Below are positions 1-64,000 of a stretch of DNA of 64,000 nucleotides, in pieces; position 1 is the stretch's first letter; each line of letters starts with the position of its first letter. The notes beneath the pieces are model-generated. The model ran no database searches. It was not told the origin of the DNA and saw nothing but the letters and a program-made list of their open reading frames with translations. A program made the position numbers and the translations under genes. The stretch comes from Variovorax sp. PBL-H6 (GTDB taxonomy: Bacteria > Pseudomonadota > Gammaproteobacteria > Burkholderiales > Burkholderiaceae_C), in the NCBI RefSeq assembly GCF_901827155.1, contig NZ_LR594659.1, forward strand, positions 4,650,001 through 4,714,000, read 5' to 3'.

Positions 1-229
1 CCTTGCGCATGGTGGCCGCGCGTTCGTTGGCGGGGATCTTTCGCCAGGCCTGGAAGCCACGCTGCGCGGCCTCCAGCGCGCGGTCCAGGTCGGCGATGCC
101 GGCGTGCGCGACCTTGCCGATGGACTTGCCGGTGGCCGGGTTGACGACGTCCAGGGTCTTGCCGCTCGCGGCGTCGCACCATTCGCCATTGATCAGCAGG
201 CGGGTGTCAACGTAGGTCGATGTGCTCAT
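1..229 (-). CDS. gabD: NAD(P)-dependent succinate-semialdehyde/aldehyde dehydrogenase, N-terminal fragment
   Basis: Only the first 76 codons are in the window; the gene continues beyond the left edge. The peptide begins [17 protein letters not shown] and continues with [11 protein letters not shown], the usual N-terminal strand and NAD-domain entry of the aldehyde dehydrogenase superfamily. A later [10 protein letters not shown] helix is typical of succinate-semialdehyde dehydrogenases, which oxidise succinic semialdehyde to succinate. The catalytic Cys and Glu lie outside the window, so substrate specificity rests on N-terminal resemblance only. An upstream AAGGACCGACATG context supports the ATG at 229. 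Confidence 0.8.
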
Positions 230-398
230 GTCGGTCCTTGGGTTCTTTCAGGGGGGGATGTTGATGCCGGATTCGGACGGGAGCGGGCGCGAGGCCGTCC
301 CGTGCGCCATTGTCGCCCGACGCGGCGGGTCGCCTCCACGAGTGGGACAAAACCCCTCGCGCCCGGGCTCCACATGGAGGCCTGGGCTTCGCGGACGC

Positions 399-429
399 AA
401 AAAAGCCCGCCTCGGGGAAGGCGGGCTTT
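399..429 (-). terminator. Rho-independent terminator of the DEAD-box helicase gene
   Basis: A perfect 11-bp inverted repeat (402-412 with 419-429, AAAGCCCGCCT / AGGCGGGCTTT) encloses a 6-nt loop. On the minus strand it is followed by a run of T (A-run at 399-404 on the plus strand). It sits 18 nt past the stop codon of the helicase gene. The rest of the 230-446 spacer shows no other recognisable element. Confidence 0.85.
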
Positions 430-446
430 GCAGAGAGATCGACGCT

Positions 447-2264
447 TCAACGGGTCGGCTTGAAGGCGCGGCGCTGCCCTTCGCGCGGCACGAAGGCCTT
501 GGCGCCCCCATGCGCGCCGCCGTGTCCGCGAGGGCCACCAGCGCCAGCGCCAGCGCTGGCGCGCGGCGCGCTGTCGCCCCAGCCGGGCTTGCGGCCGTAG
601 CTACCGGCCTCGTCACGGCCCCTCCCCTGCGCTTGGCCCGGGCCCTGGCCCTGGAAGCCGCGTGAAGGCGCGTGGCCGCGCGGCGCCGGGCCGCGGTCGT
701 TGAAGCCGCTGGCATTGGCATAGCCGGCGCGCGGGCCGCCGAACTTGCGGTCGCGCGAATGGTTTTCGCGGTTCTCGCGACCGCGGCCGCCGCCGAAGTC
801 TCCCTGCGGACGGCCCTGCGGGAAGCGCTGCTGCGGCTCCAGGCCGGGGATCACCTCGGCCGTGAAGGGCTGGCGGCTGTAGGCCTCGATGTCGAAGATC
901 TTGCGGCGATCGCGGAACTCGGCAAAGGTCACGGCCAGGCCGTCGCGTCCGGCCCGGCCGGTGCGGCCGATACGGTGCGTGTAGTCCTCCGCCTTCATCG
1001 GCAGGCCGAAGTTGAAGACGTGGGTGATGGTCGGCACGTCGATGCCGCGCGCGGCCACGTCGGTGGCCACCAGGATCTGCACCTGACCCTGGCGCAGCGC
1101 CATCAGCCGGCGGTTGCGCAGGCCCTGGCTCAGCGCACCGTGCAGCGCCACTGCGCTGAAGCCGCCCTGTTGCAGGTCAGCAGCGAGGCCGTCGCATTCC
1201 ACCTGCGTGCTGCAGAAGACGATGGCCTGGTTGATGCTGGTGTCGCGCAGCCAATGGTCGAGCAGCTTGCGCTTGTGCTGGGCGTTGTCGCTCCAGAACA
1301 GCACCTGCTTGATGTTGGCGTGCTTCTCCTGGGGGTTATCGATGGTCACGCGCTGCGGCTCGCGCATCACGCGCTGTGCCAGTTGCTGGATGCGCGGCGC
1401 GAAAGTGGCGCTGAACATCATGGTCTGCTGGCGCTCGATGGTGAGCTGGTTGATCTCGGCCAGGTCGTCGGCAAAGCCGAGGTCGAGCATCCGGTCGGCC
1501 TCGTCGACCACCAGGAACTTGACTTGGTCGAGCTTGATCTGCATCGAGCGCTGCAGGTCCAGCAGCCGGCCGGGCGTGGCGACCACGAGGTCGGCGTTCT
1601 GCAGCCGGGCGATCTGCAACTGATAGGGCATGCCGCCCACCACATTGGCGATACGCAGGCCGCGGCAGTGCTTCACCAGGTCGATCGCGTCGTGCGCGAC
1701 CTGCTGGGCCAGCTCGCGCGTGGGGCACAGGATCAACGCGCCGGGGGTGGCGGCCTTGAAGTGGCGTGGGTTGGTCGGGTCCTTGCGCTTGCTCTTCTTG
1801 GGCTGCGCTTCGCCGCGGGCGGCGGCCTCAGCGGCTTGGCGCTGGTGCTCGGCCTTGGCCGCGGCAGCGGCTTCGGCCTGGCGCTGCAGCAGGGTGTGCA
1901 GCACAGGCAGCAGGAAAGCGGCGGTCTTGCCGCTGCCGGTCTGGCTGGAGACCATCAGGTCGACGAAGCGGGCTGCACCGTCGGCTCCGCCGCTGGCGCC
2001 CATGGCGCGGGGAATCGCCTGCGCCTGCACGGCAGTGGGCTGGGTGAAGCCAAGGTCTTGGACAGCAGCGATCAGTTCGCTCGCCAAGCCCATTTGGACG
2101 AAGCCGTTGGGCTGCGCCGGCTCGGCAGGTGCGACGGCGTCGAGTGCCTCGAGCACTTCGGAAGCCTCGGTGTGGGGAACGGAAGGCGATTCGCCGCGAA
2201 CAGCAGCGAAGTCATCGGATTGCACAGGCGCGAAGTCGCCCTGCGCTTCAAAAGCGTCGGTCAT
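447..2264 (-). CDS. rhlE: DEAD-box ATP-dependent RNA helicase, RhlE type
   Basis: An ATP-dependent RNA unwinding enzyme, probably for ribosome assembly or mRNA turnover in the cytoplasm. All family motifs are visible in order: Q motif (GFTQPTAVQAQAIP), Walker A (SSQTGSGKT), PTRELAQQ, TPGRLLDL, DEAD (VVDEADRMLD), SAT, IVFCST, VATDVAARGIDV and HRIGRTGRAG. A charged, Ala/Lys-rich insert of about 45 residues separates motif I from motif Ia. The last ~130 residues form a Gly/Arg-rich low-complexity tail with RGG-like repeats, typical of RNA-binding extensions of these helicases. The ATG at 2264 (MTDAFEAQ) was preferred to an in-frame TTG at 2276; neither has a strong ribosome binding site. Length is about 605 residues. 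A hairpin terminator follows. Confidence 0.93.
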   Translation of the reverse strand: MTDAFEAQGDFAPVQSDDFAAVRGESPSVPHTEASEVLEALDAVAPAEPAQPNGFVQMGLASELIAAVQDLGFTQPTAVQAQAIPRAMGASGGADGAARFVDLMVSSQTGSGKTAAFLLPVLHTLLQRQAEAAAAAKAEHQRQAAEAAARGEAQPKKSKRKDPTNPRHFKAATPGALILCPTRELAQQVAHDAIDLVKHCRGLRIANVVGGMPYQLQIARLQNADLVVATPGRLLDLQRSMQIKLDQVKFLVVDEADRMLDLGFADDLAEINQLTIERQQTMMFSATFAPRIQQLAQRVMREPQRVTIDNPQEKHANIKQVLFWSDNAQHKRKLLDHWLRDTSINQAIVFCSTQVECDGLAADLQQGGFSAVALHGALSQGLRNRRLMALRQGQVQILVATDVAARGIDVPTITHVFNFGLPMKAEDYTHRIGRTGRAGRDGLAVTFAEFRDRRKIFDIEAYSRQPFTAEVIPGLEPQQRFPQGRPQGDFGGGRGRENRENHSRDRKFGGPRAGYANASGFNDRGPAPRGHAPSRGFQGQGPGQAQGRGRDEAGSYGRKPGWGDSAPRASAGAGAGGPRGHGGAHGGAKAFVPREGQRRAFKPTR

Positions 2265-2488
2265 TGAAAAATCCAAGTGCGGGCACCGCCGTGAGCGGCA
2301 CCCCGTCGGGTGGCGAAAACATCAACCATCCAACGACATATCAGCCTAGGCTTTCGCCGAGGCTGCGGCCCATTCATGTGGGCGCGGTGTGCAAGATAGG
2401 GAGATGCAAGAAGCGCTCTGGGCACCTTCTTTGAAAGGACTGCCCGAAAGCGAAGCTATCGATTATCGCATGGCTCTGAAGTTTTCAC

Positions 2489-3085
2489 CTAATCCTGCAG
2501 ACGCAGGAAGGTATCGCGGTAGTGCGCCAGCTCCTCGATCGACTCGTGCACGTCGGCCAGCGCGGTATGGGCCTGCTGCTTCTTGAAGGCGTTGTAGGCG
2601 GCTGGCTTCCAGCGCTTGGCGAGCTCCTTGAGCGTGCTGACGTCCAGGTTGCGGTAGTGGAAATACGCCTCCAGCCTGGGCATGAACCTGACCAGGAAGC
2701 GACGGTCCTGACCGATGGTGTTGCCGCACATGGGCGAGCCGTGCTTCGGGATGTAGCGCGCCACGAATTCGAGCAGCTGCAGCTCGGCCGCCGCCTCGTC
2801 CAGCGTGGAAGCCTTGACCTTGTCGATCAGCCCGCTGCGACCGTGCGTACCTTTGTTCCAGGAGTCCATGCCGTCGAGTACCGCGTCGTTCTGGTGGATC
2901 ACGAGTACCGGGCCGTCGATGCGGGGGGTGAGGTCGGGGCCGGTCACGACCACTGCGATCTCGAGCAAGCGTTCCTTCTCGGGGTCCAGACCGCTCATTT
3001 CGCAATCCAGCCAGACGAGGTTCTGGTCACTCTTCTTGAGTGTGGTGGCGGGCGCGGCTGCGGTCGTGGCGATGGAATCGGGCAT
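2489..3085 (-). CDS. orn: Oligoribonuclease
   Basis: A 3'-5' exoribonuclease that degrades nano-RNAs and pGpG to mononucleotides; 198 residues, slightly longer than the E. coli enzyme because of a ~20-residue N-terminal extension. The DEDDh exonuclease motifs are present: [11 protein letters not shown] (Exo I), the [12 protein letters not shown] segment (Exo II) and [15 protein letters not shown] (Exo III). The [12 protein letters not shown] segment is diagnostic of oligoribonuclease. The gene is divergent from the M48 protease gene, with a 65-nt shared upstream region. The 2265-2488 spacer upstream of the helicase gene shows no recognisable element. Confidence 0.96.
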
Positions 3086-3150
3086 CCGCCGATTGTCGTC
3101 GATGACCTTGAGCCCGAGTGGGCATGCCTGCGGGCTAAACTCGCTGCGCC

Positions 3151-4419
3151 ATGGTTGCTCCCCTGCCCGCTTCGCTGTTGCTCACCCTCGCCTTCGCACT
3201 CGCGCTGGTCGCGGGCCTGATCGTGAAATTCTGGCTGGCCACGCGGCAGATCCGACACGTGGCAAGCCACCGCGACGCAGTGCCGGCTGCCTTCGCGCAG
3301 GCCATCACGCTTGCCGCGCACCAGAAGGCGGCCGACTACACGATCGCAAAGACCCGCTTCGGCTTGCTCGAGATGGTCTGGGGCGCGATGGTGCTGCTGG
3401 GCTGGACGCTGTTGGGCGGGCTCAACCTGCTCAACGAGCTGCTCCTCGACGCGCTGGGCGGCGGTATGTGGCAGCAGCTCGCGCTGCTCGCCGCCTTTGC
3501 CCTTATCGGCGGGCTGCTCGAGCTGCCTTTCACCTTGTGGCAGACCTTCCGGCTGGAGGAGCGCTTCGGCTTCAACAAGATGACCTGGCAACTCTGGCTG
3601 GCCGACGGCTTCAAGGCGCTGCTGCTGGGCGCACTGATCGGCCTGCCGATCGCGGCATTGATCCTCTGGTTGATGGGGGCGGCTGGCCGCTTGTGGTGGC
3701 TCTGGGGCTGGGGCGCGTGGATGGGTTTCAACCTCCTGCTGATGTTGGTCTACCCGACGTTCATCGCGCCGCTCTTCAACAAGTTCCAGCCGCTGGACGA
3801 TGCCACGCTCAAGGCCCGCGTCACTGCGCTGATGCAGCGCTGCGGCTTCGCGGCCAAGGGTCTGTTCGTGATGGACGGCAGCAGGCGCAGCGCGCATGCC
3901 AACGCGTACTTCACCGGTTTCGGCGCCAGCAAGCGCGTGGTCTTCTACGACACGCTGCTACGCCAGCTCGATGCAGGCGAGGTCGAGGCGGTGCTCGCGC
4001 ACGAGCTGGGGCACTTCAAGCACCGGCATGTGCTCAAGCGCATCGCCGCGATGTTCGCGCTGAGCCTGGCCGGCTTCGCGCTTCTGGGCTGGCTCTCCGG
4101 GCTTGCGTGGTTCTACACCGGGCTGGGCGTGCAGCCCAACATGGCCGCACCCAACGATGCGCTGGCGATTCTGCTGTTCATGCTTGCCGTGCCGGTGTTC
4201 GGCTTTTTCGTCGCACCGCTGCCAGCTCTGATCTCGCGCCGGCACGAGTTCGAGGCCGATGCCTATGCGATGGCCCAAGCCAGCCGGGCCGACCTGTCGC
4301 GGGCGCTGCTCAAGCTCTATCAGGACAACGCCTCGACGCTCACGCCGGATCCGGTGTTCGTCAAGTTCTACTACTCGCACCCGCCCGCGTCCGAGCGCCT
4401 CGCGCGGATGGCGGCCTGA
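3151..4419 (+). CDS. M48 family zinc metalloprotease (Ste24/CAAX-protease-like), membrane bound
   Basis: 422 residues with several hydrophobic membrane segments (residues ~5-30, ~75-100, ~115-135, ~155-200, ~300-330, ~345-365). The zinc site [10 protein letters not shown] lies near residue 280-290, and the downstream [11 protein letters not shown] segment supplies the third ligand Glu. This is the layout of Ste24-type peptidases. Bacterial members are thought to act in membrane protein quality control rather than on prenylated proteins. It is followed at 18 nt by the pterin dehydratase gene and then rsgA, so the three are probably co-transcribed. The start is the first ATG, directly after a short divergent promoter region shared with orn. 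Confidence 0.9.
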
Positions 4420-4437
4420 CCCTGGGAAGAGACGATC

Positions 4438-4776
4438 ATGAGCAGCATGTTGAAACCCATCGACTGGAAGACGAAGGCGCGGCGAGCGCTGAGCGCGACG
4501 GAGATCGTGTCCCACCTCGCTCGGGTGGACGGATGGAAGCTCACCGGCGATGGTGCCGATGTCGCGATCGAGAAGACCTTCAGCTTCGCGAACTACTTCG
4601 AGACAATCGCCTTCGTGAACGCGCTTGCGCTTGTCGCGCACAAACAGGACCACCATCCCGACCTCTCGGTGCACTACAACCGATGCGTGGTGCGCTTCAA
4701 CACGCACGACGTGGCTGGCCTCTCTGCCACGGACTTCGACTGCGCAGCGCAGGCGGATGCGCTGCTGGCCGCCTGA
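4438..4776 (+). CDS. phhB: 4a-hydroxytetrahydrobiopterin dehydratase (pterin-4-alpha-carbinolamine dehydratase)
   Basis: 112 residues. The enzyme dehydrates 4a-hydroxytetrahydropterin to the quinonoid dihydropterin, recycling the cofactor of aromatic amino acid hydroxylases. The family signature is visible as HKQDHHPDLSVHYNRC followed by a conserved His and a FNTHDVAGLSATD segment. No phenylalanine hydroxylase gene is adjacent. In many beta-proteobacteria this gene sits beside rsgA and an M48 protease, so it may serve another pterin role such as molybdopterin or general pterin recycling (inference). A GGGAAGAGA ribosome binding site precedes the ATG. Confidence 0.93.
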   Translation: MSSMLKPIDWKTKARRALSATEIVSHLARVDGWKLTGDGADVAIEKTFSFANYFETIAFVNALALVAHKQDHHPDLSVHYNRCVVRFNTHDVAGLSATDFDCAAQADALLAA

Positions 4777-4841
4777 GCCGATGGACCGCACTCTTGGCTA
4801 AGCTCGCGCGCCCCCGGCCGCGCGGCGATTCCGACGGGCAC

Positions 4842-5753
4842 ATGGCGCGGCGCGACGGCCTCGTCATCGCGAGTCACGGCCGCCATTGCGTGGTCGAGAC
4901 GCCGGAGGGCGAGCGCGTCATCTGCCATCCGCGCGGCAAGAAGAGCCAGGCCCTGGTCGGCGACCGGGTGCGCTGGCAGGCAAGCGAGGACGAAGGCACC
5001 ATCGAGGAGGTGCAGGCGCGCAGGAACCTGTTCTACCGGCAGGACGAGATCCGCACCAAGTCCTTCGCAGCCAACCTCGACCAGGTGCTGATCCTGATCG
5101 CGGCCGAGCCCGAGTTTTCGGAAACGCAGCTGGCGCGCTCGCTGATCGCGGCGGCAGCCGAGCGCATCGCCTCCATCATCGCGCTCAACAAGAGCGACGT
5201 CGTGGCGCCTTTCGAGCGGGCCTGGGAGCGGCTGGCGCCCTATCGCCGCATGCACCACGGCGTGCTGCCGCTGTCGCTCAAGGCCTCGCCCGAAGTGGAT
5301 CGCGCCACCCTGATGAAGCTGCTGGCGGGCAAGACCACGCTGGTGCTCGGCCCCTCCGGCGTAGGCAAGAGCACGCTGACCAACCTGCTGGTGCCCAGCG
5401 CGCGCGCTACGACGGCAGAGATCTCGCAGGCGCTGAATTCGGGCAAGCACACCACCACCAGCACCACCTGGTACTGGGTGGACGAGGCGCGCAGCACGGC
5501 GCTGATCGATTCACCGGGCTTCCAGGAATTCGGTCTGAACCACATCGAGCCGATGCAGCTCGCGTCGCTGATGCCCGACATCGCCGAGCACGCCGGCGAG
5601 TGCAAGTTCTACAACTGCACGCACCTGCACGAGCCGGGCTGCGGCGTGATCCCGCACGTGACCTCGCCGGGCCACCCGGGCTCGATCAGCCCCTCGCGCT
5701 ACCGTATTTATGGCGAGCTGTTCGCCGAATTGAGCCAGCCTCGCCACCGATGA
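4842..5753 (+). CDS. rsgA: Ribosome small-subunit-dependent GTPase A
   Basis: A circularly permuted GTPase that checks late 30S subunit maturation. GTPase motifs occur in permuted order: NKSD (G4), then GPSGVGKST (G1), a Thr-rich switch (HTTTSTTW) and DSPGFQEFGL (G3). A C-terminal zinc knuckle with Cys/His residues (CKFYNCTHLHEPGC) follows, and an N-terminal OB fold precedes. The start used is ATG 4842 (MARRDGLV), giving 303 residues; a TTG at 4794 in the same frame would add 16 residues. The stop overlaps the start of the next gene in an ATGA. Confidence 0.96.
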   Translation: MARRDGLVIASHGRHCVVETPEGERVICHPRGKKSQALVGDRVRWQASEDEGTIEEVQARRNLFYRQDEIRTKSFAANLDQVLILIAAEPEFSETQLARSLIAAAAERIASIIALNKSDVVAPFERAWERLAPYRRMHHGVLPLSLKASPEVDRATLMKLLAGKTTLVLGPSGVGKSTLTNLLVPSARATTAEISQALNSGKHTTTSTTWYWVDEARSTALIDSPGFQEFGLNHIEPMQLASLMPDIAEHAGECKFYNCTHLHEPGCGVIPHVTSPGHPGSISPSRYRIYGELFAELSQPRHR

Positions 5754-6871
5754 AAGTGCTGCTGTACTCCCATGTCTTCCATCCTTCGGTCGGCGGTGTC
5801 GAGACCGTGTCGCGGGCACTGGTCGAAGGCTTCGTGGCCCGCGGGGTCGAGTGCAGGGTCGTCACGCAGACGGCGAGTCAGGAGGTCGAGGTCTTTCCTT
5901 TCGAGGTGATCCGCCAGCCCTCGAGCCGGCATGTACGGGAGCTTCTGCGCTGGGCCGACGTGGTGCTGTTCAACGGCGCTACCATGGCGCTGCAGCCCTG
6001 GGTTCTGCTTTACCGCAAGCCCTTCGTCTGGGTGCATGTGGGCTATCAGGCTAGCTGCATCGACGGCGCGGGTTGGGTCGACGGCAAGCCGGCGCCGCTG
6101 TCCCCTTTCGCTTCCTTTCTCTTTCATGTGCGCCGCAGCGGCTACGCAAACGGCTTGAAGGAGGGCCTGAAGCTCCTGCTGCGCCGCGCCGTCGCCAAGT
6201 TCGGCGTGACGCGCAACGTCGCCATCACCGAATGGATGAACCAAGCCTTGCCGCTGCCACGGCAGGTGCAGATCTACAACCCTTTTCCAATCGAGCGATT
6301 CCGCGCAGCGGACCGCAAGGAAGCCGAGTACGAGTTCTTCTACATGGGCAGGCTGGTGCAGGAGAAAGGCGTGGACGTCCTGGTCCGCGCCTTCGCGAAG
6401 GTGCATGAGCGCCACCCCGGCCAACCGCGCCTGCTGCTGATCGGGGACGGCAGCGCACGAGCACAGATCGAGCGTCTGGTCGCAGAGCTGGGCATCGGGT
6501 CCTCGGTGCGCTTCGTCGGCGCGCAATCCGGGGAGGGCCTGGTCGACTGGGTGGCGAAGGGCATGATCGGCGTGATCCCCTCGGTGTGGTACGAGCCCAT
6601 GGGGGGCGTCGCAGTGGAACTGCTGGCCGCGGGCAAGAGCCTCATCGTGTCGGCCCAGGGCGGACTGGCCGAATGCGTGGGCGATGCCGGGCTGACTTTT
6701 CCGAATGGTGACGACGAAGCCCTGGCCGCCCAGATGCAGCGCGTGCTGGACGATCCGGCCCTGCGCGCCACACAGGCGGCGAAGGCACGTGAGCGCGCCG
6801 GGAGCTTCGCACCCAGACGCCTCGTCGGCCAGTACATCGAGATGCTCTCAGGCATCGCTCGCAAGGCCTGA
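5750..6871 (+). CDS. Glycosyltransferase family 4 protein
   Basis: 373 residues, GT-B fold. The N-terminal HPSVGGVETVSRALVEGF motif contains the Gly-rich acceptor-domain loop. The C-terminal half has FYMGRLVQEKGVDVL and the E-x7-E donor-binding motif (EPMGGVAVE), followed by LLAAGKSLIVS. It transfers a sugar from a nucleotide donor to an unknown acceptor, probably for a surface glycan. It starts inside the rsgA stop codon (ATGA overlap), so its translation is coupled to a ribosome-maturation gene, an unexpected partner. No other glycan genes are adjacent. The gene ends convergently, 15 nt from hisC. Confidence 0.88.
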   Translation: MKVLLYSHVFHPSVGGVETVSRALVEGFVARGVECRVVTQTASQEVEVFPFEVIRQPSSRHVRELLRWADVVLFNGATMALQPWVLLYRKPFVWVHVGYQASCIDGAGWVDGKPAPLSPFASFLFHVRRSGYANGLKEGLKLLLRRAVAKFGVTRNVAITEWMNQALPLPRQVQIYNPFPIERFRAADRKEAEYEFFYMGRLVQEKGVDVLVRAFAKVHERHPGQPRLLLIGDGSARAQIERLVAELGIGSSVRFVGAQSGEGLVDWVAKGMIGVIPSVWYEPMGGVAVELLAAGKSLIVSAQGGLAECVGDAGLTFPNGDDEALAAQMQRVLDDPALRATQAAKARERAGSFAPRRLVGQYIEMLSGIARKA

Positions 6872-6886
6872 GCGCCCTGCCCGGCT

Positions 6887-7966
6887 TCAGCCCAGAATGT
6901 CGGTGAGCGCGTCGACCAGCGCGCTGCACTGCTCGCGCGTGCCGATGCTGATGCGCAGGTACTGCGCGATGCGCGGCTGGTCGAAATGCCGCACCAGCAC
7001 CGCATGCGCTCGCAGCGCCGATGCCAGTGCCGCGGCATCGTGCGCGGGGTGACGCAAGAACAGGAAATTGGCCTGCGAGGGCAGGACCTCGAAGCCAAGG
7101 TCTTCGAGTTGCAGGGTCAAGCCCTCGCGGATGTCCATGACCTGATGCCGCGTATGGGCGAACCAGTCCTCATCCGCGAGCGCTGCGATAGCGCCTGCAC
7201 TTGCGAGGCGATCGATCGGGTAGGAGTTGAAACTGTTCTTGACCCGCTGCAGCGCCTCGATCAAATGCGCCTGTGCGCAGGCAAAACCTACGCGCAACCC
7301 GGCGAGCGACCGCGACTTGGACAGGGTCTGCACCACCAGCAGATTCGGATGCCGCTCGATCAGCGGCAGCGCGCTCTCGCCGCCGAAATCCACGTAGGCC
7401 TCATCCACCAGCACCACGCGCCGCGGGCACGCTTCGAGCAGGCGTTGAATGCTGCCGAGCGGCAGGCCAGTGCCCGTCGGCGCATTGGGATTGGCGATCA
7501 CGATGCCGCCACAGCCGGCTGCGGCGCGCGCGGCCATTGCGGGAACATCGATGCGCAGCCCGGCGTCCACCGGCTGCAGCTCGCAAGCAATGCCGTACAG
7601 CTGCGCATAGACGCGATAGAAGCTGTAGGTGACGTCCGGGATCAACAGTGGCTCGGCCTGCTGGAAGAAGGCGAAGAAGGCGTGGGCCAGCACCTCGTCG
7701 GACCCATTGCCAGCGAAGACCTGCGAGCTATCCAGTCCATGGCGTGCGGCAACGGCTTCGCGCAGCGCCACCGATTCAGGGTCGGGATAGCGCTCGAGCC
7801 CCTCGGAAGCCGCAGCCTCGATGGCTTCGAGCACATGGGGCGAAGGCCCGAAGGCGTTCTCGTTGGTGTTGAGCTTGACCAGCTTCGCGATGCTCGGCTG
7901 CTCGCCCGGCACATAGGGCTCGAGGGCCGCGACGCGCGGGCTCCAGAAGCTGGGCGTGGTGTTCAA
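6887..7966 (-). CDS. hisC: Histidinol-phosphate aminotransferase (HisC-type PLP enzyme)
   Basis: A class I/II PLP aminotransferase, about 359 residues, converting imidazole acetol phosphate to histidinol phosphate with glutamate. Family features are KLNTNENAFGPSP near the N terminus, ERYPDP, GNGSDEVLAHAF, NPNAPTGTG, VDEAYVDFGG and the PLP-lysine motif TLSKSRSLAGLRVGFA near residue 216. No ATG lies close to the conserved N terminus, so a TTG at 7966 is the likely start. A longer open frame upstream overlaps the CobD-like gene and is not conserved in character. No other his genes are nearby. The CbiB-like neighbour raises the alternative of threonine-phosphate decarboxylase, but the HisC motifs argue against it. 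Confidence 0.88.
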   Translation of the reverse strand: MNTTPSFWSPRVAALEPYVPGEQPSIAKLVKLNTNENAFGPSPHVLEAIEAAASEGLERYPDPESVALREAVAARHGLDSSQVFAGNGSDEVLAHAFFAFFQQAEPLLIPDVTYSFYRVYAQLYGIACELQPVDAGLRIDVPAMAARAAAGCGGIVIANPNAPTGTGLPLGSIQRLLEACPRRVVLVDEAYVDFGGESALPLIERHPNLLVVQTLSKSRSLAGLRVGFACAQAHLIEALQRVKNSFNSYPIDRLASAGAIAALADEDWFAHTRHQVMDIREGLTLQLEDLGFEVLPSQANFLFLRHPAHDAAALASALRAHAVLVRHFDQPRIAQYLRISIGTREQCSALVDALTDILG

Positions 7967-7985
7967 GGGGATCGATCCGATGGGC

Positions 7986-8987
7986 TCAACCCAACAGGCG
8001 CGCCAGCGTGAGCAGCGCCAGCAGCACCATCCACATGACGACCGAGCGCCAGACCAGGCCCACCACGCTGCGCAGATGCGCAGGCTCGGGCTCGCGCCCC
8101 GGGGTGCTGCCGCTGTCCAGGTCGCGCGCGCCAGCGAGCGTGTCGCCCGCCTGCGCCCGCGACAGCGGATCAGGCAGCGGCACCGAGCTGAGCACGCCAC
8201 CGCCGAGTCGCACATTGACCGCACCCGAGGTCGCGGCCAGGATCACACCGTCGTTCTCGTTGGGAAAGCGGCGGGCGTCATTGCGCCAGCAGTCGATCGC
8301 CTCCTCGAAGCTGCCGACCACGGCGAAGCCGATGGCCGTGATGCGGGCAGGCAGCCAGTCGATCAGCGCCCAAGCATGGTCGGCCGCTTGCTGGACCCAG
8401 ATGCTGGAGGGTTGGACCGAGGCGTTGTTCTTGTGCGCCCAGTAGCGCGCGACGAACTCGCTCATGCGGTAGAACACCGCCCCGGCCGGCCCCAGCCCGA
8501 ACGCGGCAAGGATCGAGAACCAAGCCAGGACGCCGAACACATGGCGGTGCGCCGCGATCACGGAATGCTCGATCACATGGCGCACGATCTCGCTGCGGGG
8601 CAGGTCCGCCGCATCCACGCGCTGCCAGTGAGCCAGCAGTGAGCGGGCCAATGCCTCGTCGCCCACGTCGAGGGCGTCGCGAATGCCGGTGAAGTGGTGG
8701 CTGAACTGCCTGAATCCGAGCGTGACGTAGAGCACCGCCACGCTCCACAGCACGGCGAAGGGCAGGCCGAGCGTGAGCGCCAGCAGCCAGTGCACGCCCA
8801 GCGCAAGCGCCGTGGGCACCAGCACCGCGAGCGCCCAGGCGACCCAGCCGTGATGCGGCTTGCCGGCGTCGAAGTTGCGGCTGGTCCAACGCGTCCATGC
8901 CAGGACGCCGCCATACACCGGGTTGTGATATGCGAGCGGCCGCACCTGCTCGATCAGCAAGGCGCACAAGATCGCAAAGAAGCTCAT
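7986..8987 (-). CDS. CobD/CbiB-family integral membrane protein
   Basis: 333 residues. It begins MSFFAILCALLIEQVRPL and has hydrophobic segments near residues 50-85, 170-195 and 310-330. CbiB/CobD enzymes attach aminopropanol (phosphate) to adenosylcobyric acid, and the related AmpE is a beta-lactamase-signalling membrane protein. The N terminus resembles both. Sequence landmarks are GFRQFSHHFTGIRDAL, HVIEHSVIAAHRHVFG and an RMSEFVARYW helix. No other cobalamin biosynthesis genes are in the window, so its role in B12 synthesis is not established. It lies 19 nt upstream of hisC in the same direction. Confidence 0.8.
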   Translation of the reverse strand: MSFFAILCALLIEQVRPLAYHNPVYGGVLAWTRWTSRNFDAGKPHHGWVAWALAVLVPTALALGVHWLLALTLGLPFAVLWSVAVLYVTLGFRQFSHHFTGIRDALDVGDEALARSLLAHWQRVDAADLPRSEIVRHVIEHSVIAAHRHVFGVLAWFSILAAFGLGPAGAVFYRMSEFVARYWAHKNNASVQPSSIWVQQAADHAWALIDWLPARITAIGFAVVGSFEEAIDCWRNDARRFPNENDGVILAATSGAVNVRLGGGVLSSVPLPDPLSRAQAGDTLAGARDLDSGSTPGREPEPAHLRSVVGLVWRSVVMWMVLLALLTLARLLG

Positions 8988-9042
8988 TCGTCGATGATAG
9001 CGAGTGGTCCCCGGCGTCGCGCCAGGCGCCGGCATCGTGCCG

Positions 9043-9762
9043 TCAGGCCGAGAGGAAGCGGTAGAGGTTGCGCAGCATGCCGGCCGTCGCACCCCAGACA
9101 TAGCGCTCGTGCGCACCATCTTGGTAGGGCATCGAGAACCATTCGCGCGACTGGAGCTCGTCGTCGACCAGGGCGTGGCGGCGGTGGTTCGCCGGGTTCA
9201 TCAGGTAGGCGAGCGGGACCTCGAAGGCCTGCGCGACCTCAAAGGGATTGAGGGTCAGCTCGAAGTCCGGGTGCACGAGACCGACCACCGGCGTCACCAC
9301 AAAGGAGGTGACCGTCGTGTAGGTGGGTAGCGTCCCCAGTACCTCGATGTACTCGGCCGAGAGGCCAACCTCTTCCCATGCTTCGCGAAGGGCGGCGGCC
9401 GCGACGTTGGCATCCTCAGGGTCGACCCGCCCGCCGGGAAAGGCCACTTGGCCCGAATGGGTGGACAGGTTGGCGGTCCGCTCGGTGAGGAGCACGGTGG
9501 GCACCTCGCGCAGCACGATCGGCACCAGCACTGCGGCTGCGGCCGGCAAGCGGCTCGTCAGGCGCGGCTCGCTCCGCAGTTCGGGCGCCCAGGCAGGCGG
9601 GGCGGCGAAGCGAGCACGCAGCGCTTGCGCATCGAAACGCGTGTGCGGAACAGCGGCAAGCGTGGTGTCGACGCCGACCACCGGCACCTGGCGCGGATCG
9701 AAGGAACGCAGTGCCGAAGGCAAAACGGCGTTGACGGTCTCTTCGGCGGGGGCGGTGGGCAT
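9043..9762 (-). CDS. Nudix hydrolase, coenzyme A pyrophosphatase type
   Basis: 239 residues from the ATG at 9762. The Nudix box is clear: a GG at the start (FPGGRVD), then AAALREAWEEVGL carrying the metal-binding REAWEEVG core. The preceding HSGQVAFPGG segment is characteristic of the CoA-pyrophosphatase (YeaB/NudL-like) subgroup, which splits CoA or acyl-CoA into 3',5'-ADP and phosphopantetheine. An in-frame extension up to 9843 is Arg/Pro-rich and runs toward the rplS terminator, so it was not used. It probably forms a transcription unit with the CobD-like gene and hisC. Confidence 0.88.
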   Translation of the reverse strand: MPTAPAEETVNAVLPSALRSFDPRQVPVVGVDTTLAAVPHTRFDAQALRARFAAPPAWAPELRSEPRLTSRLPAAAAVLVPIVLREVPTVLLTERTANLSTHSGQVAFPGGRVDPEDANVAAAALREAWEEVGLSAEYIEVLGTLPTYTTVTSFVVTPVVGLVHPDFELTLNPFEVAQAFEVPLAYLMNPANHRRHALVDDELQSREWFSMPYQDGAHERYVWGATAGMLRNLYRFLSA

Positions 9763-9881
9763 GGCGGGTGGCGGAGCGGTCAAGTCGGGACCTGGAGAGT
9801 AAAACGCTAAACGGCGCCGTGGGGACAAGCGGCGCCACGACAAAAATCACGATCGCTTCGTTTCTTCAGGGCAACAACGCA

Positions 9882-9909
9882 AAAAAGCCGCCCAGAGTGG
9901 CGGCTTTTT
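9882..9909 (-). terminator. Rho-independent terminator after rplS
   Basis: An 11-bp perfect inverted repeat (9882-9892 AAAAAGCCGCC with 9899-9909 GGCGGCTTTTT) encloses a 6-nt loop. It sits just past the rplS stop codon and ends the rpsP-rimM-trmD-rplS unit on the minus strand. A/T runs on both arms would let it work in either direction. Confidence 0.85.
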
Positions 9910-9927
9910 GCAGGCAAGAGGCACTCT

Positions 9928-10308
9928 TTACTGAGCTGCTGCTGCGGAGGACTTGCCGGGCAGCTTTTCCTTGATGCGTGCCGAACGGCCGCTGCGCTCG
10001 CGCAGGTAGTACAGCTTGGCGCGGCGCACATCGCCGCGGCGCTTGACTTCGATGCCGGCGATCAGCGGGCTGTACGTCTGGAAAGTACGCTCGACGCCTT
10101 CACCGCTGGAGATCTTGCGCACTGTGAAGCCGCTGTTGAGGCCACGATTGCGCTTGGCGATCACGACGCCTTCGTAGGCCTGGACGCGCTTGCGGCTGCC
10201 TTCGACGACGTTGACGCTGACAATGACTGTGTCGCCAGGCATGAAATCGGGAATCTTCTTGCCGAGCCGGGCAATTTCTTCCTGCTCGAGGATCTGGATG
10301 AGGTTCAT
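9928..10308 (-). CDS. rplS: 50S ribosomal protein L19
   Basis: 126 residues. Located at the 30S-50S interface. The sequence [24 protein letters not shown], the [16 protein letters not shown] core and the [17 protein letters not shown]-terminal region are typical L19; an Ala-rich tail (SSAAAAQ) follows. ATG 10308 is preceded by an AGGAAAG ribosome binding site. It is the last gene of the classical rpsP-rimM-trmD-rplS operon. A 99-nt gap separates it from trmD and contains a possible internal promoter. Confidence 0.98.
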
Positions 10309-10406
10309 GGCTTTCCTGAATTCGATCGTGCACGCGCTACACAAGGGGCGTCTTGCAGGCTGAGGGCCTGGGCCGACGCGGCCGGCAGAGGATCGGGGAG
10401 CCCAAG

Positions 10407-10412
10407 ATTATA
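10407..10412 (-). promoter_or_regulatory. Candidate -10 box for a separate rplS promoter
   Basis: A perfect TATAAT on the minus strand overlaps the trmD stop codon, 99 nt ahead of the rplS ATG. No convincing -35 hexamer lies 16-18 nt further upstream, so this may be coincidental. Confidence 0.35.
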
Positions 10413-11154
10413 GCTTTTTCCCAAGCGCCTTCTCGTCCGCCGCATTCAGGCGGCCCGACGCGCGCGCCGCATCGATCAACTCCGGACGCTTCTGCAGCGT
10501 GATCGCGAGTCGCTGGTCGCGGCGCCAACGCTCGATCTGCTCATGGTGTCCCGAGAGCAGAACCGACGGCACCCCTTGCCCTTTCCATTGCTCGGGGCGG
10601 GTGTAGTGGGGACAGTCGAGCAAGCCATCCAGTGCCGGGTTGAAGCTGTCCTGGATGTGGCTCGCCTCGTCGCCCAACACCCCGGGCTGCAGCCGCGCTA
10701 CCGCGTCCAGCAGGGCCATGGCAGGAATCTCGCCGCCCGAGAGCACGAAGTCGCCCAGGCTGAGCTGATGCGTCACCCGGGCGTCGATGAACCGCTGGTC
10801 TATGCCTTCATAGCGGCCGCATACCAGGACCGCACCCTCGCCCGCAGCCCAGTGCTCGACGGCCCGGTGCTGCAGGACTTCTCCGGTCGGCGAGAACATG
10901 ACGACAGGCGCCTCGCCCCCGCGCGCGGCGAGTGCGGCATCCAGGCAAGCCGACAACGGCTCGGCCATCATGACCATGCCGGGCCCGCCGCCGAACGGCC
11001 GGTCGTCCACGCGGCGGTAGTTGCCCTCGGCGAAATCGCGCGGGCTCCACAGCACAACCTCGACCTGTCCGGTCTCGAAGGCACGCCGCGTCACGCCGGT
11101 CGCGAGGAAGGGCGCGAACAGCTCGGGGAACAGAGTGATGACGTCGAAGCGCAT
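10408..11154 (-). CDS. trmD: tRNA (guanine-37-N1)-methyltransferase
   Basis: 248 residues. Makes m1G37 in tRNAs that read CNN/CGG-type codons and so protects the reading frame. SPOUT-fold features: MRFDVITLFPELF, the DRPFGGGPGMVM loop, LVCGRYEGIDQRF and the knot segment LSLGDFVLSGGE with DAVARLQPGVLG. The C-terminal helical domain (PHYTRPEQWKGQGVPSVLLSG) is complete. Middle gene of the rpsP-rimM-trmD-rplS operon, 32 nt after rimM. Confidence 0.98.
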   Translation of the reverse strand: MRFDVITLFPELFAPFLATGVTRRAFETGQVEVVLWSPRDFAEGNYRRVDDRPFGGGPGMVMMAEPLSACLDAALAARGGEAPVVMFSPTGEVLQHRAVEHWAAGEGAVLVCGRYEGIDQRFIDARVTHQLSLGDFVLSGGEIPAMALLDAVARLQPGVLGDEASHIQDSFNPALDGLLDCPHYTRPEQWKGQGVPSVLLSGHHEQIERWRRDQRLAITLQKRPELIDAARASGRLNAADEKALGKKL

Positions 11155-11186
11155 GGGGGCGCCGGAGTCGGTGCGGCTCGGCTTTC

Positions 11187-11738
11187 CTAGTAGTCGGGCT
11201 GCCAGTCGACCGTAATCAGCCGGCCCGCCAGGTCCACCCTGTCGACGAAGGCCGAGACGAAGGGAATCATCCGCTCAACCGGCTTGCCGCCCTCCAGGGC
11301 CTCCAGCACCAGCGTGGTCTGCGGGCCGCTGGCGAGCATCTCGCGAACCGTGCCGAGCGCGGCGCCCTCCCGGTTCACCACGGAAAGGCCGATCAGATCG
11401 ACCCAGTAGTACTCGTCTTCCGCGGCCGTGGGAAAGCTCGAGCGTGCCACGAACACGCGCGCGCCGCGCAGCGCCTCGGCCGCGTTGCGGTCGGGCACAT
11501 CCTCGGAGGAGGCGACGATGCAGTCGGAATGTTCCTTGGCCTCGCGGATGGCCAACCGGAATGCGCCGGTGGTCTTGCCAGGCGGCTGCAGGAACCAACG
11601 CTTGGAGGAGAAAAGCGCCTCAGGCTTGGCGCTGTGGGGCAGGACCTTGAACCAGCCCTTGATACCCCATGCATCGGCGATGCGCGCCACTTCGATTGCA
11701 TCCGCCGGCAGTTCGGCGGCTTCGAGCGTGGGCAGCAT
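11187..11738 (-). CDS. rimM: Ribosome maturation factor RimM
   Basis: 183 residues. Binds S19 and assists maturation of the 30S head. The N-terminal RimM barrel is visible as ARIADAWGIKGWFKVLP, and the C-terminal PRC-barrel as EDEYYWVDLIGLSVVNREGA with ending RLITVDWQPDY. Position between rpsP and trmD is the conserved order. The gene lies 16 nt downstream of the rpsP stop codon. Confidence 0.97.
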   Translation of the reverse strand: MLPTLEAAELPADAIEVARIADAWGIKGWFKVLPHSAKPEALFSSKRWFLQPPGKTTGAFRLAIREAKEHSDCIVASSEDVPDRNAAEALRGARVFVARSSFPTAAEDEYYWVDLIGLSVVNREGAALGTVREMLASGPQTTLVLEALEGGKPVERMIPFVSAFVDRVDLAGRLITVDWQPDY

Positions 11739-11754
11739 CGCCGGAGCGGGCGGC

Positions 11755-12018
11755 TTAGGCGGCCGCCTTGGGTGCCGCGGCGGCGGCTTGCTTGATCAGG
11801 CGGGTGACCGTTGGGGAGGCCTGCGCGCCGACACCCTGCCAATAGGCCAGGCGATCCTGCGCGATGCGGATGCCTTCCTCGTTGTCCTTGGCCGTGGGGT
11901 TGTAGAAGCCCAGGCGCTCGATGAATCGGCCATCGCGGCGCACGCGCTTGTCCGACACGACGATGTTGAAGAACGGACGACCTTTGGAGCCGCCGCGGGA
12001 GAGTCGGATCACGACCAT
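11755..12018 (-). CDS. rpsP: 30S ribosomal protein S16
   Basis: 87 residues. The sequence [39 protein letters not shown] and an Ala/Lys-rich C terminus are diagnostic of S16, an early-assembling 30S protein. First gene of the rpsP-rimM-trmD-rplS operon. An AAGGATAAATC stretch before the ATG provides the ribosome binding site. Confidence 0.98.
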
Positions 12019-12130
12019 GATTTATCCTTCGGGTGGTGCAACGAACACTGAAACGGTTCGCCCACGGAGTTCTTTCAGCGTCGAGACACGCGACATAGCC
12101 ACCCGGCCAGCGCACGCTGAAAAGCCCGCG

Positions 12131-12136
12131 ATTATA
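12131..12136 (-). promoter_or_regulatory. Candidate -10 box of the rpsP operon
   Basis: A perfect TATAAT on the minus strand lies 113 nt upstream of the rpsP start, within the divergent spacer to the GNAT gene. The expected -35 position is GC-rich and does not match the consensus. The position fits a ribosomal operon with a leader of about 100 nt. Confidence 0.45.
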
Positions 12137-12184
12137 GCCCGAGTGATATTCCCCACCTTTCCCGGCCTGTGCCGGGCCTTCCGA

Positions 12185-12706
12185 ATGACCGCTATCCGCC
12201 CCAGCCTCGACCAAGACATTGCGGCGATCACAGCCATCTACGCGCACCACGTGCTGCACGGCACCGGCACCTTCGAGACCGAGCCGCCCACGGCCGCCGA
12301 CATGGCGGCACGGCGAGCCGACGTGCTGGACAGGAACCTTCCCTACCTGGTGGCCGAGCGCGACGGCGAACTGCTGGGCTTTGCCTACTGCAACTGGTTC
12401 AAGCCGCGCCCCGCCTATCGCTTCTCCGCCGAGGACTCGATCTACCTGGCCGAGGCCGCGCGCGGCCAGGGGCTCGGCGCCAGGCTACTTGCTGCATTGA
12501 TCGAGGCCGCCGAATCCGCTGGCGTGCGCAAGCTGATCGCTGTCATCGGCGACTCGGCCAACGCCGGCTCGATCGGCGTGCACCGCACGTTGGGCTTTGA
12601 GCACGTGGGCGTGCTGAAGGACTGCGGCTGGAAGTTCGGCCAGTGGCGCGATGTGGTCTTGATGGACAAGGTGCTGGGCCAAGGCAGCGCGACGAGTCCC
12701 GAATGA
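12185..12706 (+). CDS. GNAT family N-acetyltransferase, phosphinothricin acetyltransferase-like
   Basis: 173 residues. The fold landmarks are AIRPSLDQDIAAITAIYAHHV, the TGTFETEPPT segment typical of the phosphinothricin/methionine-sulfone acetyltransferase subgroup, the acetyl-CoA loop ARGQGLGARLL and the C-terminal GFEHVGVLKDCGWKFGQW. Members acetylate the amino group of phosphinothricin, methionine sulfoximine or similar amino acid analogues; the native substrate is unknown. The stop overlaps the start of the next gene in an ATGA, so the two are translationally coupled. Confidence 0.88.
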   Translation: MTAIRPSLDQDIAAITAIYAHHVLHGTGTFETEPPTAADMAARRADVLDRNLPYLVAERDGELLGFAYCNWFKPRPAYRFSAEDSIYLAEAARGQGLGARLLAALIEAAESAGVRKLIAVIGDSANAGSIGVHRTLGFEHVGVLKDCGWKFGQWRDVVLMDKVLGQGSATSPE

Positions 12707-13149
12707 AGAACAAGACCGTGGCCGCCTGGCTCGCCTTCCTCGGCGGACCGCTGGGCCTGCACTGCTTCTACCTGCGTGGCTTCGGTAGCACGCTCGGCTG
12801 GCTGCTCCCCATCCCGACCGCCCTCGGGCTTTACGGCATCGAGCGCGTCCGCTTCTACGGGGTGGACGACGCCTGGAGCTGGCTTCTGTTACCGCTGCTG
12901 GGCTTTACGATCGCGGGCTGCGCCCTCACTGCGATCGTGTACGGATTGATGGCGCCGGAGAAATGGAATGCGCGCTACAACGCCGGAGCCGCGCCGGATG
13001 CCATGCCCGGACGCAGCAATTGGCTCACCATCGGCGCCGTCGTCCTGGCCTTGTTCTTCGGCAGCACCATCCTGATGGCCAGCATCGCCTTCAGCTTCCA
13101 GCGCTTCTTCGAGCACCAGATCGAAGAGGGGCGCCGGATCTCACAGTAG
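12703..13149 (+). CDS. Small TM2-like integral membrane protein
   Basis: 148 residues, function unknown. The opening MKNKTVAAWLAFLGGPLG with a following HCFYLRG loop is the TM2-domain pattern (short Lys-rich start, Gly-rich helix, aromatic/Gly turn). Further membrane segments lie near residues 28-45, 57-82 and 105-128. It starts inside the stop codon of the acetyltransferase gene and ends 6 nt before the convergent pit gene. Confidence 0.75.
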   Translation: MKNKTVAAWLAFLGGPLGLHCFYLRGFGSTLGWLLPIPTALGLYGIERVRFYGVDDAWSWLLLPLLGFTIAGCALTAIVYGLMAPEKWNARYNAGAAPDAMPGRSNWLTIGAVVLALFFGSTILMASIAFSFQRFFEHQIEEGRRISQ

Positions 13150-13155
13150 GCGCAA

Positions 13156-14166
13156 TCAGAAAATCTGCAAGCCGATCCAGTAGGCGACGGCTGCCACGAA
13201 GGCTGACGCCGGGATCGTGAAGATCCAGGCCCAGACGATATTGCCGGCCACGCCCCAGCGCACCGCGCTGGCGCGCTGCGTCGAGCCCACGCCGACGATC
13301 GCACCGGTGATGGTGTGCGTGGTTGACACGGGGATACCCAGCGCCGTGGCGAGGAACAGCGTCAGCGCCCCGCCCGTCTCGGCGCAGAAGCCGCCCACTG
13401 GTTTCAGCTTCGTGATCTTCTGGCCCATGGTCTTGACGATGCGCCAGCCGCCGAACATGGTGCCCAGCGCAATCGCCGCGTAACAGGTAGCAATGGTCCA
13501 GGCCGGGGGCGCGTCAGCGTTGGCGGCCGCGTGGCCGGTTGCGATCAGAAGCATCCAGATGATGCCGATGGTCTTCTGCGCATCGTTGCCGCCGTGACCC
13601 AGGCTGTATGCGCCGGCCGAGACCAGTTGCAGCGTACGAAACCACCGGTCCACGCGCGATGGCGTCGAGCGGCGGAAGAGCCAGGCGACGAGCACCATCA
13701 TCATCGAGCCGAGCAGGAATCCCAGCAACGGCGACACGAAGATGAAAGCGACCGTCTTCCAGATTCCGGCCGCGACGAGCGAGCCGGCACCCGCCTTCGA
13801 CATCACCGCGCCGACGATGCCGCCGATCAGCGCATGCGAGGAGCTGCTGGGAATGCCGTAGTACCAGGTGACGAAATTCCAGCTGATGGCGCCCATCAGC
13901 GCCCCGAAGACCACGTGCACGTCGACCACCCCGGGTTGCACGATGCCCTTCCCGACGGTCGCCGCCACGCTGAGGTGGAAGACGAAGACCGCGACCAGGT
14001 TGAAGAAGGCGGCGAACACCACCGCGTGCCCGGGCTTGAGCACGCCGGTGGACACGACCGTGGCAATCGAGTTCGCCGCGTCGTGGAAGCCGTTCATGAA
14101 GTCGAATGCGATGGCCAGCACGACCAGCAGCACCACCACCCAGAGGGCGACCTGGACCGATTCCAT
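13156..14166 (-). CDS. pit: Low-affinity inorganic phosphate transporter, PiT family
   Basis: 336 residues, about ten membrane segments. The two PHO4-family signature repeats are visible as DFMNGFHDAANSIATVVSTG and GHGGNDAQKTIGI. The SSSHALIGG loop and the GIPVSTTHTITGAIVGVG repeat are also characteristic. It moves neutral metal-phosphate with protons. It is the second gene after a DUF47 (PhoU-like) protein, 12 nt apart, the usual arrangement for this transporter in beta-proteobacteria. Confidence 0.95.
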   Translation of the reverse strand: MESVQVALWVVVLLVVLAIAFDFMNGFHDAANSIATVVSTGVLKPGHAVVFAAFFNLVAVFVFHLSVAATVGKGIVQPGVVDVHVVFGALMGAISWNFVTWYYGIPSSSSHALIGGIVGAVMSKAGAGSLVAAGIWKTVAFIFVSPLLGFLLGSMMMVLVAWLFRRSTPSRVDRWFRTLQLVSAGAYSLGHGGNDAQKTIGIIWMLLIATGHAAANADAPPAWTIATCYAAIALGTMFGGWRIVKTMGQKITKLKPVGGFCAETGGALTLFLATALGIPVSTTHTITGAIVGVGSTQRASAVRWGVAGNIVWAWIFTIPASAFVAAVAYWIGLQIF

Positions 14167-14178
14167 TCGGCGCCGCGC

Positions 14179-14823
14179 TCAGGAGTTCTCGAGGACGATG
14201 CCCTCGATCACATTGGCCACGTCCTCGCACTTGTCGGTGATCCGCTCGAGCAGTTCGTAGATCGCCTTCAGCTTGATGACCTCGCGCACATCCGGCTCCT
14301 CGCGAAACAGCTTGCTCATGGCGCTGCGCAGCACGCGGTCGGCGTCGGATTCGAGGCGGTCGATCTCCTCGCAGGTCTTGAGCGCGGCTTCGGCCGTCGC
14401 CGGCTCGCTCACCCTGCCGAGGAGCTTGACAGCATCCTTCACCCGTTCGCAGCATTTCGTGCTCAGGGCGGTGAGGCGGGTGATCTCATCGGTCATGTGG
14501 CGCACGTCGTACAGCGCCATGGTTTCGGCCGAGTCCTGGATCAGGTCGGCCACATCGTCCATCGTGTTGATCAGCTTGTGGATCTGCTCGCGGTCGATGG
14601 GTGTGATGAAAGTCTTGTGAATGAGCCTGTTGACGTCATGCGTCACTCGGTCGGCGGCACGTTCGGCATTGTCCACGTCGCGGTTGTACTGCTCGCGCAA
14701 GTGCAGGTCGTTGTAGTTGCCCACCAGTTGCTCGAAGGCACGCGCGGCTTCGACGATGCGATCGGCATGCTGATTGAACATCTCGAAGAAATTCCCCTCA
14801 CGGGGCAGCAGCTTGCCAAACAT
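14179..14823 (-). CDS. DUF47 family (PhoU-like) phosphate transport regulator
   Basis: 214 residues, all-helical. It starts MFGKLLPREGNFFEMFNQHA, the characteristic DUF47 N terminus. Conserved features are AERAADRVTHDVNRLIHKTF and DREQIHKLINTMDDVADLI. Members are believed to regulate the activity of the PiT transporter encoded next to them. Probably the first gene of the DUF47-pit operon. The 14824-14915 spacer upstream shows no recognised element. Confidence 0.92.
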   Translation of the reverse strand: MFGKLLPREGNFFEMFNQHADRIVEAARAFEQLVGNYNDLHLREQYNRDVDNAERAADRVTHDVNRLIHKTFITPIDREQIHKLINTMDDVADLIQDSAETMALYDVRHMTDEITRLTALSTKCCERVKDAVKLLGRVSEPATAEAALKTCEEIDRLESDADRVLRSAMSKLFREEPDVREVIKLKAIYELLERITDKCEDVANVIEGIVLENS

Positions 14824-14915
14824 GGCGATCTCCTGGGTTCTCGGCTATCACCCACCCGTGACGCCATCATGAAAAAACCTGGCAAGTGTAATGGGCAAGC
14901 CTCGCCGGGACGGGC

Positions 14916-15377
14916 TCAGAGCCGCTCGATGCGCTGGCCGGCCACCCGCTCCAGCTGGGCTGCCGAGACCAGGGCCGGCGCAATCTCGGCGAGCGGCAGG
15001 AGCACGAAGGCGCGCTCGCCCAGGCGCGGATGCGGCAGCGTCAGCACAGCGCTTCGCATCGTGGTGTCGCCGTGCCGCAGAAGATCGAGGTCGAGGGTAC
15101 GCGGTGCGTTACGGTAAGGCCGCTCGCGGCCCGCGTCGGCTTCGAGTCGCTGCAGTTCGGCCAGCAGGGCCAGCGGCGCCAGGCCGGTGCGCAGCTCGAC
15201 CACGGCGTTGATGAAATCGGGCCCCTGGGCCTCGAAGGGCGCGCTGCGATAGAGAGACGAGCGCGCGACGAGCCGCGTGCCCGGCAGGGCAGCGAGGTGG
15301 TCCATCGCCCGCCTCACTGTTGCCTGCGAGTCGCCGAGATTGGCGCCGATGGCGACGTAGGCGGGCGTTGCGCTCAC
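14916..15377 (-). CDS. folK: 2-amino-4-hydroxy-6-hydroxymethyldihydropteridine pyrophosphokinase
   Basis: 153 residues. Transfers pyrophosphate from ATP to 6-hydroxymethyl-dihydropterin in folate synthesis. Signature segments: AYVAIGANLGDS, SSLYRSAPFEAQGPDFINAV, the metal-binding RTLDLDLLRHGD and LPHPRLGERAFVLLPL. The start is GTG 15377, one base after the pcnB stop codon, giving the expected short N terminus (MSATPAYVAIG). The downstream part of the pcnB-folK pair, a conserved arrangement in Proteobacteria. Confidence 0.96.
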   Translation of the reverse strand: MSATPAYVAIGANLGDSQATVRRAMDHLAALPGTRLVARSSLYRSAPFEAQGPDFINAVVELRTGLAPLALLAELQRLEADAGRERPYRNAPRTLDLDLLRHGDTTMRSAVLTLPHPRLGERAFVLLPLAEIAPALVSAAQLERVAGQRIERL

Positions 15378-15378
15378 G

Positions 15379-16959
15379 TCATTCGGCCGAGATGCTGCTG
15401 CCGGCCTCGCCGCCGGTGCGCGGCTTGCGCCGGCGGCGGCGCTTGCGTGGTGCGGCTGGCGCGAGCTCGCCCTCGGGCGGCTGCGACTGTGGCTGCTCGG
15501 CATCGCCGTCCGCCTGTGCAGTCGCAGGTGCCGCGCTGCGCGCCGGGCTGCGCTGCCGGCTTCTCTTGTGCTGCTCGTCGCGCACCTGATCGAGCAGGTC
15601 CTGGCGACGCAGGTCGTCGGAAGTGCTGCTGAACTCCTGCCACCATTCGGCGATCGCCTCGCTCACCTCGCCAACGTCGGCGCGCAGGCGCATGAAGTCG
15701 AAGGCCGCACGAAAGCGCGCCTGCTCGACCAGGCTGTAGGGGGTGGCGCCGCTGCGCTTGTCGAAGCGCGGCTGCATCATCCAGATCTCGCGCATGTCGG
15801 CTGCCAGCTTGCCGCGCCCCGAGACGTCCCCGATGCGCGCGTTGAACACGTCGTCGATGGCGTCTTGCAGGGCCGGGAAGGAGGCCTGCGGGCGCTGGCC
15901 ATGGCGTCCCTCGACGCGTTGCGCCCAGCCGTCGCGCACATCGGCCCACAACACACATGCCAGCAGAAAGCTCGGCGCCACGGGCTTGCCTTCGCCGACA
16001 CGGCGGTCGGTGTCCTGCAGCGCGGCCTTGACGAAGGCCTGGTCGGCACGCTCGACGATGACGTCGAGCAGCGGGTAGATGCCGGTCGCCAGCCCCAGCT
16101 TGCGCAGCTGCGCCATAGTCGCGATTGCATGGCCGGTCTGCAGCAGCTTGAGCATCTCGTCGAACAGGCGACTCTGGGGCACATCGGCCAGCAGCTTGCT
16201 GGATTCGACCAGCGGCGTGCCGGTCTTGGGCTCCAGCGAGAAACCGAGTGCGGCCAGCTTGGCCGAGAAGCGGATCGCACGGATGATGCGGACCGGGTCC
16301 TCGCGGTAGCGCGTGACCGGGTCGCCGATCATGCGCAACGTGAGCTTCTTGGCGTCCTTGATGCCGTTGTGGTAGTCGACCACGATCTGGCTGGCCGGGT
16401 CGTAGTACATAGCGTTGATGGTGAAGTCGCGCCGCGCGGCGTCTTCCTCCTGCGGGCCCCAGACGTTGTCGCGCAGCACGCGGCCGCTGGCGTCCACTGC
16501 GTGCTTCATGCCGGCGAGTTCGCCCTTGCTGGTGCGCTCGTTGCCCGCCACCTGCTCGGCGCCCGCGCTATCCATGTAGGCACGGAAGGTCGAGACCTCG
16601 ATCACCTCGTGCTCGCGCCCACGGCCGTACACGACGTGCACGATGCGGAAGCGCCGGCCGATGATGAAGGCACGCCGGAACAGGCTCTTGACCTGCTCCG
16701 GGGTGGCGTTGGTGGCCACGTCGAAGTCCTTCGGCCGCAGGCCCAGCAGCAGGTCGCGCACCGCGCCGCCGACCACGTAGGCCTCGTAGCCGGCGTCCTG
16801 CAGCGTGGTGACGACGTTCCTGGCGCGCTCGTCGACCAGTTGCGGGTCGATGCCGTGCACGGAGGCCGGCACCTCCTGGCGCTTGCCGAAGCGGTTCTTG
16901 CCGCCGGAGCCGGCGGCGCCGGTCTTGCCCAGGAGTTTGTCGATGAATTTCTTGATCAT
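15379..16959 (-). CDS. pcnB: Poly(A) polymerase I
   Basis: 526 residues. Adds poly(A) tails to RNA 3' ends, marking them for decay. The nucleotidyltransferase core is clear: YEAYVVGGAVRDLLLGLRPKDFDV with the catalytic Asp pair, RRFRIVHVV, RDFTINAMYYD and RIIRAIRFSAKL. The central RNA-binding helices follow. The last ~60 residues are a low-complexity Arg/Ala/Pro/Lys tail with a KRRRRRKPR cluster, likely for RNA contact. It is 27 nt downstream of hda and abuts folK. Confidence 0.96.
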   Translation of the reverse strand: MIKKFIDKLLGKTGAAGSGGKNRFGKRQEVPASVHGIDPQLVDERARNVVTTLQDAGYEAYVVGGAVRDLLLGLRPKDFDVATNATPEQVKSLFRRAFIIGRRFRIVHVVYGRGREHEVIEVSTFRAYMDSAGAEQVAGNERTSKGELAGMKHAVDASGRVLRDNVWGPQEEDAARRDFTINAMYYDPASQIVVDYHNGIKDAKKLTLRMIGDPVTRYREDPVRIIRAIRFSAKLAALGFSLEPKTGTPLVESSKLLADVPQSRLFDEMLKLLQTGHAIATMAQLRKLGLATGIYPLLDVIVERADQAFVKAALQDTDRRVGEGKPVAPSFLLACVLWADVRDGWAQRVEGRHGQRPQASFPALQDAIDDVFNARIGDVSGRGKLAADMREIWMMQPRFDKRSGATPYSLVEQARFRAAFDFMRLRADVGEVSEAIAEWWQEFSSTSDDLRRQDLLDQVRDEQHKRSRQRSPARSAAPATAQADGDAEQPQSQPPEGELAPAAPRKRRRRRKPRTGGEAGSSISAE

Positions 16960-16986
16960 TGGAAAGCTTCGGCGCGGGACGCGCCC

Positions 16987-17673
16987 TCATTCATTTTCGA
17001 GCATCGCCCGGATCAGCGGGATCGTGATCGCGCGCTGGGTCTGCAAGGCATAGCCGTCGAGCTGCAGCAGGAGCTCCATCAGGCTGCCCAGATCGCGGCT
17101 GAAGCGGTGCAGCATGTAGTCCAGCACTTCGTCGGTCAGCATCACGCCGCGGCTGTCGGCGGACTGGCGCAGCACCGCGCGCCGCTCCGGTTCATTCAGC
17201 ACCTGCAAGTGGAACACATGGCCCCAACCCAGGCGCGTGCGCAGGTCCTCGCGCAGCGGCAGGTCGGCAGGCGGTACCGCGCCGGCTGCCACCACCCCGC
17301 GCTGCAGGCTCTGCGCGTTGACGAACCAGTTGAAAGCGGCGTGCTGCTGGACTGCGGTATAGAGATGCACGTCGTCGAGCAGCACCGCGCTCCAATGCTC
17401 GTCGAAGTCGGGCGGGTCCGAGAGCCCTGCATGCAGCCATCCCACGCTCGCGCCCTGCTCGCGCAAGGCGCAGCGCACTGCTTCGAGCAGATGCGTCTTG
17501 CCGCTGCCGCTCTCGCCCCAGAGGTAGGTCGGAACCGGCGAATGGAGCGTGTTCGAACGCGCATCGCCGACCCAAAGCCGCAAGTGCCGCAGTGCGGGTT
17601 CGTTGGGGCCGGCAAAGAAGCCCGCCAGCGTCGGGCCGGAGGCAATGCCGATATCGAGCGCGAGCTGCTTCAT
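16987..17673 (-). CDS. hda: DnaA regulatory inactivator Hda
   Basis: 228 residues. A DnaA-like AAA+ protein that, with the sliding clamp, stimulates ATP hydrolysis by DnaA and prevents re-initiation. It begins MKQLALDIGIASGPTLAGFF, which contains the QLALDI clamp-binding motif at residues 3-8. Walker A is GESGSGKTHLL and Walker B is AVLLDDVHL. The sensor region REDLRTRLGWGHVF is present, and there is no DNA-binding domain IV, which distinguishes Hda from DnaA. Divergent from purM across a 207-nt spacer. Confidence 0.96.
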   Translation of the reverse strand: MKQLALDIGIASGPTLAGFFAGPNEPALRHLRLWVGDARSNTLHSPVPTYLWGESGSGKTHLLEAVRCALREQGASVGWLHAGLSDPPDFDEHWSAVLLDDVHLYTAVQQHAAFNWFVNAQSLQRGVVAAGAVPPADLPLREDLRTRLGWGHVFHLQVLNEPERRAVLRQSADSRGVMLTDEVLDYMLHRFSRDLGSLMELLLQLDGYALQTQRAITIPLIRAMLENE

Positions 17674-17783
17674 GCCGATGCCACGGGGGGCGGCTGGAAT
17701 GGCGCAAATGACGCGGTACGTTGATTCATGAGACAGGCAGAAGCGCTGTGCGACCGGCCGAGGGCGCGGGGCAATGGGGCCCT

Positions 17784-17789
17784 TAAAAT
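17784..17789 (+). promoter_or_regulatory. Candidate -10 box of purM
   Basis: TAAAAT lies 92 nt upstream of the purM ATG in the hda/purM divergent spacer, an otherwise GC-rich region. No good -35 hexamer is visible at the expected distance. The rest of the 207-nt spacer has no recognised element, although purine (PurR-type) control would be expected here. Confidence 0.3.
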
Positions 17790-17880
17790 CGTGAGGAATT
17801 CTATCGGCCCGACCGCCCCGGTTGCCGGCGTCATTCTCCTCCTCCCTTCGACCGTCCCTTCTTTTCGTCCGGCCCGCCCC

Positions 17881-18921
<1,041 letters not shown>

Positions 18922-18935
18922 GAAGGCCCCGCCGC

Positions 18936-19994
18936 GTGAGCATCGTCGCACCTATCCCGTCGCGCAAGCTGGTCACGGCGAGCTACCTGCTCATCGCCGG
19001 CGCCCTGCTGCTGATCATGTGGCAGGGGCTGCTCCCGGGATTGCTCTGCGTCTGCATCGGCTTTCTCGGCACGCGCCGGCTCGCACGCTTGCTCGACACC
19101 GGACTGGCCCGGCTGCTGCCTGCGAGGTCGCGCCAACAGGTGCCGGACGCGCAATCGTCCTGGTCGCGCATCGTCGCCGCAACCCTGGTGTCGCTGGCGC
19201 CGATCGGCCTGGGAATACTGGCCTTCTCGGAAGCGCGCGAGTTCGTGCTCAACGCACCGGAGCAATACCAGGAACTGCTCGACTACATCGCGCGCACGGT
19301 GCTTGAGTTGCGGCTCAAGCTGCCGCCCGACATCGGGGCTTACCTGCCCGAGGGGACGGCCGAGGTGCAGCGGGTCATCGCCGGCTACCTGCGCGCCCAG
19401 GCAGGCATGCTCGCGCTGACCGGCCGCGCCTGGCTGGGCGGCCTGCTGTTCGCCTACGTCGGCCTGATCGTCGGCACATTGGCGGCCGTGGCACAGCACC
19501 CTTCTACCGGCCGCCCGCTCGCCGAGCTGCTCAGGCAGCGCATCATCTTGTTCGGCGAGGCCTTCGGCCAGATCGTCGCCGCGCAGTTCTGGATTGCAGC
19601 GTTCAACACGCTGCTGACTGCGATCTTCCTGCTGTTCCTGCTGCCGCGGTGGGATCTGCACTTGCCCTACGCGACGGCGCTGATCACCTTGACCTTCGTC
19701 GCCGGCCTGGTGCCGATCGTCGGCAACCTGCTGTGCAACACGGTGATCACGCTCGTGGGCCTGTCGGTATCGCCGGTGACTGCACTGGCCTGCCTGGCCT
19801 TCCTGATCCTTATTCACAAGGCCGAGTACTTCATCAATGCCAAGGTGGTCGGCGCCCGTACGCAGATGGGGGTCTGGGAGCTGCTGTCCGTGATGTTCGT
19901 GGCCGAAGCCGTGTTCGGTCCGGCCGGGCTCGTGGCCGCACCGCTCTTCTACGCCTACCTCAAGAAGGAACTGCAGGCGGCACGGCTGGTTTGA
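18936..19994 (+). CDS. AI-2E (PerM) family transporter
   Basis: 352 residues from a GTG start. About seven or eight membrane segments: two near residues 15-45, one at ~70-90, a long loop rich in Glu and Leu at ~95-150, then a helical bundle at ~165-345. The GLVPIVGNLLCNTVI segment and the C-terminal GPAGLVAAPLFYAYLKKEL are typical of the family, which includes the autoinducer-2 exporter TqsA and Na+/H+ antiporters. The substrate is unknown. Likely co-transcribed with purM. Confidence 0.88.
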   Translation: MSIVAPIPSRKLVTASYLLIAGALLLIMWQGLLPGLLCVCIGFLGTRRLARLLDTGLARLLPARSRQQVPDAQSSWSRIVAATLVSLAPIGLGILAFSEAREFVLNAPEQYQELLDYIARTVLELRLKLPPDIGAYLPEGTAEVQRVIAGYLRAQAGMLALTGRAWLGGLLFAYVGLIVGTLAAVAQHPSTGRPLAELLRQRIILFGEAFGQIVAAQFWIAAFNTLLTAIFLLFLLPRWDLHLPYATALITLTFVAGLVPIVGNLLCNTVITLVGLSVSPVTALACLAFLILIHKAEYFINAKVVGARTQMGVWELLSVMFVAEAVFGPAGLVAAPLFYAYLKKELQAARLV

Positions 19995-20099
19995 AGGAAT
20001 GTCCTGAATTGACCGATTCCTGTCCTGCCGAAGGCAGACGGATGCCAGATGCGCAGGAAGAATAGGGCGCATCATCCACCCACCCTCGAGGTTGCCGCC

Positions 20100-20672
20100 A
20101 TGAAATCTTGTCTGATAGTGATCGATGCCCAGGAATCCTTCCGCCATCGCCCCTATTTCACCCCGCGTGACCTGTCGGCCTATGCGTCCGCCCAGAACGC
20201 GCTGATCGAAGGCTGCCGGGCTGCCGGCGTCCCGATGGTGCGCATCTTCCACGTTGACGGTCCCGCCCGCGCCGACAACCCCTTTGCGATCGAATCCGGC
20301 CACGTCCGGCCGCTGGCCGAGCTCACGCCCTTCGAAGCAGCCGCCACGTACACCAAGCACCGCCACAGTGCCCTGGTCGGTACAGGGCTGGATGTGTGGC
20401 TGACGCAGAACGGCATCGGCCGGCTGATCGTCAGCGGTATCCGCACCGAACAATGCTGCGAGACCACGGCGCGCCATGCCTCCGACCTGGGCTGGGCAGT
20501 CGATTTCGTCACGGACGCCACGCTGACCTTCGACATGACTCAGCCCGATGGCAGGCCCCTGCCGGCGGACGACATCAAGGCCCGCACGGCGACCGTGCTG
20601 GAAGGCCGTTTCGCGACCCTGTGCACCGTGGAGCAGGCGCTGGAGCGCGCCGGCGTGCTGGCTACGGCCTGA
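20100..20672 (+). CDS. Isochorismatase-family cysteine hydrolase
   Basis: 190 residues. The catalytic triad can be placed: Asp in LIVIDAQESF (residue ~9), Lys in TYTKHRHSAL (~90) and Cys in SGIRTEQCCETTARHA (~120). The cis-peptide region before the Cys is VSGIRTEQC. Members hydrolyse amide or ether bonds of small metabolites, such as nicotinamide, N-carbamoylsarcosine or isochorismate; the substrate here is unknown. It directly precedes a remnant of a GlxA-type regulator, which may once have controlled it. Confidence 0.88.
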   Translation: MKSCLIVIDAQESFRHRPYFTPRDLSAYASAQNALIEGCRAAGVPMVRIFHVDGPARADNPFAIESGHVRPLAELTPFEAAATYTKHRHSALVGTGLDVWLTQNGIGRLIVSGIRTEQCCETTARHASDLGWAVDFVTDATLTFDMTQPDGRPLPADDIKARTATVLEGRFATLCTVEQALERAGVLATA

Positions 20673-20686
20673 GGCGAGAACTTCGG

Positions 20687-20919
20687 ATGAGCAGCGCGCC
20701 GCGCATTCGCGTCGTGCTCGTGCTGCTGCCGAACAGCCCTCGCCCTTCCTGGCATACCGCAACCACCTGCATCCTGCACTCCACCGCGTGCAGGACGCGG
20801 TGAGTGAGGCGCCGCAAGACGACTGGAGCGTGCCGCGCATGGCCCAGGTGGCCCGTACCTCGTCACGTCACCTGACGCGCTTGTTCGTCGAGCACGCAGG
20901 CGTCGCACCCTGCGGCTTG
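20687..20919 (+). pseudogene. Remnant of a GlxA-like (DJ-1/PfpI plus AraC-type HTH) transcription regulator
   Basis: The first 16 codons read MSSAPRIRVVLVLLPN, the usual start of the DJ-1/PfpI-like sensor domain. Near 20736 the sequence jumps into another reading frame that encodes FLAYRNHLHPALHRVQDAV and RTSSRHLTRLFVEHAGVAP, the linker and first half of an AraC-type DNA-binding domain. About 200 codons of sensor domain are missing, the junction is out of frame, and the second helix-turn-helix is also lost after GVAP. A normal member has about 320 residues, so this is an internally deleted and 3'-truncated gene. The region up to 21013 holds nothing else recognisable. Confidence 0.8.
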
Positions 20920-21013
20920 TGCGATTCGTCCTATCTGAAAATCGCCTTCGTCCGGCGCGGCGCGCTCGGGACCAATGCTCTTCTACCGGTTTTGCTTCGT
21001 CGGTGACTTCCTC

Positions 21014-22078
21014 ATGAAAATCGCCCAGATCTCCCCGATGTACGAATCGGTACCGCCCCGGTTGTACGGCGGGACCGAACGCGTCGTTGCCCATCTCTGC
21101 AATGCCCTGGTGAGCCAGGGACACGAAGTCACCCTGTTCGCCTCTGCGGAGACCCGCACGCGTGCGCGGTTGGTGCCGATGCGCGAACAGGCGCTGCGCC
21201 TGGACCCGGCGCCACTGAAATCCGACCTCGCCACCCACATGGTCATGCTGCAGGAAGTCCGACGCCGCGCGGGCGACTTCGACGTGCTGCATTTCCACAT
21301 TGATCTGCTCCACTTCCCCTTTTTCGCGGACATGGCCGATCGCACGCTCACCACCTTGCACGGCCGCCTGGACCTCAAGGACCTGCCCGAGGCCTACGCG
21401 GAGTGGAAGCACTTCCCGCTCGCCTCCATTTCCAGGCACCAGCGCAGCCCGCTGCCTTTCGCACGCTGGCACGGCACCGTCCATCATGGGCTCGACCCGG
21501 CGCTCTACCCTTTCCAGGCGAAGGCAACGGGCGGCTACCTCGCCTTCCTGGGCCGCATCTCGCCCGAGAAAAGGCCCGACCGGGCGATCGCGATTGCCAC
21601 TCGCGCGGGGCTGCCGCTGAAAATTGCCGCCAAGGTCGACGCGGCGGACAAGGAATACTTTCGCGAGCGGATCCAGCCGCTGCTCGACCACCCGTTGGTG
21701 GAATACATCGGCGAGATCGGCGATGCCGAGAAGCCTGCCTTCCTTGGCGGCGCGCGCGCCCTGCTGTTCCCCATCGACTGGCCCGAGCCTTTCGGCCTCG
21801 TGCTGATCGAGGCCATGGCTTGCGGGACGCCGGTCATCGCCTGGCGCTGCGGCTCGGTGCCCGAGGTGGTAGATCACGGCGTCAGCGGCCTGATCGTCGA
21901 CGACGAGGTCGAGGCGATTGCAGCCGTCCACCAGATCGGCGCACTCGATCGCAACGAGGTCCGCGCCACCTTCGAGCGGCGTTTTTCTGCAGCAACGATG
22001 GCCAAGTCCTACGTGGAGCTGTATCGTCGGCTCCCGGCACACGGCAAAGACGACACTTCCTACCCCCAGGCGGCTTGA
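21014..22078 (+). CDS. Glycosyltransferase family 4 protein
   Basis: 354 residues, GT-B fold. Acceptor-side features: MKIAQISPMYESVPP and YGGTERVVAHLCNALVSQGH. Donor-side features: GYLAFLGRISPEKRPDRAI and the E-x7-E motif EPFGLVLIE followed by AMACGTPVIAWRCGSVPEVV. It transfers sugar from a nucleotide donor, with the acceptor unknown. It lies 2 nt before a debranching-type glucosidase gene, so the pair probably acts on one alpha-glucan or oligosaccharide. The ATG at 21014 was chosen over one at 20975 because MKIAQISP is the conserved start. Confidence 0.9.
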   Translation: MKIAQISPMYESVPPRLYGGTERVVAHLCNALVSQGHEVTLFASAETRTRARLVPMREQALRLDPAPLKSDLATHMVMLQEVRRRAGDFDVLHFHIDLLHFPFFADMADRTLTTLHGRLDLKDLPEAYAEWKHFPLASISRHQRSPLPFARWHGTVHHGLDPALYPFQAKATGGYLAFLGRISPEKRPDRAIAIATRAGLPLKIAAKVDAADKEYFRERIQPLLDHPLVEYIGEIGDAEKPAFLGGARALLFPIDWPEPFGLVLIEAMACGTPVIAWRCGSVPEVVDHGVSGLIVDDEVEAIAAVHQIGALDRNEVRATFERRFSAATMAKSYVELYRRLPAHGKDDTSYPQAA

Positions 22079-22080
22079 GC

Positions 22081-24243
22081 ATGAGTCAAGGCATGACGAC
22101 TGAACCGCCGCTCGCGGAGCTCGATGTAGAGGCGGTGCTCGAGCGCAATCCCCAGCGGCTTTTTGTCCTGAAGGAAGGCGACACTTTCTTGGTGGCCGAC
22201 GTCTATGGCGACATCACAGGAGAAGCCGACGGGTTGTTTCACAACGACACGCGCATGCTGTCGACCTTCCTCTTGCAGATGGGTGGCCGCAGGCCGTCGC
22301 TGCTGTCTGGCGCCGTGAGCCAGGACAACCTGTTCTTCACGGCGAACATGACCAATCACCCGCTGCCGCTGCTCGGCAATCCGGCCACGCCGGAAGGGGT
22401 GATCCATCTGGAGCGCAAACGCTTCCTCTGGGATAACCGCATCTTCGAGCGCATCAGCGTGCTGAACTATGGCGACCAGCGCGTACAGGCCCCACTGACG
22501 CTGCACTTCGCCGCCGATTTCCACGACATGTTCGAGGTGCGCGGCCAGCGTCGGCAGCAGCGTGGCGCCCGCGAGCCGTCGCTCCTGAAGGAGCGCGGCG
22601 TGGAGCTGCGCTATCAAGGCCTCGATGGCCTGCGCCGCAGCATGTGCATCGAATTCTCCGAGCAACCGCAGGGCCTGGACGAACGGCACGCCGCGTTCAT
22701 CGTGCAACTCGAGCCGCACCAGCGTTGGACCCTGCATGCAGAAATCGGGCCCTGCCCCACCGACGCTGGCTGCTCGCGCTATCGAGCTGCCGCTGCCGCT
22801 GCCCGCCGCAGCATGCGCACGCGCCAGCGGCGCGGCGCACGCGTGCTGGCCTCGGGCCGATTGTTCCAGTCGTGGCTCGACAAGTCGCGTGCCGACCTGG
22901 CCCTGCTCACGACCGACCTGCCCACCGGCCCCTACCCCTATGCCGGCATCCCCTGGTTCTCGACCCCGTTCGGGCGGGATGCGATCGTCACTGCATTGCA
23001 GACGCTGTGGCTCGATCCAGGCCTGGCGCACGGCGTGCTGTCTTTCCTCGCGCACAATCAGGCGCAGCAGACCTCGACCTTCCGCGACTCCGAGCCGGGC
23101 AAGATCATGCACGAGACGCGCAAGGGCGAAATGGCGGCGGTCAACGAGCTTCCCTTTGCCAAGTACTACGGCGGTGTCGACACCACGCCGCTGTTCGTCA
23201 TGCTCGCGGGCGCTTACGCGCAGCGGATGGGCAACGTCCGTGCGCTGGATGCCTTCTGGCCTGCGCTCGAGGCCGCGGCACGCTGGATCGAGCGGAACGC
23301 GGCCGGGCACCCCACGGGTTTCCTGAGCTACGCGCGCGGCGAGTTGACGGGGCTGGCCAACCAGGGGTGGAAAGACAGCAACGACTCCGTGTTCCATGCC
23401 GATGGAAGTACGCCGGAGGGGCCGATCGCCTTGATCGAAGTCCAGGGCTACGCCTACCGCGCCTACGCCGTCATGGCCGAACTGTCGCGCCTGCGCGGCG
23501 ATGCGGACGCGGCCCGCCACTGGGAGCACAGCGCCGTGGCACTGCAGGCCGCAGTCGAACAGCATTTCTGGCAGGAAGACATGCAGTTCTACGCGCTGGC
23601 GCTGGACGGCCAAGGCCAGCCCTGCCGGGTACGGGCATCGAACGTCGGGCATCTGCTGTACACCGGCCTTCCGCGTGCCGAGCGCGGACGGGCGGTCGCG
23701 GCGCAACTGCTGTCGCGCGCGTTCAATTCCGGCTGGGGCATTCGCACGCTGCCGCCCGAGACGCTGCGCTTCAATCCGATGTCCTACCACAATGGCTCCG
23801 TCTGGCCCCATGACGTCGTCCTCTGCGGCGCCGGATTGGCGCGCTATGGCGAACGCGACGGACTGGTGCGGCTCCTGAATGGCCTGTTCGAGGCCGCCAC
23901 CCACTTCGGCATGCGGCTGCCCGAACTGTTCTGCGGATTCGAGCGCGCCCCGGGCGAAGCGCCCATCGCCTACCCGGTCGCCTGCCTGCCGCAGGCGTGG
24001 GCGGCGGGCTCGGTCTTCATGCTGCTGCAGGCTTCCCTGGGCCTGCAGCTCGATGCCCACCGCAGCCTCATTCGTGTCGAGCAACCCCGATTGCCGGATG
24101 GCATCGACCATCTGCAGGTCCGGCATCTGCAGCTCGGCACCCAAAAGTTGGACCTGAGCTTTCAGCGCCTGGGCGAGCGGGTGGTTGCATTCATCGACTC
24201 GCAGGAGGGCCCGTCACCGGTCACGCTGTCGCTGAAGATGTGA
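22081..24243 (+). CDS. Amylo-alpha-1,6-glucosidase-like glycogen debranching protein
   Basis: 720 residues. An N-terminal beta-rich domain (residues ~20-230, with NPQRLFVLKEGDTFLV, GLFHNDTRMLSTF and a FERISVLNYGDQ segment) is typical of bacterial GDE N-terminal domains. A six-hairpin alpha/alpha-toroid follows (~290-700), with the catalytic-region landmarks PWFSTPFGRDAIVTALQ, GLANQGWKDSNDSVFHADG and MSYHNGSVWPHDVVLCGAGL. Family members trim alpha-1,6 branches or related linkages. It is 2 nt downstream of a GT4 gene. No glgA, glgB or glgX is in the window. Confidence 0.9.
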   Translation: MSQGMTTEPPLAELDVEAVLERNPQRLFVLKEGDTFLVADVYGDITGEADGLFHNDTRMLSTFLLQMGGRRPSLLSGAVSQDNLFFTANMTNHPLPLLGNPATPEGVIHLERKRFLWDNRIFERISVLNYGDQRVQAPLTLHFAADFHDMFEVRGQRRQQRGAREPSLLKERGVELRYQGLDGLRRSMCIEFSEQPQGLDERHAAFIVQLEPHQRWTLHAEIGPCPTDAGCSRYRAAAAAARRSMRTRQRRGARVLASGRLFQSWLDKSRADLALLTTDLPTGPYPYAGIPWFSTPFGRDAIVTALQTLWLDPGLAHGVLSFLAHNQAQQTSTFRDSEPGKIMHETRKGEMAAVNELPFAKYYGGVDTTPLFVMLAGAYAQRMGNVRALDAFWPALEAAARWIERNAAGHPTGFLSYARGELTGLANQGWKDSNDSVFHADGSTPEGPIALIEVQGYAYRAYAVMAELSRLRGDADAARHWEHSAVALQAAVEQHFWQEDMQFYALALDGQGQPCRVRASNVGHLLYTGLPRAERGRAVAAQLLSRAFNSGWGIRTLPPETLRFNPMSYHNGSVWPHDVVLCGAGLARYGERDGLVRLLNGLFEAATHFGMRLPELFCGFERAPGEAPIAYPVACLPQAWAAGSVFMLLQASLGLQLDAHRSLIRVEQPRLPDGIDHLQVRHLQLGTQKLDLSFQRLGERVVAFIDSQEGPSPVTLSLKM

Positions 24244-24280
24244 CGCTTGAAGAGCCGCGAAGCGAGATTGCGAGCGGCGC

Positions 24281-24703
24281 TCAAAGATAGCCGCAGAAGC
24301 GCAGCACATGCCCGTCGGGCTCGCGAATCGCGAATTCGCGCAGGCCCCATGGCTGCGAGGTTGGCGGTTCGACCACGTTGACGCCGCGCTTCGCATAGGC
24401 GGCATGCAGGCCGTCGACGTCCTGGCCCACGTGAATCACGATTTCGCCGCGCCACGCCTGGGCCTCGCCTCGGCGGCATTGCCACAGGCGGATGTAGACC
24501 GGGTCGCCATAGCTGCGGTCGCCCTTCTTCACCCGCGCGTAGCTGGGCGGCTCGCCGGCGATGAAGTCGAGCTCGAAGCCGAGTACATCGCAGAAATAGC
24601 GCGCGGCGCGGGCCGCATCGGCGACCGGCAGCACCGGCTGCACCCCGTGGAATTCGTGCAGCGTGCCGAGGTCGGCGGCCGCGGTCTTGCTCTCCTGCGC
24701 CAT
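24281..24703 (-). CDS. VOC (glyoxalase/bleomycin-resistance) family protein
   Basis: 140 residues. A single vicinal-oxygen-chelate module pair: the first half [17 protein letters not shown] with a DVLGFELDFIAG turn, the second half with VDGLHAAYAKRGVNVV and the closing REPDGHVLRFCGYL. Such small proteins are often antibiotic-binding or metal-dependent lyases/isomerases; the specific ligand is unknown. Its ATG overlaps the stop codon of the SirB1-like gene (ATGA), so the two are coupled. Confidence 0.85.
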   Translation of the reverse strand: MAQESKTAAADLGTLHEFHGVQPVLPVADAARAARYFCDVLGFELDFIAGEPPSYARVKKGDRSYGDPVYIRLWQCRRGEAQAWRGEIVIHVGQDVDGLHAAYAKRGVNVVEPPTSQPWGLREFAIREPDGHVLRFCGYL

Positions 24704-25554
24704 CAGTTCTCCGCCCGGCGCAAGGCGGCGACGCGCTCGGCGATGGCATCGATGTCGAGCGCATCCTCGGCATGCATCAGGTAGGTCTCCAGGTCACGCA
24801 CCGCACGTGCGGTGTTGCCCTGCTCCGCATGAGCCAACCCGCGGTCGCGGTGCTCGCCCCATGCTTCGGGAAAGAGCGTGACCAGGCGGTCCTGCACCGC
24901 GATCGCGCGCTGCCAGTCTTCCTGCGCCCGGTGGATTTCCTTCAGGTTGCGCAGCATGCGCCCGATGATCTCGCGCGGTGAGGTCGGCTGCAGGTACAGG
25001 CCCAGAGGCACGTCGAAGTCGCCGACCAACCCGCTGCTGCGCTTGTAGGGCTCGAGGCGCTCGCTGAGCTCCTCGCGCGAGAGCGATTTTCCTGTGAAGG
25101 GATCGATCACAACCTGCCCCTTGGGAAGCGTGATCTTGAGCATGAAATGCCCCGGAAAGCCAACGCCGCGCGCCTGCAGTCCCAGGCCCTGCGCCAGCTC
25201 GATCCACAGCACGGCCAGCGAGATGGGGATGCCGCGGCGCGTGCGCAGCACCGCATTGAGATAGCTGTTGTCGGGGTCGTAGTAGTCGTTGACGTTGCCG
25301 CCGAAACTCAGGTCGTGAAAGAAGAACTGGTTGAGGGCGCGCAGCCGCTGCAGCGGCGCAGCATCCGCGGGCAGCCTGCGCTTGAGGCGGGCAAGCAGCT
25401 GGTCGACGTCGCCCAGCACCTGCTGAACATCGAGATCGGGGTATTCGTCCTGGGCGAGGCTGGCAGCGGCTTCGAGGAGCGGGAAGTGGTCGTCGCTCTT
25501 GACAAGCGACTCGAAGTACTCGAGTGCGGTGGGCGCCTGGAAGCTGAACGTCAT
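24703..25554 (-). CDS. SirB1-family protein (transglutaminase-like fold with TPR-like tail)
   Basis: 283 residues. The N-terminal ~180 residues carry the SirB1 pattern: LNQFFFHDLSFGGNVNDYYD, YLNAVLRTRRGIPISL, LGLQARGVGFPGHFMLK and VIDPFTGKSLS. These correspond to the Cys/His/Asp positions of a transglutaminase-like fold, but the nucleophile position in this family is usually degenerate. The C-terminal ~90 residues (MLRNLKEIHRAQEDWQRAIAVQ onward) look like TPR helices. Function is not known. First gene of a two-gene unit with the VOC protein. Confidence 0.87.
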   Translation of the reverse strand: MTFSFQAPTALEYFESLVKSDDHFPLLEAAASLAQDEYPDLDVQQVLGDVDQLLARLKRRLPADAAPLQRLRALNQFFFHDLSFGGNVNDYYDPDNSYLNAVLRTRRGIPISLAVLWIELAQGLGLQARGVGFPGHFMLKITLPKGQVVIDPFTGKSLSREELSERLEPYKRSSGLVGDFDVPLGLYLQPTSPREIIGRMLRNLKEIHRAQEDWQRAIAVQDRLVTLFPEAWGEHRDRGLAHAEQGNTARAVRDLETYLMHAEDALDIDAIAERVAALRRAEN

Positions 25555-25608
25555 GTGTCTTTGTAGAGGAGCCCGCGCCGAGCGTCAAGGCAGGGCTTGC
25601 GCCGTGGA

Positions 25609-27174
25609 TCAGCGACGCACCAGTGTGCGCAGCTTGACACCCGCGAGCGCCAGCACAGCGAAGTACAGCACGGCCCCGCCGATCACCAGCGCTGCCAGCA
25701 GGCCGATGCGGTGCAGGCGCTGCGCCTGCAGCCCGATCCAGTCGAAGTGCTGGTTGCCCCAGACCAGCAAGGCGGTCAGTGCGGCAGTACCCGCCAGCAC
25801 CTGCAGCAGGAAGCGGCCCCAGCCCGGCTCGGGGCGGTAGCTGCCGCGACGAAGCAGGCCGACGAGCAGCCAGAGCGCATTGATCATCGCGCCGATGGCG
25901 ATGGTGAGCGTCAGCGCCGCATGCTGAAGCAGCGGCACCAGGGCGACGTTGAGCAGCTGCGTCAGCACCAGCACGGCCACCGCGATCAGCATCGGCGTGC
26001 GCGTGTCGTGCTTGGCGTAGTAGCCCGGCGCGAGCACCTTGACCGCGACAAGGCCGACCAGCCCGACGCCGTAGCCCATCAACGCCAGGCTGGTGCGCTG
26101 CACATGGAATTCGGTGAAGGCGCCGTTATGGAACAGCACGGCCACCAGCGGTCTCGAAAAGACCAGCAGGGCCAGGGCGCAGGGCACCGACAGCAGCACC
26201 ACCAGGCGGAGGCCCCAGTCAAGCATGGCCGAGTAGCGCGCGTCGTCGTGGGCCGCGCGCGCACCGGCGAGCTGCGGCATCAGCACCACCCCGAGCGCCA
26301 CCCCCAGCAGCGCGGTGGGGAACTCCATCAGCCGGTCGGCATTGGTGATCCAGCTCACGCTGCCGGTCGCGAGGTGCGAGGCGATCTGCGTATTGATCAG
26401 CAACGAAATCTGCGCCACGCTGACGCCGATCAGCGCGGGCAGCATCAGGCGGGCCACGCGGCGCGTGCCCGGGTCGGCCCAGGCGGCGCGCATCGCGCCC
26501 AGGCCGAGGCCGATGCGCGGCATCATCCCGAGCCCCCGCAGCGCTGGAATCTGCAGCGCCAGCTGGAGCAGCCCGCCCACCATCACGCCTGCGCATTGCG
26601 CGTAGATCGGCTCGATGCCAAGGCGCCGGAACCATGGCGCGCCGACCACGATGGAGAGGATCAGCGCCACGTTCAGCAGCACCGGCGCGGCGGCCGGCAC
26701 GGCGAACTTGCGCCAGGTGTTGAGGATGCCGCCGGCCAGCGCCACCAGCGACATGAAGCCGATGTAGGGGAACATCCAGCGCGTCATGACGACGGCGGCC
26801 TCGAAGCTCTGCGGGTCCTTCTGCAGGCCGCTGGCCATGGCCCAGACCATCAGCGGCGCCCCGATCACGCCGGCTACGCACAAGAGGACGAGGGTCCAGG
26901 TCAGCAGCGTCCCCACGTGGTCCACCAGAGCCTTGGCGCCCGTTTCGCCGTGCTCGGTCTTGTTGGCCGCCAGCACCGGCACGAAGGCCTGGCTGAAGGC
27001 GCCCTCGCCGAATACGCGCCGAAACAGGTTGGGAATGCGAAAGGCGACGTAGAACGCGTCCGTCATCGCGCTGACGCCGAACACCGAGGTCATGAGCACG
27101 TCGCGGATGAGCCCCGTGATGCGGGAAGCAAGCGTCAGCAGGGAGACGGTGGAGGCGGATTTGAAGAGCGACAC
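25609..27174 (-). CDS. murJ: Lipid II flippase MurJ
   Basis: 521 residues, about 14 membrane segments. Flips lipid II across the inner membrane for peptidoglycan synthesis. The start MSLFKSASTVSLLTLASRITG and RDVLMTSVFGVSAMTDAFYVA are the family N terminus. RIPNLFRRVFGEGAFSQAFVPV contains the conserved Arg residues of the central cavity. Divergent from rpsT, a very conserved neighbour arrangement in beta-proteobacteria. The short spacer to the SirB1-like gene (25555-25608) holds no obvious terminator. Confidence 0.97.
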   Translation of the reverse strand: MSLFKSASTVSLLTLASRITGLIRDVLMTSVFGVSAMTDAFYVAFRIPNLFRRVFGEGAFSQAFVPVLAANKTEHGETGAKALVDHVGTLLTWTLVLLCVAGVIGAPLMVWAMASGLQKDPQSFEAAVVMTRWMFPYIGFMSLVALAGGILNTWRKFAVPAAAPVLLNVALILSIVVGAPWFRRLGIEPIYAQCAGVMVGGLLQLALQIPALRGLGMMPRIGLGLGAMRAAWADPGTRRVARLMLPALIGVSVAQISLLINTQIASHLATGSVSWITNADRLMEFPTALLGVALGVVLMPQLAGARAAHDDARYSAMLDWGLRLVVLLSVPCALALLVFSRPLVAVLFHNGAFTEFHVQRTSLALMGYGVGLVGLVAVKVLAPGYYAKHDTRTPMLIAVAVLVLTQLLNVALVPLLQHAALTLTIAIGAMINALWLLVGLLRRGSYRPEPGWGRFLLQVLAGTAALTALLVWGNQHFDWIGLQAQRLHRIGLLAALVIGGAVLYFAVLALAGVKLRTLVRR

Positions 27175-27239
27175 GGCCGGAAGTGTATGTGGCTGCGCGA
27201 GCTCTCCCTGGCGGCCGGGACGGGCGGTCGCCCAGGCCC

Positions 27240-27245
27240 TATAAT
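27240..27245 (+). promoter_or_regulatory. Candidate -10 box of rpsT
   Basis: A perfect TATAAT lies 47 nt upstream of the rpsT ATG in the murJ/rpsT divergent spacer. The -35 region (about 27217-27222) is GC-rich and has no consensus match. Confidence 0.5.
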
Positions 27246-27292
27246 GGAGGGCTTTGCCGCATCATCCGCAGACACCGTAAGGAACATCCATC

Positions 27293-27604
27293 ATGGCATC
27301 CACCAAGCCCAAGAAAAAGAACCCGCGCCTCGCGTCGGGCCGCAAGCGCGTCCGCCAGGACACCAAGCTCAACGCCGCGAACACCTCGCTGCGCTCCAAG
27401 TACCGCACCGCTGTGAAGAATGTCGAGAAGGCCGTCGTGGCCGGCGACAAGACCAAGGCGGCAGAACTCTTTGCAAAGGCCCAGAGCATCGTCGACACCA
27501 TCGCCGACAAGGGCATCTTCCACAAGAACAAGGCAGCTCGCGACAAGAGCCGCCTGGCAGCCAAGGTCAAGACCCTGGCGCTCGCCGAAAAGGCCGCCGC
27601 CTGA
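27293..27604 (+). CDS. rpsT: 30S ribosomal protein S20
   Basis: 103 residues, strongly basic and helical. Begins [19 protein letters not shown] and contains [43 protein letters not shown], the S20 signature. Binds 16S rRNA helices early in 30S assembly. A TAAGGAACATCC sequence before the ATG gives the ribosome binding site. Followed by a strong hairpin terminator. Confidence 0.98.
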
Positions 27605-27672
27605 CGTCTTCAGGCAAGCCCGGACGGGCATCGCGCCAGTCCGCCGTTTGATCTGGGTGCGCTGCAGCAAAG

Positions 27673-27702
27673 TGAAAAAACCGCCTTCGGGCGGTTTTTT
27701 CA
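27673..27702 (+). terminator. Rho-independent terminator, probably bidirectional, between rpsT and the DUF3579 gene
   Basis: TGAAAAAACCGCC (27673-27685), a TTCG loop and GGCGGTTTTTTCA (27690-27702) form a perfect 13-bp stem with A/T runs on both sides. It lies 69 nt after rpsT and 15 nt after the convergent DUF3579 gene, so it can end both. Confidence 0.9.
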
Positions 27703-27716
27703 TGGGCGGGTACTTC

Positions 27717-28049
27717 TTACTTGCGCTTGCCTGAGGCGGGCCCAGCGTCCGGCACAAGGCAGGCCTCGGCGACCTGCAGGTTGTTATCGCGAGCGAAGTT
27801 CATCACGAAGTCCCAGGCCATCACTTCGGCCTCACGCAATTCAGCGCTCACCACCACGCACTTGACCCCATTGACCACCGTTGGCACGCACCAGGGCGAA
27901 TAGCTCAGGTGGCTGTCAGGCTGAGGGCCACCCGGGCGGAACGAGCACATCACGCCCGCCAGCCGCTCCGCCCAATCGCTCGGGCGAAAGGTCCGGCCAT
28001 CTTGGGTGATGCCCTGAATGAAAACTTGTTTGGGGATGGGGGAAGCCAT
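27717..28049 (-). CDS. DUF3579 domain-containing protein
   Basis: 110 residues, function unknown. The compact sequence begins MASPIPKQVFIQGITQDGRTFRP and contains DWAERLAGVMCSFRPG and HLSYSPWCVPTVVNGVKCVVV, the recognisable DUF3579 core. That family is small and largely restricted to beta-proteobacteria. ATG 28049 was chosen because upstream in-frame sequence to 28157 is not family-like. Divergent from argD; this genomic neighbourhood is conserved in related bacteria as far as I recognise it. Confidence 0.85.
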   Translation of the reverse strand: MASPIPKQVFIQGITQDGRTFRPSDWAERLAGVMCSFRPGGPQPDSHLSYSPWCVPTVVNGVKCVVVSAELREAEVMAWDFVMNFARDNNLQVAEACLVPDAGPASGKRK

Positions 28050-28209
28050 GGATTGCGCGGAGGACGCAGGAGAGTGCTGCGCCGCACAATGGATTCTATC
28101 CGGGCGGGTCCCGCGAGCGACTCGGTGCAGAGCATTGCTGTGATGCGCAATCCTCAATGACCCTGTCCGAACGCAACCCTAGAATCCCTTTTCCTTTTTC
28201 GGAGATCGT

Positions 28210-29415
28210 ATGAGCGCCAATGCCGCCCCCTCCTCGCCCCATGTCATGAACACCTACGGCCGCCTTCCGATCGCGCTGTCGCACGGCCAAGGCTGCCGAG
28301 TGTGGGACACCGAGGGCCGCGCCTACCTCGACGGCCTGGGCGGCATCGCGGTCAACACCCTGGGCCACAACCATCCCGAGCTGGTGCCTGCGCTGCAGGA
28401 GCAGATCGCCAAGCTGATCCACAGTTCCAACTACTACCACGTGCCAGGCCAGGAGCAGCTGGCCGCGAAGCTCACGGAGCTCTCGGGCCTCACCAATGCG
28501 TTCTTCTGCTGCACCGGCCTCGAAGCCAACGAGGCCGCGCTGAAGCTGGCACGCAAGTTCGGCCACGACAAGGGCATCGAGCGCCCCGAGATCGTGGTCT
28601 ACGAGGCCGCGTTCCACGGCCGCAGCATCGCCACCTTGTCGGCCACGGGAAACCCGAAGGTGCAGCAGGGCTTCGGGCCGCTGGTCGAGGGCTTCATCCG
28701 TGTGCCGCTCAATGACATCGAGGCGCTGAAGAAAGCGACCGAGGGCAACCCGAACGTGGTGGCGGTGTTCTTCGAGACCATCCAGGGCGAAGGCGGCATC
28801 CACCCCATGCGCTGGGAGTACCTGCGCGCGGTACGCGAGCTGTGCGACGAGCGCGACTGGCTGATGATGATCGACGAGGTGCAGTGCGGCATGGGCCGCA
28901 CCGGCAAGTGGTTTGCACACCAATGGGCCGGCATCAAGCCGGACGTGATGCCGCTGGCCAAGGGCCTGGGCTCGGGCGTGCCGGTCGGAGCGGTGGTGGC
29001 CGGCCCGCGCGCCGCCAACCTCTTCGCCCCCGGCAACCACGGCACCACCTTCGGCGGCAATCCGCTCGCGATGCGCGCCGGCATCGAGACCATCCGCATC
29101 ATGGAAGAGCACAAGCTGCTCGACAACGCCGCCAATGTGGGCGCGCACCTCAAGGCCGCGCTGGAGCGCGAGCTCGGCGGTCTGGCCGGCGTGAAGGAAA
29201 TCCGCGGCCAGGGGCTGATGCTTGGCATCGAGCTCGATCGTCCCTGCGGCGTGATCCTGAACCGTGCCTGCGAGGCCGGCCTGCTGCTGAGCGTGACCGC
29301 CGACAGCGTGATCCGCCTGGTGCCGCCGCTGATCCTCAGCGTGGCGGAAGCGGACGAGATCGTCGCCATCCTCGCGCCCCTCGTGAAGACCTTCCTCGCG
29401 GAGGCCACGCCATGA
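28210..29415 (+). CDS. argD: Acetylornithine aminotransferase
   Basis: 401 residues, class III PLP aminotransferase. Converts N-acetylglutamate semialdehyde to N-acetylornithine in arginine synthesis, and often also acts in lysine synthesis. Landmarks: YGRLPIALSHGQGCRVWDTEGR, CTGLEANEAALKLARKFG, EAAFHGRSIATLSATGN, the DEVQCGMGRTGKWF metal/PLP Asp and the PLP lysine in MPLAKGLGSGVPVGAVV. A GGAG ribosome binding site lies 6 nt before the ATG, and a TAGAAT sequence at 28180 may be the -10. The stop codon overlaps the start of argF (ATGA). Confidence 0.95.
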   Translation: MSANAAPSSPHVMNTYGRLPIALSHGQGCRVWDTEGRAYLDGLGGIAVNTLGHNHPELVPALQEQIAKLIHSSNYYHVPGQEQLAAKLTELSGLTNAFFCCTGLEANEAALKLARKFGHDKGIERPEIVVYEAAFHGRSIATLSATGNPKVQQGFGPLVEGFIRVPLNDIEALKKATEGNPNVVAVFFETIQGEGGIHPMRWEYLRAVRELCDERDWLMMIDEVQCGMGRTGKWFAHQWAGIKPDVMPLAKGLGSGVPVGAVVAGPRAANLFAPGNHGTTFGGNPLAMRAGIETIRIMEEHKLLDNAANVGAHLKAALERELGGLAGVKEIRGQGLMLGIELDRPCGVILNRACEAGLLLSVTADSVIRLVPPLILSVAEADEIVAILAPLVKTFLAEATP

Positions 29416-30350
29416 CGACGGGTCCGGTTCCGGCGCTGCGCCACTACCTCCAGTTCTCGGACTTCACGACCGACGATTACGCCTATGTCTTCGAGCGTGC
29501 CGCGCTGATCAAGAAGAAGTTCAAGGCCTACGAGAAGCACCAGCCGCTCACCGATCGCACCCTCGCCATGATCTTCGAGAAGGCCTCGACGCGCACCCGC
29601 GTGAGCTTCGAGGCCGGCATGTACCAGCTGGGGGGCAGCGTGGTGCACCTGACCACCGGCGACAGCCAGCTGGGCCGCGCCGAGCCCATCGAGGACAGCG
29701 CCAAGGTCATCAGCCGCATGGTCGACCTGGTGATGATTCGCACCTTCGAGCAGACCAAGATCGAGGCCTTCGCCGCCCACTCGCGCGTGCCGGTCATCAA
29801 CGGCCTCACGAACGAGTTCCACCCCTGCCAGATCCTGGCGGACATCTTCACCTACATCGAGCACCGCGGCTCGATCAAGGGAAGGACGGTGGCCTGGGTC
29901 GGCGACGGCAACAACATGGCCAATACCTGGCTCCAGGCCAGCGAGATCCTGGGCTTCAAGGTGCACGTGAGCACGCCGAGCGGCTACGAGGTCGACCAGT
30001 CGATCGCCGGCATCCGCTCGGCCGACAGCTACCAAGTCTTCAAGGACCCCATGGAAGCCTGCCGCGGCGCCGACCTGGTGACTACCGACGTGTGGACCAG
30101 CATGGGCTACGAGGCCGAGAACGAAGCCCGCCGCGCCGCCTTCGCCGACTGGTGCGTGGACGAGGACATGATGCGCGCGGCACAGCCCGACGCCCTCTTC
30201 ATGCACTGCCTGCCTGCCCATCGCGGCGAGGAAGTGGAGGCCGAGGTCATCGACGGCCCACAGTCGGTGGTCTGGGATGAGGCCGAGAACCGCCTTCACG
30301 CGCAGAAGGCGCTGATGGAGTTCCTCCTGCTCGGGCGGCAGCCCGCCTGA
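29412..30350 (+). CDS. argF: Ornithine carbamoyltransferase
   Basis: 312 residues. Makes citrulline from ornithine and carbamoyl phosphate. Signature elements: the carbamoyl-phosphate motif STRTRVSFEAGM, the HPCQILADIFT segment, WVGDGNNMANTW and the ornithine-binding HCLPAHRGEE. All are intact. Translationally coupled to argD by an ATGA overlap. argG, often downstream in relatives, is not here; an 86-nt spacer without a terminator leads to the kynurenine operon. Confidence 0.97.
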   Translation: MTTGPVPALRHYLQFSDFTTDDYAYVFERAALIKKKFKAYEKHQPLTDRTLAMIFEKASTRTRVSFEAGMYQLGGSVVHLTTGDSQLGRAEPIEDSAKVISRMVDLVMIRTFEQTKIEAFAAHSRVPVINGLTNEFHPCQILADIFTYIEHRGSIKGRTVAWVGDGNNMANTWLQASEILGFKVHVSTPSGYEVDQSIAGIRSADSYQVFKDPMEACRGADLVTTDVWTSMGYEAENEARRAAFADWCVDEDMMRAAQPDALFMHCLPAHRGEEVEAEVIDGPQSVVWDEAENRLHAQKALMEFLLLGRQPA

Positions 30351-30436
30351 TTCGGTGATCGGCGCCATTGCCCATGTTTGCATTCTGTTGGAAATAACCG
30401 ACACCACGACGCTGTGCACGGCGCTAACTTCGCGCC

Positions 30437-31081
30437 ATGAACCAACGCATCTGGGACATCTCACCGCCGGTGCATGAAGGCGCGCCGGTCTTTCCCGGCG
30501 ACACACCGTACCGCCAGCGTTGGGCCGCGACCATCGCGCCGGGCTGCCCCGTCAATGTCAGCGAGATCACGCTTTCGCCGCACGTCGGTGCGCATGCCGA
30601 TGCGCCGCTGCACTACGACCCGGAAGGCGCCACCATCGGCGAGGTGGACCTCTCTCCCTACCTCGGCCCCTGCCGGGTGATCCACGCGATCGCGCGCGGC
30701 CCGTTGATCGAGTGGGTGCACATCGCGCATGCCGTGCACCAGCTGCCGCCGCGCGTGCTGGTCCGCACCTATGAACGCGCCCCTGTCGATCGGTGGGACG
30801 GTGCGCTCGCGGCCTACGCACCCGCCACCATAGAGCGTCTCGCGGCGCTGGGCGTGAAGCTCATCGGCATCGACACTGCCAGCATCGACCCTGCCGACAG
30901 CAAGGCCCTCGACAGTCACCAGGCGATCCGCCGCCTGGGCCTGCGCGTGCTCGAGAACCTTGTGCTCGACGCGGTGCCGGAAGGCGACTACGAACTGATC
31001 GCGCTGCCGCTCAAGCTGGTGACGGCCGACGCTTCCCCTGTTCGCGCGGTCCTGCGCCAACTCACCGCCCCACGACCATGA
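30437..31081 (+). CDS. kynB: Kynurenine formamidase (arylformamidase)
   Basis: 214 residues. Hydrolyses N-formylkynurenine to kynurenine and formate. It has the cyclase/KynB pattern: [20 protein letters not shown] near the N terminus and the metal-binding [16 protein letters not shown] motif, with [20 protein letters not shown] later. First gene of kynB-kynU-kynA; its stop overlaps the kynU start (ATGA). The divergently encoded Lrp-type regulator kynR seen in relatives is not present. Confidence 0.95.
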
Positions 31082-32358
31082 CTCTCGACGACTGCCGGCG
31101 CCTCGATGCCGAAGACCCCCTTGCACCACTGCGCGGCCAATTCATCCTGCCCGAGGGCGTGATCTACCTCGACGGCAATTCGCTCGGCGTGCTGCCAAGG
31201 GCCGCGCCTGCGCGCATTGCCGAAGTGGTCGCGCAGGAGTGGGGCGAAGGCCTCATCCGCTCCTGGAACAGCGCCCGCTGGATCGACCTGCCACAGCGCC
31301 TGGGCGACAAGGTGGCCCGGCTGATCGGCGCTGCCCCGGGCGAGGTGGTCTGCACCGACGGCACCTCGGTCAATCTCTACAAGGTGCTGTTCGCCGCCCT
31401 CTCGCAGATGAAGCCCAGCGGCCGGCGCGTCGTGGTCAGCGAACGCAGCAACTTCCCGACCGACCTGTACATCGCCGAATCGCTGTGCCGCGAGCGCGGC
31501 TTCACGCTGAAGCTGATCGACGAAAGCGAGCTGCCCGCCGTGCTGGACGAGCACGTCGCGGTGCTGATGTTGACGCACGTCAACTACCGCACCGGCGCGA
31601 TGCACGACATGAAGGCGCTCACCGCCGCGGCCCACGCCGCCGGCGCGCTCACGGTCTGGGACCTCGCGCACAGCGCGGGCGCCGTGCCGGTGGCGCTCAA
31701 CGACTGCGGGGCTGACTTCGCGATCGGATGCGGCTACAAGTACCTCAATGGCGGCCCGGGCGCGCCGGCCTTCGTCTGGGTGCATGAGCGGCATGCCAGC
31801 CGCTTCGAGCAGCCCTTGTCGGGTTGGTTCGGCCATGCGGCACCCTTCGAATTCACGCCGCACTACCGGCCCGCGCCCGGGGTCACGCGGTATCTCTGCG
31901 GTACCCAGCCAGTCCTGGCCCTGTCCGCCCTCGAATGCGGACTCGACACCGTACTTGCGTCCGAGCCCTTTAACGGCGATCAAGGCGGCATGGCGGCACT
32001 GCGCGCCAAGTCGCTGGCACTGACCGATGCCTTCATCGCCCTGGTCGAGGAACGCTGCCCGGGCCGTTTCACGCTGGTCACGCCGCGCGAGCATGCCCGG
32101 CGAGGTTCGCAGGTCTGCCTGGCGCTCGCCGACAACGGCCCCGGCGCCTACGCCATCGTTCAGGCACTGATCGCCCGCGGCGTGATCGGCGACTTCCGCG
32201 CCGGCGACAGCCAGATGCCCGACATCCTGCGTTTCGGCTTCACGCCGCTGTACCTTGGCTTCGAGGATGTCTGGAACGCCGTCGAGCACCTGGTGCAGGT
32301 GCTGGAGCGCGAGGAATGGAAGCGCCCCGAGTTCAACCAGAAGCTCGCCGTGACCTGA
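31078..32358 (+). CDS. kynU: Kynureninase
   Basis: 426 residues, PLP enzyme. Cleaves kynurenine to anthranilate and alanine. Characteristic elements: [18 protein letters not shown], the [17 protein letters not shown] loop, [18 protein letters not shown] and the PLP lysine in [18 protein letters not shown]. The [10 protein letters not shown] substrate loop is present. Coupled to kynB by ATGA and followed by kynA after 47 nt. Confidence 0.97.
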
Positions 32359-32405
32359 GGGAAGCCCATCATGCATTGCACGGCCCGCAGGGCGGAGGTT
32401 TTTCA

Positions 32406-33242
32406 ATGAGCACCGAAAAAATCGTCCACGAAGAAAAGGCGCAGCTCGACTTCAGCGCCTCGATGAGCTACAGCGACTACCTGAGCCTCGACGCCATCCT
32501 CAACGCCCAGCACCCACGCTCGCCGGCGCACGACGAGATGCTTTTCATCGTGCAGCACCAGACCAGCGAACTTTGGATGAAGCTGATGCTGCACGAGCTG
32601 CGCGCCGCCATCGGCTGCGTCGCGCAGGACGAACTCGCCAGTGCCTTCAAGATGCTCGCGCGTGTCTCGCGCATCATGGAACAGCTGGTGCATGCCTGGG
32701 ATGTGCTGGCCACCATGACGCCGCCCGAGTACAGCGCGATGCGCCCCTATCTCGGCAGCTCCAGCGGCTTCCAGAGCTGGCAGTACCGGTGTGTCGAATT
32801 CGCGCTCGGCAACAAGAATGCCGCCATGCTCAAGCCTCACGAGCATCGGCCCGAGCTGCTGGCCGAGGTCGAAGCGGCCTGGCGCGCGCCCTCGCTCTAT
32901 GACGAGGCGCTGCGCCTGCTGGCGCGCCGCGGCTTCCCCGTCCCGGCCGACCATGTCGAGCGCGACTGGACCCGCCCGTACGAATCCAGCGATGGCGTGG
33001 AGCAGGTCTGGCTGAGCATCTACCGCGATCCGAAGCAGCACTGGGACCTCTACCAGCTGGGCGAGGAGTTGACCGACCTGGAAGACGCCTTCCGCCTCTG
33101 GCGCTTCCGCCACGTGACCACCGTCGAGCGCGTGATCGGCTTCAAGCGTGGCACCGGTGGCACGGGCGGCGTGAGCTATTTGCGCAAGATGCTCGACGTG
33201 GTGCTGTTTCCGGAGATCTGGAAGCTGCGCACGGATCTCTAG
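32406..33242 (+). CDS. kynA: Tryptophan 2,3-dioxygenase
   Basis: 278 residues, haem enzyme that opens the indole ring of tryptophan to N-formylkynurenine. The family core [39 protein letters not shown], the [20 protein letters not shown] segment with [19 protein letters not shown] near the C terminus are all intact. The last base pairs form a CTAG in which its TAG stop and the TAG stop of the opposing IclR gene overlap. Last gene of the kyn operon. Confidence 0.97.
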
Positions 33243-34102
33243 TTCCGGCTCGATCGGCCCGGCGGCACCGCTGGAAACTTCGCCGCTGTCAGCCGATTCT
33301 GGACGGCCTGCACGGCGGACTTCAGATCGCCGAGATGGCGCTTCACGATCTCCTGCTCGGTCGCGACTGCCGGCAGCCACGCGCAACTGATGCACCCGAC
33401 CACCACATCACCGAGCTGAATCGGCACCGAAATGGCGCCGAATCGCTCCGGCGAATCCAGGCTCGTCGGACTCGGGTCGCGCGATGCATAGCCCTGCGCC
33501 CGGTAGCGCGCGGGCCAGTCGGCGGCACCATGCGCCTTCAAGGCGGCACGGTCGACCTCGTAGGGCGAACGCGCCAGTCCGGCCAGCAGGCTGCGCCGTT
33601 CGGCTTCCGGGCAGAAGGCGAGATAGCAGCGCCCGAGTGAGGACAGCAGCAGCCGCGGGCGAAAGCCGAGCACACGGTAGTTGACGGCGAGTCCGTTGAT
33701 CGGCCGATGGGTGTCCAGGATCAGCATCGCCAGCCCATCCAGCACGGCGAGGTCGGTCGGCCAGGGGACCACCCGCTGCAACTGCTCCCGCGGCTGCGTC
33801 GCGAGCGCTGAAAGTCGAGTGCGCCATTCCACGGCCAATCCCGAGTCACCCGGGCTGGCCGCCGGCACATAGCGGTTCTCGATCTCGTTGCGCTCGATCC
33901 ACCCGGCCTCCTGCAACGTCCTCAGGATGCGCAGCAGCGTGGCCTTCGACAGCGAGGTCTGGCGGTGCAGGTCCGCCAACGTGGCGGCGGACGACTGCTG
34001 GATGGACCAGAACACATCGAGCCCGCGGCGCAGCGCGGTGATCGACTTCACGCCGGGCGCGGGCCCGGCGCTGCGGAAGCTGTCGCGGCGCGATTGGTTC
34101 AT
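33239..34102 (-). CDS. IclR-family transcriptional regulator
   Basis: 287 residues. The N-terminal winged helix-turn-helix is visible at about residues 20-85 ([33 protein letters not shown]), and the C-terminal GAF-like effector domain follows (LRP- and [16 protein letters not shown] segments, [15 protein letters not shown]). It is divergent from the Bug/TctC gene with a 98-nt shared region, the standard arrangement for an IclR regulator of a catabolic operon. The effector is unknown. Its stop codon overlaps that of kynA tail-to-tail. Confidence 0.92.
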
Positions 34103-34200
34103 TGGGTGAAATTATGTCTGGCTGCGCCGGGACCCGCCCCACAGAATTCGCTCGCTTCCTTCATCCCATCACAGCGGGCCCGAGCCCAGGAGACACCCCC

Positions 34201-35187
34201 ATGAAATCCCTTCGACGTCAGCTCACGCTCGGAGCCCTCGCGCTCGCCTGCGGCCTCGCCATCGCCCCTGCCACGGCGCAGACGACCTATCCCGCGAAGC
34301 CGATTTCCATCATCGTTTCCTATCCGCCCGGCAGCGACACCGACTCGATCGCGCGCATGCTCGCCGAGCGCTTGTCGCAGCGCCTGAATCAGCCGGTGAT
34401 CGTGGACAACAAACCGGGCGCGGGCGGCACGCTCGGCAACGCATTCGTCAGCCGCGCCGCGCACGACGGCTACACGCTGCTTTTCACGCCCAACCCGTTC
34501 ACCACCGCGCCGATGGTGCTGCGGCTGTCGCCCGCCGCCAGCTATGACGTGCTTCACGGCTTCGAGCCCATCATCCAGATCGCGACCCAGCCCCTCGTGC
34601 TGGTGGCTCATCCTGGCGTCGGCGCGAAGTCGGTGCCGGAGATGGTCGCACTGGCCCGCTCCGGCAAGACGCTCAGCTACGCCTCCCCGGGCGCCGGCTC
34701 GCCAATGCACATCGCGGGTGAGTGGCTCAACCGCACTGCCGGCGTGAAGATCACGCATGTGCCGTACCGTGGCGTCGCCCCGTCGGTCAACGACGTCGTT
34801 GCCGGCCATGTCGACACAGCCTGGGTGACGCTCGGCGTGGTGAGCCAGTACACCAGCCAGAACCGGCTCCTCCCCCTGGCCATCGGCGACGCCAGGCGCT
34901 CGCCGCTCGCGCCTCAGGTGCCCACGCTTTCCGAACTGGGCTACAAGGACGTCGTGGTCGGCGCCTGGAACGGGTTCTTCGCGCCCAAGGGCACGCCGAT
35001 CGAGGTCGTGCGCCTGCTCAACGTCCATCTCAACGAGATCATCAAGTCGCCCGAGGTGGTGAGCAAGCTGGCGACCTTCGGCGCTCAGCCGGTCGGCGGC
35101 GCACCCGAGGTGCTGGCGAAGACCAACGCAACCGAATACCAGGTGATGGGCAAGCTGATCAAGGAGTTGGCCATCACGGCCGACTGA
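34201..35187 (+). CDS. Bug/TctC-family tripartite tricarboxylate transporter substrate-binding protein
   Basis: 328 residues. A signal peptide is present (MKSLRRQLTLGALALACGLA, cleavage after ATAQ near residue 27). The mature protein has the Bug signature YPAKPISIIVSYPPGSDTD, RLNQPVIVDNKPGAGGTLG, FTPNPFT, the GAGSPMHIAGEW segment and HVPYRGVAPSVNDVVAG. Family members bind carboxylates or aromatic acids in the periplasm. The membrane partners TctA/TctB are not in the operon, as is usual for orphan Bug genes. First gene of the molybdoenzyme operon, with an AGGAGA ribosome binding site. The ligand is likely the operon's substrate or a relative (inference). Confidence 0.93.
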   Translation: MKSLRRQLTLGALALACGLAIAPATAQTTYPAKPISIIVSYPPGSDTDSIARMLAERLSQRLNQPVIVDNKPGAGGTLGNAFVSRAAHDGYTLLFTPNPFTTAPMVLRLSPAASYDVLHGFEPIIQIATQPLVLVAHPGVGAKSVPEMVALARSGKTLSYASPGAGSPMHIAGEWLNRTAGVKITHVPYRGVAPSVNDVVAGHVDTAWVTLGVVSQYTSQNRLLPLAIGDARRSPLAPQVPTLSELGYKDVVVGAWNGFFAPKGTPIEVVRLLNVHLNEIIKSPEVVSKLATFGAQPVGGAPEVLAKTNATEYQVMGKLIKELAITAD

Positions 35188-35199
35188 GGCGGGGCTCCC

Positions 35200-37494
35200 A
35201 TGAGTGCATCCACGCTGGGATTCTCGGTGCCCCAGGTCAATGCGCGCTCCAAGGTCACGGGGCGCGCCCTGTACGCCGGCGACATCCAGTTCCCCGGCAT
35301 GCTGCACGGCAAGGTGCTGCGCAGCCCCTATCCGCACGCCCGCATCGCGCACATCGATGTGACGCAGGCGCTTGCGCTGCCCGGCGTGAAGGCGGTCGTG
35401 ACGGGGGCCGACGGGCCGCCGGTGCCGTGGGGCGTCCACCACAAGGAACGGCTCACGCTGGCACGCGACGTGGTTCGCTTCGCCGGGGAGGAAGTGGCCG
35501 CCGTTGCCGCGACGAGCGAAGAGATCGCACGCGACGCGCTGGACCTGATCCGGGTCGAGTACGAAGAACTGCCAGCCCTCCTCACGCCCGACGAGGCGCT
35601 GGCTCCGCAGGCCACGCCGGTCCATCCCGGTCGCGCCGGCAACATCTCGCACGAGATCCGCTTCGAGCGCGGCGACGTCGATGCGGCCTTCACGCAAGCC
35701 CACCTGGTGCATGAAGCCACGTACACCACGCATGCGCAATACCCCGGCTATATGGAGCCGATGGCCTCCGTGGCGGCGGTCGATGCCGACGGCCGCCTGC
35801 AGGTGTGGACCTCGACCCAATCCGCGTTCCTGGTGCGCGCCCGCCTGGCCGCGGTGCTCGAGCTGCCGGTCTCTCGGGTGCGCGTCATCCAGGCGACCAC
35901 CGGCGGCGGCTTCGGTGGCAAGATCATCGAGGACGCCAACAGCCTGATCGCCGGACTGCTGGCGCTGCGCACCGGCAGGCCGGTACGGCTCGTCAACACC
36001 CGCCTGGAGGATTTCCTCGCCTGCGCGACCAGCGTGCCCGAAAGCATCACGCTCAGGCTCGGCATGGATCGCGCGGGCCGGATCGTCGCCAAGGACGTGC
36101 ACATCGTGGCCGACTGCGGCGCCTACAGCGGTCTGTCGGCGGAGGTCATGCATGTCAGCGCGATGCGCAGCGACAACATGCACCGCAACGGCAACGTGCG
36201 TTCGCACGCCACGCTGGTCTACACACACACGCCGCCGCACGGGGCCTTTCGGGGGTTCGGCGGCACGCAGATGCTGTTCGCACTGAACAGCCACATCGAC
36301 ACCATGGCCCGCAGGCTGGACCTCGATCCGCTGGAGGTCCATCGGCTCAATGCGATCGAGCGCGGCGAAACCTCGGTGCATGGCTGGAAGATCGGCAGCA
36401 CCGGCCTGACCGAGTGCCTCGCGCAATGCGCCGACGCGATCGGCTGGAGCGGCAGGCGCAGCCGCAACGATGCCATGCAGGGCGCGAAGCGGCGCGGGCT
36501 CGGCCTGGCCGCGGCCATGCATGTGAGCGGCAACAGGACCATCGGCGACTGGGACGGCTCCACCGTCATGCTGAAGATCGACGAGGACGGCCGTGTCGTC
36601 CTGCACAGCAGCGAGGCGGACATGGGCCAGGGGGCCATGACCATGCTGTCGCAGGTCGTGGCGCACGAGCTCGACATCCCGCTCGCGCATGTGCACGTCG
36701 CCCCGCCCGACACCGACAGCTCGCCCTGGTGCATCGGCTCGCTCGCCTCGCGCGTCACCATGGCGGCGGGCAATGCGGCCATCGTGGCGGCGCGCGCCGC
36801 GCGGGACAAGCTGCTCGAGCAAGCTGCCGCCATGCTGCAGGCACCCGTCGACGAGCTGCAATGCGCGGGGGGCACGGTGCATGTGCGCGCGATGCCGCAA
36901 CGCAGCCTCACGCTGGCCGAGCTGGCGCGCGCGCGCCTCTGGCGCCAGGGGGGCGAAGGCATTCAGGTCATCGGCACCTGGGATGCCAGGACCGAGATGT
37001 TCGACAAGAAGAGCCTCATGGGCAACATCGCGCCGGCCTACTCCTTCGCTGCGCAGGCGGTCGAGGTCGAAGTCGATATCGAGACGGGACAGGTCACCCT
37101 GGTCGACAGCTTCGTGTCCGACGACTGTGGAAGGGCCCTCAATCCGCAGGCGGTCCACGGGCAAAGCAACGGCGCTGCCGCGCAGGCGATCGGCTGGACG
37201 CTGTACGAGCGCCTGCAACTGGAGGACGGCCGCATCGCCAACGGCAACTTCGCCGACTACACCATGCCGACGCCGGACGCGCTGCCCATGCTGCGCAGCG
37301 GGATCGTGGAATCGAACGACCCCCATGGCCCCTACGGCGCCAAGGGGGCGAGCGAAACGGCGATCCTGCCCGGCCCCGCCGCGATCGCCAACGCCGTGTT
37401 CGATGCGGTGGGCGTTCGCATCACGGACCTGCCGATCACGCCCGAGAAGCTGCTGGCTGCGCTGCGCCGGCGAGAGGAGGCGCGCCATGCGTGA
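35200..37494 (+). CDS. Xanthine-dehydrogenase-family Mo hydroxylase, large (molybdopterin-binding) subunit
   Basis: 764 residues. Two domains: an aldehyde oxidase/xanthine dehydrogenase a/b hammerhead (residues ~10-125, with RSKVTGRALYAGDI and VRFAGEEVAAVAA) and the molybdopterin-binding domain. Cofactor motifs are GGGFGGK (~235-241), GAFRGFGGTQ (~348-357) and the catalytic Glu in GAKGASE (Glu719). Overall style resembles 4-hydroxybenzoyl-CoA reductase, nicotinate or related hydroxylases. The CO-dehydrogenase-specific Cys loop (AYxCSFR) is absent. Substrate unknown. It lies 12 nt after the binding-protein gene and overlaps the FAD subunit gene by 8 nt. Confidence 0.93.
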   Translation: MSASTLGFSVPQVNARSKVTGRALYAGDIQFPGMLHGKVLRSPYPHARIAHIDVTQALALPGVKAVVTGADGPPVPWGVHHKERLTLARDVVRFAGEEVAAVAATSEEIARDALDLIRVEYEELPALLTPDEALAPQATPVHPGRAGNISHEIRFERGDVDAAFTQAHLVHEATYTTHAQYPGYMEPMASVAAVDADGRLQVWTSTQSAFLVRARLAAVLELPVSRVRVIQATTGGGFGGKIIEDANSLIAGLLALRTGRPVRLVNTRLEDFLACATSVPESITLRLGMDRAGRIVAKDVHIVADCGAYSGLSAEVMHVSAMRSDNMHRNGNVRSHATLVYTHTPPHGAFRGFGGTQMLFALNSHIDTMARRLDLDPLEVHRLNAIERGETSVHGWKIGSTGLTECLAQCADAIGWSGRRSRNDAMQGAKRRGLGLAAAMHVSGNRTIGDWDGSTVMLKIDEDGRVVLHSSEADMGQGAMTMLSQVVAHELDIPLAHVHVAPPDTDSSPWCIGSLASRVTMAAGNAAIVAARAARDKLLEQAAAMLQAPVDELQCAGGTVHVRAMPQRSLTLAELARARLWRQGGEGIQVIGTWDARTEMFDKKSLMGNIAPAYSFAAQAVEVEVDIETGQVTLVDSFVSDDCGRALNPQAVHGQSNGAAAQAIGWTLYERLQLEDGRIANGNFADYTMPTPDALPMLRSGIVESNDPHGPYGAKGASETAILPGPAAIANAVFDAVGVRITDLPITPEKLLAALRRREEARHA

Positions 37495-38359
37495 GTTCGA
37501 GTTCCTGCAGCCGCGCACCGTGACCGAGGCGAGCCGCATGCTTGCCGACCTGGGCGACGAATGCAGGGTGATGGCCGGCGGCACCGCCTTGCTGTTGGCC
37601 ATGCGCCAGCGCATGGTGGCGCCGTCGCACGTGGTCTCGGCCATGCAGATCGAGGGGCTGCGCGCAATCTCCTTCGATGCGCGCCAAGGCTTGCGCATCG
37701 GCGCGCTGGTGAAGCATGCCGAGCTGGCACGCTCCGATGTCGTTCGGCGCCACTACCCCATGCTCGCGGCAATGGCCGCGCAGGTCGCCAATCCGCAGGT
37801 GCGCAACCAGGGCACGCTGGGCGGCAACCTCTGCTATGCCGACCCCGCCACCGATCCGCCCGGCTGCCTGATGGCGCACGGCGCGCAGCTGGTGCTGGGC
37901 AGCGCGCGCGGCGAACGCGTGCTCTCGATCGAGGAATTCCTGGTGGACTACTACGTGACCGCTCTCGAGCCCGACGAGCTGCTGGTGGAGATCCGCGTCC
38001 CGGCGCCGCCATCCGGCGCCGAGGGCCGCTACACGCGCTTCCTGCGCACGGCCGCGGAGCACCGGCCGCTCGCCAGCGTCTCCCTGATGGCGCGGAAGGA
38101 GGGCATGCTGTGCCGCGAGGCGAGGCTGGTCGTGGGCGCATCCGTGGCCATTCCGGGCCGCGTCAACCGCGCAGAGGAATTCCTGCGCGGCAGGACCATC
38201 ACGCAGGCCACGGCAGCAGAGGCCGCCGACATCGTCGCAGCGGACATCGAGCCCATCTCGGACACGCGCGGCACCGCCACTTTCCGACGCGACATGGTGA
38301 GGGTCGCCTGCCGCCGGACCATCGCGGGCCTGTTCGGCCTGCAAGGAGAGAACCCATGA
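37487..38359 (+). CDS. Xanthine-dehydrogenase-family Mo hydroxylase, FAD-binding (medium) subunit
   Basis: 290 residues. The FAD-binding PCMH-type fold is identified by AGGTALLLAMRQRM at residues 30-43 and the NPQVRNQGTLGGNLCYADP segment (~102-120). A CO-dehydrogenase-flavoprotein C-terminal domain follows. It passes electrons from the iron-sulfur subunit to the acceptor. It starts within the 3' end of the large-subunit gene and its stop overlaps the start of the iron-sulfur gene (ATGA). The A/B/C subunit order (L-M-S) is one of the standard permutations. Confidence 0.93.
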   Translation: MREFEFLQPRTVTEASRMLADLGDECRVMAGGTALLLAMRQRMVAPSHVVSAMQIEGLRAISFDARQGLRIGALVKHAELARSDVVRRHYPMLAAMAAQVANPQVRNQGTLGGNLCYADPATDPPGCLMAHGAQLVLGSARGERVLSIEEFLVDYYVTALEPDELLVEIRVPAPPSGAEGRYTRFLRTAAEHRPLASVSLMARKEGMLCREARLVVGASVAIPGRVNRAEEFLRGRTITQATAAEAADIVAADIEPISDTRGTATFRRDMVRVACRRTIAGLFGLQGENP

Positions 38360-38832
38360 GCCAACACGCCATTGCCCTGGTCGTCAACGGAGAACGGCAG
38401 GAGGCGGACGTCCCCGCGCGCAGGCTGCTGTCCGACTTCCTGCGGGACGACCTGCACCTGACGGGCACCAAGCGGGGCTGCGAGACCGGCGTCTGCGGCG
38501 CCTGCTCGGTGCTGATCGACGGCGAGGTCGTGAAGTCCTGCCTCTCGCTGGCAGTGCATGCCGACGGCTGTTCCGTCACCACGGTCGAAGGGCTGGCGCA
38601 GGACGACCGGCTGCACCCTCTGCAGGAAGCGTTCATGCGCTGCGGTGGGCTCCAGTGCGGCTACTGCACGCCGGGGTTCCTGATCGCCTCGTGCGCGCTG
38701 CTGGCGAAGAACCCGGCGCCTTCGGAGCACGAGGTGCGCCACGGCCTCGACGGCAACCTGTGCCGCTGCACCGGCTACAGCCAGATCGTTGAGTCGGTGC
38801 TGGACGCCGCGGAGAAGATTCATGGAAATTGA
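38356..38832 (+). CDS. Xanthine-dehydrogenase-family Mo hydroxylase, [2Fe-2S] (small) subunit
   Basis: 158 residues. Plant-type ferredoxin cluster ligands are Cys42, Cys47, Cys50 and Cys62 (CETGVCGACSVLIDG...SC). The second, molybdenum-proximal cluster uses Cys101, Cys104, Cys136 and Cys138 (CGYCTPGF and LDGNLCRCTGY). All eight Cys are present. The family consensus length of ~160 is met. Coupled on both sides by overlaps: ATGA with the FAD subunit and 11 nt with the CoxG-like gene. Confidence 0.95.
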   Translation: MSQHAIALVVNGERQEADVPARRLLSDFLRDDLHLTGTKRGCETGVCGACSVLIDGEVVKSCLSLAVHADGCSVTTVEGLAQDDRLHPLQEAFMRCGGLQCGYCTPGFLIASCALLAKNPAPSEHEVRHGLDGNLCRCTGYSQIVESVLDAAEKIHGN

Positions 38833-39607
38833 GAAGACCCTGGCCTTTGCCGCCCCGCCCACACGGATCTGGGCGCTGCTGCTGGACCCCGAGGTGATGG
38901 GCGGTTGCGTTCCTGGCATGCAGTCGATCGAGGTGGTGAGTCCCACCGAATACAAGGCGCTGATGGCGGTGAAGATCGCCTTCGTGAGCGCGAAGTTCAG
39001 GCTGAGGACGACCATCCTCGAGCAACGCGCGCCTTGCTACCTGCGCTGCGAAGGCACCGGCGAGGATGCCTCGGTGGCCAGTTCGCTCAAGCAGCAGAGC
39101 GAGATGTTCCTGACCGAACAGGCGGACGGCGGCACTCAGCTGCGCGTGAAGGTGCGGGTCGACGTGCTGGGGCGACTCGGCAGCTTCGGGCTGAGCATCA
39201 TGAAGACCAAGGCGGACCGCATGTGGGACGAGTTCGGGCAGAAGCTGGCAGATCGCATCGAGTCGCAGCAGGCAACACCGGTCGAGCCCGTTGCGCCCGA
39301 AACCGCGCCGACTCCGCCCGCCCTGCCCCTTGCCGAGCCGGGCGCGGTGCAGCCGGGACTGCCCGAACGCCCCTCAAGTGCCATCGGGGCTGAAGCCGCC
39401 CCGCTCCGGTCGGAGAAGATCGGCTGGGGGCCACGCCTGCTCCGCGCGCTCGCGAAGCACGGCGCCCCGATAGGCGAGCGCCACATCCGCATCGAGCTGG
39501 TGCGCAACGGCGCGACGGTCACCGTCCATTTGCCGATGGAAGCGGCCGGCGAATGCGCCGCGCTCCTGCGCGACTGCCTGCGGGCGACAACGAAGGAGTC
39601 AGCATGA
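38822..39607 (+). CDS. CoxG-like SRPBCC protein with extra C-terminal segment
   Basis: 261 residues. Residues 1-150 match the CoxG/SRPBCC fold seen beside many molybdenum hydroxylases (MEIEKTLAFAAPPTRIWALL, DPEVMGGCVPGMQSIE, an FRLRTTIL strand and LGRLGSFGLSIMKTKADRMW). CoxG-type proteins are thought to help membrane attachment or maturation of the enzyme. Residues ~155-195 are a Pro/Ala-rich linker. Residues ~196-261 form a separate segment (GWGPRLLRALAKHGAPIGER, then RIELVRNGATVTVHLP) that I do not recognise. Stop overlaps the BisC-like gene (ATGA). Confidence 0.85.
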   Translation: MEIEKTLAFAAPPTRIWALLLDPEVMGGCVPGMQSIEVVSPTEYKALMAVKIAFVSAKFRLRTTILEQRAPCYLRCEGTGEDASVASSLKQQSEMFLTEQADGGTQLRVKVRVDVLGRLGSFGLSIMKTKADRMWDEFGQKLADRIESQQATPVEPVAPETAPTPPALPLAEPGAVQPGLPERPSSAIGAEAAPLRSEKIGWGPRLLRALAKHGAPIGERHIRIELVRNGATVTVHLPMEAAGECAALLRDCLRATTKESA

Positions 39608-41925
39608 ACATGCCACGCGGCCATCGCACGATCCAGACGGCGTCCCATTGGGGCGTCTACAACGTTGAAGTCGACCCACGCGGCCAGATCGTTCGGACCA
39701 CGCCATTCAGGTACGACCCCCATCCGCCGAGCTACATGGCGAGCCTGCCGGAGACGGTTCGCAGTCCGCTGCGCATCGACCAGCCGCATGTCCGCGCCGG
39801 CTACCTGCAGCGCGAGAAGACGCGCAAACGCGGCGGCGAGCCATTCATCCCGATCGGCTGGGACGAGGCGCTGGACCTGGTCGCCGGCGAGTTGGCGCGC
39901 GTCAAATCCGAGTTCGGCAACGAGGCCATCTACGGCGGCTCCTACGGCTGGGCAAGCGCCGGACGGCTCCATCATTCCCCCAGCGTCCTCAAGCGCTTCC
40001 TCGGCCTGCATGGGGGCTACGTCGACAAGCGTGGCAACCACAGCTTCGGGGCGGCCTTGCAGATCGCACCCTACATCCTCGGCCGCTCGGACATCACGGA
40101 AATGGTGGTGCCCTGGCCCGACCTGGTGGCGTGCGCCGAGCTGGTGGTGATGTTCGGCGGCGCGTCGCTGAAGAATACCCAGATCGATGCCGGCGGCGCC
40201 GTGGCGCACGAGAACCCGGACTGGTTCCGGCGCGCGGCCGCGGCAGGCATCCGCTTCGTCAACATCAGCCCATCGCGCCAGGACCTGCCAGCGGAGGTGA
40301 AGGCGGAGTGGATTCCGCTGCGGCCGAACACCGACGTCGCGTTGATGCTGGGCATCGCGCACACCTTGGAGAAGGAAGGCCTGTGCGACCGGGCCTTTCT
40401 GGCGACGTACAGCGAAGGCTACGAGCGCTTCGAGGCCTACCTCATGGGGCGTGAGGATGGCCAACCCAAGGATGCGCGCTGGGCAAGCCGCATCACCGAG
40501 GTGCCCGCAGAGGTGATCGAAGGTCTGGCGAGAACAATGGCCCGGTCGCGCACCCTCGTCACGACGAGCTGGTCGATTCAGCGCGCCGACCACGGCGAGC
40601 AGCCGGTCTGGATGACGATCACGCTGGCGGCCATGCTGGGCCAGATCGGGCTCCCCGGACGCGGCTTCAGCCTGGGCTTCGGCGCGGTCAACGGCACGAC
40701 GAGGTCGCACCACGAGGGCATTCCGCGGCCGACTCTGCCGCTCGGATCCAATCCCGTGAAGACCTATGTGCCGGTCGGACGCGTCGGCGACATGCTGCTG
40801 CGCCCCGGCGCGACGATCGAATACGACGGCAAGACCATCACCTATCCGGAGACGAGACTGCTGTACTCGATCGGAGGCAACCCTTTCCACCACAACGGCA
40901 ACCTCAACCGGTTCCTCGAGGCCTGGCAGCGACTCGACACCGTGATCGTCCATGAGCCCTGGTGGAACCCGGCCGCCAAGCACGCGGACATCGTGCTTCC
41001 GGCGACCACCACGATGGAGCGCAACGACATCCTCGCGCAGGAGTACACGCCCTTCTGGATCGCGATGAAGCAGGTGATCGAGCCCGTGGGCCAGGCACGC
41101 AACGACTTCGACATCATGGCGAGCCTGGCGACCCGCCTGGGATTCGGTCACGCCTACACGGAGGGGCGCGACGAGCTCGGATGGCTGAAGCACATGTACG
41201 AAGGCGCCCGCACACAGGCGCGGGCCCTCGGCTTCGAACCGCCGGAGTTCCAGGCCTTCTGGGATGCAGGGGTGTTCGAGTTTCCGCCGCCACCAGACGC
41301 CAAGGTCCTGCTCGAGGACTTCCGGCGCGATCCTGCCGGGCACCGGCTGTCCACGCCGTCTGGGCGGATCGAGATCTTCTCGAGCACCATCGCCGGCTAC
41401 CGCTATGCGGACTGCCCGCCGCATCCGACATGGCTGGAGCCCGCGGAGTGGCTGGGGTCGCGAACGGCGTCGCGTTTTCCACTGCATCTTCTGTCGAATC
41501 AACCGGCAGCGCGACTGCACAGCCAACACGACCACGCTCCCGCGAGCCGCCGCAGGAAGGTTGCTGGGCGAGAGGCGCTGGCCATGCATCCCGTTGACGC
41601 GACAACCCGCGGACTCGCGCAGGGAGACATCGTGCGGGTCTTCAATGACCGTGGCGCGTTCCTCGGTGGATTGGTCGTCGCGGACGATCTTCGTCCCGGG
41701 GTCGTCCAGATCTCGACTGGTGCCTGGTACGACCCTGCCGAAGGCGGCGAGCCCGGCACCCTCGAGAAGCACGGCAATCCGAATGTCGTCACCCTGGATG
41801 GCGGCACGTCGCAGCTGGCGCAATCGACCGTCGTCCAGACAGCCCTGGTGCAGGTCGAAAAATGCGGATCGCCACCGCCGGTGACCGCGTTCGAGCCGCC
41901 GCAGTTCGCTGCGCGCTCCTTCTGA
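39604..41925 (+). CDS. Molybdopterin-dependent oxidoreductase, BisC/TorA (DMSO reductase) type
   Basis: 773 residues. It lacks a twin-arginine signal and the N-terminal [4Fe-4S] Cys motif, so it is probably cytoplasmic like biotin sulfoxide reductase. The Mo-ligand region reads GGSYGWASAGRLHHSPS, with Ser118 in the position of the DMSO-reductase serine ligand. Other family features: WDEALDLVAGEL, IQRADHGEQPVWM, GNPFHHNGNLNRF, HEPWWNPAAKHADIVLPATT and the C-terminal LHSQHDHAPASRRRK with HPVDATTRGLAQGDIV. Related enzymes reduce S-oxides or N-oxides. Last gene of the operon, coupled to the CoxG-like gene. Both its substrate and its electron donor are unknown. Confidence 0.92.
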   Translation: MNMPRGHRTIQTASHWGVYNVEVDPRGQIVRTTPFRYDPHPPSYMASLPETVRSPLRIDQPHVRAGYLQREKTRKRGGEPFIPIGWDEALDLVAGELARVKSEFGNEAIYGGSYGWASAGRLHHSPSVLKRFLGLHGGYVDKRGNHSFGAALQIAPYILGRSDITEMVVPWPDLVACAELVVMFGGASLKNTQIDAGGAVAHENPDWFRRAAAAGIRFVNISPSRQDLPAEVKAEWIPLRPNTDVALMLGIAHTLEKEGLCDRAFLATYSEGYERFEAYLMGREDGQPKDARWASRITEVPAEVIEGLARTMARSRTLVTTSWSIQRADHGEQPVWMTITLAAMLGQIGLPGRGFSLGFGAVNGTTRSHHEGIPRPTLPLGSNPVKTYVPVGRVGDMLLRPGATIEYDGKTITYPETRLLYSIGGNPFHHNGNLNRFLEAWQRLDTVIVHEPWWNPAAKHADIVLPATTTMERNDILAQEYTPFWIAMKQVIEPVGQARNDFDIMASLATRLGFGHAYTEGRDELGWLKHMYEGARTQARALGFEPPEFQAFWDAGVFEFPPPPDAKVLLEDFRRDPAGHRLSTPSGRIEIFSSTIAGYRYADCPPHPTWLEPAEWLGSRTASRFPLHLLSNQPAARLHSQHDHAPASRRRKVAGREALAMHPVDATTRGLAQGDIVRVFNDRGAFLGGLVVADDLRPGVVQISTGAWYDPAEGGEPGTLEKHGNPNVVTLDGGTSQLAQSTVVQTALVQVEKCGSPPPVTAFEPPQFAARSF

Positions 41926-42082
41926 CGGAATGTCCCCGCTGCCCTGAAGCCTTCCCCTGCAGCCGCATCCCGAGTGCCTTCACCGAACGAGCGTGCACCA
42001 GGCCCGAAGAACTTGATACTCTCCTTTCATGGCTCGACTGACCTGCCTCGAGCACGCCGACCACGACCAGGAGACCGACGAC

Positions 42083-43330
42083 ATGAGCGATCACTTTGCC
42101 GACGACGAACTGGCCCTTCTGCGCGAGCACGGCATCGTGCTCTTCGCCGAGCGGGTGATCTTCGATGCGCAGCCCCCGATGACAGTCGAGCAGATCGCGG
42201 CCGTGCAGGAGCGCTGCGCCGGGCCGCTCCCGCCCGAGCTGGTCTCGCTGTGGCAACGCACCGGCGGCGGTCGAATCGACTACGACCTGCACCTGCGTAT
42301 CAACGGCTACGAAGAGGCCGTCAGCTGGGCCGAGCTGTTCTGGAAAGGCAGCGGCGCAGACCATGACCTCCAGGACTGGATCGAACACGAACAGCAGAAC
42401 GCGCAGGCGGCGGCCGCGACCCGCGGGCAGCAGTGGGATGGCAAGCTCACTGCCCTGCCCTTCGGCGGCTTCGAGTCCAGCGACCGGGTCTATGCGGTGG
42501 TCGAGCAAGGCGCCGACTACGGCCACATCCTGGCCTGGAAGCAGGGCCTCCCCGAGGCCTGGGCGCACGCGATGCACGAGGATGGCATGACCACCATTGC
42601 GCACGACCTCCCTGCCGCCTTCGCCATGCTGCACCTGGACGAGGACCCGCTCGAGCCCGCGGGCGACTACTTCACGGGGCAGGCGCTGCTCGAATACCTC
42701 GACGAACGGCACCAGGCGCACGGCCTTGCGCTCGAGCTGGTGGACAAGCTGGTGGCCTTCTACCGCCGCGCGGTGGTCGACTGGCGCACGCCGCTGGCCG
42801 CGGGCACGCTGGGTGGCGACGCCGTGCTCTCACGCATTGCGCTGCGACACGCCGTTGCCACTGACGACCCGGCGCTGGTCGAGCGCCTCGCCGCCACCGG
42901 CGTCCCGCTCGACGGACCGCTGCAGGGCAGCGCACCGGCCACCGACCTGGCCCTTGCCCATGGCGCACACCATGCGGCGGAAGCGCTCGCGCGCGCGGGG
43001 GCGCCCGTGTCGCCCGACGCGCTCGACGCCATCGACAGCGCAGTCTCGCCCGAGCTGGTAGCGCTTCTGCTGGACCGCGGCGCCCAACCCAGCGCCACGG
43101 CGATCGCCGAATGCGTGGCCTGCGGCGCGCCCGCCGCTGCGCGAGTGATCGCCGACGCCTACCGGAAGCAACACGAGGACCTGCCGGCTGCCTTCGAGAC
43201 GGTGCGCCAGGACATGCTGGCCGACCTGGAGCGCTCGCTGGCCGAAGTGCGCACCGGCAAGCGCAGCCACTATCTCGGTGCCGAGGGCCTGGCGGAGCGC
43301 GTCGATCACCTGCAGAGCTTCAGCCTCTGA
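42083..43330 (+). CDS. SUKH (SMI1/KNR4)-like protein with ankyrin-type repeats
   Basis: 415 residues. Residues ~30-200 fit the SUKH pattern: TVEQIAAVQERCAGPLPPEL, a WQRTGGG turn and LTALPFGGFESSDRVYAVV, followed by a conserved HILAWKQG stretch. Residues ~250-370 show helical repeats resembling ankyrin repeats (IALRHAVATDDPALVERLAA, LALAHGAHHAAEALARAGA, PELVALLLDRGAQPS). SUKH proteins are often immunity proteins for contact-dependent toxins, but no toxin gene adjoins it. The ATG at 42083 has an AGGAGA ribosome binding site; a start at 42029 is less likely. The 41926-42082 spacer shows no terminator. Confidence 0.7.
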   Translation: MSDHFADDELALLREHGIVLFAERVIFDAQPPMTVEQIAAVQERCAGPLPPELVSLWQRTGGGRIDYDLHLRINGYEEAVSWAELFWKGSGADHDLQDWIEHEQQNAQAAAATRGQQWDGKLTALPFGGFESSDRVYAVVEQGADYGHILAWKQGLPEAWAHAMHEDGMTTIAHDLPAAFAMLHLDEDPLEPAGDYFTGQALLEYLDERHQAHGLALELVDKLVAFYRRAVVDWRTPLAAGTLGGDAVLSRIALRHAVATDDPALVERLAATGVPLDGPLQGSAPATDLALAHGAHHAAEALARAGAPVSPDALDAIDSAVSPELVALLLDRGAQPSATAIAECVACGAPAAARVIADAYRKQHEDLPAAFETVRQDMLADLERSLAEVRTGKRSHYLGAEGLAERVDHLQSFSL

Positions 43331-43334
43331 GCCT

Positions 43335-44516
43335 TCACGCCCCGTAGAGCCAGGGCACGTCGAGCAAGCGCGGGCCCAGCAGCCGCAGCGCTGCGTCACG
43401 GCCCACGCGCACCAGGCCGGTCGCATGGAAGATCTCGCCGTTGCGCCGCGCCCGCGCCTGCACCTGCGCATTGCGTTCCCAGCGCCCTTGCGCGTAGTGC
43501 GCGAGACGCTGCGGCACCTCCTCGGCGCCGCAGCCGTCCAGCGCCTCGGCCAGCGCCACGCCGTCCTCGATCGCCATGCCGGCGCCTTGCGCGAGGTAAG
43601 GCAGCATCGGGTGCGCGGCATCGCCGACCAGCGCCACGCGCTCGCCGGCCATCTGCTCGGGACCGCTGAGCGGCGGGCGGTCGCACAGCGTCCAGGCCCG
43701 CCATGACGGCATTGCCTCCAGCAGCCGCTGCAGGCCGGTGTGCATGTGGCCGGTCGCGGCCTGCAGGGTGGCCAGGCTGCTGGCCTGGTCCCAGTCGCGT
43801 GCATCCCCGGTCGGCGCGGCCTCGGCCAACACCACGACGTTGAGCGCCTCGCCACGCCGAACCGGGTAGGCCACCGCATGGAGGCGTGGGCCGAGCCAGA
43901 CGCTGATCTGCGTGCTGCGCAACGCGGCTGGCAATGCGGACTGCGCGATCAGCGCGCGCCACGCCGTATGGCCGGTCGCGCGCGGTGGCGATGCGTCCTC
44001 CACCAGGCGCGCGCGCACCGTGCTCCAAAGGCCGTCGGCGCCGACCAGCGCATCGCCTTCCCAAGCCCTGGTCGCGGTGCTCGCGACGCAGACCGCGCCC
44101 GCACGCGCCACGGCATCGGTGATGCGCGCGGCGGTGTTGAGGGTGACGGCGCCGGTGCCACGCACCGCTGCGAGCAGCACCGCATGCAGGTCGGCGCGAT
44201 GGGCGCAGAGGTAGGGCGCACCATAGCTGCGCAACATCGCGTTGCCGAGCGGCAGGCGCGCGATTTCATCGCCGCGCACCGCGCTGCGCACGACCAGCGC
44301 CTCGGGCTTGGCGGCAATGCGCATCAGCGGCTCCCATACTTCCAGCATCTGGAGCCGGCGCGCGACGTTGGGCCCGAGCTGGATGCCCGCGCCGACCTCC
44401 GCGAAGGCCACGGCTTGTTCGAACAAGTCGATGCGATGGCGGCGTCGGGCCAACGCGAGGGCGCTGGCAAGGCCCGCAATGCCGCCGCCCGCGACCAGGA
44501 TATGAGCGGCAGCCAT
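43335..44516 (-). CDS. FAD-dependent aromatic monooxygenase (salicylate hydroxylase-like)
   Basis: 393 residues. Class A flavoprotein monooxygenase: the dinucleotide-binding VAGGGIAGLASALALARR near residue 6, the VGADGLWSTVRARL loop and the GDAAHPMLPYLAQGAGMAIEDG ribityl-binding motif. Closest in style to 3-hydroxybenzoate 6-hydroxylase/salicylate hydroxylase. No aromatic-degradation genes adjoin, so the substrate is unknown. The start is ATG 44516 (MAAAHILVAGGG); a longer frame upstream overlaps nothing family-like. Convergent with the SUKH-ankyrin gene, 4 nt apart. Confidence 0.85.
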   Translation of the reverse strand: MAAAHILVAGGGIAGLASALALARRRHRIDLFEQAVAFAEVGAGIQLGPNVARRLQMLEVWEPLMRIAAKPEALVVRSAVRGDEIARLPLGNAMLRSYGAPYLCAHRADLHAVLLAAVRGTGAVTLNTAARITDAVARAGAVCVASTATRAWEGDALVGADGLWSTVRARLVEDASPPRATGHTAWRALIAQSALPAALRSTQISVWLGPRLHAVAYPVRRGEALNVVVLAEAAPTGDARDWDQASSLATLQAATGHMHTGLQRLLEAMPSWRAWTLCDRPPLSGPEQMAGERVALVGDAAHPMLPYLAQGAGMAIEDGVALAEALDGCGAEEVPQRLAHYAQGRWERNAQVQARARRNGEIFHATGLVRVGRDAALRLLGPRLLDVPWLYGA

Positions 44517-44521
44517 CCCGC

Positions 44522-44791
44522 TCAGCGCGCGGTGCTGCTGCGCCTTGCTTGCGCCGAGGAGCCGGCCGGGGTGCCACAGCTGCCGCAGCTGTCGCACGAG
44601 CCGCATCCCGAAGTCCTGGAAAGCGAATCCGCGAGCCGGCGTGCGCGCTGCGCATCGACCAGGCCGGCGCGCTGCGAGCCCGAAGCGAGCCGAGCCGCCG
44701 CGGCGCGGCGCCAGCCGGCGGGCATCCAGCGCCAGAGGGCGTAGATCGCAGCCAGCGCGACGATCAGTCCGACGATGATGGGTTGCGTCAT
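44522..44791 (-). CDS. Small Cys-rich single-pass membrane protein of the feo operon (DUF6587-like)
   Basis: 89 residues. A membrane helix at residues ~5-22 is followed by a basic WRRAAAARL stretch and a C-terminal cluster of four Cys at 63, 66, 69 and 72 (C-x2-C-x2-C-x2-C). It lies 1 nt after feoB in the same direction and has a GGAGGATGAG ribosome binding site. The position corresponds to that of FeoC in enterobacteria, but the sequence is unrelated. A metal- or cluster-binding role in ferrous iron uptake is an inference. Confidence 0.75.
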   Translation of the reverse strand: MTQPIIVGLIVALAAIYALWRWMPAGWRRAAAARLASGSQRAGLVDAQRARRLADSLSRTSGCGSCDSCGSCGTPAGSSAQARRSSTAR

Positions 44792-44792
44792 C

Positions 44793-46683
<1,891 letters not shown>

Positions 46684-46691
<8 letters not shown>

Positions 46692-46965
46692 GCTGCGTGC
46701 CTCCGGGCAGCACGCGCACCAGCGCTGCCTCGTGCCGCCGCAGCGCGAAAGTGGTGTGGCCAAGTCGCACGGCCAGCGGCTCGCGATTGGGCACCCCGCT
46801 GGCGACGATGCGGACCATCTCGCCAGGCACGAAACCGATCTCGGTCAGCCGGAGCACCAGGTCGCGCGCTTCCTTTTCTTCGGACCTCGCAACCTCGAGC
46901 ACGGTGGCCCATTCATGACTGGGAAGCTGATCAAGGCTGATGGCGGCCTTCGCCGCCGGATTCAT
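46684..46965 (-). CDS. feoA: Ferrous iron transport protein A
   Basis: 93 residues, SH3-like. The family features are a LRLTEIGFVPGEMVRIVAS core and REPLAVRLGHTTFALRRHEA. Interacts with FeoB to support Fe(II) transport. It is the first gene of the operon, preceded by a Fur-box-like palindrome 34-46 nt upstream of the start. Its 3' end overlaps feoB by 8 nt. Confidence 0.95.
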
Positions 46966-46995
46966 GGTGGTCACCCGAAGATCCAAAATCGACAA

Positions 46996-47014
46996 AATGA
47001 GAATTATTCTCGAA
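46996..47014 (-). promoter_or_regulatory. Fur box upstream of feoAB
   Basis: A perfect 6-1-6 inverted repeat GAGAAT-T-ATTCTC occupies 46999-47011. The flanking bases extend the similarity to the Fur consensus, with the outer arms AAT and GAA only partly matching. It lies 34 nt upstream of the feoA ATG, in the expected promoter position. Repression by Fe-Fur when iron is plentiful is the natural reading. The rest of the 284-nt spacer between feoA and acnA shows no other element. Confidence 0.85.
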
Positions 47015-47249
47015 AACACGGACCTTGGGGCGAATCGGAATCAAAGTATCCCTGCCGGACGGACATCATCGGGTTGACGGCAGACCCGCAATCCGGCCCG
47101 CCGCCCGGCACTTCCATGAAAGCGGCCCCTTCCCGCGCACAAGGAAGACGGCTACTCCCACTCCCTGCTCCGCCGGGGCGAAGGCATCCGGCCCGTGCTG
47201 GACAGGCTATCGCAGCGGGCACGGAAGCGACTGAAGGAAAACGGCGCGC

Positions 47250-50117
<2,868 letters not shown>

Positions 50118-50243
50118 GAGGAACTCCTTTGGATTCGTGGAAGGCACCTCAAAGATAGCAGGGTTCGATGACGAGGTCAGGCCCGAAGGATGATGACCTC
50201 GCAGGTCATGGTGGCCACGCGCAGCCTCACTACGATGACGGCC

Positions 50244-51071
50244 ATGAGCCTGCATTCGACACCGCCCACCGCCGCCGATTCCTTCGGCACCCACCTGCGC
50301 CACTGGCGCCAGCACCGCCGACTCAGCCAGCTCGACCTGGCGCACGAGGCCCAGGTATCGACCCGGCACTTGAGCTATGTCGAGACCGGCCGCGCCGAGC
50401 CCAGCCGCGAGATGGTGCTGCGCCTCGCCGAGCGGCTGGAGGTGCCGCTGCGCGAGCGCAACACCTTGCTGGTGGCGGCCGGCTATGCGCCGATGTACCG
50501 CCAGCGTTCGCTGGACGACCCAGCGCTGGCGCCCGCCCGGCAAGCGGTGGACCTGGTGCTCAAGGGGCACGAGCCTTTCCCGGCACTGGCCGTCGACCGC
50601 CACTGGAACCTGGTGGCGCACAACGCACTGGTGCCCCTGCTGATGGAAGGCGCGGCGCCGGAGCTGCTGGCTGCGCCGGTCAACGTCTTGCGGCTCAGCC
50701 TGCATCCCGACGGGGTGGCGCCGCGCATCGCCAACCTGGGCCAATGGCGCGCCCACTTGCTGGAGCGGCTGCAGCAGCAGATCGCGGCCACCGGAGATGC
50801 AGCGCTGGTCGCGCTGCACGACGAGCTCGCGGCCTACCCCGCGCCGCGGGTCAGCCACGACACGCCGGCCAACAACAGCGAACTCGCCGGCGTGGCCGTG
50901 CCCTTCCAGTTCGTGACCCCACAGGGGGTGCTGAGCTTCATCAGCACGACCACCATCTTCGGCACGCCGGTGGACATCACGCTGCAGGAGCTGGCAGTGG
51001 AGTCGTTCTTTCCGGCGGATGCCTCGACTGCCGCCGCGCTGGCTGCGCTGGCCCAGCAAGCTGCAGGCTGA
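50244..51071 (+). CDS. XRE-family regulator with MmyB-like ligand-binding domain
   Basis: 275 residues. The N-terminal helix-turn-helix is [28 protein letters not shown] at ~20-45, given here as its two halves. The C-terminal PAS-like MmyB domain begins near residue 95 ([19 protein letters not shown], then [20 protein letters not shown] and [16 protein letters not shown]). Such regulators usually control an adjacent redox or detoxification gene; the pyridoxamine-oxidase-like gene just downstream is the obvious candidate. Divergent from acnA. Start chosen at ATG 50244; in-frame ATGs at 50235 and 50190 are alternatives. Confidence 0.85.
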
Positions 51072-51173
51072 CGACGGTCGGCGCCGGACGACAAGCGAAC
51101 GCGGCCTTTCGCGTCGCGGTTCGCACCCCGCAGCGGTCTAGCGTGGCGGTCTTTCACTTCATCGGAGATGCCC

Positions 51174-51674
51174 ATGCCCACGACCGACCAGCACGCCAAG
51201 CTCTGGGACCTGATCAAGGACACGCGCTACGGCATGCTGACCCACCGCCATGGCGATGGCCAGCTGCACAGCCACCCTCTCACCACCCAAAGCAAGAACC
51301 TGGAGGAAGGGGGGACGCTCTACTTCTTCATTCCCAGAGACGGCGAGATCGCCCGCCACATCGCGAGCGACCCAATGGTCAACGTGTCTTACGCCAACAC
51401 GGACAAGGACAGCTACGTCTCCGTCGCCGGGCAGGCCACGCTCGTCGAGGATCAGGCCAGGAAGGAAGCACTTTTCAACACCATGTCCAAGGCCTGGTTT
51501 CCGCAAGGCCCCACCGACCCCAACCTCGGTCTGCTCGCGGTGAGCATCGTCGAGGCCGAGTATTGGGACGTGAAGGACAGCAAGATGGTCCAGCTCATGA
51601 AGATGGCCGCTTCGGCCGTCACCGGAAATCCGCCAAGGCAAATGGCGGAGCACGAGAAGGTCCGGGGCGGCTGA
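51174..51674 (+). CDS. Pyridoxamine 5'-phosphate oxidase-like (general stress protein 26) family protein
   Basis: 166 residues, flavin-binding split barrel. Landmarks: KDTRYGMLTHRHGDGQLHSHP near the N terminus, the ARHIASDPMVNVSYAN strand and YVSVAGQATLVED. Family members bind FMN or F420/haem and often act in stress resistance; the substrate is unknown. The ATG at 51174 is spaced correctly from a GGAG ribosome binding site. It lies 102 nt downstream of the MmyB-type regulator, in the same direction. Confidence 0.88.
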   Translation: MPTTDQHAKLWDLIKDTRYGMLTHRHGDGQLHSHPLTTQSKNLEEGGTLYFFIPRDGEIARHIASDPMVNVSYANTDKDSYVSVAGQATLVEDQARKEALFNTMSKAWFPQGPTDPNLGLLAVSIVEAEYWDVKDSKMVQLMKMAASAVTGNPPRQMAEHEKVRGG

Positions 51675-51693
51675 CGCCAGGCGCGGGACACGC

Positions 51694-51719
51694 AAAAAAA
51701 ACCCGCCTGGGCAGGCGGG
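51694..51719 (-). terminator. Rho-independent terminator of acnB
   Basis: CCCGCCT (51702-51708) and AGGCGGG (51713-51719) form a 7-bp stem with a GGGC loop, flanked on the acnB-distal side by an 8-base A-run (T-run on the minus strand). It lies 22 nt past the acnB stop and about 20 nt past the convergent flavin-protein gene. Confidence 0.8.
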
Positions 51720-51740
51720 CTGGTCTGGCGTGCCGACGCG

Positions 51741-54332
51741 TCAGGCGGCGACCTTGTCGGCGACTTCCGTGTACTCCTCGATCTTGTCGAAGTTGAGGTA
51801 CTGGTAGATCTGGTCGCTCGACGCGTCGAGCACACCGGTGCTGGCCATGTACTCGTCCCTGGTCGGGATGCGACCCAGGCGAGAGCAGATGGCCGCCAGC
51901 TCGGCGCTGCCCAGGTACACGTTGGTGTTCTTGCCAAGACGATTGGGGAAGTTGCGCGTGCTGGTCGACATCACCGTCGCGCCCTCGCGCACCTGCGCCT
52001 GGTTGCCCATGCACAGCGAGCAGCCCGGCATCTCGGTGCGCGCGCCCGCGTTGCCGAACACGCCGTAGTGGCCTTCCTCTGTCAGCTGCTGCGCATCCAT
52101 CTTGGTCGGCGGCGCGATCCACAGCTTGACGGGAATGTCGCGCTTGCCTTCGAGCAGCTTCGAGGCGGCGCGGAAGTGACCGATGTTGGTCATGCAGGAG
52201 CCGATGAAGACCTCGTCGATCTGAGCGCCGGCCACGTCCGACAGCGTCTTCACGTCGTCCGGATCGTTGGGACAGGCGACGATCGGCTCGTGGACGTCCG
52301 CGAGGTCGATCTCGATGACCGCAGCGTACTCGGCGTCGTCATCGCCCTTGAGCAGCTGCGGGTCCTTCAACCAGGCTTCCTGCGCCGCGATGCGCCGGGC
52401 GAGGGTGCGGCCGTCGGCATAGCCTTCGGCGATCATCCAGCGCATCAACGTGATGTTGCTGTTGATGTACTCGATGATCGGTTCCTTGTTCAGGTGCACC
52501 GTACAGCCGGCAGCCGAGCGCTCGGCCGAGGCGTCGCTCAGTTCGAAGGCCTGTTCCACCTTCAGGTCCGGCAGGCCTTCGATCTCGAGGATGCGGCCGG
52601 AGAAGACGTTCTTCTTGCCCTTCTTCTCCACGGTCAGCAGGCCCTGCTTGATGGCGTAGAGCGGAATCGCGTTGACCAGGTCGCGCAGGGTCACGCCCGG
52701 CTGCATCTTGCCCTTGAAACGCACCAGCACGGATTCGGGCATGTCCAGCGGCATCACGCCGGTGGCAGCCGCGAAGGCCACCAGGCCCGAACCGGCCGGG
52801 AAGCTGATGCCGATCGGGAAGCGCGTGTGGCTGTCGCCGCCGGTGCCGACGGTGTCGGGCGTGAGCAGGCGGTTGAGCCAGCTGTGGATCACGCCGTCTC
52901 CCGGACGCAGCGAGACGCCCCCGCGCGTCGAAATGAAGTCAGGCAGCTCGTGGTGCATCTTCACGTCGACCTTCTTCGGGTACGCCGCCGTGTGGCAGAA
53001 GGACTGCATCACGAGGTCGGCGCTGAAGCCCAGGCAGGCCAGGTCCTTGAGCTCGTCGCGCGTCATCGGGCCGGTCGTGTCCTGGCTGCCGACCGAAGTC
53101 ATCTTCGGCTCGCAATAGGTGCCGGGGCGAACGCCCTGACCTTCGGGCAGGCCGCAGGCGCGGCCGACCATCTTCTGGGCCAGCGAGAAGCCCTTCCTGG
53201 TGTCGACGGGGCTGACTGGCAGGCGGAACAGCGTGGAAGCGGGCAAACCCAGCGCCTCACGCGCCTTCGCGGTGAGGCCGCGGCCGATGATCAGCGGAAT
53301 GCGGCCACCGGCACGCACCTCGTCGAACAGCACCTCGCTCTTGACCTTGAATTCGGCGATGACCTTGCCGTCCTTCAGCGCCTTGCCCTCATAGGGGCGC
53401 AGTTCGACCACGTCGCCCATCTCCATCTGGCTCACGTCGAGCTCGATGGGCAGCGCACCGGCGTCTTCCATCGTGTTGTAGAAGATCGGCGCGATCTTGG
53501 TGCCGAGGCAGACGCCGCCGAAGCGCTTGTTGGGGATGAACGGGATGTCCTGGCCGGTGAACCAGAGCACCGAATTGGTGGCGCTCTTGCGCGACGAACC
53601 GGTGCCGACCACGTCTCCCACATAGGCAACCTGGTGCCCCTTCTCCTTCAGCGAGTCGATGAACTTGATCGGGCCGCGCTTGCCGTCTTCTTCCGGCACG
53701 AAGGGCGCGCCCTCGCGCTTGTTCTTGAGCATGGCCAGCGCATGCATCGGAATGTCCGGGCGCGTGGTGGCGTCCGGTGCGGGAGAGAGGTCATCGGTGT
53801 TGGTCTCGCCGGGCACCTTGAAGACAGTGACCGTGAGGCTCTGCGGCACCTCGGGACGGCTGGTGAACCACTCGGCATCGGCCCAGCTCTGCAGCACGGC
53901 CTTGGCGTGGGCGTTGCCCTTGTCGGCCTTTTCCTTGACGTCGTGGAACTGGTCGAACATCAGCAGGGTCTTCTTCAGCCCCTCGGCCGCGACGCCGCCG
54001 ACCTCGGCGTCGTCGAGCAGATCGACCAGCGGGCCGATGTTGTAGCCGCCCAGCATGGTGCCCAGCAGTTCGGTGGCGTGCGCACGCGAAAGCAGCAGGC
54101 TCTTTTCGGTGCCATGTGCGACCGCCGCCAGGTAGCTTGCCTTGACCTTGGCCGCGTCGTCCACGCCGGCCGGCACGCGGTGCGTGATCAGGTTCAGCAG
54201 GAACTCGCCGTCCTTGGCAGTGGCGGTCTTCATCAGTTCGATGACTTCGCTGGTCTGCCTGGCCGACAGGGGCAGCGGCGGGATGCCAAGCGCGGCGCGC
54301 TCGGCGACATGGTCAACGTAGGCTTGCAACAT
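51741..54332 (-). CDS. acnB: Bifunctional aconitate hydratase 2 / 2-methylisocitrate dehydratase
   Basis: 863 residues, the usual AcnB length. The N-terminal HEAT-like domain ([16 protein letters not shown]...), swivelling domain and catalytic domains are complete. Cluster Cys residues occur in [15 protein letters not shown] and in [12 protein letters not shown] (~769-772). Also seen: [18 protein letters not shown] and [19 protein letters not shown]. Main citric-acid-cycle aconitase. Its upstream neighbours on the same strand are an exported protein, a CitE-like lyase, tam and mdh. Confidence 0.97.
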
Positions 54333-54405
54333 TACTTCTCTTTTCCGAAATCAGGTACCGGTGTGGCGGCCGAAGCAAAGGCGGGCCGCCGGCGCCTTGT
54401 CTTGC

Positions 54406-54966
54406 TTACTTCTTGGGAGCGTCAGCGCCGTCGAACAGGCTCTTGGGCGGGTTCTTCTTCATGTCTTCGGCGACGGCTGTCTGCTCGTTGGCCTGGCATT
54501 CGTCGGCCAGCCGCAGGCCCTGCTTCTGGCTCATCAGCATCGACTTGTTGCCCAGCTGCAGCCACATGGCCTCGGCCTTGGGATCTTCGAGGCGAATCGC
54601 GCCCGTGCGGCTGTTGACGGGATGCATGAAGTACTTCGTGCTCCCGTGCGTGAGGACGAAGAAGCCGGGCTTCTTCTGGCTGCTCTCGATCGCCACGCTG
54701 GCGCCGAGTTCGCACTTGATGGTGCCGGTGAGCACGCGCTTGGAGACCTCCAGGTCTTCGGGCGAGAGGACAACGTCGGACTCTTCGCTGATGGGCTTGG
54801 CTTCTTCGATCTTCTTGATGACGCGCTTGGGCACCACCTTCTGCGTCACTTTCTTGGCCGACTTCGCGGCCCGCTCCTTGAGCGGCGGCTTGGCCGTGGA
54901 ATCCTGGGCCAGCGCCGACAACGGCAGTGCGAGCGCGACGGCGGCGATCAGGGCAAACTTCTTCAT
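54406..54966 (-). CDS. Exported protein with MliC-like (lysozyme inhibitor) C-terminal pattern
   Basis: 186 residues. Signal peptide at 1-20 (MKKFALIAAVALALPLSALA, cleaved before QD). Residues 25-60 are Lys-rich. The C-terminal ~80 residues contain the only two cysteines, Cys85 and Cys157, in the pattern TIKCELGASV ... FFVLTHGSTKYFM ... SRTGAIRLED ... MWLQLGNKSML ... DEC. This order resembles the MliC/PliC c-type lysozyme inhibitors (disulfide, S-x-G loop, W-x-x-G). Individual family residues are not all conserved, so this is a fold-level suggestion. Conserved position next to acnB. Ribosome binding site AAGGAACA. Confidence 0.65.
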   Translation of the reverse strand: MKKFALIAAVALALPLSALAQDSTAKPPLKERAAKSAKKVTQKVVPKRVIKKIEEAKPISEESDVVLSPEDLEVSKRVLTGTIKCELGASVAIESSQKKPGFFVLTHGSTKYFMHPVNSRTGAIRLEDPKAEAMWLQLGNKSMLMSQKQGLRLADECQANEQTAVAEDMKKNPPKSLFDGADAPKK

Positions 54967-54997
54967 GGGTGTCTGTTCCTTTGTGGAGGTGTGGTTT

Positions 54998-55996
54998 TCA
55001 GGAGGACGCCGCCGCAAACCATGCTTGGGCCTCCGGCGGCAGCGCACGGCCGGTGGCATGCGCTCGCGAAAGTACATGCCAGAAATGACGGTAGCTTGCG
55101 CGGTCGTGCAATGTGCCATCAAAACTGACCGGCGCCCAATCGGCAGCGGCGGCAGACGCTATGATTTTTGTAGCCATTTGAATCTGCCGCTCATCAGGCG
55201 CAAAGGCCTCGAGGATGGGGCGGATCTGGTTCGGATGGATGCTCCACATGCGCGTGTAGCCGAACTCGCCGGACGCTCTCCCGGCGGCGGCTCGCATTGC
55301 GTGAACGTCGTTGAACTCGGTCACCACGCAGTGCGAAGGCACCTTGCCGTGCGCGTGCGCGGCCGAGGCGATCTCGAGCTTGGCCCGCACCACCAGCGGA
55401 TGCGTGAACTGGCCCGCCGCGCCCATGCCTTCGGCGGGAATCGCGCCGCCATGGGCCGACACAAAATCCATCAGGCCAAAGCTGAGCGACTGCACGCGCG
55501 GATGGGCCGCGATCTCGAAGGCCTGGTGCACGGCGTGCGGCGACTCGATCAACACGTGGAGCGGCAAGGCCTCTGCGCCCGCGGCATTGAGCGCCTGCAC
55601 GGCCTCGCGCACGTCCTCGGCGGACTCGACCTTGGGCACCATGAGGTGGCTCAGGCGGTGGCCGGCGCGGCCCGCGATGGTGACGATGTCGCCGGCAAAG
55701 GCCGGATGGTCGACCGGATGGACGCGCACGCCCACGCGCATGCCGGGCGCAGCGGCCAGGGCAAGCTCGGTGACCAGCGCGGCGTGCTCGGCCTCGCCGC
55801 CGACGGGGGCGCCGTCCTCGCAATCGAGGGTGACGTCGAACACGCAGGCACCGAACTCCTGCGCCATCTCGGCCTGCAACGAGAGGCTCTTGCGCATGCG
55901 CGGCTCGACGCCGCTGTAGTGGTCGCACACCGGCAACACCACGGCGCCGGCCTGAGCGCCGAGCAGCACTTCCTGCGGGTGGACGGATTGGGTCAT
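54998..55996 (-). CDS. HpcH/HpaI aldolase / CitE-like acyl-CoA lyase
   Basis: 332 residues. A TIM-barrel CitE-family enzyme: the metal-binding TLDCEDGAPVG (~60-68), an IESPHAVHQAF segment with its conserved Glu, and the WSIHPNQIRPI C-terminal motif. Known relatives cleave citryl-CoA, malyl-CoA or citramalyl-CoA. It lacks CitD/CitF partners, so it is not a citrate lyase subunit. Its place between acnB and mdh suggests a C4-C6 hydroxy-acid-CoA substrate (inference). Confidence 0.85.
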   Translation of the reverse strand: MTQSVHPQEVLLGAQAGAVVLPVCDHYSGVEPRMRKSLSLQAEMAQEFGACVFDVTLDCEDGAPVGGEAEHAALVTELALAAAPGMRVGVRVHPVDHPAFAGDIVTIAGRAGHRLSHLMVPKVESAEDVREAVQALNAAGAEALPLHVLIESPHAVHQAFEIAAHPRVQSLSFGLMDFVSAHGGAIPAEGMGAAGQFTHPLVVRAKLEIASAAHAHGKVPSHCVVTEFNDVHAMRAAAGRASGEFGYTRMWSIHPNQIRPILEAFAPDERQIQMATKIIASAAAADWAPVSFDGTLHDRASYRHFWHVLSRAHATGRALPPEAQAWFAAASS

Positions 55997-56051
55997 TGGA
56001 ATACCTTCGCCTTCGGTTGTGCGCCATTCGCCTTCGGACGCGCCATGCCGC

Positions 56052-56828
56052 TCATGGCTTCCGTCGGGCAACGATGAACATGCGCGGGAAGGCCAGCAGC
56101 CGTTTGCCATCGGCGCGTGCAGGATAGGCGGCATCCACGCGCCGCTCGTACGCAGCCAGATAGCTCGCCTGCAGTTCGGCCGGCAGCCGATCGACGAAGG
56201 GCTTGAGCCCTGTGCCGCGCACCCATTCGACGATGGCGGCCGCCGAGGCCATGGGATGCTGGTAGGCGGTGCGCCAGACATCGACCTGCGCCGCCTCGGC
56301 AGCCAGCAGGTCGTAGTAGCCGACCAGGGGCAGCAGCGGGGTGCGCAGCCGATCGGCATCGCCGATGGGCTCGGCCCACGGCGCCTCGGCCGCGACTTCG
56401 CGCATCAGGCGGTGGGTGGGCTCCTCGCGGTTGTCGGGCATCTGGATGGCGAGCACCCCGCCGGGCGCCAGAGCGGCGAACAGGCGGGGGATCAGCGTCT
56501 CGTGGTCGGGCACCCATTGCAGCGACGCGTTGGCGTAGATGAGATCGGGCGGCGACCCGGGTCGCCAGCTCCCGATGTCGCTGAGCTCGAAGCGAGCCAC
56601 CGGAAGGCGCTCGCGCGCACTCTTCAGCATCGCTTCGGAGTTGTCGGTGCCGATCACATCGGCACCGGGGAATCGATGCACCAGCAGCTCGGTGGAATTG
56701 CCTGGCCCGCAGCCCAGGTCTACCGCGTGGGTTGCCGAGGACAGCGGAACCCGCGCCAGCAGTTCCTGCGCAGGGCGCGTGCGCTCGTCCTCGTAGCGAC
56801 GATAGAGCGCGGGGTTCCAGTCGAGCAT
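56052..56828 (-). CDS. tam: Trans-aconitate 2-methyltransferase
   Basis: 258 residues, class I SAM methyltransferase. Motif I is VDLGCGPGNSTELL; further motifs include GTDNSEAMLKSARERLP and DLIYANASLQWVPDHETLI. The N terminus MLDWNPALYRRYEDERTRPA is characteristic of Tam. It methylates trans-aconitate, an aconitase inhibitor formed from cis-aconitate, which fits its place in the acnB-mdh cluster. Spacing to mdh is 23 nt and to the CitE-like gene 55 nt. Confidence 0.93.
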   Translation of the reverse strand: MLDWNPALYRRYEDERTRPAQELLARVPLSSATHAVDLGCGPGNSTELLVHRFPGADVIGTDNSEAMLKSARERLPVARFELSDIGSWRPGSPPDLIYANASLQWVPDHETLIPRLFAALAPGGVLAIQMPDNREEPTHRLMREVAAEAPWAEPIGDADRLRTPLLPLVGYYDLLAAEAAQVDVWRTAYQHPMASAAAIVEWVRGTGLKPFVDRLPAELQASYLAAYERRVDAAYPARADGKRLLAFPRMFIVARRKP

Positions 56829-56851
56829 TGCTGGTGACTGACAGGGCGAAC

Positions 56852-57838
56852 TCAGAGCAGGTGGGCGACGCCGGCCTGCTCGTCCTGCAGTTCCTTCAGG
56901 GTCTTGTCGATGCGTTCCTGGCTGAACTTGTCGATCTCCAGGCCTTCGACCAGCTTGTATTCGCCGTTCTCGGTGGTGACGGGGAAGCCGAAGATCACGT
57001 CCTTCGGAATTCCGTACTGGCCATCGGAAGGGATGCCCATGGTGACCCACTTGCCATTGGAGCCCAGCGCCCAGTCGCGCATGTGGTCGATGGCGGCATT
57101 CGCTGCCGAAGCGGCCGACGAAAGGCCGCGTGCCTCGATGATGGCAGCGCCACGCTTGCCCACGGTCGGCAGGAAGACGTCGGCGTTCCAGACCTGGTCG
57201 TTGATGAGATCCTTGACGCTCTTGCCATTCACCGTTGCGAAGCGGTAGTCGGCGTACATGGTGGGCGAGTGGTTGCCCCAGACGGTGAGCTTCTCGATGT
57301 CGCCCACGGCGGTGCCGGTCTTCGCGGCGATCTGGCTGGCGGCACGGTTGTGGTCCAGCCGCAGCATGGCGGTGAAGTTCTTGCGCGGCAGGCTGGGCGC
57401 GCTCTTCATCGCGATGTAGGCGTTGGTGTTGGCCGGGTTGCCGACCACCAGCACCTTGACGTTGCGGCTGGCGACCTGGTCCAGGGCCTTGCCCTGGGCG
57501 GTGAAGATCTGGGCGTTGGCAGCCAGCAGGTCTGCGCGCTCCATGCCTGGGCCGCGCGGGCGGGCGCCGACGAGCAGCGCATAGTCCGCGTCCTTGAAGG
57601 CGACCAGCGGATCGCCGGTGGGGATCACGCCCGCCAGCAGTGGGAAGGCGCAGTCCTCGAGCTCCATGATCACGCCCTTGAGCGCCTTCTGCGCTTTCTC
57701 GTCCGGGATCTCGAGCAGTTGCAGGATGACCGGCTGGTCCTTGCCGAGCATCTCGCCGGAGGCGATGCGGAACAGCAGGGCGTAACCGATTTGGCCGGCG
57801 GCGCCGGTGACGGCAACGCGAACAGGCTTTTTGCTCAT
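56852..57838 (-). CDS. mdh: Malate dehydrogenase
   Basis: 328 residues, NAD-dependent. Rossmann motif [19 protein letters not shown] near residue 12; substrate Arg residues in [14 protein letters not shown] and [16 protein letters not shown]; catalytic His in [12 protein letters not shown]. Cytoplasmic citric-acid-cycle enzyme. First gene of a minus-strand unit mdh-tam-citE-like-exported protein-acnB, and divergent from the GntR regulator with a palindromic operator candidate between. A CAGGAAAGG-type ribosome binding region lies upstream. Confidence 0.98.
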
Positions 57839-57977
57839 GGGAAAAACTCCAGGAAAGGTGAAAACGGTGCGCGGTCGCGGTTGCGGCCGCGGAGGTCGGT
57901 GCCGGGCGAGGCGCCCGGTCGCATAGGCCGGCTCGGATTTTATGCCGATTTGCGCTTTGGATGGCGCCAGTCTTGTG

Positions 57978-57989
57978 TCTTATATAAGA
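57978..57989. promoter_or_regulatory. 12-bp perfect palindrome in the mdh/gntR divergent region, candidate GntR operator
   Basis: TCTTATATAAGA is a perfect inverted repeat, AT-rich in a very GC-rich spacer, 139 nt upstream of mdh and 40 nt upstream of the gntR ATG. This length and symmetry fit the HutC-type GntR dimer sites. No second copy is visible near sdhC. The rest of the 57839-58029 spacer holds no other clear element. Confidence 0.7.
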
Positions 57990-58029
57990 TGTCGCCGAAC
58001 ACGCCGCCGTGGCGCACCCCGCCCTGCCA

Positions 58030-58791
58030 ATGACCACCTCCCCCATCGCGCTTGCCGAGCCGGCGACGCCCTCGTTCAGCCCGCTCTACCAGCAGATCAA
58101 GTCCCTGATCCTGCAGAGTCTGCACGCCGGCGAATGGAAGCCGGGTGAACCGATCCCGAGCGAGATCGAACTGGCCTCGCGCTTCCGCGTGAGCCAGGGC
58201 ACGGTGCGCAAGGCCATCGACGAACTGGCGGCCGAGAACCTGGTGGTGCGCCGCCAGGGCAAGGGCACCTTTGTCGCCACCCACGCCGAGCAGCATGTGC
58301 AGTACCGCTTTCTGAAGCTGGTCCCCGACAGCGGCGACGTCGACAGCGAGGGACCGGCCGAGCGCGAGATCGTCGACTGCCGGCGGCTGCGCGCCAGCGC
58401 CGATGTTGCGCGCCTGCTCGCGCTGCGCACCGGCGACGCGGTGCTGCAGGTACGACGCGTGCTCACCTATCGCGGCACGCCCACCATCCTGGAAGACCTC
58501 TGGCTGCCCGGCGCGCCCTTCAAGGGCCTCACGGCCGAGCGACTGACCGCCTGGCACGGGCCGATGTACGCGATGTTCGAGACCGAGTTCGGCGTGCGCA
58601 TGGTACGTGCCGAAGAGAAGATCCGCGCCGTGCTGCCCGACGAGGCGCAGGCCGCCCTGCTTGGTGTCGGCACCGCCACGCCGCTCCTGAGCGTGGAGCG
58701 CCTTGCCCACACCTACCACGACACGCCGATGGAACTGCGCCGCGGCCTCTACCGCACCGACACGCACCACTACCGCAATGAACTCGGCTGA
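58030..58791 (+). CDS. GntR-family (HutC subgroup) transcriptional regulator
   Basis: 253 residues. The winged helix at ~15-85 shows SPLYQQIKSLILQSLHAGEWKPG split across the first helices, PSEIELASRFRVSQGTVRKAI and the ENLVVRRQGKGTFVA wing. The UTRA effector domain follows (RRVLTYRGTPTILEDLWLPG, VERLAHTYHDTPMELRRGLYR). Sited between mdh and sdhC, it is very likely the local regulator of the citric-acid-cycle genes, with an organic acid effector. Start ATG 58030; a GTG at 58009 is also possible. Confidence 0.9.
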   Translation: MTTSPIALAEPATPSFSPLYQQIKSLILQSLHAGEWKPGEPIPSEIELASRFRVSQGTVRKAIDELAAENLVVRRQGKGTFVATHAEQHVQYRFLKLVPDSGDVDSEGPAEREIVDCRRLRASADVARLLALRTGDAVLQVRRVLTYRGTPTILEDLWLPGAPFKGLTAERLTAWHGPMYAMFETEFGVRMVRAEEKIRAVLPDEAQAALLGVGTATPLLSVERLAHTYHDTPMELRRGLYRTDTHHYRNELG

Positions 58792-58892
58792 GCGCCTTCA
58801 CGCTGCAGCCCATCAAGGCGGCGACTCGCCAACATCCGAGCGCCGCGCTGCGGTGACAGTTCGGCCTCAACTGCCCGATGGTGCATTGCAAT

Positions 58893-58898
58893 AGAATT
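58893..58898 (+). promoter_or_regulatory. Candidate -10 box of the sdh operon
   Basis: TAGAAT sits in an A/T-rich patch 63 nt upstream of the sdhC ATG, within the 169-nt gntR-sdhC spacer. No convincing -35 is seen. Nothing else stands out in the spacer, and there is no copy of the TCTTATATAAGA palindrome. Confidence 0.3.
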
Positions 58899-58960
58899 TT
58901 GCGTTGTTTGCATTTCCGTCAAAGAACAAGCCGCCCCCTCTAAAAATTCTGAAAGCCCAC

Positions 58961-59407
58961 ATGACAGAGCTGGCCAAACCTCCCCGATCGCAGCGGCGCG
59001 AGTTCCGCAACATCAACGCCTTTACCGATCTCACCACCTACCGGCTGCCGCCGGCCGGCCTCGTGTCGATCCTGCACCGTGTGAGCGGCGCGCTGATGTT
59101 CCTGCTCCTGCCCTTCGTGATCTGGATGTTCGACACGTCGGTATCTTCCGAATACTCCTATGTCCGCTTCAAGGCCGCCTTCAACAGCGGCATTGGTTTC
59201 GTTCCGGGCTGGTTCCTGAAGCTTGTCGCGCTGGCGCTGATCTGGTCCTACCTGCATCACTTCATCGCCGGGCTGCGCCACCTGTGGATGGACGTGAGCC
59301 ATGCCGCAGTGAGCAGGGAATTCGGGCACAGCTCGGCCATCGCCACGCTGGCCATCAGCATCCTGCTGACCGTCGTGCTCGGCGCGAAGCTGTTCGGTCT
59401 TTATTGA
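58961..59407 (+). CDS. sdhC: Succinate dehydrogenase cytochrome b556 subunit
   Basis: 148 residues with three membrane segments (~30-55, ~85-110, ~125-145). The quinone/haem region SILHRVSGALMFLL contains the conserved Ser and Arg, and the haem-ligand His is in YLHHFIAGLRHLWMD. Membrane anchor of complex II. First gene of sdhC-D-A-B-sdhE-gltA. Confidence 0.95.
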   Translation: MTELAKPPRSQRREFRNINAFTDLTTYRLPPAGLVSILHRVSGALMFLLLPFVIWMFDTSVSSEYSYVRFKAAFNSGIGFVPGWFLKLVALALIWSYLHHFIAGLRHLWMDVSHAAVSREFGHSSAIATLAISILLTVVLGAKLFGLY

Positions 59408-59459
59408 TTTTGAGGGCCAGACCTTCGGCTCTGACTCCAACTGATTGGGAAACTGACTC

Positions 59460-59825
59460 ATGTCTGTGAACTACGGCTCCAAGCGCATCGTCGTCGGCGC
59501 GCACTACGGTCTGCGCGACTGGCTCAGCCAGCGCATCACCGGCGCCCTGATGGCGCTCTTCACCATCATCCTGCTGGCGCAGGTGCTCTTCATGCGCGGG
59601 CCGGTCGGCTACGACGCGTGGGCCGGCATCTTTGCCTCGCAATGGATGAAGGTGCTCACCTTCGTGGTGATCGCCTCGGTGCTCTATCACGTGTGGGTCG
59701 GCATGCGCGACATCTGGATGGACTATGTCCAGCCAGTCGGCATCCGTCTCGTCTTGCAGGTTTTCACGATCGTCTGGCTTGTGGCGTGCGCGGGTTGGGC
59801 CATTCAAGTGCTCTGGAGAGTCTGA
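59460..59825 (+). CDS. sdhD: Succinate dehydrogenase membrane anchor subunit
   Basis: 121 residues, three membrane segments. Conserved features are GLRDWLSQRITGALMALF near residue 20 and the haem-side LYHVWVGMRDIWMDYVQP. Pairs with SdhC to bind haem b and quinone. It follows sdhC after 52 nt and precedes sdhA by 5 nt. Confidence 0.95.
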   Translation: MSVNYGSKRIVVGAHYGLRDWLSQRITGALMALFTIILLAQVLFMRGPVGYDAWAGIFASQWMKVLTFVVIASVLYHVWVGMRDIWMDYVQPVGIRLVLQVFTIVWLVACAGWAIQVLWRV

Positions 59826-59830
59826 CCGCC

Positions 59831-61639
59831 ATGTCCTATACCAAAGAACAAATCACGAAGCGCAAGTTCGACGTCATCATCGTCGGCGCCGGCGGCTCCG
59901 GCATGCGCGCCTCGCTGCAGCTGGCGCGTGCGGGGCTGAACGTGGCCGTACTCTCGAAGGTCTTCCCGACCCGCTCGCACACCGTCGCCGCCCAGGGCGG
60001 CGTGGGCGCCTCACTCGGCAACATGAGCGAGGACAACTGGCACTACCACTTCTACGACACGATCAAGGGCTCCGATTGGCTCGGCGACCAGGATGCGATC
60101 GAGTTCATGTGCCGCGAGGCCCCGAAGGTGGTCTACGAGCTCGAGCACTTCGGCATGCCTTTCGACCGCAACCCGGACGGCACCATCTACCAGCGCCCCT
60201 TTGGCGGTCACACGGCCAACTATGGCGAGAAGCCGGTGCAGCGGGCCTGCGCCGCCGCCGACCGCACCGGCCACGCCATGCTGCACACGCTCTACCAGAA
60301 GAACGTGGAAGCCCGCACCCAGTTCTTCGTCGAGTGGATGGCGCTCGACCTGATCCGCGACGCCGAGGGCGACGTGGTGGGCGTGACCGCACTGGAGATG
60401 GAAACCGGCGACCTGCACATCCTGCAGGCCAAGACCGTGCTGTTGGCGACCGGCGGCGCGGGCCGCATCTTCGGCGCATCGACCAATGCCTTCATCAACA
60501 CCGGCGACGGCCTCGGCATGGCGGCGCGCTCGGGCATTCCGCTGCAGGACATGGAGTTCTGGCAGTTCCACCCGACCGGCGTGGCCGGCGCCGGCGTGCT
60601 GCTGACCGAGGGCTGCCGCGGCGAGGGCGCAATCCTCATCAACAGCAACGGTGAGCGCTTCATGGAACGCTACGCGCCGACCCTGAAGGACCTGGCGCCG
60701 CGCGATTTCGTCTCGCGCTCGATGGACCAGGAGATCAAGGAAGGCCGCGGCTGCGGCCCGAACAAGGACTACGTGCTGCTCAAGATGGACCACCTGGGAG
60801 CGGAGACCATCCACAAGCGCTTGCCTTCGGTGTACGAGATCGGCGTCAACTTCGCCAACGTCGACATCACCAAGGAGCCGATCCCGGTGGTGCCGACCAT
60901 CCACTACCAGATGGGCGGCATCCCGACCAACATCAATGGCCAGGTCGTGGTGCAGAGGGGCGAGGACAACAGCGCTGTGATCAATGGCCTGTACGCTGTG
61001 GGTGAATGCTCCTGCGTGAGCGTGCACGGTGCCAATCGCCTGGGCACGAACTCGCTGCTCGACCTGCTGGTGTTCGGCCGCGCGGCGGGCAACCACATCG
61101 TCGAGTTCAACGACAAGCAGCGCGAGCACAAGCCCCTGCCTGCGGACGCCGCCGACCGCACGCTGGAGCGCCTGAACCAGCTCGAGGCCTCGACCTCGGG
61201 CGAATATGCGCAGGATGTGGCGGGCGAGATCCGCACGGTGATGCAGAAGCACGCCGCCGTGTTCCGCACCCAGGCCTCGATGGACGAAGGCGTCCAGAAG
61301 ATCGCAGCCGTGCGCGCGCGCGTCGCCAACGTCACGCTCAAGGACAAGTCGCGCATCTTCAACACGGCGCGCATCGAGGCGCTGGAAGTCGACAACCTGA
61401 TCGAGGTGGCACAGGCCACGATGGTCTCGGCGGCCGCACGCAAGGAATGCCGCGGCGCCCACACGGTCGAAGACTACGAGCGCCCAGCCGACGATCCGGT
61501 AGCGCCGCTCGGCCGCGACGATGCGAACTGGATGAAGCACACGCTGTGGTACAGCGAGAACAACCGCCTGTCGTACAAGCCCGTCCAGCTGAAGCCGCTG
61601 ACGGTCGACTCCGTGCCGCCCAAGGTCCGCACGTTCTAA
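59831..61639 (+). CDS. sdhA: Succinate dehydrogenase flavoprotein subunit
   Basis: 602 residues. N-terminal FAD motif VDVIIVGAGGSGMR-type (FDVIIVGAGGSGMR here); covalent flavin His in TRSHTVAAQGG; substrate-site HPTGVAGAG and REC-type segments CRGEGAILINS; YQMGGIPTN and ECSCVSVHGANRLG near the C terminus. Complete and of normal length. Oxidises succinate to fumarate. Confidence 0.98.
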   Translation: MSYTKEQITKRKFDVIIVGAGGSGMRASLQLARAGLNVAVLSKVFPTRSHTVAAQGGVGASLGNMSEDNWHYHFYDTIKGSDWLGDQDAIEFMCREAPKVVYELEHFGMPFDRNPDGTIYQRPFGGHTANYGEKPVQRACAAADRTGHAMLHTLYQKNVEARTQFFVEWMALDLIRDAEGDVVGVTALEMETGDLHILQAKTVLLATGGAGRIFGASTNAFINTGDGLGMAARSGIPLQDMEFWQFHPTGVAGAGVLLTEGCRGEGAILINSNGERFMERYAPTLKDLAPRDFVSRSMDQEIKEGRGCGPNKDYVLLKMDHLGAETIHKRLPSVYEIGVNFANVDITKEPIPVVPTIHYQMGGIPTNINGQVVVQRGEDNSAVINGLYAVGECSCVSVHGANRLGTNSLLDLLVFGRAAGNHIVEFNDKQREHKPLPADAADRTLERLNQLEASTSGEYAQDVAGEIRTVMQKHAAVFRTQASMDEGVQKIAAVRARVANVTLKDKSRIFNTARIEALEVDNLIEVAQATMVSAAARKECRGAHTVEDYERPADDPVAPLGRDDANWMKHTLWYSENNRLSYKPVQLKPLTVDSVPPKVRTF

Positions 61640-61662
61640 AAACACATCACAAGGTTTTCACG

Positions 61663-62364
61663 ATGAAGCGCACATTCCAGATCTACCGCTACGACCCGGA
61701 CAAGGACGCCAAGCCCTACATGCAGACGGTGGAGATCGAGCTCGACGGCCACGAGCGCATGCTGCTCGACGCCCTCATGAAGCTCAAGGCGCAGGATCCA
61801 TCGCTGTCATTCCGCCGCTCCTGCCGCGAGGGCGTCTGCGGCTCGGACGCGATGAACATCAACGGCAAGAACGGCCTGGCCTGCCTGACCAACATGAACA
61901 CGCTCAAGGGCACGGTGGTGTTGAAGCCGCTGCCCGGCCTGCCGGTGATCCGCGACCTGATCGTGGACATGACGCAGTTCTTCAAGCAGTACAACTCGAT
62001 CAAGCCCTACCTCCAGAATGACACCGTGCCACCCGAAAAGGAGCGCCTGCAGTCGCCCGAGGAGCGCGATGAGCTCAACGGCCTGTACGAGTGCATCCTG
62101 TGCGCGAGCTGCTCGACCAGCTGCCCGAGCTTCTGGTGGAACCCGGACAAGTTCGTGGGCCCCGCCGGCCTGCTGCAGGCCTACCGCTTCATCGCAGACA
62201 GCCGCGACGAAGCAACGGCCGAGCGCCTGGACAACCTGGAAGACCCGTACCGCCTGTTCCGCTGCCACACGATCATGAACTGCGTGGACGTGTGCCCGAA
62301 GAGCCTGAATCCCACCAAGGCCATCGGCAAGATCAAGGAACTGATGGTGCGCCGCGCCATCTAG
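61663..62364 (+). CDS. sdhB: Succinate dehydrogenase iron-sulfur subunit
   Basis: 233 residues. [2Fe-2S] ligands in CREGVCGSDAMNINGKNGLAC shown in part as CREGVCGSD and GLAC; [4Fe-4S] and [3Fe-4S] ligands in CILCASCSTSCP and CHTIMNCVDVCPK. Start ATG 61663 (MKRTFQIYRYDPDKD) with an AAGG-containing upstream region, 24 nt after sdhA. Transfers electrons to quinone. Confidence 0.98.
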   Translation: MKRTFQIYRYDPDKDAKPYMQTVEIELDGHERMLLDALMKLKAQDPSLSFRRSCREGVCGSDAMNINGKNGLACLTNMNTLKGTVVLKPLPGLPVIRDLIVDMTQFFKQYNSIKPYLQNDTVPPEKERLQSPEERDELNGLYECILCASCSTSCPSFWWNPDKFVGPAGLLQAYRFIADSRDEATAERLDNLEDPYRLFRCHTIMNCVDVCPKSLNPTKAIGKIKELMVRRAI

Positions 62365-62379
62365 CCATTTGCGGACACC

Positions 62380-62682
62380 ATGCAAACGGCCTCCAGCTTC
62401 GATCAGCCGATCAGCGAACGCGCGCTGAGCAAGCTCAAGTGGCGCTGCCGGCGCGGCTTGCTCGAAAACGACCTGTTCATCGCCCGTTTCTTCGAGCTGC
62501 ACGAGCAAGGTCTGACCTGCGGGCAGGCGCAGGCCATGGAGACATTGATGGACCTGTCGGACAACGATCTGCTCGACCTCTTGCTTCGAAGAAAGGAGCC
62601 CGAGCCCGGATGGGCCGGCGCCGAAGTGATCGAACTGTTGCAGCTGATGCGTACCGAGGGCGCGCACCCCCTCTCATCTTGA
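62380..62682 (+). CDS. sdhE: FAD assembly factor SdhE
   Basis: 100 residues. Helical protein that promotes covalent flavinylation of SdhA. The conserved RGLLENDLFIARFFELH segment carries the family's RGxxE motif, with LLDLLLRRKEPEPGW following. It sits directly between sdhB (15 nt) and gltA (23 nt), a common beta-proteobacterial order. Confidence 0.95.
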   Translation: MQTASSFDQPISERALSKLKWRCRRGLLENDLFIARFFELHEQGLTCGQAQAMETLMDLSDNDLLDLLLRRKEPEPGWAGAEVIELLQLMRTEGAHPLSS

Positions 62683-62705
62683 TCATTTTTTGAAAGACAC
62701 TCGCA

Positions 62706-64000
62706 ATGAAAGCATCCGACACCAAAGCCACCCTGTCGTTCAGCAACGGCGGACAAAGCGTCGAGCTGCCGATCTACAAGGGCACGATGGGTCCCGAAGT
62801 GATCGACATCCGCAAGCTCTATGCGCAGACCGGCATGTTCACATACGACCCGGGCTTCATGTCGACGGCCTCGTGCGAATCGGCCATCACGTACATCGAC
62901 GGCGACAAGGGTGAACTGCTCTACCGCGGCTACCCGATCGAGCAGCTCGCGACCAACTGCGACTTCCTCGAGACCTGTCATCTGCTGTTGTACGGCGAGC
63001 TGCCGAACGAAGGCGAGAAGACTGCGTTCACAAAGCTCGTGACCAACCACACCATGGTCAACGAGCAGATGCAGTTCTTCCTGCGCGGCTTCCGCCGCGA
63101 TGCGCACCCGATGGCCATCATGACCGGCCTGGTGGGCGCGCTGTCGGCCTTCTATCACGACAGCACGGACATCAACAACCCGAAGCACCGCGAAATTGCC
63201 GCGATCCGACTGATCGCGAAGATGCCGACGCTGGTGGCCATGGCCTACAAGTACACCATCGGCCAGCCGTACATGTACCCGAAGAACGATCTCAGCTATG
63301 CGGGCAACTTCCTGCACATGATGTTTGCGACGCCGTGCGAGGAATACAAGGTGAGCCCGGTCCTCGAGCGCGCGCTCGATCGCATCTTCATCCTGCACGC
63401 CGATCACGAGCAGAACGCCTCCACCTCCACAGTGCGCCTGTGCGGATCATCGGGTACCAACCCGTTTGCGGCGATCGCGGCCGGCGTGGCCTGCCTCTGG
63501 GGCCCGGCCCACGGCGGCGCCAACGAGGCGGCGCTCAACATGCTCTACGACATCCAGAAGGCCGGCGGCGTCGACAAGATCGGCGAGTTCATCAAGCAGG
63601 TCAAGGACAAGAGCTCGAACGTGAAGCTGATGGGCTTCGGACACCGCGTGTACAAGAACTACGATCCGCGCGCCAAGCTGATGCAGGAAACCTGCCGCGA
63701 GGTGCTTGGCGAATTGGGCCTGGAGAACGATCCGCTGTTCAAACTGGCCATGGCGCTCGAGAAGATCGCCCTGGAAGACGAATACTTCGTCTCGCGCAAG
63801 CTCTACCCCAACGTGGACTTCTACTCGGGCATCGTGCAGCGGGCAATTGGGATTCCGGTGCCACTGTTCACCGCCATCTTCGCGCTCGCTCGCACGGTCG
63901 GCTGGATCGCCCAACTCAATGAAATGATCGGCGACCCGGAGTACAAGATCGGCCGCCCGCGCCAGCTCTTCGAAGGCTCGCCGAAGCGCGACGTGCAGCC
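62706..64000 (+). CDS. gltA: Citrate synthase (3' end cut by the window)
   Basis: About 431 codons are present and no stop codon is reached; the family length of ~436 means only a few codons are missing. Catalytic regions are intact: [38 protein letters not shown] with its His, [13 protein letters not shown] (catalytic His) and [14 protein letters not shown] with the Asp. This is the hexameric type II, NADH-sensitive-like class found in Gram-negative bacteria. Last visible gene of the sdh operon. Confidence 0.97.

What the first reader, a model, noticed from the sequence alone, without database searches (positions are those of the whole stretch)
34201..41925. Six-gene operon combining two unrelated classes of molybdenum enzyme
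A Bug/TctC binding protein, a three-subunit xanthine-dehydrogenase-type hydroxylase, a CoxG-like protein and a BisC/DMSO-reductase-type enzyme follow each other with gaps of 0-12 nt. Every junction after the large-subunit gene overlaps (8 nt, ATGA, 11 nt, ATGA). An IclR regulator is divergent. Mo hydroxylases insert oxygen from water, while BisC-type enzymes remove oxygen from S-oxides or N-oxides. Coupled expression suggests a pathway that uses both chemistries on one imported acid or heterocycle, for example reduction of an N- or S-oxide before or after ring hydroxylation. I know of no described pathway with this gene set.
Basis: partly seen in the sequence, partly recalled or inferred. Interest (0 to 1): 0.8.

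Follow-up and report, generated by a model that had tools for sequence, protein, structure and literature searches.

The report
Two molybdenum enzymes in one operon
A soil bacterium keeps two unrelated molybdenum enzymes, one that adds oxygen to a molecule and one that takes oxygen away, in a single gene block; relatives suggest that the oxygen-removing enzyme is an optional extra step for breaking down an as yet unknown imported compound.

Summary
In detail: six co-directional genes (TctC, L, M, S, CoxG-like G, BisC-like B) with overlaps of 8, 4, 11 and 4 nt behind a divergent IclR gene. L-M-S-G, mostly with TctC just upstream, is the conserved core; B is an accessory. Of 101 Variovorax genomes 26 carry L and 11 carry B; all 11 are among the 26, with B directly 3' of G. 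All 26 also carry a Rieske oxygenase gene (63 of 101 overall) that elsewhere adjoins LMSG in a ring-cleavage-type cluster. Operon-linked B proteins are not one clade (AU p 9e-6), so B probably joined this junction more than once; the L tree leaves this open (p 0.06). Four Pigmentiphaga-type genomes carry B at one locus and TctC-LMSG at another. B keeps the Mo-ligand serine and the Tyr/Trp pair of S-/N-oxide reductases, lacks a leader, and has its own active-site signature. Best reading: B deoxygenates an N-oxide, N-hydroxy or S-oxide form of the imported compound, LMSG hydroxylates it, the Rieske cluster finishes it. The link is well supported; substrate and order are inferred. B is dispensable: missing in one close relative, broken in two.

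The parts
33239..34102 (-). IclR-family regulator, divergent from the operon
   Evidence: PF09339 37.1 bits (cut-off 22); IclR_C 23.3 bits, just under its cut-off of 24. Beside the operon in 7 of the 8 group-A loci including this window (not in G503); in group B and most B-less operons a gene of one cluster (c5) stands there instead; its one tested member is MarR-like.
34201..35187 (+). TctC/Bug periplasmic binding protein; signal-like N-terminus (read by eye)
   Evidence: PF03401 212.3 bits; related TctC genes precede L, or B in Pigmentiphaga-type loci.
35200..37494 (+). L: large Mo-binding subunit of a xanthine-dehydrogenase-family hydroxylase
   Evidence: PF01315, PF02738, PF20256. Best solved relative 4-hydroxybenzoyl-CoA reductase alpha, 452.9 bits; catalytic-Glu region GAKGASE aligned; CODH VAYxCSFR motif absent (motif meanings recalled).
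37487..38359 (+). M: FAD subunit
   Evidence: PF00941, PF03450; overlaps L by 8 nt.
38356..38832 (+). S: subunit with two [2Fe-2S] motifs (CxxxxCxxC..C and CxxC..CxC, read from the sequence)
   Evidence: PF00111, PF01799; ATGA overlap with M.
38822..39607 (+). G: CoxG-like protein, N-terminal CoxG domain plus a C-terminal extension
   Evidence: PF06240 61.4 bits (cut-off 22.2) over residues 10-146 of 261.
39604..41925 (+). B: BisC/DMSO-reductase-like molybdoenzyme of a distinct subfamily, predicted cytoplasmic
   Evidence: PF00384, PF01568, PF18364; 676 bits to DMSO reductase 1e60, alignment starts at chain residue 48 vs query residue 8, so no leader. Tyr114, Trp116, Ser147 kept; subfamily signature.

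Best explanation
An imported acid or heterocycle is bound by TctC. LMSG, a Mo hydroxylase, inserts an oxygen from water and passes its electrons through FAD to quinone with CoxG-like G as go-between. The product enters a separate catabolic cluster (Rieske oxygenase, FAD monooxygenase, VOC-type dioxygenase, aldehyde dehydrogenase). B is an optional front-end step: it reduces an N-oxide, N-hydroxy or S-oxide form of the compound, or of a close analogue, so that it can enter at LMSG. Shown by comparison: the conserved core, the nesting of gene sets, the repeated association of B, purifying selection on intact B, kept catalytic residues. Inferred: the reactions, their order, electron transfer by G, and the substrate class.
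For: Nested gene content in 101 Variovorax genomes: Rieske gene 63; L 26 (26 of 26 inside the 63; Fisher p 6e-7); B 11 (11 of 11 inside the 26; p 5e-8); genomes are not independent, and only the Rieske gene of that cluster was counted. B directly 3' of G in all 11 (window itself). Two operon-linked B groups, one clade rejected, p-AU 9e-6. Four Pigmentiphaga-type genomes with B at one locus and TctC-LMSG at another; the TctC before B there groups with operon TctCs, 100/98 (3 of 4 loci tested; the tree warns of long branches elsewhere). B dN/dS 0.09-0.13 in 6 pairs, L 0.09-0.16. The Rieske gene is directly upstream of L in L186, L188, L189 and a few genes away in L130, L162, L163; in this genome its cluster lies unlinked at C1:2956648-2967337. 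Tyr+Trp mark reductases that take both S- and N-oxides (PMC5122715, passages). CoxG of CO dehydrogenase is described as quinone-binding (PMC13240472, passages).
Against: B is absent from 15 of 26 Variovorax L genomes, one of them (G003) inside group A by its L, and is split by frame changes in G014 and G503. Seven of the 12 non-Variovorax rows of the B subfamily come from genomes or records without a close L (best match 30-39%), so B has uses without LMSG. The L tree does not reject one clade for the B-bearing operons at 0.05 (p-AU 0.06), so a single capture followed by replacement or export of B remains possible. No substrate, activity or transcript data; no promoter-like match in the region, where shuffles give 0.5, so uninformative.
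Confidence: 0.5

Rival explanations
1. B is a general cytoplasmic repair enzyme for biotin or methionine sulfoxide that happens to ride in the operon.
For: Nearest named family is BisC; the related MtsZ (TorZ) of Haemophilus, a periplasmic enzyme, reduces biotin sulfoxide and methionine sulfoxide (PMC5122715, passages); B is the only match at E<=1e-50 in this genome.
Against: A housekeeping gene should not be confined to L genomes: 0 of 75 Variovorax genomes without L carry this B at E<=1e-260. The subfamily differs from 59 other BisC-like proteins at 27 positions at the thresholds used, some next to the Mo-ligand serine.
Confidence: 0.15
2. B acts later in the pathway, on an N-hydroxy, N-oxide or sulfoxide intermediate made by the Rieske or FAD monooxygenase.
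For: In Burkholderia L029/L131 B is the last gene of a run with two LigB proteins, aldehyde dehydrogenase, two FAA hydrolases, RidA, acetaldehyde dehydrogenase and aldolase, which looks like a 2-aminophenol meta pathway (pathway name recalled).
Against: In Variovorax B is tied to LMSG and not to the Rieske gene as such: 37 genomes have the Rieske gene without L, and none of these has B.
Confidence: 0.15
3. B is an electron sink for the hydroxylase: electrons from LMSG go to an N- or S-oxide through B when oxygen is short.
For: G is a CoxG-like protein that could hand electrons on; B is beside G.
Against: No electron-transfer subunit or membrane anchor is encoded with B in the operon; 15 of 26 Variovorax LMSG operons do without B.
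Confidence: 0.08
4. B is a passenger with no role in the pathway.
For: Missing or broken in 3 of the 8 group-A genomes (G003, G014, G503).
Against: Probable repeated recruitment at the same junction, co-occurrence at separate loci in four Pigmentiphaga-type genomes, dN/dS as low as that of L in intact copies.
Confidence: 0.08

Closest known systems
Xanthine-dehydrogenase-family Mo hydroxylases of (hetero)aromatic catabolism (quinoline 2-oxidoreductase, nicotinate dehydrogenase, 4-hydroxybenzoyl-CoA reductase)
   Same: L/M/S make-up and domains.
   Different: No curated equivalog cut-off is reached (4-HBCR alpha 635.6 of 994.55; XdhA 523.3 of 780). Gene order L-M-S plus G, with TctC upstream.
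Aerobic CO dehydrogenase cox operons
   Same: CoxL/M/S-like subunits and a CoxG-like protein.
   Different: L lacks the VAYxCSFR motif in the alignment with a CODH; no coxDEF genes in the operon.
BisC / MtsZ / DMSO reductase
   Same: Domain family, Ser147, Tyr114 and Trp116.
   Different: No leader, no electron-transfer partner gene in the operon, below the bisC_fam cut-off; own residues next to the Mo ligand: H146 in 22 of 23, Y in 56 of 59 others.
Fusarium FDB1/FDB2 benzoxazolinone clusters (metallo-beta-lactamase MBL1, N-malonyltransferase NAT1)
   Same: The Burkholderia locus L131 with a B relative holds a metallo-beta-lactamase-fold protein and an arylamine N-acetyltransferase-family protein near a 2-aminophenol-type pathway (PMC4726666, passages).
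   Different: An analogy of gene families only; the operon in this window holds no such gene.

Membership tests
Xanthine-dehydrogenase-family Mo hydroxylase (LMS) | Mo, FAD and 2x[2Fe-2S] domains in separate subunits | tested here: met
   Pfam domains above cut-off in L, M and S.
Xanthine-dehydrogenase-family Mo hydroxylase (LMS) | Active-site Glu near the C terminus of L | tested here: met
   GAKGASE aligned with GAKEASE of 4-HBCR; role of the Glu recalled.
Form I CO dehydrogenase | VAYxCSFR motif with Cu-binding Cys | tested here: not met
   L reads HGAFRGFGG where the CODH chain reads VAYACSFR; motif meaning recalled.
4-hydroxybenzoyl-CoA reductase | Curated equivalog score | tested here: not met
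   635.6 of 994.55 bits.
BisC family (TIGR00509) | Curated subfamily score | tested here: not met
   933.5 of 1017.55 bits.
S-/N-oxide reductase of the DMSO reductase superfamily | Ser Mo ligand with active-site Tyr and Trp | tested here: met
   Ser147, Tyr114, Trp116; Tyr/Trp rule from PMC5122715, passages.
S-/N-oxide reductase of the DMSO reductase superfamily | Catalytic reduction of an S- or N-oxide | not testable with these tools
   Needs enzyme assay.
CoxG | COXG domain | tested here: met
   PF06240 61.4 bits, residues 10-146 of 261.
CoxG | Quinone binding and membrane link | not testable with these tools
   Reported for CODH CoxG (PMC13240472, passages); not tested for G.
TctC/Bug binding protein | TctC domain | tested here: met
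   PF03401 212.3 bits.

The most novel reading that the evidence does not exclude
B and LMSG together carry out an oxygen transposition: B removes oxygen from a ring N-oxide or cyclic N-hydroxy compound, and LMSG puts an oxygen from water on the neighbouring carbon. The two half-reactions take up and release two electrons each, so an N-oxide becomes a C-hydroxy isomer with no net redox cost and no O2. B would then be the first named member of a distinct N-O-reducing subfamily of the DMSO reductase superfamily, recruited repeatedly into catabolic pathways (hydroxamates of the benzoxazinoid type, or heteroaromatic acid N-oxides, are candidates).
Probability: 0.12. Interest if true: 0.85.

Novelty: new variant of a known kind. 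Interest (0 to 1): 0.58.

Why it matters
If true, it names a catabolic role for a branch of the DMSO reductase superfamily that is neither respiration nor sulfoxide repair, gives a marker around the Mo ligand (GNHSFGAA, with single changes in L030 and L031) to find it, and gives nested sets of natural strains with and without the step, so that substrate and role can be found by comparing growth of sequenced Variovorax strains.

Tried and rejected
CO dehydrogenase was rejected: motif absent. Kynurenine link: genes that look like a kynurenine operon (names recalled from the sequence, no family search run) lie just upstream here, in G005 and in G014, and some genes away in G486, but their cluster is not in the stretches read from G478, G003, G489 or G503, so I treat it as a shared insertion site. 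Auxin (iad) pathway: considered after a paper listing; the Rieske protein here has a vanillate-demethylase-type C-terminal domain; the iad papers were not read, so this is set aside rather than refuted. Fusaric acid: one B relative is in a fusaric-acid-degrading Burkholderia (PMC10293998, outline and abstract), but no fusaric acid gene was tied to B. Benzoxazinoids: only analogy in Burkholderia L131; one maize-bacteria paper searched for six terms has no mention of Variovorax in its main text (PMC11297187, passages). Is the gene set in print? Of ten paper searches, three were aimed at the gene set (listings only) and showed no paper that describes it by title or abstract start; the others were on parts or candidate substrates. 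Subscription journals are mostly not held, so this does not show that it is undescribed. Structure prediction was not run: I judged that pocket coordinates would not have been at hand.

Limits of counts: at most two first-look candidates per genome were scored, and at most ten, so presence counts are lower bounds. One search kept 80 of 424 candidate loci, one search listed 120 of 1283 proteins. The trees dropped five loci (L021, L022, L023, L027, L034), judged to be the same genomes as L162, L164, L126, L165 and L166 from equal contig lengths. The TctC tree left out the short TctC next to B in L028 (182 aa). Of the B. cenocepacia genome behind L131 and of Caballeronia NK8 only the one replicon record was seen. 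The cluster labels come from my own ORF caller (codon log-odds trained on the seven genes), and each cluster was named from one or a few members.
Full report
What is there. TctC 34201-35187, L 35200-37494, M 37487-38359, S 38356-38832, G 38822-39607 and B 39604-41925 run in one direction; IclR 33239-34102 is divergent. L/M overlap by 8 nt, M/S by 4, S/G by 11, G/B by 4. The window lies in G000 C1:4650001-4714000. Pfam and NCBIfam agree on the classes. L is an unnamed branch of the xanthine dehydrogenase family: no curated equivalog cut-off is reached, and it lacks the CO dehydrogenase motif. A protein search found 1283 relatives of L at E<=1e-150, of which 120 were listed; named ones include Variovorax, Ramlibacter and Hydrogenophaga proteins under generic names. 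B is closest to DMSO reductase among solved structures and to bisC_fam, but below the curated cut-off of the latter.

The core and the accessory. Among 101 genomes of the genus, 26 carry L at E<=1e-200 (72-100% identity) and 11 carry B at E<=1e-260. All 11 are among the 26, and in the fetched stretches B lies directly 3' of G in all of them (the window itself). The other 15 have TctC-LMSG without B. Outside the genus, L at about 60-76% was found in six further genomes of the 399-genome family draw, four more of the 399-genome order draw, a Caballeronia plasmid, four Pigmentiphaga-type genomes (two named Pigmentiphaga, one Alcaligenaceae bacterium, one Burkholderiales MAG) and one Burkholderiaceae MAG. 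Of the eleven draw and plasmid loci, eight can be read beyond G and have no B there; in G264, G545 and G628 the contig ends before. For the ten draw genomes a whole-genome search at E<=1e-100 found only BisC-like matches of 46-51% or none. TctC is just upstream of L in the Variovorax, six of the ten draw and the Pigmentiphaga-type operons; in the f3 family loci and in Caballeronia a Rieske gene, or TPP and VOC genes, stand there instead. Thus LMSG, mostly with TctC, is the conserved unit and B a variable addition.

Two groups of operon-linked B. The B subfamily around the window protein is a set of 23 rows (100/100) from Pseudomonadota, Chloroflexota and Actinomycetota. Within it the operon-linked copies fall in two places. 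Group A (window, G005, G014, G478, G489, G486, G503) is nearest to the Pigmentiphaga-type and Burkholderia IMCC1007 copies (fork support 88/89). Group B (G274, G463, G515, G029) is sister to the Burkholderia BCC0506 and CMCC and the Pseudomonas poae copies (100/99). Holding all eleven in one clade is rejected, p-AU 9e-6; with the MAG copy L030 added, 3e-8. In the L tree groups A and B are not sisters, but one clade (with L163) is not rejected at 0.05, p-AU 0.06. Separate captures are the simplest reading; a single capture followed by replacement of B, or its export to other genera, is not excluded. In G003, whose L is 90% identical and lies inside group A, B is missing. In G014 and G503 B is split by frame changes. 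Intact copies are under purifying selection like L (dN/dS 0.09-0.13 against 0.09-0.16 in six pairs).

Association at separate loci. Twelve genomes or records that carry the B subfamily outside Variovorax were searched for L. Five have a close L (68-74%): the four Pigmentiphaga-type genomes and the MAG, in which B lies about 5 kb past G behind an ABC transporter. The other seven (IMCC1007, BCC0506, the B. cenocepacia replicon, P. poae, Ktedonosporobacter, Actinomycetospora, Roseiarcaceae) have only distant ones (best 30-39%). For comparison, close L genes were found in 8 of 399 and 6 of 399 genomes of the family and order draws (two candidates scored per genome). In the four Pigmentiphaga-type genomes B stands behind a TctC (short in L028) and TctC-LMSG lies elsewhere; a MarR-like gene precedes it in three, and the fourth stretch begins at a contig end. 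The TctC before B groups with the operon TctCs (100/98; three of the four tested). This suggests related ligands.

The wider pathway. Recurring neighbours of LMSG are a vanillate-demethylase-type Rieske oxygenase, a reductase with Fer2 and NAD-binding domains, an FAD monooxygenase, a VOC-type dioxygenase-like protein, an aldehyde dehydrogenase, an aspartate-dehydrogenase-like protein, a TPP enzyme, a small HTH protein, RidA, porin and MFS proteins. The Rieske gene lies directly upstream of L in L186, L188 and L189, and a few genes away in L130, L162 and L163. In this genome the cluster is at C1:2956648-2967337, about 1.7 Mb from the operon. The Rieske gene is in 63 of 101 Variovorax genomes and in 26 of the 26 L genomes; the rest of the cluster was not counted. 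The sets are nested: Rieske gene, then LMSG, then B. Fisher p values (6e-7, 5e-8) ignore shared ancestry and are descriptive. Such nesting is what peripheral steps added in front of a common pathway would give.

What B probably does. Tyr114, Trp116 and Ser147 are kept (two of the 23 rows, L033 and L059, read GGCYGW for GGSYGW, with Tyr and Trp kept). Enzymes with the Tyr/Trp pair reduce both S- and N-oxides; those without the Tyr reduce N-oxides only (PMC5122715, passages). B begins where the mature DMSO reductase begins, so it should stay in the cytoplasm. The subfamily differs from 59 other BisC-like proteins at 27 positions at the thresholds used; H146 and F148 flank the Mo-ligand Ser147, and S422 and N431 lie beside a GGNP motif shared with DMSO reductase. 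Other contexts are mixed. In three of the four Pigmentiphaga-type loci genes with FAD-oxidase and Fe-S domains, glycolate-oxidase-like, follow B; in L024 a Rieske gene does. In Burkholderia BCC0506 and the CMCC replicon B ends a run that looks like a 2-aminophenol meta pathway, and in the CMCC replicon a metallo-beta-lactamase-fold protein and an N-acetyltransferase-family protein were seen nearby. The pairing recalls the MBL1/NAT1 genes for benzoxazolinone in Fusarium (PMC4726666, passages). Benzoxazinoids include cyclic hydroxamic acids, so an N-O bond would be at hand, but this is analogy.

Verdict. The operon is real and the two enzymes are probably functionally linked, with B optional. 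I put about 0.8 on the link as such and 0.5 on B acting in front of LMSG. The substrate is unknown. CoxG-type electron transfer to quinone is taken from CODH work (PMC13240472, passages, citing Kropp 2025, which was not held) and is untested here.

Noticed in passing
L041, L044, L045, L051, L055 (L049 shows M only): In Candidatus Binatota and related MAGs a more distant BisC-like gene stands divergent to an XDH-type M, S and L set (L 33-35% identical) that starts 0.4-2.7 kb away: a second, separate neighbourhood of the two enzyme classes.
   Followed up: partly
L063 and L067: Two Rhodospirillales MAGs have an M-S-L set on the same strand beginning about 1.3 kb downstream of a BisC-like gene.
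   Followed up: no
L035, L060, L070: Two BisC-like genes, or parts of them, lie in tandem.
   Followed up: no
L126 (G014) and L166 (G503): B is split by a frame change in two Variovorax genomes, at different places, while tblastn matches cover TctC, L, M, S and G in both.
   Followed up: partly
L209 (G000 C1:2956648-2967337): TPP enzyme, AspDH-like, AldDH, VOC, TctC, FAD monooxygenase, HTH, Rieske, reductase and porin genes in a row; substrate unknown; the Rieske gene is present in 63 of 101 Variovorax genomes.
   Followed up: partly
window 43335-44606: FAD monooxygenase near the operon, closest to 3-hydroxybenzoate 6-monooxygenase but below its cut-off; a relative (38%) is part of the Rieske cluster.
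   Followed up: partly
window 38822-39607: G has the highest dN/dS of the six genes in five of six pairs (up to 0.43), and residues after 146 have no Pfam match.
   Followed up: no
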